IMG/VR virus record: IMGVR_UViG_3300035682_000139
Coordinates: 1 to 28,876 of that record
DNA from: a virus
Reading direction: 5' to 3' (one strand)
DNA length: 28,876 nt
Made by a program: the position numbers and the translations under genes. The notes beneath the pieces were generated by a model. It was given only the letters and a program-made list of their open reading frames with translations. It searched no databases and was not told the origin of the DNA. Below are positions 1 to 28,876 of this stretch, one piece after another; within the stretch, counting starts at the first letter, position 1; each line of letters starts with the position of its first letter.

Positions 1-303
1 ATCCATGTATTCGTTCAACCAACCGAAACGATCGTCATAGTCTTGTTCTACAACGCAACGAAACGGCTGCCCCGATAGGTAAGCGCCGATAGCTGATGAG
101 TACGTCTGGATGTCATTTCCGTGCAGTTTGAAACCTGCATCAGCCAAAGTGCGTTCGATCGTAAAATTGCCCGAGCAACCTACATAAACATCGGTTACGT
201 CAGTCCAATACGATGCTTGTTCTCGGATAATCCGACACAAGTCATTTGGGAGACTACCGCGAAACACTTGACCTCCTAGAGCGTGGAGATGGACTTGCAC
301 CAT
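1..303 (-). CDS. Partial phage DNA methylase-like protein (cut by left window edge)
   Basis: The open frame runs from ATG at 303 off the window edge, so only about 100 N-terminal residues are seen. The segment VYVGCSGNFTIERTLADAG followed by LHGNDIQTYSSAIGAYLSG resembles a phage family often annotated as putative DNA (adenine) methylases, where GCSGNFT stands in the place of an AdoMet-binding loop. That family assignment is from memory and the catalytic motif lies outside the window. A second start is possible: GTG at 267 has AGGAGG four bases upstream, but the residues before it look like part of the family N-terminus, so I keep 303. It follows the DUF488 gene in the same direction and would add a second modification enzyme to the DpdA/C5-methylase block. 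Confidence 0.6.
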   Translation of the reverse strand, partial: MVQVHLHALGGQVFRGSLPNDLCRIIREQASYWTDVTDVYVGCSGNFTIERTLADAGFKLHGNDIQTYSSAIGAYLSGQPFRCVVEQDYDDRFGWLNEYMD

Positions 304-371
304 CACTAATCAACGGGAAGTTGACCGGGCTACTTACCCCACCCACGCAGACTCGACTATTGCCGATGTCT

Positions 372-785
372 TCAGAATAGCGTGGATTGGTCTGAAACAC
401 GCGGACCCTGAATTTTCGGTCCACCTAATTCTGGGACTTCACAACCAAAAGCATCTTCTAACCATTCTGCTGCCATACGACGATGACACCATGACCCACG
501 TTTGTTCAAATCGCAGTAACACAACAACACAAGCCGGTGGGGGTAATAGGTTTCGGACAAGTTGTCTAATTCTTTTTTGATCTGACTTTTCAGCTTTTCT
601 AACCGATCAATGTACGCAACACGATATTCAAATTCTGTGTGGTACTTGCCAAACACACCGAACGGGGTGAGACCTTTGGCAAATTCAAACCCACCAAATT
701 TGGGTGCTCCAACTGTTGATCGGACACCTAACCCCATATCGTTTCTGTATTTAGAATATGAACAGGTAGCGATTTTGTATGTCAC
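372..785 (-). CDS. DUF488-family protein
   Basis: The 137-residue product has the DUF488 C-terminal signature LCYCDLNKRGSWCHRR at about residues 88-103, followed by WLEDAFGCEVPEL. The N-terminus MTYKIATCSYSKY is also typical. DUF488 proteins are small cysteine-containing proteins of unknown biochemistry that are common in phages and bacteria. The start is GTG, supported by a start-associated sequence ending exactly 12 nt upstream (CCACCAC then GAAAGAAG). It is separated from the HTH gene upstream by 71 bp, so it may have its own expression signal. Function unknown. Confidence 0.8.
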   Translation of the reverse strand: MTYKIATCSYSKYRNDMGLGVRSTVGAPKFGGFEFAKGLTPFGVFGKYHTEFEYRVAYIDRLEKLKSQIKKELDNLSETYYPHRLVLLCYCDLNKRGSWCHRRMAAEWLEDAFGCEVPELGGPKIQGPRVSDQSTLF

Positions 786-797
786 AACACTTCTTTC

Positions 798-805
798 GTG
801 GTGGT
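798..805 (-). promoter_or_regulatory. Start-associated sequence (copy for the DUF488 gene)
   Basis: The minus strand reads AACCACCACGAAAGAAG, then GTG at 785. The CCACCAC core ends 12 nt before the start codon and the following GAAAGAAG supplies a ribosome binding site. It is the same arrangement as the copies before 6067, 7606 and 7869. Confidence 0.6.
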
Positions 806-856
806 TTGTTCTAACGTTAAACTATCAAACTGGAGTTAGTGAATCAAGTATTGCGT

Positions 857-1111
857 CTACTTTTTGCCCCACCTGAGGTCTTTGTAGACAGCTTGCTCAG
901 TAGTCCCTGTCCGGGCTGCAATCTTTCGGAATGAAACCTTGCGTTCTCTAAGCCCAGCCATCAGATGACGGCGTTGCTTGCCATACGACGAGATCTGCTG
1001 TTCTGCTGCACGCATTTGATTGGTAAACCACTCGACTTGTACAAGATCTGCTTCGTTCTGTGCATCAACCTGCATTTGGATCTGGTCAACATCAACAATT
1101 TCTACACTCAT
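857..1111 (-). CDS. Small helix-turn-helix protein
   Basis: The 84-residue protein has a charged, probably helical N-terminal half and a C-terminal helix-turn-helix: KVSFRKIAARTGTTEQAVYK at about residues 59-78, ending DLRWGKK. The pattern matches DNA-binding HTHs of small phage regulators. Its ATG overlaps the RusA stop codon by four bases (ATGA, 1108-1111), so it is translationally coupled to the nuclease gene. It probably binds DNA, either as a regulator of the early operon or as an accessory to the resolvase/modification genes. The target cannot be told. Confidence 0.7.
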   Translation of the reverse strand: MSVEIVDVDQIQMQVDAQNEADLVQVEWFTNQMRAAEQQISSYGKQRRHLMAGLRERKVSFRKIAARTGTTEQAVYKDLRWGKK

Positions 1112-1473
1112 GCTGTTTTTCCTTTCACTAAGAGGACGAGTCCATTCCGTCCAATTTGGGGAGCTACAAAAGTCAGTTTTCGAACAATGTCAGGTGTGTC
1201 GTCTGTCAACACTCCTGCGTCAACTAACCCGTCTATTGCTGCTTTAGCTGCTGGATGACAAGATCCTGTGTCTTGCATACCTGAGCGGTTTTTCAACCAC
1301 GGTTCTATGGTGATCTCACACCAGTCTAACCGGGGTGGACGTGCTTGCAACGCTAAAAAACAAAAAGCTTCCCGCCATTCTTTTGTTTTTTTTGCTCGTT
1401 CCCAACGATTCCCTGCTCGTTCAGCGTTGGTAGTCCACGGCCTAACGTCATATTCCAAACTGAAAGAGATCAT
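1108..1473 (-). CDS. RusA-like Holliday junction resolvase
   Basis: The 121-residue length and the segment KAAIDGLVDAGVLTDDTPDIV (about residues 77-97) match RusA-family endonucleases, whose conserved aspartates (here candidates D68, D81, D91/D92) bind metal. The N-terminus PWTTNAERAGNRW fits the family's opening. RusA resolves four-way junctions made by recombination-dependent replication, which suits a phage that also carries Gam and a candidate annealing protein. Start and stop overlap neighbours by ATGA on both sides (1470-1473 and 1108-1111), so it sits inside a tight operon with the C5-methyltransferase and the HTH gene. Confidence 0.8.
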   Translation of the reverse strand: MISFSLEYDVRPWTTNAERAGNRWERAKKTKEWREAFCFLALQARPPRLDWCEITIEPWLKNRSGMQDTGSCHPAAKAAIDGLVDAGVLTDDTPDIVRKLTFVAPQIGRNGLVLLVKGKTA

Positions 1474-2405
1474 CGGAAACTGGGATTTCCTAACACTCCA
1501 GCTATCACATGAGCAGCAAGCAACGGGGGGATCGCATTCCCAGCTTGTTCAAACTGCTTACTTTTTGAACCTTGTATCGGATAGCCATCTGGAAACGACT
1601 GAAGCATTAGAGCTTCGTTCGCTTCTAGTTTCGTTTCAACACCATCACGTTCCCACCGCCAAGCATTAGAACCTGAGGTAAGTGTCCAAACTGGTGCATT
1701 TGAGGGCATTCGCCAATAGTAGTCAACGCCGGTTACGTCATCACGTACCTTTTGCTTACCATCCGCATTTCTTGGACGATCTGGTTTTGCTTGGTTATGC
1801 CTAAGCATTGAACCAACTCGACTGGGTAGAACGTCTTCCATTGACAACCACGGTTGCTCAGATTCACCGAACAAGGTTTCCTGCGGTTCTTTTGCATGAG
1901 ACGGGATAGGCCGAAACATCCGCTGCGATTTTGACGCCATCAGAATTGCTCTTCGTCGGATCTGGGGGACTCCATAGTCTGCTGAATTCAACACCCCTGT
2001 CCATGTTGAATATCCAAGCATTTGAAGCTGCTCTGCATATTCTTCCCATACAGGAAGCGCAGGGGGAACTTGTTCACAGGCCACCCATTCTGGGGACAAC
2101 GCTTCTGTCCATCGCATCACTTCGCTTATCAGCTTGCCTCTTGACCCTTCAATCCCTGTTCTTTTGCCAGCTAACGAGAAATCTTGACAGGGCGGCGAAG
2201 CTATTACACCTTCAACTTTGCCTACTAACTGATCTAACGGATATTCGCTGACATCACACCGAATTGTTTTGTGACCTGCTGTTTTTCTTGTATTGCAAGC
2301 TTGTTCGTCCCATTCAAATCCTATTTCTTGGTTCATAAGAGCAGGGTTCACGAGACGCAATCCTTCTGACCATCCTCCAAGGCCAGCGAACAGATCTACG
2401 ATCAT
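1470..2405 (-). CDS. DNA (cytosine-5-)-methyltransferase
   Basis: A 311-residue enzyme with the ordered motifs of C5-cytosine methylases: motif I DLFAGLGGWSEGL (residues 4-16, AdoMet binding), motif IV SPPCQ with catalytic C73, a CEQV segment in place of the ENV motif, motif VIII-like QIRRRAILMA, and motif X QAGNAIPPLLA near the C-terminus. It should transfer a methyl group to C5 of cytosine in a short target; the recognition sequence cannot be read. No restriction endonuclease is seen, so it is most likely a solitary phage methylase that protects its DNA. It lies directly after the DpdA-like gene and is coupled to RusA by ATGA. Confidence 0.92.
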   Translation of the reverse strand: MIVDLFAGLGGWSEGLRLVNPALMNQEIGFEWDEQACNTRKTAGHKTIRCDVSEYPLDQLVGKVEGVIASPPCQDFSLAGKRTGIEGSRGKLISEVMRWTEALSPEWVACEQVPPALPVWEEYAEQLQMLGYSTWTGVLNSADYGVPQIRRRAILMASKSQRMFRPIPSHAKEPQETLFGESEQPWLSMEDVLPSRVGSMLRHNQAKPDRPRNADGKQKVRDDVTGVDYYWRMPSNAPVWTLTSGSNAWRWERDGVETKLEANEALMLQSFPDGYPIQGSKSKQFEQAGNAIPPLLAAHVIAGVLGNPSFR

Positions 2406-2414
2406 TTTGTTTTT

Positions 2415-3035
2415 TCACCTGCTGGAAACATCAAACCTCAACGATTGTTCACTATTGACGATTTCTAACCACTTCAATACTTTTTTTAGATTTGTTGTTG
2501 GCCCAAACGTGATGTGAGTTCCATCTACAGAATCTGCACCTGTCTGGGTTGCCCAGCGGATACGACGCAAACTATTGACTCGACCAACGTGCGCCCAAAC
2601 TTTTTGCTTGTTTGCGTGTCTAATGATCTTTTCAGAATCAGGACTCAATTTCCATTCGGTTGAACCCCCAATGAAAACACACGAGATATTTTCCCAATCA
2701 ATTTCTTCAATCACAGCTCCATCTTGTGCAACGCAGGCAACTGGCAATTTTTCTGCTCGCATTTTGTCGGACCAGAGATCATAAAGTTTCCGTGTTGCGT
2801 CCCAATCTTCAACAACGTCTGGACAACAAGCGAATCTTATTGTTGGTTCAAATTTGGTTACCCATTTCCACCATTTGTCTGATTCCCATTTACTTGAGAA
2901 ACAACCGTTATCAGCGCACCAGTCTGCGCCGGGAACGTGTTTGTTGCCTTGCTTGGGGGTGTCAATGAAACCAAGCAAACCATCACTCATTGCTTTTTTC
3001 ACTTCTTCGCTACAAGGATTTGCGTAGTACAACAC
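2415..3035 (-). CDS. dpdA: DpdA-like tRNA-guanine-transglycosylase-fold enzyme for 7-deazaguanine insertion into DNA
   Basis: The 206-residue product carries the active-site landmarks of the tRNA-guanine transglycosylase fold in the right order: ADNGCF (residues 41-46, like the TGT DSGGF loop, D42), FIGGSTEW (121-128, like the TGT base-recognition GG loop) and HVGRVNSLRRI followed by GADSVDGTH (167-174, with D171 as candidate nucleophile). The TGT zinc-binding cysteine motif is absent, as in short phage DpdA proteins, which exchange guanine in DNA for a 7-deazaguanine. I chose GTG at 3035 because GGGGA lies seven bases upstream; the longest frame opens at TTG 3053 without such a site. It overlaps the transporter gene by 26 nt, which ties the two functions together. 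Confidence 0.85.
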   Translation of the reverse strand: MLYYANPCSEEVKKAMSDGLLGFIDTPKQGNKHVPGADWCADNGCFSSKWESDKWWKWVTKFEPTIRFACCPDVVEDWDATRKLYDLWSDKMRAEKLPVACVAQDGAVIEEIDWENISCVFIGGSTEWKLSPDSEKIIRHANKQKVWAHVGRVNSLRRIRWATQTGADSVDGTHITFGPTTNLKKVLKWLEIVNSEQSLRFDVSSR

Positions 3036-3528
3036 GTCGACATCCCCAAGCAACAGGCGTAGCAGCTAACACAACTATCGCTTTAGCGATACCTAATTCC
3101 CACCAACCACTCCAACTACCAAAAGCGATCCTCAAGAACACCGCTGAATCAAGGAAACCAGCTACATATCCAGAGATTGATATCCCAAGTAGGAACTTTC
3201 CACGATTAGCCAATGGCGTGAATATTGCAGCATCTGTGCTTTCTGAGATTAGGAACGCAATCCCTGACGCAAGTGCCAGTTGAGGACTGGCTAACCACCA
3301 TGACAGCAAAGTCCCCAGAGCAATAGATCCCCAAGCAAATGATTTTCCTAAGGTGATCTGGGTCAAATCACGAAGAACAAACGAAATAGCAACCACCCAC
3401 AATGCCGAAGGCAAAGGACCAAGCCACGGCGAAATCCACATCCCATTGTTCGTTAACCACCAATTAGCGAATGGGATACTGCAAACAAAACCTGCAAGTG
3501 AGATCGCTCCAACAATTTTGATTTTCAT
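3010..3528 (-). CDS. VUT/YhhQ-type 7-deazaguanine (preQ0) precursor transporter
   Basis: The 172-residue, strongly hydrophobic protein has about five to six membrane spans. It contains the family signatures VLRDLTQITLGK, ALASGIAFLISESTDA and GYVAGFLDSAVFLRIAF, which match the VUT/YhhQ (queuosine precursor transporter) family. The start is ATG at 3528 with AAAGGAG four bases upstream; the longer frame back to 3630 has no such site. YhhQ members import preQ0-type bases across the inner membrane. The stop overlaps the DpdA-like gene, so the pair probably feeds imported base to the DNA-modifying enzyme. The exact substrate (preQ0, preQ1 or another base) is inference. Confidence 0.85.
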   Translation of the reverse strand: MKIKIVGAISLAGFVCSIPFANWWLTNNGMWISPWLGPLPSALWVVAISFVLRDLTQITLGKSFAWGSIALGTLLSWWLASPQLALASGIAFLISESTDAAIFTPLANRGKFLLGISISGYVAGFLDSAVFLRIAFGSWSGWWELGIAKAIVVLAATPVAWGCRRVVLRKSL

Positions 3529-3556
3529 GCTGCTCCTTTGATTATTTGACTGATTG

Positions 3557-4087
3557 TCACAGCCAGCCGAACTTTCTACTACACCCGGGCCATTGTCCCC
3601 AACCACCTGAAGCCAGCGTTCGTTCAGCAATTACGATCTGCTGCTCTCTAGTCGCCATGTGCGGGAACGGGGCGAACTCTCCCCCACCTTGGGCGATCCA
3701 TGTGGACGTAGCGAACATAAGTCCACCGGAGAAAGTTCCAGCGACTAATCCGTAGCTCCAATTACCACCGGACTCACATTGGGCTAGTTGATCCCAACGG
3801 TTTTCGTCTGTGGATTCTGTCAAAACTTGCTTTTGCTCGACTTGCTGTGGTTCGTATTGCGCTTGTGCCGTGGTGGTGCTTGTAGCTAGGGACTCGTAGA
3901 ACCGAGCTAATTCGTCTACGTAACCGTATGGATTCCATTCTGGGGGGTGAATGTGCGGATTCTGTTCTGAGGGCTGTAACGGGCTTGTGGGGGCATCTGC
4001 TTTAGCTGCCATCGCTGTCAGCAAGATAACCAACACCACAATTACGACTATCAACAACAACAATGGCCTAAATCTTATGTTTTTCAT
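3557..4087 (-). CDS. Secreted or membrane-anchored Rpf-like transglycosylase
   Basis: The 176-residue protein has a basic start and a hydrophobic segment (residues about 9-28) ending at AAKADA, a signal peptide or anchor. A proline/glutamine-rich linker follows, then a C-terminal resuscitation-promoting-factor domain (about 97-176). The domain shows WDQLAQCESGGNW with candidate catalytic E105, a GGLMFATSTW segment, REQQIVIAERTLA and WGQWPGC; C104 and C169 fit the family disulfide. Rpf domains cleave actinobacterial peptidoglycan. The ATG at 4087 overlaps the HNH stop (ATGA) with GAAGGA upstream; the longer frame to 4108 is rejected. It sits far from the endolysin and holin genes, so a role in entry, host reactivation or wall remodelling is as possible as lysis. 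Confidence 0.87.
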   Translation of the reverse strand: MKNIRFRPLLLLIVVIVVLVILLTAMAAKADAPTSPLQPSEQNPHIHPPEWNPYGYVDELARFYESLATSTTTAQAQYEPQQVEQKQVLTESTDENRWDQLAQCESGGNWSYGLVAGTFSGGLMFATSTWIAQGGGEFAPFPHMATREQQIVIAERTLASGGWGQWPGCSRKFGWL

Positions 4088-4446
4088 TTGCTTCCTTCCC
4101 AAGACCACCTGCGGAAACCACGTTCATGCGATTCCTGCGGGTGAGTTTCAATTTGGTCATGACACAAACGACAAACGGCTAAGTACTCCGAATCGTCGCC
4201 ACCTACGATTTGTCCTCCTTGCGATCTGGGCAGAATTTCATGAACATCGACTGCTATCTGTTGACAATTGTCATCCCATTGGGCTTCACAGAACTGACGT
4301 TCATCTAACAACTGGGCTACTAGACGCCTACGTTCAACGTAGATTTTTTGCATCTTTTTTGACCGATGCGCTAACGGTTTTCGTTCAGGACGCCACGCTT
4401 GCTTTGCTTTCAGCGGGGTTTTTCTGTTCAACGGTGACCGCTTCAA
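4084..4446 (-). CDS. HNH-type nuclease-like zinc protein
   Basis: The 120-residue protein starts MKRSPLNRKTPLKAK, a basic opening common in phage HNH proteins. It then has C53, C60 and VDVHEILPRSQGG (residues about 66-78), followed by CRLCHDQIETHP, giving a zinc-bound HNH fold with paired cysteines around the His motif. HNH enzymes cut DNA; this one may act in recombination, replication or packaging. The start is TTG at 4446, which overlaps the upstream stop as TTGA and makes it translationally coupled to the preceding zinc-binding gene. It is coupled to the Rpf-like gene by ATGA. Confidence 0.75.
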   Translation of the reverse strand: MKRSPLNRKTPLKAKQAWRPERKPLAHRSKKMQKIYVERRRLVAQLLDERQFCEAQWDDNCQQIAVDVHEILPRSQGGQIVGGDDSEYLAVCRLCHDQIETHPQESHERGFRRWSWEGSK

Positions 4447-4793
4447 ACGAAGCGCCGTTCTTTGCGTTCAATCATCTCAGCGTCAAAGGGATCATCAGTA
4501 ACCGTAACTTTCGGCTTGCTGCAAGACAAGCATTTTGTGACAGTAGGTGTTCGTCCGTTTTTATCGTCAATGATCTGAAATCCGTTTTCACATCCACAAG
4601 CACGTTTGTCCGGATTGAAACCAATTGACTTCGGATTGGATTCAACCTTCTGCAAATACCTGAGCGTCAATTTTTTAGTTGCTTCTGATTCCATAACGCT
4701 GAACGAGTCAACAACTTCAATGACTCGACTTCGCTGTCGTTCATTTAGTGATGGCAACAACTTCTCCAATGCTGACTGAATTTCGGGGTCCAT
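4443..4793 (-). CDS. Small zinc-binding protein of unknown function
   Basis: The 116-residue product is charged and helical at the N-terminus (MDPEIQSALEKLLPSLNERQ) and has a likely zinc site formed by ACGCENG near residue 66 and KCLSCSKPK near residue 90. I do not recognise the family. It starts at ATG 4793 with GGAAGGA about nine bases upstream, overlaps the helicase-loader gene by 53 nt and is coupled to the HNH gene by TTGA. Its place between loader and HNH genes suggests a replication or recombination accessory, but that is only context. Confidence 0.65.
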   Translation of the reverse strand: MDPEIQSALEKLLPSLNERQRSRVIEVVDSFSVMESEATKKLTLRYLQKVESNPKSIGFNPDKRACGCENGFQIIDDKNGRTPTVTKCLSCSKPKVTVTDDPFDAEMIERKERRFV

Positions 4794-5253
4794 CTAGCGA
4801 AATCCTTCCGGGTGTGAGCAGAACTTCAACGTCATGCCGTTTTTGCGAATCTTCGTAGATCCGCATGAACTGTGCTCGCATGGTTTCCAAATTCGCTGAT
4901 TGACAGATGTTCCACCAACCCACGGTCTTGACAGCTTCTGCAACAACTGGGCTTGTGAAGGATGGCGAGCTGCTACGTCCAGAGGTTGACGCTTGCGATG
5001 ACACCTCTCCCCATGCTTCTGCTGATGATGGAGCCAATATCCCAAGCCTTCCGGCAACTTGCCTACGGATTCTGGCAATCGTGGGCCAACGATCTTCTGT
5101 GCATATGAGATCACGCACGGCGTGTCTTGCTTCGCTGTAGTCCACATCTGAGAGGGCGTCGGCATAAACAGCAACCGTTTCCTTTGTAGCGGGCCATTGG
5201 GGGAACGCTGCTGCTATCACAGCAACAATTGAGGCGGCTTCTCTTTCGTTCAT
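4741..5253 (-). CDS. Replicative helicase loader-like protein
   Basis: The 170-residue protein begins MNEREAASIVAVIAAAFPQW, then has YADALSDVDYSEARHAVRDL and WPTIARIRRQVA. This is the layout of phage helicase-loader proteins related to the loader of G40P-type helicases: a short helical domain that recognises the DnaB-like helicase. I moved the start to ATG 5253, which has GGGAG eight bases upstream; the longer frame to 5484 reads back into the replisome-organiser gene and is implausible. It follows that gene by 28 bp, the classical initiator-then-loader order. The helicase itself is not in this window and may be the host's. Confidence 0.7.
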   Translation of the reverse strand: MNEREAASIVAVIAAAFPQWPATKETVAVYADALSDVDYSEARHAVRDLICTEDRWPTIARIRRQVAGRLGILAPSSAEAWGEVSSQASTSGRSSSPSFTSPVVAEAVKTVGWWNICQSANLETMRAQFMRIYEDSQKRHDVEVLLTPGRISLDGPRNSVSIGEVVAITK

Positions 5254-5281
5254 TGTACACACTCCCGTTAGTTGAGTCCGG

Positions 5282-6067
5282 TTACCTGTTGTCAAGATCT
5301 GCCAAGAAATCACGAACACCAGCAAGACCTTTAGCCCCACCAGATTTTTGTTCTTGCATAGCTTGTAGACGCATACGGTCATATTGCTTACGCAACTTTT
5401 CGGGCGACATGATATTTCCTCGCCAAAAATCGTTGGCTTGCGACCACCGCATCGCTTTCTCAATTTGCTCTGGCGTTCGACCATCTAACCGAATCATCCG
5501 GTCAATAGCCTGAGTCCACCGTTTTGTGATCACCGGACGTTTAGAACCATTGCTTTCAATCAAATCAGCTAGGAGTTCCGCTAACCGAAAAGAATCGTCG
5601 GACTCTCTTTTAGATATCTCTGTCGTAATCTCTGTCGTAATCTCTGTATTAGAAGCGCCCTGTTGGGCAGATGGAACTGCCTGTTTAGGCTCTTGGACCT
5701 GCCCTGTTGGGCAAATGGAACTGCCCAAATGGGCAGATGCAGAATCTTCGTACAAAACGTCACTTGAGTAGTCAACTCGGTACCACTTGCGACGGTTCCA
5801 TGATTCGGGCTGACAAGACCTAACAACACCCCGAGCTTCCAGACGTTCAATCGCTGTCCTGACTTGTTTAGGAGTCACGCCTATCTCGTCTGACCATTCT
5901 TCATACGTCTTCCAAACCCAAGTGAAACCTTCATGTCTTGACTGAGCACGTTGCATCCAATAATGCAACTGCTGTAAAACAGCGGCGTCCAACACATGGC
6001 CTAATGCCCTTACAAGCACCGGCTGAATAACCAAACATGGTTCATCTAACAAGAGCGCCGAACTCAT
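5282..6067 (-). CDS. Replisome organiser / replication initiator (winged-helix)
   Basis: The 261-residue protein has an N-terminal winged-helix region (about residues 25-100): QLHYWMQRAQ, the recognition-helix stretch EIGVTPKQVRTAIERLEARG, and a wing ending RKWYRVDY. A low-complexity linker (about 105-150) contains TEITTEITTEIS. The C-terminal helical domain includes RWSQANDFWRGNIMSPEKLR, typical of phage replisome organisers that bind the origin and recruit helicase. The start is supported by AGGAG and by a start-associated sequence 12 nt before ATG. The linker region carries DNA repeats used in different reading frames, so the origin probably lies inside this gene, as in lambda O. Confidence 0.8.
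   Translation of the reverse strand: MSSALLLDEPCLVIQPVLVRALGHVLDAAVLQQLHYWMQRAQSRHEGFTWVWKTYEEWSDEIGVTPKQVRTAIERLEARGVVRSCQPESWNRRKWYRVDYSSDVLYEDSASAHLGSSICPTGQVQEPKQAVPSAQQGASNTEITTEITTEISKRESDDSFRLAELLADLIESNGSKRPVITKRWTQAIDRMIRLDGRTPEQIEKAMRWSQANDFWRGNIMSPEKLRKQYDRMRLQAMQEQKSGGAKGLAGVRDFLADLDNR
5616..5648. repeat. 12-bp tandem repeat in the initiator gene
   Basis: The plus strand has ATCTCTGTCGTA at 5616-5627 and 5628-5639, then a partial third unit at 5640-5648. It encodes the TEI-TTEI-TTEI linker of the replisome organiser and lies beside the GCCC-N4-GGGC dyads. Confidence 0.85.
5657..5733. other. Candidate origin of replication: three GCCC-N4-GGGC dyads in 25-bp direct repeats
   Basis: A 25-bp unit starting GCCCTGTTGGGCA occurs at 5657-5681 and again at 5701-5725 with one mismatch. 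A third dyad (GCCCAAATGGGC) is at 5722-5733. The two long copies are read in different frames by the initiator gene (one gives SSICPTGQ, the other VPSAQQG), so the conserved thing is the DNA, not the protein. Repeats inside an initiator gene are the hallmark of lambdoid origins. Binding is inferred. Confidence 0.5.
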
Positions 6068-6079
6068 AACTCTCCTTCT

Positions 6080-6087
6080 GTGGTGGT
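6080..6087 (-). promoter_or_regulatory. Start-associated sequence (copy for the replisome organiser)
   Basis: The minus strand reads GACCACCACAGAAGGAG, then agtt and ATG at 6067. The CCACCAC core ends 12 nt before the start and GAAGGAG is the ribosome binding site. Confidence 0.65.
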
Positions 6088-6120
6088 CTTGACATATCCA
6101 TTACTGCTACACTTCTTTCT

Positions 6121-6190
6121 GGTCGCTCTCTGTGGTGGTGCGGCGACCAGCGAAGGCCGGGACTGGGTGAAAACCTCTCCCGGCCTTCGC
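6121..6190 (-). terminator. Two adjacent hairpins downstream of the annealing-protein gene
   Basis: A 13-bp perfect stem (GCGAAGGCCGGGA, 6150-6162, against 6178-6190) with a 15-nt loop begins three bases after the stop of the gene at 6194. A second stem GGTCGC (6121-6126 with 6143-6148) follows and has another CACCACCAC in its loop. There is no T-run, so it may be a pause, attenuator or Rho-independent variant rather than a classical terminator. The 126-bp gap holds no gene. Confidence 0.5.
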
Positions 6191-6193
6191 CAT

Positions 6194-6757
6194 TCAGGAT
6201 TCGTATTCTCCGACCATCACTTCTGCTGCAACTGCGTCATTTGACGACAATTCTGACGGCTTTCCGAACTTGGCAACAAACAAGTTCTTGCAGATCTTCC
6301 TTCTGTCGTCAGGCAATCGTTCCATGCGTTCTACAAGCGAGTCAATAAGTGACTGAGGAGCTGATTCTGCTAACGCCGGTCTTTCTACTTGTTTTTGCTG
6401 GGTCCGAGGCTTCGGAGTTTCTGTCCTCAACTTCACTTCTTCCTGTGAGGCAAGAGACCTATTCACCGCAATTCCAGCAGCAGCAATAGCTCGACCAGTA
6501 GCAGATGTTTCAGCATTCATCATTTCCGAGTCTTTGGTAAACGGGGTCTTACCCGGAAACGGTTCCCACGCTGAAGCAACACAAGGGAGCGCATCTTCTG
6601 GGGACCGATAGACACTTGTAGTGACTTCAATGAACTGACGTTCACCAATTACACGAATCTCAGGAACGCTGTTGAGAATCCGACCATCTGGGTACATTTC
6701 GTAAAACTGACGAACACGTTCAGGGACTGTTACGTAGTCAGCAAGATCAAAAGCCAT
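6194..6757 (-). CDS. Candidate ssDNA-annealing/binding recombination protein
   Basis: The 187-residue protein begins MAFDLADYVTVPERVRQFYE. It contains YPDGRILNSVPEI, a beta-rich central part and the diagnostic stretch SEMMNAETSATGRAIAAAG (about residues 81-99). This is a widespread phage family found next to nuclease inhibitors and recombination genes, reminiscent of Erf/Sak-type annealing proteins; the biochemical assignment is inference. A linker rich in Thr, Pro and Gln is followed by a small helical C-terminal domain. ATG at 6757 was preferred over 6769 because the family normally opens with this sequence. It overlaps the Gam gene end by 11 nt. Confidence 0.65.
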   Translation of the reverse strand: MAFDLADYVTVPERVRQFYEMYPDGRILNSVPEIRVIGERQFIEVTTSVYRSPEDALPCVASAWEPFPGKTPFTKDSEMMNAETSATGRAIAAAGIAVNRSLASQEEVKLRTETPKPRTQQKQVERPALAESAPQSLIDSLVERMERLPDDRRKICKNLFVAKFGKPSELSSNDAVAAEVMVGEYES

Positions 6758-7343
6758 AGCTATCCACATCCGGAGTCACGGTAGCTGTGAAACCTTGGTT
6801 AGTTACTTCTACTCCGGGGACACGTTCACCAGTTGTCGGGTCAATAACAAACTCGCCTTCAATTGACACAACTAACGAAGATTTCATTGCAGAGAGGTCT
6901 GGCTGTTCAACGACCTTTATTAGTTGACTGGCATTCGTTTTAGCCCATTCAACGAACGTGCTGTTCTCAACTGACCACTTGTCTGAGGCAACACGAGTGG
7001 AAACTTTGCCAGATGGCAAATCCAATGTTTTTCGTCCATCTTCGCTATTCAATCTGCATCCGAAGGCGTAGTCCGTAAGCAACGACTCAAAGAACCGTGC
7101 GTTTGATTCCAACGGGTGATTGACGCCGGTCAACCACATTTCAATCTTCTTGGATTCTTTTTCAGCGATATCAGAATTTACTTTCTGCTTTCCTCTGATA
7201 GATCGCAGTTTTCGCATCGCCCAAGCCGCTGCTGCATCGGTCTCGACTTTGAACTTCTCTCGTTCTTCAGGTTCAACGGGGAGTTCTGACGGGAAACCTT
7301 CGGGGTCGTTTTCAATCATGAATTCATCCAGATTGTGGATCAT
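6747..7343 (-). CDS. gam: Gam-like host-nuclease inhibitor
   Basis: The 198-residue product matches the Mu Gam family pattern: DAAAAWAMRKLRSI, a helical stretch KESKKIEMWL, FFESLLTDYAFGCRL, then DGRKTLDLPSGKVSTR and a C-terminal beta section with TGERVPGVEV. Gam-like proteins bind double-stranded DNA ends and protect them from host exonucleases, which helps recombination and replication of linear phage DNA. The start ATG at 7343 overlaps the upstream stop by ATGA. It is directly followed by the annealing-protein candidate, a normal Gam plus single-strand-annealing pair. Confidence 0.85.
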   Translation of the reverse strand: MIHNLDEFMIENDPEGFPSELPVEPEEREKFKVETDAAAAWAMRKLRSIRGKQKVNSDIAEKESKKIEMWLTGVNHPLESNARFFESLLTDYAFGCRLNSEDGRKTLDLPSGKVSTRVASDKWSVENSTFVEWAKTNASQLIKVVEQPDLSAMKSSLVVSIEGEFVIDPTTGERVPGVEVTNQGFTATVTPDVDSYGF

Positions 7344-7606
7344 GCTGTCACCTCTGTTTCTTCTGTTGATGCGTCAACGTACTGTTCTGGTGTGACAGTC
7401 ATCTTTTGCGAGTGCTTCAGTACAGCAGCAAGACCTTTGGACAGGTACTCAATCAGCTCTCTATGCGTGCCATACAAGGCGACATTGGCAGACATGGAAT
7501 TGTCTCCGGAAAGCGTCAATCTCATGCAACTGTTTTTTTCGTTGTAACTACAGATGTACGGCGTTTCTTCACTTGATACAAAAACTGTTGCTTCCATTCT
7601 CAACAT
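7340..7606 (-). CDS. Small early protein, unknown function
   Basis: The 88-residue product (MLRMEATVFVSSEETPYICS...) is mixed alpha/beta in appearance with no recognised motif; its C-terminus is acidic and threonine-rich. The longest frame begins at 7651, but a start-associated sequence followed by AGGAG places the real start at ATG 7606, 12 nt after the CCACCAC core. It overlaps the previous gene by seven bases and is coupled to Gam by ATGA, so it belongs to the early recombination operon. Confidence 0.65.
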   Translation of the reverse strand: MLRMEATVFVSSEETPYICSYNEKNSCMRLTLSGDNSMSANVALYGTHRELIEYLSKGLAAVLKHSQKMTVTPEQYVDASTEETEVTA

Positions 7607-7869
7607 GATGTTTCTCCTGTGGTGGTCTGCTCGGGGATATGGATACCGCATGAAAACGCTGCTGCGTAAGACGCTGGGGCAGCACTACAACGACCACATT
7701 CAACGTGGTAGTCGTCAATCGCACGCCATTCGTGAGATCGCCATTCAGCTAACTCACAAGCACGCACAAGCACTTCTCTATTTTGTTTGGACACACGCCC
7801 AGTTTTGAAGGCTTCGACAACAGAATCGGGAAGCGCAATTACAACCATTTTTTCGGTCGTGGTGGTCAA
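7600..7869 (-). CDS. Small early protein with Cys pair, unknown function
   Basis: The 89-residue frame opens with TTG at 7869 (MTTTTEKMVVIALPDSV...) and has a possible zinc site around H-V-E-C-G-R-C near residues 55-61. No family is recognised. TTG is favoured because AAGGAG lies five bases upstream and the start-associated sequence ends exactly 12 nt before it, the spacing used elsewhere. A second copy of the motif lies inside the first codons, with ATG 7848 ten bases after it, so a shorter 82-residue form may also be made. It is the first gene of the early operon in this window. Confidence 0.55.
   Translation of the reverse strand: MTTTTEKMVVIALPDSVVEAFKTGRVSKQNREVLVRACELAEWRSHEWRAIDDYHVECGRCSAAPASYAAAFSCGIHIPEQTTTGETSC
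7619..7626 (-). promoter_or_regulatory. Start-associated sequence (copy for the gene at 7606)
   Basis: The minus strand reads GACCACCACAGGAGAAA, then CATC and ATG. The core ends 12 nt before ATG. It decides the start against a longer frame in which the motif would be translated. Confidence 0.65.
7859..7866 (-). promoter_or_regulatory. Second start-associated sequence inside the 7869 gene
   Basis: GACCACCACGACC is read as codons 2-5 of the TTG-started frame and ends 10 nt before ATG 7848. It either marks an alternative start or is a duplicated leader. Confidence 0.4.
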
Positions 7870-7881
7870 TTTTTCTCCTTC

Positions 7882-7889
7882 GTGGTGGT
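7882..7889 (-). promoter_or_regulatory. Start-associated sequence (copy for the TTG start at 7869)
   Basis: ATGACCACCACGAAGGAG is followed by AAAAA and TTG. The core ends 12 nt before TTG. The motif's own ATG opens an eight-codon reading frame (MTTTKEKN) whose TGA overlaps the TTG start, so a leader peptide with coupled re-initiation is possible. Confidence 0.55.
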
Positions 7890-7910
7890 CATTTATTTGC
7901 TGCTAACCCC

Positions 7911-7939
7911 TGTCTAGCAGGTAGTTTCAATCAATTCAA
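7911..7939 (-). promoter_or_regulatory. Possible early promoter with overlapping dyad
   Basis: The minus strand has TTGAAT (7934-7939), a 17-nt spacer and TAGACA (7911-7916), upstream of the first early gene. The matches to consensus are weak. An inverted repeat CTGCTA/TAGCAG (7900-7920, nine-base spacer) overlaps the putative -10 and could be an operator. Confidence 0.3.
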
Positions 7940-8056
7940 AAAGTGCAAAAATAACCCTGTGAAATGGGAAAACGTCTGACGCTTCCAAGAATGAATATGG
8001 GTAGTGCAACAGGTACAAATACGCTTAGAACCCAATTTAGAGGGCAATGAGAGCAT
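7931..8056 (-). CDS. Possible 41-residue Cys-rich microprotein (copy 1)
   Basis: ATG at 8056 opens a 41-codon frame with a C-x-C-C cluster at C14, C16 and C17. The diverged copy at 26247-26372 has a frame of exactly the same length, with its start (TTG) and stop in the same columns. 21 residues are identical, including L8-G9-S10-K11-R12-I13-C14, C16-C17-T18-T19, I21-H22 and W24. Several changes between the copies are silent (two Arg codons, one Phe codon), but replacements are more numerous, so coding is plausible and not proven. The ribosome binding site is weak (TTAGG). A structured RNA is the alternative. Confidence 0.35.
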   Translation of the reverse strand: MLSLPSKLGSKRICTCCTTHIHSWKRQTFSHFTGLFLHFLN

Positions 8057-8075
8057 TTGACCTAACAAGGGTTTA
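7948..8075. repeat. 128-bp duplicated intergenic element, copy 1
   Basis: Aligns without gaps for at least 90 bases, and at about three quarters identity overall, to 26264-26391, 18 kb away. The best conserved blocks on the minus strand are TTGGGTTCTAAGCG and TGTTGCACTACCC. Both copies sit at a module boundary. The copy overlaps the 41-codon frame at 7931-8056. Confidence 0.85.
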
Positions 8076-8114
8076 CTGCACAAATGTCTATCAAAAAGAC
8101 AAAAAAGTGCCAGT

Positions 8115-8441
8115 TCACTCAGCCCAATTGGGCTTTTCAATCACATCTTGGCCTAACGTTACGGGAGCTATTTCGTTAGAAGATTCAGAAACGCTTTTAA
8201 CGATTGGAGCTTCAATCTTGTATTGCGGTGCTCCAACTGCTCCTAAGAGCAACCCCGTCTTCGGCCAACGAGCTTCCATCAGTCTCACCACTCCATAGTA
8301 AACCGTGGCAACCAGAGCGTCGACAGCTGGCAAGAGAACATTTACGTCAACACTAATTCCACGGGCAGCAAGCCAAGTGACAACCGATCCAACCATTACT
8401 GGCACGAAAGTCCGGATCATTGAACGTGTGTAATCAGTCAT
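8115..8441 (-). CDS. Holin-like membrane protein
   Basis: The 108-residue protein has two hydrophobic stretches (about residues 10-27 and 33-53) separated by a short turn. They are followed by VYYGVVRLMEARWPKTGLLLGA and a hydrophilic tail. The RxxVPxxVG opening, the YYxxVRxxEARWPKxGxLLG stretch and the size match putative holins of actinophages. It overlaps the previous gene by eight bases. Holins open the membrane for lysis; the CHAP endolysin of this phage is 16 kb away, so lysis genes are split. Confidence 0.7.
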   Translation of the reverse strand: MTDYTRSMIRTFVPVMVGSVVTWLAARGISVDVNVLLPAVDALVATVYYGVVRLMEARWPKTGLLLGAVGAPQYKIEAPIVKSVSESSNEIAPVTLGQDVIEKPNWAE

Positions 8442-8817
8442 TGGGATTACCTTTCATCAAAGCCACTTTTTCGGCAAGCTCAAGAATTTTTGTGGAGTTC
8501 TCACCGGTCTGGTATTTCACCGTATCAAGTCGATCAGAGATTGACCGCCGATCCCCATTCGTCGGACGCAACGCTTCATGAATATCTTTGATCTGAGATT
8601 CCATCATATCTAACCGCTCTGAATGATCTGGGACTTCTTGCAGTCTTACAGCAGCATCGTTGATAGACGAAACAACGGATGCGCCAGATCTCCAAACCGG
8701 GAGGATAGCCATTTTTACAATCGCACCAAACGCTGCGACAACAGCACCGACCATGATGATCTCATTGAGAACACCACTTTGCCAGTTGTCCGGAATGAGG
8801 TCTAGGGCAGCTATCAC
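8434..8817 (-). CDS. Membrane protein with one TM helix and coiled coil (second holin/lysis candidate)
   Basis: The 127-residue protein has one membrane helix (about residues 19-43, LNEIIMVGAVVAAFGAIVKM). A charged, heptad-like region follows (ERLDMMESQIKDI, DRLDTVKYQTG, KILELAEKVALM). Such proteins stand beside holins in many actinophages and may act in lysis timing. The start is GTG at 8817 with no ribosome binding site, but TACGCT lies six bases before GTG, which would fit a leaderless mRNA. It is coupled to the holin-like gene by an eight-base overlap. Confidence 0.6.
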   Translation of the reverse strand: MIAALDLIPDNWQSGVLNEIIMVGAVVAAFGAIVKMAILPVWRSGASVVSSINDAAVRLQEVPDHSERLDMMESQIKDIHEALRPTNGDRRSISDRLDTVKYQTGENSTKILELAEKVALMKGNPND

Positions 8818-8921
8818 TAAATTAGCGTAGCAAATTCTTTTATTTCAGTCATAAGGCGATTCAACGGAAACCAAATTTTTTGATCATGCTGACGCTTGTT
8901 TTGTTTCTATTTGTTCGTTTT

Positions 8922-9605
8922 TTAGACCGGGTTTCCAGATGGTCCAATATCTTCAATGATGAAATGACCTAGCCCAAGATCGTTTGTAATAGCAATTCCA
9001 TTTGCAGACAACGAAGCAACACGAACGTGATACGCCTGCCCTGCTGTTGTGGTTGTAGTTGCGTAAACACGCGAATAGGTGAACACCCGATAATCGCCAA
9101 GTGCCAATTTGGATTCACCCAATGTGCCAACATTTGTGCCCGCCCCGCTTGCACCAGTTTGAATTTGAAAATTGAAAGCAGTTGATGCAGCGGTTACAGC
9201 AAGCACACCAACCATCACCGTAAATTTCAGCAACCGGTTTGATGTCTGATCAATTGTTGCTGACAACCCTGTTATGTCAGTTCCTGCGGTAGTGATTGTT
9301 TGCCGTGTTGAACTGGTAAACGCATACGCTGATGCAACAGTTGCACCATGACTGACACCCCAAGGTGAATTCCAACTGCAACGCCTCCATGCCGCACCAT
9401 TGTACGAATACAAACCTTCACCAAAATCCCCGGTGTCCATGTAAACAACCATGCCCGCTGATGGCGAAGTGATAACGGTATCCCTACCGCCTGCACCGGT
9501 TGTTGCTGTAAACCGCATAACTGACTGTTGCATCAGATATGTGTTCACCTGCGCTGCTGTCAAAACTTCCGACGCAACAAAATTGCGATACCCCGCACCT
9601 GCCAT
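8922..9605 (-). CDS. Tail fibre / receptor-binding minor tail protein
   Basis: The 227-residue product starts MAGAGYRNFVASEVLTAAQVNTYLMQQSVM, read here in shorter parts: MAGAGYRNFVASEVL then TAAQVNTYLMQQSVM. This N-terminus is very common in actinophage minor tail proteins. It is followed by ITSPSAGMVVYMDTGDFGEG and LYSYNGAAWRRC, a typical fibre domain. The C-terminal half (ITTAGTDITGLS... to FIIEDIG) is beta-rich and alanine/threonine-rich, fitting a receptor-binding jelly-roll. GGGAG lies five bases before ATG. It follows the LamG-containing minor tail gene and is the last tail gene before the holin-like genes. Confidence 0.8.
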   Translation of the reverse strand: MAGAGYRNFVASEVLTAAQVNTYLMQQSVMRFTATTGAGGRDTVITSPSAGMVVYMDTGDFGEGLYSYNGAAWRRCSWNSPWGVSHGATVASAYAFTSSTRQTITTAGTDITGLSATIDQTSNRLLKFTVMVGVLAVTAASTAFNFQIQTGASGAGTNVGTLGESKLALGDYRVFTYSRVYATTTTTAGQAYHVRVASLSANGIAITNDLGLGHFIIEDIGPSGNPV

Positions 9606-9614
9606 TGTTACTCC

Positions 9615-11576
9615 CTAGTAGCCAAGTTGATTCGTATCAAGCACACCAAACGATGCGCTATCCAAGACAAAAAATACGGTTGGAGCTGGTGAACAATTGT
9701 ACGTTGTCACCCACCCATCTGGGCTGATGGAATGCGCGATGCCTTCAACCATCAGCTCTTTTGAAATCGCTGCACCAACCCCCTGTGGGCGACGCTTCAC
9801 GGTGATACGTGTCCCGATCTCGTCACCAATCACAGCAGGGTAAAGCCCACTAGGGTCAGCCCGTGGGGTGACCATTAGAGTTTCAATCCGCGTTGACGGT
9901 TGCTTGTAAAAAGCAAGTCTTGCGTTCGCAAGATCTACGCTGAAATCGTCGCTACTTGAAATCAGATCAGAAAGCGAATCAGACCGAATGAAATACTGGG
10001 TCTGGGAAACCGCGTCTTGCGCTGTAGCAGTTGCACCATTAGCTCGACTCACGCTTACAAGGTTTTTGATTAACTGATCATTGAAAATAAACGCAATGTC
10101 AAGATACGGAAGTTCCCCGGTACCGTCTCCGTAAACACGGGAAGGCGTGTTGTATGTACTGCTAGTGGACAGCTCCAACCGGGAAACAAAACGCACTTTC
10201 CCGTCAGCGTTCATAAACAACCGGCCCTGTTCCGCCGCTTCGCATTCCTGCAAACTAGCCAACACCGTTTTGTTTTGCGTGTTGAACGCTTGCACCGTTG
10301 ACCCTGATGGACTGGTGATATCTGAACCGTCAAGCATCCATTGCGCCATTGTCAACAACGCTGATGCCCGAGCGGATGCCGCACTAACAATGTACGTTCC
10401 GCGTCCGATGTTGCGACGAATTAAAACTTCGTTTGCTGTCAACGCGCTGCCTGCGTAGTAGGCAATCTCATCAACTGATCCAACAAACGGCAACGTAAAA
10501 TTGTAGGCAGCCAAACCGGTTTGTGAAAACGGGTTGCCAACCATTGCTTCAGCATAAACCGTTGCGGTTGTGCCATAACTTGTTGACGTTGTTGCAAGTA
10601 CACCGTCAACCCAAAGTTCATTGCGTATTGGGTTGATGCCGTCATCAAAATTGACAAGCGCAATGTGATGCCGGTTGCCGTCGTTAATGGTGCGGTTTGA
10701 CGAAAAAATGCCAATTTGGCTGATACCGGAAGTGATACCAATATGGGCTTGAATGGTGCCAACACCACCGGAAACAACCATGCCAACAGCCATGATGTTT
10801 TCGTTTCCACCCTTTTGAAAAATGCCGTACTGCCCATCAGTTGTTTCAGATGTTGAAAACCAAAACTCTAACGAAAACGTTTTGTTGAAAAGGTTGTAAG
10901 GAAACACGTTTAACGGCAAACCCAAATACGTTGTGCCATCAAACGTTGCGCAACCTGAAGAATCATTGGCAAGCAAACTGGGACCACCCGCACCGGTGCC
11001 CGGGTTTCCTGCACTGTCACGCCACATACCTGTTGCAAGTTGTGCAACAGAATCGAAAGCTGTGTCAGGTTCTGTTCCATCGTCGAACCGAAACCAAGCT
11101 GTAGGCGACTGCGACTCAACGTAGTATTCCCAATAATGCGGCAATGTCAGTTGGTTCAAAACCTTAAACGCATCTGAACAGGTAACAACACACACAGCAT
11201 CTGAAGGAGGAACGTACTGCTGGTCCCACGATTCAATGAACCCAAAAAACAGCGACGTTGTAGCCCCAGCGCCATACTTTGCGGAAATGCGAATTGGCCG
11301 TCCCGGGGTCAACTTCCCAAAGTACGGACCTGCCGAATATTCAGGGTCAAAAGAACGCCCTGAATTGGAAAACGTGACGTTCGCAGAACCCGCAGTAAAG
11401 GAATCAAGTTCGTTAGAACGACCACGACGAGTATCAACCGAGCGAACAAAAATAGAAACGTCTGTCCACACGATGTCAGCAAGGTTCCCACCTAATGGAA
11501 CCAGACCACTTCCTGCAGTCGTAGAGAACCCGATCTCGACGGTGAAAACTACGCCATCAGCGATTGTTGCTGTCAT
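9615..11576 (-). CDS. Minor tail protein with inserted LamG/concanavalin-A-like domain
   Basis: A 653-residue baseplate/tail-tip protein. The N-terminal part (to about 150) and the C-terminal part (from about 395, with QWMLDGSDI, LQECEAAEQGRLFMNADGKVRF cut as two motifs, and a final IAHSISPDGWVTTYNC) resemble siphophage minor tail proteins that form the tail hub. Between them lies a LamG-like sugar-binding domain: TAWFRFDDG, CATFDGTTYLGL, FSLEFWFST, HHIALVNF, ELWVDGVLA and VGSVDEIAYYAG. ATG at 11576 overlaps the tape-measure stop by ATGA; the longer frame opens at TTG 11588 without a binding site. The LamG insertion probably binds host surface glycan. Confidence 0.85.
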   Translation of the reverse strand: MTATIADGVVFTVEIGFSTTAGSGLVPLGGNLADIVWTDVSIFVRSVDTRRGRSNELDSFTAGSANVTFSNSGRSFDPEYSAGPYFGKLTPGRPIRISAKYGAGATTSLFFGFIESWDQQYVPPSDAVCVVTCSDAFKVLNQLTLPHYWEYYVESQSPTAWFRFDDGTEPDTAFDSVAQLATGMWRDSAGNPGTGAGGPSLLANDSSGCATFDGTTYLGLPLNVFPYNLFNKTFSLEFWFSTSETTDGQYGIFQKGGNENIMAVGMVVSGGVGTIQAHIGITSGISQIGIFSSNRTINDGNRHHIALVNFDDGINPIRNELWVDGVLATTSTSYGTTATVYAEAMVGNPFSQTGLAAYNFTLPFVGSVDEIAYYAGSALTANEVLIRRNIGRGTYIVSAASARASALLTMAQWMLDGSDITSPSGSTVQAFNTQNKTVLASLQECEAAEQGRLFMNADGKVRFVSRLELSTSSTYNTPSRVYGDGTGELPYLDIAFIFNDQLIKNLVSVSRANGATATAQDAVSQTQYFIRSDSLSDLISSSDDFSVDLANARLAFYKQPSTRIETLMVTPRADPSGLYPAVIGDEIGTRITVKRRPQGVGAAISKELMVEGIAHSISPDGWVTTYNCSPAPTVFFVLDSASFGVLDTNQLGY

Positions 11577-14125
11577 TTCGAACGCCAACTATTGCCAGAC
11601 CGTTTTTCAAAACTTGATATCGCTTCTACGATCGTCTGCCCAATGCTCGCCTTGTCCGCCGTAGGCCCAACGGTGATGTTTACGTTGTACGTATGCCCAC
11701 CTACCATCGTGTTTTCTCTATTAGCGGAGTAAGCGCCAACTAGTTTGTTGTTCGGGATTAGACGACCTGACATCGGCGGCATGAACAATTCCGGTCCACG
11801 TTCACCCACAATTAGAGGTGTCCCAGCGCTCATAGAAGCTCCCATAGCACCGTATCCAAACGAAGGAGTAACAATAACGTTTCCTTCGGCGTCGTAGTAC
11901 CTGCCATCAAAACCAACTGTTAGACCGCTGATTCGAGCAGCAGCATCTTCAATCGCACGCAGCTGCCTTGTAACATCATCTGCTCCTTCAATGGAAACCT
12001 TCACCACAGACCACACACCATCAATCATCTGAAGCTGATAACCCATTTCATAAAGTTTTTCCCGAGCGGACTTTGCCGCTTCGGACATAGGGTCAATTGC
12101 AGAAACCGTCAAATTGTTAAGAATCGTTTGAGCCTGAGAAACCGGGGCATTCAACTTGTCAATCTCACCACCAAGACCCATGAAAGCCCCCAGCGTTGTT
12201 TGCGCTGCTTCAGACGCTGGATCAAGACCAAGACGCTTACACATATCAAAATAAGCCTGAAGATTCTCAGCGGCCTCAGCATCTGAGAGCATTGCTTTTT
12301 CAACATTTTTCAACGCAAACCCATAATCACCATATGCTTTTGTGAGCGCAACAGACGCAGCCCGCTTTTCTTGAACGGATTTCGTGCTATCGCCCATAAC
12401 GTCTTTGTACGTGTTCTGAGCGGCGGTGAGGGCATTCTGAGACTGGAACGCAGCAAACATTGGATCGGTGAGAGCACGCATCGCATCCATTTTGGTTTTG
12501 ATTGACTCTGCTTCTTGTGCATTGGCAACCGCTGCTTTACCAGCGGCTATCGCACCGTCTGTACTAACACCGTTAGCAAGAGCATTCGCCGTTGCAGTTG
12601 CTTCAATGATCGCTCGTTTTTCTTCGTATGCCGCAGCTTCTTCACGAAGCAACGTGATCATTCCTCCGGTCAGATCACCATTTTCCGCAAGCGACGCCAT
12701 GAAAATGTTCACAGCGTTATCTGAGTCGACCATCTCTTGTTTGAGACTTGCAAACGCTGCCGTCCCTCCGTCAGTAATGCGATTACTATTTTTCAATCCT
12801 TCAACACGGAGTTTGTTAGCGTCTATCTGACTGAGCATTCCTCGCGTTCCCCCTTCAATCGCTCTACGCCACCTATCCATTCCAACACCGGCATTATTGA
12901 GGTCGTCAAGAACGCCTTTTTGTTCCATTTGAGTACGGATAACAGCATCCGTATTATTGGTCCATGCGCCAGTTTGCTCGTCAAGACTTTTACTAAAGTC
13001 TTTTGCTCTTTCTCTTGCTTCAGCTTGACCGTTTGACCACATAGTGAACGCAACAAGCGCAATACCAATAGCGATACCAAGAAGCGGCAGAGTTGTACCA
13101 AGACTGCTTGTAATTGACGTAGAAGTTTTGGCAGCAGCTTCTGCACTAGCACCAAAATGCGTGCTCATTTTTACAGTTCCGTCAATCGCAGATTTAAATC
13201 CTTTTGACAAAGCGTCAAAAATCGGTGCAGCTTGTTCCCAGATCTTCAAAAAAACTGGTCCCACAAAAGTTAGGGCGGTAACAACAGCGCCAGTTATTCC
13301 GATCACACCCTGCATGGGACCGGGAAGATTCAAGAATGAATCAGTAAGAAACCCTAAAGCATCAGCGGCACCACCGATAGCAGGCATCAACATTGTGCCA
13401 ACGGCTTCTTGCACATTCCCAATTTTTGTTCGCAATGTTTCCATTGGCGTTTTCGCTGCTTCAGCGGCACCACCGAATTCTTTAGCTAATTCTTCTAAGA
13501 TGATCTTTTGAGCGCCAAGAGTGTCTCCATTCAAGACCATTCCCCTAATCATGTCTTTCTGCTCACTTGTAAACGACACGCCTGCTTTTGACAGCGCCGT
13601 GATTCCTTTTACGGGATCATTCAACGCTTTGCCTAACTGCAAGGACGCACCTTTCATGTCTGTGCCAAGAGCCGTACTCATATCAAGCGCAAGCCCTGTT
13701 GCTTGATTGAAAACGTCGTTATTCTCCCCTACTTGATTTGAAATATTCGTAAACGTCAAGAGCAAATTCGCACCGGATTGAATCATCTCGTCGTCTTTGC
13801 CGGTCAGTTCCGACAATGAACCTGCGAGTTCACTAATGTCTTCTGCGGTGGCATTAGCAGCACTACCTGTTGTACGGATGACTCGTTCTGTCTCACGCGC
13901 GATTTGAGCAGATTCTGTAGCTGCGTCAAAAGCGCCTTTCATCCCAACAATCAAACCACCAATTACCGCAGTAGACGCAATCGCCATTTGCGTGCTGACG
14001 TTTTTGCCCATAGAGGTCATACGCCCCGAAAAGTTTTCGGTCGTCTTTACAGCAGACTGCATTCCGTTATCAAAGTCAGATGTATCGGTTTTCAGTTTTG
14101 CAACGAGTTCGTATGTTTGGGTCAT
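11573..14125 (-). CDS. Tape measure protein
   Basis: At 850 residues it is the longest complete gene in the window, and it directly follows the tail assembly chaperones. The start YELVAKLKTDTSDFDNG is typical of tape measures. Long alanine-rich helical stretches follow, with hydrophobic segments in the middle (GVIGITGAVVTALTFVGPVF and LLGIAIGIALVAFTMW). A C-terminal GTPLIVGERGPELFMPPMSG motif is found in many siphophage tape measures. It sets tail length; at about 1.5 angstroms per residue the tail would be near 125-130 nm, an estimate. AGGAGG lies eight bases before ATG. Confidence 0.93.
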   Translation of the reverse strand: MTQTYELVAKLKTDTSDFDNGMQSAVKTTENFSGRMTSMGKNVSTQMAIASTAVIGGLIVGMKGAFDAATESAQIARETERVIRTTGSAANATAEDISELAGSLSELTGKDDEMIQSGANLLLTFTNISNQVGENNDVFNQATGLALDMSTALGTDMKGASLQLGKALNDPVKGITALSKAGVSFTSEQKDMIRGMVLNGDTLGAQKIILEELAKEFGGAAEAAKTPMETLRTKIGNVQEAVGTMLMPAIGGAADALGFLTDSFLNLPGPMQGVIGITGAVVTALTFVGPVFLKIWEQAAPIFDALSKGFKSAIDGTVKMSTHFGASAEAAAKTSTSITSSLGTTLPLLGIAIGIALVAFTMWSNGQAEARERAKDFSKSLDEQTGAWTNNTDAVIRTQMEQKGVLDDLNNAGVGMDRWRRAIEGGTRGMLSQIDANKLRVEGLKNSNRITDGGTAAFASLKQEMVDSDNAVNIFMASLAENGDLTGGMITLLREEAAAYEEKRAIIEATATANALANGVSTDGAIAAGKAAVANAQEAESIKTKMDAMRALTDPMFAAFQSQNALTAAQNTYKDVMGDSTKSVQEKRAASVALTKAYGDYGFALKNVEKAMLSDAEAAENLQAYFDMCKRLGLDPASEAAQTTLGAFMGLGGEIDKLNAPVSQAQTILNNLTVSAIDPMSEAAKSAREKLYEMGYQLQMIDGVWSVVKVSIEGADDVTRQLRAIEDAAARISGLTVGFDGRYYDAEGNVIVTPSFGYGAMGASMSAGTPLIVGERGPELFMPPMSGRLIPNNKLVGAYSANRENTMVGGHTYNVNITVGPTADKASIGQTIVEAISSFEKRSGNSWRSK

Positions 14126-14130
14126 ACCAC

Positions 14131-14666
14131 TTACCTCCTAGAACGGGCATCTTCATATTCAGACGCTCGCAACTCCCACAAAGACTGCCATTCGGTAAGT
14201 TCCATAGACGAAATTGGCTTGTGCGTGGGCGAACCGTCTAACAGTTCACTAACGGTTCGCCCCAACTTTTCAGCTAACTCGAAGACGAATCTTCGTTCTC
14301 CGTCGAGGGCGATTCTTTTCCCGCTTCAGTCTTAGCTTCTGCCGAAAGTCCTGAAACCTTCATCGCCGTCATAGCCAACAATTCAATCGCAGCTGCCGAC
14401 TTTGACAGCAACATATCTCTATCGCTGTCGGTGAAAACTTGTTCACCACTTTCCGGGTCAAACGTACACATGATGACGGTATCCGGGTAAAGGTTTTCCA
14501 TAGCGATTGAACCATCCGCTTGGGTAGCTGACTTGATCAACTTGGATCGACTACGAGCATCCATTGACCGGACTTCCAAGGTCATTTTCCAAGCAGGTAC
14601 TTCAACCATTTCAATTTCAATGTCATCAGTTGCGAAGATCTGATCGCGTAAGGACACGACGGTCAC
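14131..14666 (-). CDS. Tail assembly chaperone G-GT fusion made by -1 frameshift
   Basis: The first 117 codons are shared with the short chaperone. At 14316-14322 the minus strand reads G GGA AAA in frame, a slippery heptamer of the lambda G/T type (lambda uses GGGAAAG). A -1 shift there opens a 61-residue extension beginning RIALDGERRFVFELAEKLG and containing SSMELTEWQSLWEL, ending in TAA at 14131-14133. The FELAEKLG...SSxELxEWxxLWxL pattern is the usual T-domain of siphophage chaperones. The 178-residue product should bind the tape measure and recruit tail-tube subunits. The extension has no own start codon, which supports frameshifting. Confidence 0.88.
14274..14666 (-). CDS. Tail assembly chaperone, short (G) form
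   Basis: The 130-residue unshifted product has AWKMTLEVRSMDARSRSKL near residues 25-43 and a hydrophobic helical part SAAAIELLAMTAMKVSGLS. Its acidic/serine tail ENEDSSSS is lost when the ribosome shifts. It lies between the tail-tube gene and the tape measure, the invariant place for gpG. The start is GTG at 14666 with AAGG very close (two bases), so GTG at 14657 is a possible alternative. The short form normally exceeds the fusion by a large ratio. Confidence 0.85.
   Translation of the reverse strand: MTVVSLRDQIFATDDIEIEMVEVPAWKMTLEVRSMDARSRSKLIKSATQADGSIAMENLYPDTVIMCTFDPESGEQVFTDSDRDMLLSKSAAAIELLAMTAMKVSGLSAEAKTEAGKESPSTENEDSSSS
14316..14322 (-). other. Slippery site for -1 programmed frameshift
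   Basis: The minus-strand heptamer GGGAAAA is in the X XXY YYZ register of the short chaperone (GCG GGA AAA GAA). The -1 frame is open from here to the TAA at 14131 and encodes a recognisable chaperone extension. Confidence 0.88.
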
Positions 14667-14706
14667 TACCTTTCGTTCAGGCTCTTACGAGCCACTAATC
14701 CGGGAA

Positions 14707-15123
14707 TTAGAAAGTCCCACGGGTAATCGGACCACTCACCTGAAAGTCAGCGGAGAACTTGACGATATCTCCAACCGGGGAACCAAGATCATATTTGGTC
14801 ATGATCGCTTCGCCTGTGAACTTGACGAAACCTGTCGTGGTACCAGCCGGACCATACTCAAACGAAACAGTTGCTTCTTGAGCAAAAATGCCTGCGAGAT
14901 GGGCGTCGACTGTGGAATCAAACTTGCCAGCGATTGAAATCGTGGAATCGTTGAGTCCCGTGACGTAGGTCTTCGCACCACCGGTGACACCAAAAGTCGT
15001 GGTCTCAGCAGTTTCAATGGATCGCGGAAGACTAATATCATCAAGATAAGCGGAAACGTCGGTGAGAGTTCCACTTGAATTGTCTACCTTGAATGAAGCG
15101 TTTTTGCCGTGACGAAATGGCAT
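14707..15123 (-). CDS. Major tail (tube) protein
   Basis: The 138-residue protein starts MPFRHGKNASFKVDNSSG and contains ETAETTTFGVTGGAKTYVTG, the tail-tube pattern common in actinophages. It ends KFSADFQVSGPITRGTF. It should polymerise into the hollow tail tube around the tape measure. It is the second of two tandem paralogues and is the shorter one, with only the core domain. AAGGAG lies seven bases before ATG. Because it lies next to the chaperone gene it is the better candidate for the main tube subunit. Confidence 0.85.
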   Translation of the reverse strand: MPFRHGKNASFKVDNSSGTLTDVSAYLDDISLPRSIETAETTTFGVTGGAKTYVTGLNDSTISIAGKFDSTVDAHLAGIFAQEATVSFEYGPAGTTTGFVKFTGEAIMTKYDLGSPVGDIVKFSADFQVSGPITRGTF

Positions 15124-15144
15124 TTCAGATCTCCTTATGGATCA

Positions 15145-15879
15145 TTAGCGCCGAGCGAATGCTGCGGCGATAGTTGCTGCACCGGATGATCCGGCAACGG
15201 TGTAGGAAACCCGAAGGTAACGGTTTACCGTGATACCCGAGGCGACTACAACGCACTCGGAGGTTTTGGTTGCCGAAGCAACTGTCGCAAACGTGACAAG
15301 ATCAGCGAACGTGCTGTTGTCACTTGAATGCTGGATTTTGACAATAATTGTGCCATTTCTGGTATTCACCGGAACGTGCAACACTCCGATTCCACCATTG
15401 GCGGTTGAAGCAGCGTTGTCTACTGATGTCCCATTAGACGTACTTGACACACTTGACAATGGGGCAAGCACAATTCCTCGCCCGATTCCACCATTTACTT
15501 GAAAATCTGCCGACGTTTTTACAACATCAGCTACTGGTGAAGACAGGTCATATTTCGTGTCAATAGATTTACCGATGTAACAACGAGCGCCAAGAACAAT
15601 CCCATTATCTGGGGCAACCATAAACGTAACTTCATTGTCAGAACTCAACACCCCAGCCATTACGTCATCGACGGCACCTGTATCCCCATCAAAAAGCCCA
15701 GACAGAGAAAGACTCCCGTCGTTCAAACCTGTCACATAGGTCTTTGCGCCACCCCCAACACCAAACGTGGTTGTTTCAGCAGTTTCAACAGAACTACTAA
15801 CACTTGCATCGTTGAAAAACGCAGACAGATCTGAACTATTGATCAGAATCTTTGTGTTCTTTCCATGCCGAAATGCCAT
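15145..15879 (-). CDS. Major tail protein paralogue with C-terminal decoration domain
   Basis: Residues 1-135 are a clear paralogue of the neighbouring tube protein (shared MxFRHGKN, ETAETTTFGV, GGAKTYVTGLND and TKYDLxSPVxD). From about residue 140 there is an extra domain of roughly 105 residues: NGGIGVLHVPVN, VKIQHSSDNSTFADLVTF, SECVVVASGITVNRYLRV and ending AAAFARR. This beta-sandwich-like domain is seen at the C-terminus of other phage tail-tube proteins and probably decorates the tail surface. Two separate genes here give a plain and a decorated version, in place of the frameshift some phages use. Confidence 0.83.
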   Translation of the reverse strand: MAFRHGKNTKILINSSDLSAFFNDASVSSSVETAETTTFGVGGGAKTYVTGLNDGSLSLSGLFDGDTGAVDDVMAGVLSSDNEVTFMVAPDNGIVLGARCYIGKSIDTKYDLSSPVADVVKTSADFQVNGGIGRGIVLAPLSSVSSTSNGTSVDNAASTANGGIGVLHVPVNTRNGTIIVKIQHSSDNSTFADLVTFATVASATKTSECVVVASGITVNRYLRVSYTVAGSSGAATIAAAFARR

Positions 15880-15881
15880 TT

Positions 15882-16118
15882 TCAGTCCTCCACATCAAAT
15901 TGATCGTCATTTACAACAATCGTTTTTGGAACCACAACTACGTCTATGGGTTCTTCTTCGGCATCTTTGCCGACCAGTTCAACGTAACCTTGTTCTCTAA
16001 GCCATTTGATTGATTCTCGGGGCAGATCATCAACAACATCACCCGGTTCAACACGGGTAGAACGGTAATCCAAACCAGCAATGCCGGTTGGCCCTCCTGT
16101 AATGCGGTATTTGGGCAT
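15882..16118 (-). CDS. Small head-tail or tail-associated protein
   Basis: The 78-residue product (MPKYRITGGPTGIAGLDYRS...) has a short beta-rich opening with VEPGDVVDDLPRESIKWLREQGYVE and an acidic C-terminus. The PGD...WL..GYVE pattern resembles small proteins near head-tail junctions, and a similar layout occurs in the first half of the protein at 21542-21901. No function is recognised. ATG at 16118 with GCGAGG upstream is preferred to TTG at 16121. It ends two bases before the decorated tail-tube gene. Confidence 0.7.
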   Translation of the reverse strand: MPKYRITGGPTGIAGLDYRSTRVEPGDVVDDLPRESIKWLREQGYVELVGKDAEEEPIDVVVVPKTIVVNDDQFDVED

Positions 16119-16152
16119 CAAACCTCGCTAAAGCGCGATGGACCCCAAACCA

Positions 16153-16257
16153 CTAATCCGTCCACAAGGGAACATCCTTAGACCAGTAGCAGGGGTCACG
16201 ATGGACACGAATTATCGTCATCGTACCATCTACATCAAAATCAGTCAGAACGCACAA
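16153..16257 (-). CDS. Possible 34-residue small protein
   Basis: A short open frame with a possible TTG start at 16257 (or ATG at 16221) reads VLTDFDVDGTMTIIRVH then RDPCYWSKDVPLWTD, ending in TAG. The composition looks protein-like and AGGA lies close upstream, but that AGGA is inside the 13-bp hairpin. No family is recognised. It fills part of the 215-bp gap between the Com-like gene and the small tail gene. Low confidence. Confidence 0.3.
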   Translation of the reverse strand: MCVLTDFDVDGTMTIIRVHRDPCYWSKDVPLWTD

Positions 16258-16290
16258 CGGTCCTGAGAACCGGGGACGTTCTCAGGACCG
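16258..16290. other. 13-bp perfect hairpin in intergenic region
   Basis: CGGTCCTGAGAAC (16258-16270) pairs perfectly with 16278-16290 around a seven-base loop. No T-run follows on the minus strand. It may be a regulatory RNA structure or a processing site between the Com-like gene and the tail-tube genes. Confidence 0.7.
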
Positions 16291-16296
16291 TGGCTG

Positions 16297-16330
16297 GGCG
16301 CTCCAAGGGGGGAGGAGCAGCGCCTTTTTT
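16297..16330 (+). terminator. Terminator-shaped hairpin facing the plus strand
   Basis: GGCGCT (16297-16302) pairs with AGCGCC (16319-16324) and is followed by six T residues on the plus strand (16325-16330). It therefore faces against all genes of the window and would stop plus-strand (antisense) transcription entering the Com-like gene. On the minus strand the hairpin has only an A-run before it. Confidence 0.5.
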
Positions 16331-16333
16331 ATC

Positions 16334-16498
16334 TTAGTTCTGATTCAACGCCTTGCAACGAGAACAACGGATTCTCCAGTACCTAGTCACTATTTCAGCT
16401 AACAATCTTCCACACCGCCAGCACCGAGGCATTTCGTCTTTGACGGGGCCACCGTTGTAAGCATCGACGCTAACAGCTTTATCTTCAGGCAAACTCAT
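16334..16498 (-). CDS. Com-like zinc finger protein
   Basis: The protein ends PRCWRCGRLLAEIVTRYWRI followed by RCSRCKALNQN. This matches the Com family of phage Mu, where a CxxC...CxxC zinc finger ending in a K-x-L-N tail binds mRNA and switches on translation of the mom DNA-modification gene. I place the start at ATG 16498 (54 residues), overlapping the upstream gene by 14 nt; a longer frame from 16540 and a shorter one from the Met before PRCW are possible. No mom-like gene is visible, so the regulated mRNA is unknown. Its position between tail terminator and tail tube genes is typical for orphan Com-like genes. Confidence 0.65.
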   Translation of the reverse strand: MSLPEDKAVSVDAYNGGPVKDEMPRCWRCGRLLAEIVTRYWRIRCSRCKALNQN

Positions 16499-16712
16499 CG
16501 CCACAGTCCGGGCATATCCAAACTGTGCCATTCCCACCAAGAGTCTGTACTTCTATGGCATCACGGTGCCGACACGAAGCTTCAGTCACCGGCATCATAG
16601 GAACACCAGATTCCAACAGAGATTTCAACGTCAACCGGGCAGATTCTAGAGACTGAGAGGCGCTTTCGAACGATGCGATTATCCCTGCCATCAGATCAAC
16701 TTCGTTACGCAT
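16485..16712 (-). CDS. Small zinc-ribbon protein
   Basis: The 75-residue protein has a helical N-terminus (ASFESASQSLESARLTLKSL) and a C-terminal zinc ribbon: CRHRDAIEVQTLGGNGTVW then ICPDCGDEFA. Cys-x-His and CxxC are the metal ligands. Such proteins are frequent in actinophage structural operons, with no assigned function. ATG at 16712 overlaps the tail terminator stop by eight bases; the gene overlaps the Com-like gene at its end. Confidence 0.72.
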   Translation of the reverse strand: MRNEVDLMAGIIASFESASQSLESARLTLKSLLESGVPMMPVTEASCRHRDAIEVQTLGGNGTVWICPDCGDEFA

Positions 16713-17100
16713 GGGTAACTCTGAAGTTCATTGCAACTTTAGGCCGTTCGTTTTCGTCGTACCCAACAGAGACTGGACGACCTATCTGTTCAATACGCAG
16801 GACACGAAATCCGGAAATCACTTGTTCATTGACAGTTTCAAACGCTGTGATCGTGTCATCAATTTTGGTTCTGGTATTCGGATAATCTTCTCTAACTCCA
16901 CGAGCCATTACTTGAACGTTTGTCTGGTACAGAGATCCACTCACGGTCTTCATCATGTAGATCGTGTTTCCAGATCCAGACTCGACAATGGTTACACAAG
17001 CATCGGGCGTATCGGGCATTCTTGACAGGAAGATCGTTGTGGCGAGTGTGCCAATTCCGGCGCTTTCTGCGATTGAGCCAAGGGCATCAAGCAAAGCCAT
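16705..17100 (-). CDS. Tail terminator protein
   Basis: The 131-residue product (MALLDALGSIAESAGIGTL...) with FLSRMPDTPDACVTIVESG, YQTNVQVMARG, an NTRTKIDDTITAFE helix and a C-terminal VAMNFRVTH strand matches the minor-capsid/tail-terminator family of siphophages. The protein caps the tail tube and joins it to the head-tail connector. Its order after the HK97 gp10-like gene and before the tube genes is standard. GGAGG lies six bases before ATG 17100. Confidence 0.8.
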   Translation of the reverse strand: MALLDALGSIAESAGIGTLATTIFLSRMPDTPDACVTIVESGSGNTIYMMKTVSGSLYQTNVQVMARGVREDYPNTRTKIDDTITAFETVNEQVISGFRVLRIEQIGRPVSVGYDENERPKVAMNFRVTHA

Positions 17101-17480
17101 TATTCGCCTCCTTCAAGGGAACGCAATATCCGAGCTGCGAGTCTGTTAGCCATGCCGTCTTGAGCATTGAAAAACGGGGTTTCTAAGTACTTCCACGAAC
17201 GACCGTTTTTGTAATTCTTTTCGGTTTCGTGTACTGCTAGAGCGTAAGCACTCGCAGCCCCACCATAACCTATGGTTATTTCTCTGTCCCCGATCTCAAC
17301 GCCACCAGATGCTTCAAGAGTGCCTTCATCATGGGGAACCATTCGTTGCGAAACAGCAAAAATATCAAGTGCTTCTTCGTACAGCGCAGAGGTCAAAACT
17401 TGTGGTCCTCTTGCTGCTGCCGTTTGCAACGCTCTAGTCAGGGCAGGACTGCCGACAATCTCAATACCCGGTTTAGCCAT
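17100..17480 (-). CDS. HK97 gp10-like neck/tail completion protein
   Basis: The 126-residue product contains EEALDIFAVSQRMVPHDEGTLEASG read in parts: SQRMVPHDEGTLEASGGV and YALAVHETEKNYKNGRSWKY followed by LETPFFNAQDG. The VP-DEG-L and HE...KYLE patterns define the HK97 gp10-like family at the head-tail joint. I set the start at ATG 17480, with GGAG six bases upstream, one base after the stop of the preceding gene; the frame to 17528 overlaps that gene and is less likely. Confidence 0.82.
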   Translation of the reverse strand: MAKPGIEIVGSPALTRALQTAAARGPQVLTSALYEEALDIFAVSQRMVPHDEGTLEASGGVEIGDREITIGYGGAASAYALAVHETEKNYKNGRSWKYLETPFFNAQDGMANRLAARILRSLEGGE

Positions 17481-17481
17481 T

Positions 17482-17808
17482 TCATTCTCCGTAATGGATA
17501 ACCATGTGGTTAGCGCCGGACTGGTCATTCACAGAGACAACTTTGATGATCGGGGGCTGGGATCCGTTAGGAAGCGTCAACTTGTCATTGATCGTGATCG
17601 TCGGTGAACCGGGGACGTAAACCTTCCCACTAGCAACCTTTTCGGTACCTTCACTATCAAGGACTTTGTGACTACCTGTCTGGACTCGACAGTTGCTGAT
17701 GGTTGTCGCAGTTCCCCATGTCCTGACACCATAAGCAGTTTTAGCCGTTACTGAGGCAACGGTGATCGTGTCAATCATTATCTCCGTTAGGGCGGTATCA
17801 ATACTCAT
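17482..17808 (-). CDS. Head closure (head-tail stopper) protein
   Basis: The 108-residue protein has TVASVTAKTAYGVRTWG near the N-terminus, a VYVPGSPTITINDKLTLP beta stretch and PIIKVVSVNDQSG, the small beta-barrel layout of phage head-tail joining proteins. It overlaps the connector gene by ATGA at 17805-17808 and precedes the gp10-like gene. The role in sealing the DNA-filled head is inferred from family shape and order. Confidence 0.72.
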   Translation of the reverse strand: MSIDTALTEIMIDTITVASVTAKTAYGVRTWGTATTISNCRVQTGSHKVLDSEGTEKVASGKVYVPGSPTITINDKLTLPNGSQPPIIKVVSVNDQSGANHMVIHYGE

Positions 17809-18191
17809 AACTCGTACTTATCCAACAACCCGATGGTGAATTCGGCACCCAACGCTGTGCTTGCAGCTTTAGGGATCGGAGGCATTGTTATCCCTGACGC
17901 TAACTGGATCAGATGATCAGCCAAATGGTGATATGCGGTGGCTTTCTGGTTCATTGACTCTGACAAGGACAAATCGCCAACTGCACGTTGTTTATCTGCT
18001 TCTCTGGAGAACTTCCCTGCGATAGCACGAGCGGCTCCCACCGCAGCAGACGGAGCTTCAACATGGACAACCAACAGGTAGGAGATTTCTTCATCCGTCA
18101 GGAGGGGATCGGTGCTATCGGTATCGCCAACCATGAATCGCACAGCATCACGATCGCTGCTGGATGGGTTACCCGTGTATGTCCAAGTCAT
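17805..18191 (-). CDS. Head-tail connector (adaptor) protein
   Basis: The 128-residue protein starts MTWTYTGNPSSSDRDAVRF then MVGDTDSTDPLLTDEEISYL, a highly typical opening of actinophage head-tail connector proteins. It is followed by mainly helical sequence (AARAIAGKFSREADK). The start is ATG 18191 with AAGGAGG five bases upstream; the longer frame to 18230 runs into the upstream gene. It binds under the portal and receives the head-closure protein. Confidence 0.82.
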   Translation of the reverse strand: MTWTYTGNPSSSDRDAVRFMVGDTDSTDPLLTDEEISYLLVVHVEAPSAAVGAARAIAGKFSREADKQRAVGDLSLSESMNQKATAYHHLADHLIQLASGITMPPIPKAASTALGAEFTIGLLDKYEL

Positions 18192-18567
18192 TTGGGCCTC
18201 CTTCGGCTGTCCACAGTCTGCCACGGGCAAACCCCGGACGGTTATCTAACTCAGGGTGAGTTTCAACAAATTCTCGCATCGTGAAACTATGCCAAGCCAC
18301 AGCATCAAGATGATGAGATCCAAGCTCCGGATCAAGGTCTTCTCCATTCCACCAAGACCAAAGATGACGGTTTAGAGCCGCAAACGAAACCGACCACGGA
18401 TATCCACGACGCCAGTTGTGATCTTCATACTTTGAAGCCCCTCGTCCGTAGTGCTCCGCTAGTGCATACAAAGGCACTTCAGGGATCAGATCAAACCTTG
18501 CCAGTTTTTGACCTTTTTCCCCTCCAGTCACCGGGTCAATGTAACGAACTTCGTCATCTCGCTTCAT
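18169..18567 (-). CDS. dATP/dGTP diphosphohydrolase-like protein (DUF5664 type)
   Basis: The 132-residue product has GGEKGQKLARFDLIPEVPL, EHYGRGASKYEDHNWRRGYP, LNRHLWSWWNGEDLDPELGS and HHLDAVAWHSF, the ordered blocks of the small phage family linked to dATP/dGTP pyrophosphohydrolases. The acid/histidine clusters (GEDLDPE, HH) suggest a metal-bound nucleotide pocket. Relatives convert dNTPs to dNMPs and are used in phages with altered bases. No PurZ is seen here, so a Z-genome cannot be claimed. Its ATG overlaps the 49-residue gene by ATGA, and it overlaps the connector gene by 23 nt. Confidence 0.75.
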   Translation of the reverse strand: MKRDDEVRYIDPVTGGEKGQKLARFDLIPEVPLYALAEHYGRGASKYEDHNWRRGYPWSVSFAALNRHLWSWWNGEDLDPELGSHHLDAVAWHSFTMREFVETHPELDNRPGFARGRLWTAEGGPNDLDIHG

Positions 18568-18713
18568 TCTTGGGATTCAGTCTTCTCATTGTCATTCATC
18601 CGGGAACTGCTCCAATTAGCGAACAAACGATCTGCCTTCTTCGTTTCTTCTTTTTGAGCTACTTCCCATTCTTCGTTCATCACTTTTTCGCCTTCCCCAC
18701 TTTCTTTGCTCAC
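18564..18713 (-). CDS. 49-residue charged linker gene between two nucleotide enzymes
   Basis: A GTG at 18713 overlaps the upstream stop as GTGA and the frame ends in a TGA that overlaps the next start as ATGA, so a 49-residue product fits exactly between two enzymes. The sequence is strongly charged (MSKESGEGEKVMNEEWEVAQ then KEETKKADRLFANW and ending EKTESQE) with no recognised domain. An internal ATG gives a 38-residue option. The double four-base overlap is the best evidence that it is a real gene. Confidence 0.65.
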   Translation of the reverse strand: MSKESGEGEKVMNEEWEVAQKEETKKADRLFANWSSSRMNDNEKTESQE

Positions 18714-19123
18714 GCCACAACCTCTATCTGCGTTTTTATTCCTCGACCAGTCATTTCAACCAAAACATTTGGACGATGAGAGAAGAATTCATAAACCTGA
18801 CGACCCGTCAACTTCGCTACCAAAACTTCTGCTTTGGCTCCTTCAGACTTATTCCAACCCGGCAACAAAACAATTCCATCGCAGGAGAACAAATCTGTGA
18901 ATGACTGTTGAAACGCTTTGGACAAACTGAATCCAAGATCTACAAGATCTTCTGTTCCAGTTAACCCGGACGGGTTGAAACCGAGCTGCTCATCACGTTC
19001 AGCCGGACAAATAACTGTCCAACCTAACGAACGCAACTTGACTCGACTTTCAGCAAACGAATCAAAATTGAAGTTCGGTAGTCCTCGCATAGGACCAGCC
19101 AAGTACAACACTTCATTTTTCAC
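18710..19123 (-). CDS. DUF4406 / nucleoside 2-deoxyribosyltransferase-like protein
   Basis: The 137-residue protein has YLAGPMRGLPNFNFDSF (residues 7-23), GWTVICPAERDEQLG (34-48), and CDGIVLLPGWNKSEGAKAEV (81-100) with E99 at the place of the catalytic glutamate of deoxyribosyltransferases. These enzymes swap or release the base of deoxynucleosides or deoxynucleotides. GTG at 19123 is the start, with GGAG five bases upstream. Its operon partner is the dATP/dGTP diphosphohydrolase-like gene, so both may shape the dNTP pool. Confidence 0.8.
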   Translation of the reverse strand: MKNEVLYLAGPMRGLPNFNFDSFAESRVKLRSLGWTVICPAERDEQLGFNPSGLTGTEDLVDLGFSLSKAFQQSFTDLFSCDGIVLLPGWNKSEGAKAEVLVAKLTGRQVYEFFSHRPNVLVEMTGRGIKTQIEVVA

Positions 19124-19224
19124 GATTACTCCAGTCGCTTCGTTACAACTTGATCACCATGCCTCAGAAACGTCCGTTTGTCTGAACAAAAACGCTGTAA
19201 TCAGAAATTGACTGACATCGCTCT

Positions 19225-19243
19225 GAAAAAATCCTTTGAGGAT
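19225..19243 (-). terminator. Intrinsic terminator in the 233-bp gap
   Basis: On the minus strand ATCCT-CAA-AGGAT (19243-19231) is followed by a run of T (to 19225). The stem is short, but the T-run is good. It lies downstream of the phosphoesterase gene. The rest of the gap 19124-19356 has no gene; it has a GTCTAAGGC repeat (19245-19253 and 19302-19310) and a GGAGG/CCTCC hairpin near 19282. Confidence 0.5.
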
Positions 19244-19356
19244 CGCCTTAGACAGTCTTTGACTTGTAGAGCAGGTGGAATGGGAGGCAGAACCTCCTAA
19301 TTGCCTTAGACGGGCATATGCGTACCAATGAGAACAAATCAGCCTATTTGGGGGAC

Positions 19357-20601
19357 TTACCCAAGGATTTCTATGTCTCCCCAACCTCTAACGCCATACC
19401 CTTTGCCGACACCGAACATCAATTGACCCGGGGGGGAGTGTTGACCACTCTGGGCGGTCCACCAGTATGAACCACCATCTTGCGCCGGACATTGGATCCA
19501 CGTTCGACCAGAACCTTCAGAAACAACGAAATGGTGGAAGTGTCCACTAATCAGAATTTCAGCGTCGGCTACAGGCTGCCTACCCATGACTTGACTGGTC
19601 CACCACTTCTCAGCTTTTGCTGCTGCATGACCAGATCCTTTGAACTGGTGACCATGAGCTAAACCAACATTCACACCACTTACACCCAGCACAAGGGTTA
19701 GATCTCGTGCCAACACAGCTGTGACATTTCCATACCGTTCAGGGTTCACGGCACAGATTTCTGCACATTCTTCGATTACAGCGAGATCGTCATTATCGGT
19801 CCACGTAGTAAAGGCCTTGCCATCTTTTCTGTTCTCTCCATGGTTCCCCGGGATCCCTGCAATTACAACCCGATCAGCTAACCCTACTGATACATCAATC
19901 GCACGCATCCACAAACGACGAGCGACTCTTTTTTGTTCTCGACGATCCAAGTCAACTTGGAATTCCATCATCGGATAAAACCCACTGCAATTCTCAACCG
20001 TGTCGCCCATCCCAAGAAGATAAATAGCTTCAGGAGCACGACCCTTACGTTTCATGTCTTTTACTTTGCTTGATATCGCATCTATCCCTTGACAGATACG
20101 TTCAACCGTGCCTGCCGATCCGCCACCTTCACCTTTACCTATTTGCCAATCAGAAAGAGCAACAACCAACGAGACCTCTGAGTCAGTTGGTCCAACTACC
20201 TTTTTTTTTGATTTTCTAGAGGCAGCACTACAAAGAACATCTACATCTGCCCGGTCAACACCAATCTCTCGTGTCTGGATAGTCGCCCGGTAGTACCGCA
20301 ACCGACGAACTTCTCCACCACCAATATTCGCATCCCAACCACGAACCTGCACCGACCCCGGCACAATCTCTGTTGTCTTTGGGTCAAGATTCCAATCAGC
20401 GATTAGCTCAGACCAGACACCCGCATCGGGTTCACCGTCTACCGGTCCTGTAGTGAGGGTTCCTTCTTTGCCATTCCATGCGATACCCGGTTCCCAACCA
20501 GAAGGCGCAGACACAGACTTACGAGATGCCACCTTTACCGCATCGTCAAGAGCATTTGGGTCTTGACCCGGGATACTGACAATTCCATCAAATTCTGTCA
20601 T
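19357..20601 (-). CDS. Calcineurin-like metallophosphoesterase
   Basis: The 414-residue protein has the full metal-ligand series: SDWQIG with D151, GMGD with D200, GIPGNHGE with N253 and H254, LAHGHQ with H316, and SGHFHHF with H354 and H356. The first 140 residues form a separate beta-rich domain (EPGIAWNGKEG, VPGSVQVRGWD) of unknown role. Enzymes of this shape are phosphodiesterases or DNA-end nucleases; the substrate is not known. It overlaps the upstream small gene by ATGA. The place in the late region, between decoration and nucleotide genes, is a recurrent accessory spot. Confidence 0.88.
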   Translation of the reverse strand: MTEFDGIVSIPGQDPNALDDAVKVASRKSVSAPSGWEPGIAWNGKEGTLTTGPVDGEPDAGVWSELIADWNLDPKTTEIVPGSVQVRGWDANIGGGEVRRLRYYRATIQTREIGVDRADVDVLCSAASRKSKKKVVGPTDSEVSLVVALSDWQIGKGEGGGSAGTVERICQGIDAISSKVKDMKRKGRAPEAIYLLGMGDTVENCSGFYPMMEFQVDLDRREQKRVARRLWMRAIDVSVGLADRVVIAGIPGNHGENRKDGKAFTTWTDNDDLAVIEECAEICAVNPERYGNVTAVLARDLTLVLGVSGVNVGLAHGHQFKGSGHAAAKAEKWWTSQVMGRQPVADAEILISGHFHHFVVSEGSGRTWIQCPAQDGGSYWWTAQSGQHSPPGQLMFGVGKGYGVRGWGDIEILG

Positions 20602-20861
20602 TTCCGTACCCGATCGTTACAAGGACATATCTGTCGCCTGTGCCTGCTCATAGCAGAATTGTTGAATTCTACGCCAGTTGTTTCTAGGAACGCTTCCATC
20701 AAAGTCTTGTGCTGATGATCCGACTCCAAATACAAAACAACTTTGGACCGAAAAATCGGGTCTTCTAAACTATTGACAAAACGACCAACTTGACAGAACA
20801 GCTCTTTCGGAGCGACCAAACGTGCAACAGTCAGATCTAACGCTTCAGGGTCAAACGACAC
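20598..20861 (-). CDS. Small basic protein with HRR-x-C-x-C tail
   Basis: The 87-residue product has a helical body and ends SAMSRHRRQICPCNDRVRK. A final SxHRRxxCxC is seen in small DNA-binding phage proteins, where the serine-arginine-histidine helix can contact DNA. The family name is not recalled. GTG at 20861 has AGGAG eight bases upstream. Its stop overlaps the phosphoesterase start (ATGA), suggesting a functional pair. Confidence 0.62.
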   Translation of the reverse strand: MSFDPEALDLTVARLVAPKELFCQVGRFVNSLEDPIFRSKVVLYLESDHQHKTLMEAFLETTGVEFNNSAMSRHRRQICPCNDRVRK

Positions 20862-20932
20862 TTTTCAAACTCCTGTTTAGCTTTTCACATCAGATCAATG
20901 GTTCTAACGTGTAGATCTTTATTGCTGGTCTT

Positions 20933-21511
20933 TTACCGGACCGCACCAACCTGCGTTACGGAAACAATTACTGAAGGGGCAGCAGGACGAAGCGGAGAAG
21001 TAGTAGCGGCATGAGCAGTCAACGACAGTCCTGTTGTCGTTCCTGCCCACATCAACTCGACATATTGATTGGGAGCAGTCACAGTCCCAACGAACGTAAT
21101 CGGCACGTTCTGATACGAAGGGATACCTGCTGATTTCCGAGCAGGCAAAGAAGCGTTGGTGGCAGAATCTGAGTACGGCACACCATTGAAATTGATCCAC
21201 ATCACGGCTTCCTGAATTCCCACATCAAGGTTTGCAATTTGCGAACTGAATGTCAGCAAGTAATCACCCGGATGAGCGAAAACAACCTTGGTTTTTGTGC
21301 CAAGACCATTTTCAACAGTTATCCCGTAAGCACCGTAACTTGAATTCAATGTAATCGGTTGAGCAGTATTTATCGCTGCGATTGGTTGTGTCCTGTTGTC
21401 AAAAAACCCACCAAAATAACCAAACGAAAAAGCTTCTTCGAGAACGTCACACGCTGACTGTGCATTTCCATTACGTGTTGACCGAAACCAACTTGGAGCA
21501 TTGAACGCCAT
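20933..21511 (-). CDS. Jelly-roll (C1q/TNF-like) decoration or fibre protein
   Basis: The 192-residue protein has an N-terminal attachment part (MAFNAPSWFRSTRNGNAQSA). A beta-rich domain follows: QPITLNSSYGAYGI, VFAHPGDYLLTFSSQI, VMWINFNGVPYSDSATN, and YVELMWAGTTTGLSL. This series (T...NxSxYG, PGxYxLxFSxQ, WxxxNG) resembles the trimeric C1q/TNF-like phage head or tail fibre fold seen in many marine and freshwater phages. It lies two genes after the major capsid gene, so a capsid fibre is likely. Receptor or glycan binding is inference. Confidence 0.68.
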   Translation of the reverse strand: MAFNAPSWFRSTRNGNAQSACDVLEEAFSFGYFGGFFDNRTQPIAAINTAQPITLNSSYGAYGITVENGLGTKTKVVFAHPGDYLLTFSSQIANLDVGIQEAVMWINFNGVPYSDSATNASLPARKSAGIPSYQNVPITFVGTVTAPNQYVELMWAGTTTGLSLTAHAATTSPLRPAAPSVIVSVTQVGAVR

Positions 21512-21541
21512 AACCCACCAACTTTCTTAATACAATTCTCA

Positions 21542-21901
21542 TCAAATCCGATTGGAATGACGTAAGGTCGGTTTTCCTGTCTTGCTCAGACAAGGATTTT
21601 CCCCTTCAACACCACATTTTGAACACTTAGGGGAGTCAGAAACACCTAAATCGTCTGTAATGGTGCTTATTTCTTCTGTAACGCTATTTACAACTGTTTT
21701 GATGGGATTGGGTTCAGTCACAACTGAATTTCCCTTAGATCGCAATAGGTGACGAGGTATTTCAACCAAATACCCACGATCAACCAATTGCCACCCATTA
21801 CGCCAACCAGTCACATCAACAGTCTCACCCGGGACCATACGCCTACCATCAAAATCAAACGGACGACGAACGATGTAATTACCTACAACCAAAACACCCA
21901 T
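21542..21901 (-). CDS. Small head-module protein with C-terminal zinc finger
   Basis: The 119-residue protein has a beta-rich N-terminal part (IVRRPFDFDGRRMVPGETVD then WQLVDRGYLVEI) and a Thr/Val-rich linker. The C-terminus is KCSKCGVEGENPCLSKTGK-PTLRHSNR. CxxC, a further Cys and a final His fit a zinc finger of the type found in small actinophage proteins. It is the first gene after the capsid terminator; AGGAGGG is nine bases before ATG. Function unknown. Confidence 0.65.
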   Translation of the reverse strand: MGVLVVGNYIVRRPFDFDGRRMVPGETVDVTGWRNGWQLVDRGYLVEIPRHLLRSKGNSVVTEPNPIKTVVNSVTEEISTITDDLGVSDSPKCSKCGVEGENPCLSKTGKPTLRHSNRI

Positions 21902-21927
21902 AACACGGATCCCTCCTAGAAATAGAA

Positions 21928-21972
21928 AGAGCGTCGACCTAGTTGGTTTTCACCTAACTAGACCGACGCTCT
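21928..21972 (-). terminator. Strong intrinsic terminator after the major capsid gene
   Basis: AGAGCGTCG (21928-21936) pairs with CGACGCTCT (21964-21972), and an inner CTAGTT/AACTAG stem extends the hairpin. On the minus strand it is followed by TTTCTATTT. It lies 30 bases after the capsid stop and should limit read-through from the highly expressed capsid mRNA. Confidence 0.85.
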
Positions 21973-22001
21973 ATCTTACGTCACAAGACGATTACTTAGA
22001 G

Positions 22002-22979
22002 TCAAGCAACACACGTGGCAAAGAAACAACCAAGATCAGCTGCGGTGACCTTGTTAGCAAACGCAAGTTCGCCTTCAATACGGTCAGCCTTGAGCATTTC
22101 CATACGGATACGACTCACGCCGATTGAAGCACCAAGGCCACCAGACACGCCACGCCATGCAAACGTGTAACCCGCACTCGGGGTCATGAGACCCGGGTTC
22201 GGAGCCGAATAGGTCAGGAGCGCCGACTTGCCGGTGTTGAAAGCGTAAGCCGGGGTCGCACCTTCATTATTCGTTGCACGAACAGACGAGGCAACAAGAA
22301 CACGCTCGACATCAAACAGACGAGCCATGATCTCAGTCGTGATGACATTGCTGCTCGTGTACTTGATGCGGTCAACCAGATCCGGATGATTACGAAGTTT
22401 GCGATAAGCCTGATAACCAAGAACAAGCGTATTCGGGAGGAAACCAGTTGACCCAAGGATCGTCTCCTTGCCAAGTTCAATGTCTTCAATCGGATCGCTG
22501 TTTGCGTAATCCGACCATTGCTTGAACTCGTTCGTGGACGGAGTACCAGAAACGCCGGTGAGGTCAGTACCCCAAACACCGGTCTTTACGAAATCGGTAA
22601 CAAACTGGACTTCCTGACGAAGCAGGAGACGACTCGTAACAAATTCCGTTGCTTCACGATCTGGGACAAGCGGCGTATCAGAGTTGTTCCGGACTTGATC
22701 TCCAACATCCTTATGGAACGCCCACACATCGGCGCTGTAGGACGATGTGGTCAGGTTGTAACCGGAACCAGCCGACTCAGTTGCGTCAGCTCGACGCTGC
22801 GCTTCGTCACGGAACCAGTCATTCTTGGTGTAGACAAAGAACTTGTCGGACTTTTTGTCAACGGGGACAACCGGGAACACCTTGTTCGCAATGAAGTTGT
22901 CTTGCGACTGCATCCACGCGATTGAAATGTTCGTAAGCGGTCCATCAATGTGGACCTGTCCAAGAGTGGGCTGAGGCAT
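22002..22979 (-). CDS. Major capsid protein
   Basis: The 325-residue protein follows scaffold and decoration genes. It contains the capsid patterns FIANKVFPVVPVDKKSDKF, RADATESAGSGYNLTTSSY, WAFHKDVGDQVRNN, LLLRQEVQFVTDF, NTLVLGYQAYRKLRNHPDLV and a C-terminal RIRMEMLKADRIEGELAF. These are typical of a widespread siphophage capsid family; an HK97-like fold is expected from family knowledge. AGGA lies seven bases before ATG 22979. A strong terminator follows the gene, as is usual for capsid genes. Confidence 0.85.
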   Translation of the reverse strand: MPQPTLGQVHIDGPLTNISIAWMQSQDNFIANKVFPVVPVDKKSDKFFVYTKNDWFRDEAQRRADATESAGSGYNLTTSSYSADVWAFHKDVGDQVRNNSDTPLVPDREATEFVTSRLLLRQEVQFVTDFVKTGVWGTDLTGVSGTPSTNEFKQWSDYANSDPIEDIELGKETILGSTGFLPNTLVLGYQAYRKLRNHPDLVDRIKYTSSNVITTEIMARLFDVERVLVASSVRATNNEGATPAYAFNTGKSALLTYSAPNPGLMTPSAGYTFAWRGVSGGLGASIGVSRIRMEMLKADRIEGELAFANKVTAADLGCFFATCVA

Positions 22980-22991
22980 TTTATGTTCCTA

Positions 22992-23387
22992 TCAGTTGGC
23001 GCGAGTCGGAGACGCGCAGTTGACGATTGCGGACATGATGTCGCCGGAAGCCGCTGAAACCAACGGGATACCAACAACGTACTTGGTCGTGTCGGTCACG
23101 GCGAGCGGAGTCGCAAGACCAGCAGCAGTCGTACCAAGAGCGAAATGCGTGCCATTCGTAATGGTCGCACCAGCCTTCAGCTTCGTACCACCAACAACAC
23201 AGATCGCAGCTTCCTGACCAGCAAGCGGGGTGTTCTGAAGAACGCCGATCGGAACGTCGGTAGCCGCTGCGACAGCAACAACCGCTCCAGCGGAATCCTG
23301 CTTCACAAACGTGTACTGGAGAGCCGAAAGGTCAGCACCAGCAACTCGTGTGATCTTGACTGCGTAACCACTAATTTCATATGCCAT
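22992..23387 (-). CDS. Capsid decoration protein (DUF2190-like)
   Basis: The 131-residue protein has VPIGVLQNTPLAGQEAAICV, an alanine-rich body and TKYVVGIPLVSAASGDIMSA. This is the pattern of small beta-barrel head decoration proteins (DUF2190 type) encoded just before the major capsid gene. It probably binds and stabilises the mature capsid. GAAGGG is nine bases before ATG 23387, inside the end of the scaffold gene. Confidence 0.78.
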   Translation of the reverse strand: MAYEISGYAVKITRVAGADLSALQYTFVKQDSAGAVVAVAAATDVPIGVLQNTPLAGQEAAICVVGGTKLKAGATITNGTHFALGTTAAGLATPLAVTDTTKYVVGIPLVSAASGDIMSAIVNCASPTRAN

Positions 23388-23389
23388 GT

Positions 23390-24166
23390 TCAGGCACCCT
23401 TCTCGGTGAGATGACGGAGATACAGGTCGGGGTTCTGCTCGGCAACCTTGACGAATGCCTGTTCAAACGTCGCGGAAACGCCACTTTCAACAGCGGAACT
23501 TGCGAGCGAGGAAAGAGCCTCATACGCATCGCCGCCAACCGGGTTCACAGACTTCCCGATCTCAGCGAAAATGCCAGCGGATTCTGACTGAGCGTTTGCA
23601 CTCTCAAGAACAGTCTCGACAGCCTTGGCAAGATCCAGATCAACTTCAGCGAGACGACGGAGCATCGGACCCACCGAAGCGGAGTCAAGCGTCAACGAAG
23701 TCCACGTAGCAGCCTTAGCGACAGCAATCTCATCTGCACGCATTGAACGCTCCTTACGGAGATCGCTTTCCATAGCAGCAGCCTTAGCCATAGCTTCAAC
23801 AGCAACCGTCTTCTGATCGTCAAGCATCTTGCGAACAGCTTCCGGGACCGACTTCATCAGTTCTTCTTCAACATCTTCGACAACCGCAACAGTTTCAGTC
23901 TGCAAGGACAGCAGACTTTCAAGTTCAGCGATTCGCTCATTAGCCTTGACGAGATCATCGCTATTTGCGATGACGTTCTCTGTGATCTCTTCGGTCATTT
24001 GACCCTCCATGTTGTCTTGACCCGCAACTGCGGCCTTGATTCGGTCAAGCAGACCGTTTGCTTCATCAATATCGGTTGCCTTCATAATCATCCAACCTTC
24101 ACGTAGGTGAGCGGGATGATCCACTCCACTAGTTTCTGCGATGCTCATGCCGACGAGTTTTGCCAT
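23390..24166 (-). CDS. Capsid assembly scaffold protein
   Basis: The 258-residue protein is acidic and largely coiled-coil (AELESLLSLQTETVAVVEDV then VEAMAKAAAMESDLRKERS), with the usual C-terminal RHLTEKGA capsid-binding end. Its first 28 residues, including AETSGVDHPAHLREGWMIMK, match the segment that ends many XkdF-like proteases (E-S-x-VDxPA). No ribosome binding site precedes ATG 24166; instead a promoter with its -10 six bases upstream suggests a leaderless mRNA. Confidence 0.8.
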   Translation of the reverse strand: MAKLVGMSIAETSGVDHPAHLREGWMIMKATDIDEANGLLDRIKAAVAGQDNMEGQMTEEITENVIANSDDLVKANERIAELESLLSLQTETVAVVEDVEEELMKSVPEAVRKMLDDQKTVAVEAMAKAAAMESDLRKERSMRADEIAVAKAATWTSLTLDSASVGPMLRRLAEVDLDLAKAVETVLESANAQSESAGIFAEIGKSVNPVGGDAYEALSSLASSAVESGVSATFEQAFVKVAEQNPDLYLRHLTEKGA

Positions 24167-24172
24167 GCCGTA

Positions 24173-24200
24173 ACAGTACCAACTAACACACGTTCGTCAA
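24173..24200 (-). promoter_or_regulatory. Likely leaderless promoter of the capsid operon
   Basis: The minus strand shows TTGACG (24195-24200), a 16-nt spacer and TACTGT (24173-24178), an actinobacterial TANNNT type -10. Transcription would start at or near the A of ATG 24166. There is no Shine-Dalgarno sequence. Confidence 0.45.
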
Positions 24201-24224
24201 CGGATCAACACAAACCACTCAAAA

Positions 24225-24965
24225 TTAGATTTCAAGCCGCCACGCACGCCAAGCGCCACCTGCCACATTCTGGGTTCGGTAACACACCTGCGAGGTTTCG
24301 CTATTCCACGCACAGACATCAAACCGGCCATCGGCATTCCGACTAGCAACAAGTGAATCAACTGCAAAGGGCTGCCCATCATACAAACCAGCCCAATCAC
24401 CAAACCCACCGTTAGGAACACCTTGCCAACGATGAGTAACACATCCAAAAGCAATTCCGAACTGCACAATCCGATCGTCTTTTGTCAAGGCAAAGTCAAA
24501 CATTTTCTTCCTTTTTTGGAACGTTACTGGGCTTGGTTCCGTGTATTCGGGCCGAGCTATTTCTGCGATACCACCACTAAAACCACTTGTGTTCCACCTA
24601 TGAAGAACTCGACAAACTTTATTCGTCCAGTTTCCATTGATCGCAATAATGCCTTCGTCAGTAACACTTTCAACTAACGCCACATGGTCGTATGAATTTG
24701 GGCCATTGTTGTCATAGTCAAAAGCAACGAGATCACCGGGCTGTGCTTCATGAGGCGCATAGGTACGTCCAGCTTTACGGTAAACATCAAACCCACCACT
24801 TACCCAAGCGAAATGAGTGGGGATACCTGCTGCACTCAGACAAAAACTTTGGAATATTGCACACCACGCTGTACCTACTGGTGCTGGATACCAACGACAG
24901 AATTCTTCTGGTCCTTGACCAATTTTGGATCTAGCAATATCCAGTACTTCGTTAACTGTCGCCAT
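24225..24965 (-). CDS. CHAP-domain endolysin with beta-propeller-like C-terminus
   Basis: The 246-residue enzyme has a CHAP domain at residues 5-135: candidate catalytic C35 in AWCAIFQSF, H94 in YDHVALVE and N110 in INGNW, with PHEAQPGDLVAFDYD before them. The C-terminal part from about residue 155 (DRIVQFGIAFG, WAGLYDGQPFAVDSLVASRN, DGRFDVCAWN, YRTQNVAGGAWRAW) resembles PLL-type lectin/beta-propeller repeats and may bind wall sugar. ATG at 24965 has GTGAGG six bases upstream; the longer frame to 24998 lacks one. It lies in the head module, 16 kb from the holin-like genes, so it could also be virion-associated. Confidence 0.82.
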   Translation of the reverse strand: MATVNEVLDIARSKIGQGPEEFCRWYPAPVGTAWCAIFQSFCLSAAGIPTHFAWVSGGFDVYRKAGRTYAPHEAQPGDLVAFDYDNNGPNSYDHVALVESVTDEGIIAINGNWTNKVCRVLHRWNTSGFSGGIAEIARPEYTEPSPVTFQKRKKMFDFALTKDDRIVQFGIAFGCVTHRWQGVPNGGFGDWAGLYDGQPFAVDSLVASRNADGRFDVCAWNSETSQVCYRTQNVAGGAWRAWRLEI

Positions 24966-25074
24966 CAATAACCTCACCGACAAGTTTGCCGCTGTCATTT
25001 GGATCTGGGATGCTCAGAAGTTCTGCATCTGTCTCATCTTGCTCAACAACTTGATTTTTTTCTTGATCGCCCAT
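24952..25074 (-). CDS. 40-residue acidic small protein before the endolysin
   Basis: ATG at 25074 opens a 40-residue frame, MGDQEKNQVVEQDETDAELL then SIPDPNDSGKLVGEVIDGDS, whose TAA overlaps the first codons of the endolysin gene by 14 nt. The overlap and the acidic, coding-like composition support it. There is no ribosome binding site, but TACGAT lies six bases before ATG, matching the leaderless pattern at 24166 and 8817. Function unknown. Confidence 0.55.
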   Translation of the reverse strand: MGDQEKNQVVEQDETDAELLSIPDPNDSGKLVGEVIDGDS

Positions 25075-25137
25075 GAACCGATCGTATCAATCTGACCAAA
25101 ATTTACAGATTATCAAATACGAGTTCTGTCTTTACAT

Positions 25138-25205
25138 AGAACGAATCCCCCGAAGGGGACCGAAGGATTCGTTCTATTGCCCTACCGGACCACAACCGAT
25201 AGGGC
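25138..25205. other. Tandem hairpins with UUCG tetraloop upstream of the endolysin genes
   Basis: AGAACGAATCC (25138-25148) pairs with 25165-25175; an inner CCCC-TTCG-GGGG stem on the minus strand gives a stable C(UUCG)G loop. A second stem GCCCTA/TAGGGC follows at 25179-25205. There is no T-run. The gap 25075-25310 contains no gene; this structure is its main content and may be a transcription pause, RNA processing site or protein-binding element. Confidence 0.65.
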
Positions 25206-25310
25206 AGATGGGTTATCTACACAGGAGTCACTTAGGAACCAATTGGGCGAACAATTGGGTTAAAGGACATCGACTGTGTAGACAACCCACGCTTTGGACA
25301 GATACCAGTT

Positions 25311-25559
25311 TTAGTAACTTTCCCTACGGGATTCTACGATCCCTTCAAAATCTGCTTCATAGGAAGTCTCATATTCGCAGTCTTCCTCTTCACATGAAAG
25401 TTCGCTTGTGTATTTGTCTGCTCTACCCACAAGTCCAGCTCCACATTCAGGACAGTCTCCCCATTCTTCGGTATGACTGTCAAGCATTTTGTCTGAATAT
25501 GAGTCATACGCTTGGGCTATGGCACTAGGAGAACTCATAGAAGTCAATTTTGCCGACAT
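25311..25559 (-). CDS. Small zinc-ribbon protein
   Basis: The 82-residue product has a serine-rich N-terminus and a clear zinc ribbon at residues 36-61: GDCPECGAGLVG, then ELSCEEEDCEYETSY. The C-terminus is acidic. No specific family is recognised; such ribbons usually bind nucleic acid or partners. The start abuts the DUF2958 stop with no gap and GGAG is about eleven bases away, so expression is coupled to that gene. Confidence 0.7.
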   Translation of the reverse strand: MSAKLTSMSSPSAIAQAYDSYSDKMLDSHTEEWGDCPECGAGLVGRADKYTSELSCEEEDCEYETSYEADFEGIVESRRESY

Positions 25560-25952
25560 TTAGATTTCAACTCCAGTCTGAACTGATTTGTTCATCTCCT
25601 GCTTGAATGTGACGTTTTCATCAAGGTACAGATCTCGTTCAATCATTTCCCACGGACGATTCGGGTTTTGGAATTCGGCAAGTTCTGGCAAGAAGATGTA
25701 ACCCCATTCTCCACAACCTGCGAACAGTTCTGCATAACCAAATGCTTCGCCTGTTTCTTGGTCAAGCTCCACGATCAACCAGTAAGCAGATCCACCACCA
25801 AAATACCGGAGACGGACAATCTTGTCGTCTGCTGGGATGCTGTCGGTTTCGTACAGTTTCGGGATCTTCTTCAATACCGCCTGCGGGGGACAGAATCGGT
25901 GACCTCTAGCTTTATCCACCCCAGCTATCTTGTCTGTCATCAAAACGTTCAT
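25560..25952 (-). CDS. DUF2958 protein
   Basis: The 130-residue product contains KKIPKLYETDSIPADDKIV, RYFGGGSAYWLIVELDQ, FGYAELFAGCGEWGYIFLP and ELAEF, the signature of DUF2958, a small domain of unknown function often on plasmids and phages. The long frame opens at 25976, but a start-associated sequence ends 13 nt before ATG 25952 with GAAAGTGAG between, so I use 25952. It is the only late-module gene with that sequence, which hints at early or middle expression. Confidence 0.75.
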   Translation of the reverse strand: MNVLMTDKIAGVDKARGHRFCPPQAVLKKIPKLYETDSIPADDKIVRLRYFGGGSAYWLIVELDQETGEAFGYAELFAGCGEWGYIFLPELAEFQNPNRPWEMIERDLYLDENVTFKQEMNKSVQTGVEI

Positions 25953-26163
25953 TGTGCTCACTTTCGTGGTGGTCATTTTTTACTTCTGTGGTTTTGTACT
26001 TGGGTACACACTCATTCTTGCATACTGGGGTTATGCCGTCAAGAGCATTCGCTCGCATAATCTCTTCGTTGATTTCTTGCCAGTAGCTGTCGACTAACAC
26101 TTTCAACCAGTCATCAGCTGGAACAACCTTTGCGTATTTTTTTCTAAGGTAGCTCTTGGTCAT
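25912..26163 (-). CDS. Hypothetical small protein
   Basis: The 83-residue frame starts MTKSYLRKKYAKVVPADDWL and contains YWQEINEEIMRANALDGI and two cysteines (VCKNEC). The charged C-terminus overlaps the DUF2958 start by 41 nt and covers its start-associated sequence, so the last third may not be under selection. The ribosome binding site is weak. No family is recognised. Confidence 0.45.
   Translation of the reverse strand: MTKSYLRKKYAKVVPADDWLKVLVDSYWQEINEEIMRANALDGITPVCKNECVPKYKTTEVKNDHHESEHNERFDDRQDSWGG
25966..25973 (-). promoter_or_regulatory. Start-associated sequence (copy for the DUF2958 gene)
   Basis: The minus strand reads ATGACCACCACGAAAGTGAG, then caca and ATG at 25952. The core ends 13 nt before the start, one more than in the other copies. 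Confidence 0.55.
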
Positions 26164-26246
26164 TTTTGGTCACTTTTTTATGTGGCGGTAAACATCTGAT
26201 ACCACGATTGCACACAAGGGTTATGATCGTCAATCGTTTGTTTTTA

Positions 26247-26372
26247 CTATCCACGACAACGACAAATAACCCCTTGAAATGGGGAAACGTTCTTGCGGTA
26301 CCAAGGATGAATACGGGTAGTGCAACAAAGACAAATTCGCTTAGAACCCAAATGACGGGGCAATGAGGACAA
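26247..26372 (-). CDS. Possible 41-residue Cys-rich microprotein (copy 2)
   Basis: TTG at 26372 opens a 41-codon frame that aligns end to end with the frame at 7931-8056. It has C14, C16, C17 and a second pair C37/C39 (CRC), a possible zinc site; copy 1 lacks the second pair. Conserved parts include LGSKRIC, CCTT, IH and W. The binding site is weak and the start is not ATG. Coding is suggested by equal length and aligned start and stop, but a conserved RNA element is the alternative. Confidence 0.35.
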   Translation of the reverse strand: MSSLPRHLGSKRICLCCTTRIHPWYRKNVSPFQGVICRCRG

Positions 26373-26391
26373 ATGGTCTAACAGAGGTTTA
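26264..26391. repeat. 128-bp duplicated intergenic element, copy 2
   Basis: Diverged copy of 7948-8075, beginning at the Dps stop codon. The minus strand ends with a small CCCC-N7-GGGG hairpin followed by TTATTT. Between this element and the gene at 26163 is a 7-bp inverted repeat (26204-26210 with 26231-26237) that may be an operator. Confidence 0.85.
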
Positions 26392-26925
26392 AACCGTGAT
26401 TGATGCTTTCAATTGCCAAGCAAACCTCTGATGTACGTCAATCCGCTCTGCAATAAAGTTGGCGATGCCTTGCTCATTTGCAGCTACACAGATTTCAAAT
26501 GCCATATTCAGGGTTGTTAGATACTGACTGTTGCTTGCATAGAGAGCAACAACCATGTCAGCTGGCATCATTGACCTAACGAGCTGGTCTGAGATTGAAC
26601 GAAGTGCAACCAATTCGGGCAAACGAAACGGAGCGATCCCATTCATCTTCAGAATGTTTTCAGCAATCGGATCTATCGACTCGTACGTGTCTTCATAAAT
26701 TTCCTTGAACAAGGCGTGATATTGAGCGAAGTCGCTGCCTTTCACATTCCAATGAAAACCATGCGCTTGGAAATAGAAGGTCACAGCGTCAGCAAAAGTA
26801 CGACGAAGCACAGCAACAACCATCAACCCCGGCGTCGGATTCTCAACAACTGGATCAGCTTTACTAATCTGAGAACGAAAAACGGTTGTCTGCTTTTCTC
26901 CACCACTTGAAATATGAACGCTCAT
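26389..26925 (-). CDS. Dps-like ferritin-fold protein
   Basis: The 178-residue protein has the Dps core: FHWNVKGSDFAQYHALFKEI (H58, H70), YESIDPIAENILKMNG (D85, E89) and a C-terminal NEQGIANFIAERIDVHQRFA helix. H58, H70, D85 and E89 match four of the inter-subunit ferroxidase ligands; the usual aspartate four residues after the second His is Lys here. Dps dodecamers oxidise iron with peroxide and can coat DNA. ATG overlaps the upstream structural gene by ATGA, with GGAAGGA five bases before it, so it is made with virion proteins. Role in the phage is open: protection of DNA, virion component or iron control. Confidence 0.85.
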   Translation of the reverse strand: MSVHISSGGEKQTTVFRSQISKADPVVENPTPGLMVVAVLRRTFADAVTFYFQAHGFHWNVKGSDFAQYHALFKEIYEDTYESIDPIAENILKMNGIAPFRLPELVALRSISDQLVRSMMPADMVVALYASNSQYLTTLNMAFEICVAANEQGIANFIAERIDVHQRFAWQLKASITV

Positions 26926-28876
26926 ACTTGTCCTTCCGGGGGAAGGTCAACAGTTACCCGCTGCCCTGAACCACCCATGCTGTAACCACGGATCTTGCCT
27001 TCTTTTACAAGTTCCCAAGCCCAATCTTCCCATACAACGCCCATGAAAACTGTTCCTGCTGGAAACTCTTGTTCAATCATGAGTCCGGTGCTGGCGTCAG
27101 TCATGGGAACGATCACCGGGTAGGGCCACGTAAGCGCTTCCACCCATTCTCCAGCTACAACTTCGACGTTGTGCTGAAGACGGATCTGGCGGTCACCGTT
27201 CCGCACATAATCCCAAAGAGCCGACTGCAACTCTTCCGAGTCGGTCCATTCGCCATGAGCATCATAGGAATCCGGGACATACCACGGACCCAACGTGAAC
27301 TGCCGGTCATCTGATTTTGAGAACAAACCAGCAACAGTCGGAGCAACTTGAACAGGGTTTTTCTTTTTACGACCAGAACCCATCGGAACATCTACATGGA
27401 CATCGCTGACATTCGGGGAATCTTTCGCCATGCTGCTATTGATTCCATTGACCCAACTCCGAGCGGCATCTCCACCCCAAGCCGCCCAAGCCACACGTCC
27501 CGGGCTTGGATAACCTTTTTCGCCGGGGGACCATCCCGGGGATTGACGGTCGGTGCGATGCCGGGTCAGGAAAGCGTCAATCCGCTGGATGATGTCGTAA
27601 GACACCGCTTTCCCAGCGGCTAGATCGGAGGCACGACGCCTTCCTGTAGGCGTAAACCCTTGACCTTGAAACCCTTGTTCAATCCAATTCACAGCACGCT
27701 TCGCTTCTTCTTGCACGCCTTTCGGGGGAGTAAACATTTCTGCTTTCAACACATCCGGAAGCGTTTCTCCTGCATGAACCTTTTTCCACGCTGCCCGGAC
27801 TCTGGTCTTCACACCAGCCAGATCACCCGCTGGGATCTGGACTTTGTTGCCACGAAACCCAGTTGTCATAGCCGCAAGAGCCATACCCACCTGACCTGCG
27901 GTTTCTTTCAGATCCGGGGATTCCCAAAGACGCAATTTCCATGTGGACGGACGTTCCGGATCCGGGACATAAGCAAAAGCTTCAGACGGATACTGTTTTC
28001 CATTTTCGGTTTTGGTCGCAACGGCCTTAAAATATTCAATCTCAGCCAACCGTGCTTCGGCTTCTTGCTTTGTGCTGTATGTGCCAAGCAATTTGGATCC
28101 ATCGGCAGACCGCACTTCATATTTGCCGTTAGACCGCACAATCATTTTCATGACGTTTTCAAAACGATTTTCTTCAGGGATAACCCACAATTTGCAGATT
28201 CCAACAGCATTGATCTCGCCCTCGACCCAATGACAACCACTCATTTCAGGACAATAAGCAACGCAGTTTTGACAAGCGATACCTTCATCAACCCATTCGG
28301 ATTGATCAAAATAGTGGGCAGATGCCTGACTCCAACATCCAATTGCATCAGCAATCATGTCATTCGTTTCAGCCATAACAGCAGATCGCAATGTCAGTTC
28401 ACCGAGCGGGACCATCGGAACGTATTCTTCTTTACCTTCGTCCGACATCCCATAACCCATGTCTTCTTGGGACATTCCATAACCCATGCCTTTAGCAACG
28501 CCTGAACAGATGATCGCACCATCAACTGGTTCACTAGAACCACAGACTCGACAACGAATAATGCCGTCACGAGTAGACCAAATCGCTCGTTCAAAGTTGT
28601 GGGGAGTTCGTGCAGCAATTTTTCGTCGGTTTTGCGAGATCAGTTTGTTCTCTACCTCAAAAGACATCGCTTTCCCAAACACGTTTCTAAGACGATCAAG
28701 CAAACCAGCAAGACCTGACCGCTCATGGTCATCTTCTTCGTCTTCGTCTTCTTCTTCTTCTTCTACCGGGATAATGACGATCTGATATCCCCCATTCATA
28801 GCGATCTCAGCAAGATCAACGCTTTCTTGACCAGCTGAACGCATCGCTTCAATCCGTTCAATGGAATCGCTATCAA
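26922..28876 (-). CDS. Large structural protein ending in an XkdF-like prohead protease domain (partial)
   Basis: The frame stays open to the right edge (upstream residues DSDSIERIEA precede the first Met at 28844), so the true start is outside. Order seen: an acidic run of Glu/Asp near residue 30, a zinc-like CRVCG segment, MGYGMS repeats, a CQNCVAYCP Cys-rich part, YEVRSADGSKLLGTYSTKQE (a DUF found in many phage head proteins), a GYPSPGRVAWAAWGGDA motif, and a C-terminal XkdF-like serine protease part with EFPAGTVFMGVVWED and KIRGYSMGGSG. It probably processes the scaffold and capsid. It may be the end of a portal/head fusion, which cannot be decided here. Confidence 0.75.
   Translation of the reverse strand, partial: DSDSIERIEAMRSAGQESVDLAEIAMNGGYQIVIIPVEEEEEDEDEEDDHERSGLAGLLDRLRNVFGKAMSFEVENKLISQNRRKIAARTPHNFERAIWSTRDGIIRCRVCGSSEPVDGAIICSGVAKGMGYGMSQEDMGYGMSDEGKEEYVPMVPLGELTLRSAVMAETNDMIADAIGCWSQASAHYFDQSEWVDEGIACQNCVAYCPEMSGCHWVEGEINAVGICKLWVIPEENRFENVMKMIVRSNGKYEVRSADGSKLLGTYSTKQEAEARLAEIEYFKAVATKTENGKQYPSEAFAYVPDPERPSTWKLRLWESPDLKETAGQVGMALAAMTTGFRGNKVQIPAGDLAGVKTRVRAAWKKVHAGETLPDVLKAEMFTPPKGVQEEAKRAVNWIEQGFQGQGFTPTGRRRASDLAAGKAVSYDIIQRIDAFLTRHRTDRQSPGWSPGEKGYPSPGRVAWAAWGGDAARSWVNGINSSMAKDSPNVSDVHVDVPMGSGRKKKNPVQVAPTVAGLFSKSDDRQFTLGPWYVPDSYDAHGEWTDSEELQSALWDYVRNGDRQIRLQHNVEVVAGEWVEALTWPYPVIVPMTDASTGLMIEQEFPAGTVFMGVVWEDWAWELVKEGKIRGYSMGGSGQRVTVDLPPEGQV

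Follow-up and report, generated by a model that had tools for sequence, protein, structure and literature searches.

A short DpdA-like gene overlapping a Vut_1-type transporter gene as a probable salvage-and-insert cassette for 7-deazaguanine in phage DNA

Two overlapping minus-strand genes in a linear IMG/VR virus record are best explained, with a probability of about 0.75, as a salvage-and-insert cassette for a modified DNA base. We propose that the first gene encodes a transporter that would supply the infected cell, from outside, with a ready-made 7-deazaguanine base (preQ0 being the likeliest), and that the second encodes a minimal, single-domain DpdA that would swap guanines in DNA for the imported base via the TGT mechanism. 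An earlier note, made from the sequence alone, had suggested such salvage. The idea is now supported by comparative genomics far beyond what the sequence alone could offer, through the pairing of the two genes and the near-exclusion of genes for base synthesis.

The window, that is, the whole stretch of 28,876 bases (48% GC) that we analysed, carries siphovirus-type head and tail genes. Its source appears to be a phage of Actinobacteria, as judged from a capsid maturation protease that is closest to those of Arthrobacter phages and from an encoded protein with an Rpf-like transglycosylase domain. Reading frames are open at either end of the 28.9-kb contig, which is apparently a fragment. Models of FolE, radical SAM (QueE type), QueD, QueC, and QueF found no match anywhere in the contig, in agreement with the earlier note, which had no queuosine biosynthesis gene in view; since the contig is a fragment, this result is for the contig, and the rest of the phage may still hold such genes. 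We also considered the C5-cytosine DNA methyltransferase that follows the pair as a part of the unit, and rejected it, as it is present in only two of 188 related clusters; it is a separate modification, seldom linked in relatives. The gene row of the C5-cytosine methyltransferase also holds an adenine methylase that is truncated by the end of the contig (Table 1), and with both present several DNA modifications may be stacked in this phage.

Table 1. Positions of the gene pair and of neighboring features in the window
Feature	Position	Strand	Basis or remark
Vut_1/YhhQ-type membrane transporter, 172 aa	3010..3528	-	ATG start; Pfam PF02592 (Vut_1), PHROG 4899
Good ribosome-binding site of the transporter, AAAGGAG	3533..3539	-	read from sequence
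Short DpdA-like transglycosylase, 206 aa	2415..3035	-	GTG start; PHROG 15826 E 4e-58
Overlap of the two genes (26 nt; end of the transporter, start of the dpdA-like gene)	3010..3035	-	coordinates
C5-cytosine DNA methyltransferase	1470..2405	-	Pfam PF00145 E 3.9e-42; 9 nt after the dpdA-like stop, same gene row
Adenine methylase, cut by the contig end	1..306		same gene row as the C5-cytosine methyltransferase

The transporter belongs to the Vut_1/COG1738 family (E=5.8e-9; 36.9 bits against a gathering cut-off of 27.2), and its model (pLDDT 93.4) shows six long helices, consistent with a six-helix membrane topology. In both respects it resembles E. coli YhhQ, the preQ0 transporter of COG1738, which is of the same Pfam family and is likewise a six-helix membrane protein; it is, however, distant from YhhQ (E 0.012 against NF008406), and its substrate is only predicted. 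Against TIGR00697, the queuosine precursor transporter equivalog, the protein scored 31.2 bits (E 1.8e-7), below the cut-off of 50.95. A PDB fold search with the transporter model returned no significant match and a weak likeness to ECF S-components. We regard the protein as a putative importer of preQ0 or of a similar 7-deazaguanine base.

Both open reading frames lie on the minus strand and share 26 nt, as the earlier note had described, and this overlap likely couples the translation of the transporter and the dpdA-like gene. The longest reading of the dpdA-like frame starts at a TTG (2415-3053); the coding sequence most likely begins at the GTG at position 3035, because the resulting N-terminus, VLYYANPC, fits the family start MLYxANP. 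The short DpdA-like protein has no match in Pfam or NCBIfam, and PHROG 15826, to which it belongs, is labeled "unknown function". The two aspartate loops that had been pointed out previously, ADNG and SVDGT, are both present (D42 and D171), and their aspartates are invariant in the 57 aligned relatives, as are D73, Q104, and H149 (57/57 each). D42, D73, H149, and D171 each have an invariant counterpart in DpdA1, and in the hhalign alignment H149 falls opposite His196 of phage 9g, so that the protein holds a catalytic-type aspartate pair together with a DpdA-type histidine. The same alignment sets D168, not D171, opposite the DpdA1 nucleophile; we prefer D171 on account of its invariance and of the SVD[SG] motif. 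By likeness to TGT, Asp171 would act as the nucleophile and Asp42 as the second catalytic aspartate, while Asp73 would recognize the base and His149 would be the DpdA-type histidine. Hutinet et al. (2019, PMC6884629) name His196 of 9g as a histidine that DpdA enzymes conserve and that DpdA2 lacks.

We built an AlphaFold2 model of the short DpdA with 57 IMG/VR sequences (pLDDT 95.1, pTM 0.90) and compared it with the PDB by Foldseek. The top match was the TGT structure 4ghr (E=2.3e-5), TGT made up most of the top 50 matches, and the DpdA crystal structure 7ui4 appeared at rank 41 (E 1.7e-4). TM-scores to TGT were modest (0.5-0.6), and thiazole synthase and transaldolase barrels also matched. 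No relative came up when the short DpdA was compared with solved structures by sequence; only the fold search yielded any. The predicted structure is thus a TGT-type (beta/alpha)8 barrel, as the earlier note would have had it.

Since the closest fold is that of tRNA TGT, the pair might instead serve tRNA, with the TGT-like enzyme putting the imported base into host or phage tRNA as a queuosine-type modification that aids translation. Vut_1 proteins do supply the tRNA queuosine pathway in bacteria. We nevertheless consider a role in tRNA unlikely. The short protein has no match to PF01702 and no C-terminal tRNA-binding part, and the CxCxxC zinc site, whose cysteines had already been noted as missing, is not visible in its sequence. 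Moreover, at the profile level it matches DpdA1, an enzyme acting on DNA, and its family co-occurs with phage preQ0/DpdA1 DNA-modification clusters. Most hosts that bear the pair are also without TGT: in 13 bacterial genomes with the pair (in prophages or similar), and with genome incompleteness taken at face value, the tRNA TGT is absent from 10 and QueC from 8. In most of these genomes, the pair therefore cannot serve host queuosine, and the base must come from outside.

The sequence kinship of the short DpdA points to DNA modification. Comparison by hhalign gave a probability of 93.7% against DpdA1 (9g, CAjan, Rinkes, and others) and 89.8% against the rhizobiophage-type DpdA-like proteins, whereas 12 control families or proteins reached at most 1.7%. 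We observed no similarity to the DpdA2 of nt-1 (hhalign 0.2%), and DpdA2 is without the His196 that the short DpdA retains. A direct search with a DpdA1 profile (E<=1e-3) found no match in the window record or in 44 others holding the short DpdA, and weakly touched one other short DpdA (L075, E 2e-4); the 206-aa protein therefore stands outside the DpdA1 subfamily, whose members are of ~300 aa and match the profile directly. Taken together, the profiles and the model argue for a TGT/DpdA-superfamily enzyme that is nearest to DpdA1 and reduced to a single barrel. Its substrate would be DNA, given the kinship with DpdA1 and the genomic company of the gene. Phage DpdA1 (in 9g, CAjan, and Rosebush, together with FolE, QueD, QueE, and QueC; PMC6884629) is also a phage-borne TGT-type DNA transglycosylase with two catalytic aspartates and the His196-type histidine; unlike the protein in the window (~200 aa, with a base that is apparently imported), DpdA1 is longer (~290-330 aa, including a C-terminal extension) and comes from phages that make preQ0.

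Several relatives have been called 'DpdA-like tRNA-guanine transglycosylase' by SEA-PHAGES annotators. These genes of Arthrobacter and Mycobacterium phages are of the same family (38-44%), and several have the same neighboring transporter, but they were annotated singly and the adjoining transporter was left as 'membrane protein' or 'hypothetical'. Two further subfamilies, DpdA3 and DpdA4, were reportedly defined by Cui et al. in 2023; the short family of PHROG 15826 may overlap one of them, and a part of it has possibly been named already.

We then followed the gene pair across related loci. A scan of viral contigs with the single protein returned nothing, while a profile of eight sequences returned 232 relatives, from which 80 loci were taken, and three further scans with other family members added loci. 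A scan of bacterial genomes gave 36 relatives, mostly in Actinobacteria, plus Chloroflexi, Paenibacillus, and others. In divergent phages, the relatives keep both genes in the same order, often overlapping. Of the clusters at 80% identity that have a transporter (n=106), 74 have it immediately upstream of the DpdA-like gene, and 11 have it upstream but separated by a QueF-like gene; it is farther upstream in 7 and downstream in 14. In the first locus set, 29 of 44 transporter-bearing clusters have an overlap of 1-49 nt.

The same loci show that the transporter and the synthesis genes tend to exclude each other. Of 50 whole records, 34 have Vut_1, 7 have QueC, and 6 have QueD, and none of those with Vut_1 has QueC or QueD. 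Among 201 clusters (90% identity), 110 have the transporter and 21 have QueC/QueD, with a single cluster, contig L259, having both where ~11 would be expected (Fisher p=5e-7); the exclusion holds among 188 clusters at 80% identity (p=1e-6). Thresholds matter, since at 50% identity the first locus set shrinks to only 16 clusters and the signal is gone, and a tree-based pair test was used instead. On the tree, the 'make' state arises in many separate places. We compared nearest pairs on disjoint branches whose members contrast in synthesis genes; of 16 such pairs, the transporter differs in the opposite sense in 10 and in the same sense in none (sign p=0.002); stricter starred-branch pair tests give the same direction but are underpowered (median p 0.125 and 0.5). 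Short-DpdA phages usually import or make the base, and almost never do both. About one-third of the clusters have neither a transporter nor synthesis genes in their flanks, some of which are short; the complete phages R6L and JY42 are included here. The idea that transporter-less phages infect preQ0-making hosts was unsupported, as host QueC does not predict the presence of the transporter (5/13 genomes with the pair versus 8/21 others, 34 bacterial genomes in all).

To approach the pair from the other side, a transporter-first search covered GenBank phages and returned 24 records, 15 of which also hold the short DpdA. One record, MT837598 (L135, 'Bacteriophage sp.'), was rejected as a phage; it is a bacterial chromosome with hemH, grpE, and dnaK next door. 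All 23 true phage records carry the transporter near a transglycosylase. In the other eight, it sits beside DpdA-like proteins of other families or inside full preQ0 and DpdA1 clusters. The former arrangement is seen in Pam5, RHph_N3_2, RHph_X2_30, and phiLM21, in which the transporter adjoins, or lies two genes from, a TGT/DpdA-like protein (PHROG 887 in N3_2 and PHROG 1279 in phiLM21, both 'queuine tRNA-ribosyltransferase'), and the latter in EC151, K4PH164, and yong3. Import and synthesis are thus not universally exclusive, given these three phages and the short-DpdA contig L259, which have both. The rhizobiophages and the Pseudanabaena phage Pam5 (L131-L134) present a second, independent form of the transporter-DpdA pair.

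Every true phage transporter of this family that the GenBank search returned accordingly sits with a 7-deazaguanine transglycosylase, and these enzymes fall into at least three PHROGs. Because gene order in phages is in part a matter of inheritance, the two genes could in principle adjoin by chance or by common hitch-hiking; we find this extremely improbable, because the pair with its overlapping frames is kept in relatives down to ~30-40% identity, because the transporters have paired with three different transglycosylase PHROGs, and because the cluster counts (above) speak against it. The pairing is not by chance.

A further question is whether the short DpdA is itself the catalyst. With a length of only 206 aa, it might assist or regulate another transglycosylase as a subunit, or be a decayed copy, and leave catalysis to that other enzyme; TGTs do work as dimers. 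Full DpdA1 and synthesis genes also occur beside the short DpdA in four records: Arthrobacter phage Sonali, Vibrio phage R29Z, and contigs L036 and L086. We judge such a subsidiary role quite improbable, as the catalytic-type residues are invariant in every aligned relative. In addition, searches of transporter-bearing records with the DpdA1 profile, the complete phages ReqiPine5, Aoka, and Bhagsy among them, detected no DpdA1, so that no transglycosylase other than the short DpdA was detected in these records. In Sonali (L003), the short DpdA (5001-5618) is accompanied by a full DpdA1 (7988-8878) and by QueC/D/E.

The short DpdA may have its own, second role in the records that also carry a full DpdA1. 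Their existence is compatible with a function in counter-defence, whereby the enzyme would remove or scavenge 7-deazaguanines, stripping host marks or draining the base of a host Dpd or QueC-like defence, rather than mark phage DNA; QueC-family proteins reportedly act in CBASS and Qat defence. This is very improbable in our view, since a transporter that brings in more base works against removal, and since synthesis genes replace the transporter in other members of the family.

Other arrangements of the gene were also observed. In L085 (5533-10524), the short DpdA domain heads a very long open reading frame, whose C-terminal part, as read from the sequence, is DarB-type antirestriction/methylase polyvalent-like and has no Pfam match; a gene of Erythrobacter phage ZS04 that matches this fusion is annotated DarB-like. 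The short DpdA is fused to a possible PD-(D/E)XK nuclease in L037 (6022-8604; PF12705 E 4.5e-4, below the cut-off), and to an unknown C-terminal domain in L043 (3418-4626). A PAPS-reductase-like gene lies near the pair in L004 (5724-6641), L028, L056, and L068, possibly linked to another modification.

Import followed by insertion, the reading that we favor, would in some relatives include an additional step. Arthrobacter phage Aoka encodes, between the transporter and DpdA (L002, 4667-4996), a 109-aa protein that scores above the Pfam QueF cut-off, and small QueF-like proteins recur at the equivalent place in a Nocardia farcinica genome (L091) and in six further viral contigs. Seven loci besides Aoka share the pattern HLCPF...E.D...ELHSLR.Y...SHE, with the cysteine and the aspartate kept; the lysines of the usual ESKSxK motif are changed. 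The gene accompanies the transporter in 11 of 12 clusters and never accompanies synthesis genes. Its product would fit a preQ0-converting enzyme of the QueF or QueF-L type, which might alter the base first, giving an order of import, conversion, and insertion.

The 2019 survey counted 76 phages with DpdA only, suggested host preQ0 or uptake as the source of their base, and found YhhQ uncorrelated with any phage group (Hutinet et al., 2019, PMC6884629). Of this third group, Orion on M. smegmatis, a host without a preQ0 pathway, had unmodified DNA, and Salmonella phage 7-11 had a trace of dADG (PMC6884629). Such phages resemble the window in having a transglycosylase without preQ0 synthesis, for which exogenous uptake was proposed; Orion, however, has no transporter match, whereas in the window the transporter gene runs into the dpdA-like gene and so forms one unit with it. 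In EC151, a preQ0 transporter was reported in 2021 besides full synthesis (PMC8310023). There, as in other Seuratvirus phages, a Vut_1-type transporter likewise lies in a 7-deazaguanine DNA-modification cluster, but with full synthesis and DpdA1, and it was described as a supplement, not as the sole source. The uptake idea for DpdA-only phages is thus not new, and a phage preQ0 transporter has already been described; three things appear to be new: the coupling of importer and DpdA in one cassette, the rarity of synthesis genes alongside it, and a role for PHROG 15826, which the counts suggest.

Judging from these sequence comparisons, a minimal DpdA with an importer in place of synthesis occurs commonly in actinobacteriophages and also outside them. 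No group in the 2019 survey was larger or less understood than the DpdA-only phages, whose base had an unclear source, and the present counts offer a testable answer. Isolates that carry the pair are held in collections: Mycobacterium phages GreaseLightnin and Bhagsy, Arthrobacter phage Aoka, and Rhodococcus phage ReqiPine5. A DNA-guanine transglycosylase of only ~200 aa, as predicted here, could also be a tool for placing 7-deazaguanines in DNA. By analogy with other phages (PMC6884629), the modification would protect against restriction. We tentatively extend the proposal, at slightly less than even odds, to a base made entirely outside the cell: the phage would import 7-deazaguanine released by other microbes and write it into its DNA with a minimal enzyme, the protection of its genome would be set by what the community excretes, and the strategy would be widespread. 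If true, whether a phage resists restriction would hinge on a nutrient from other organisms.
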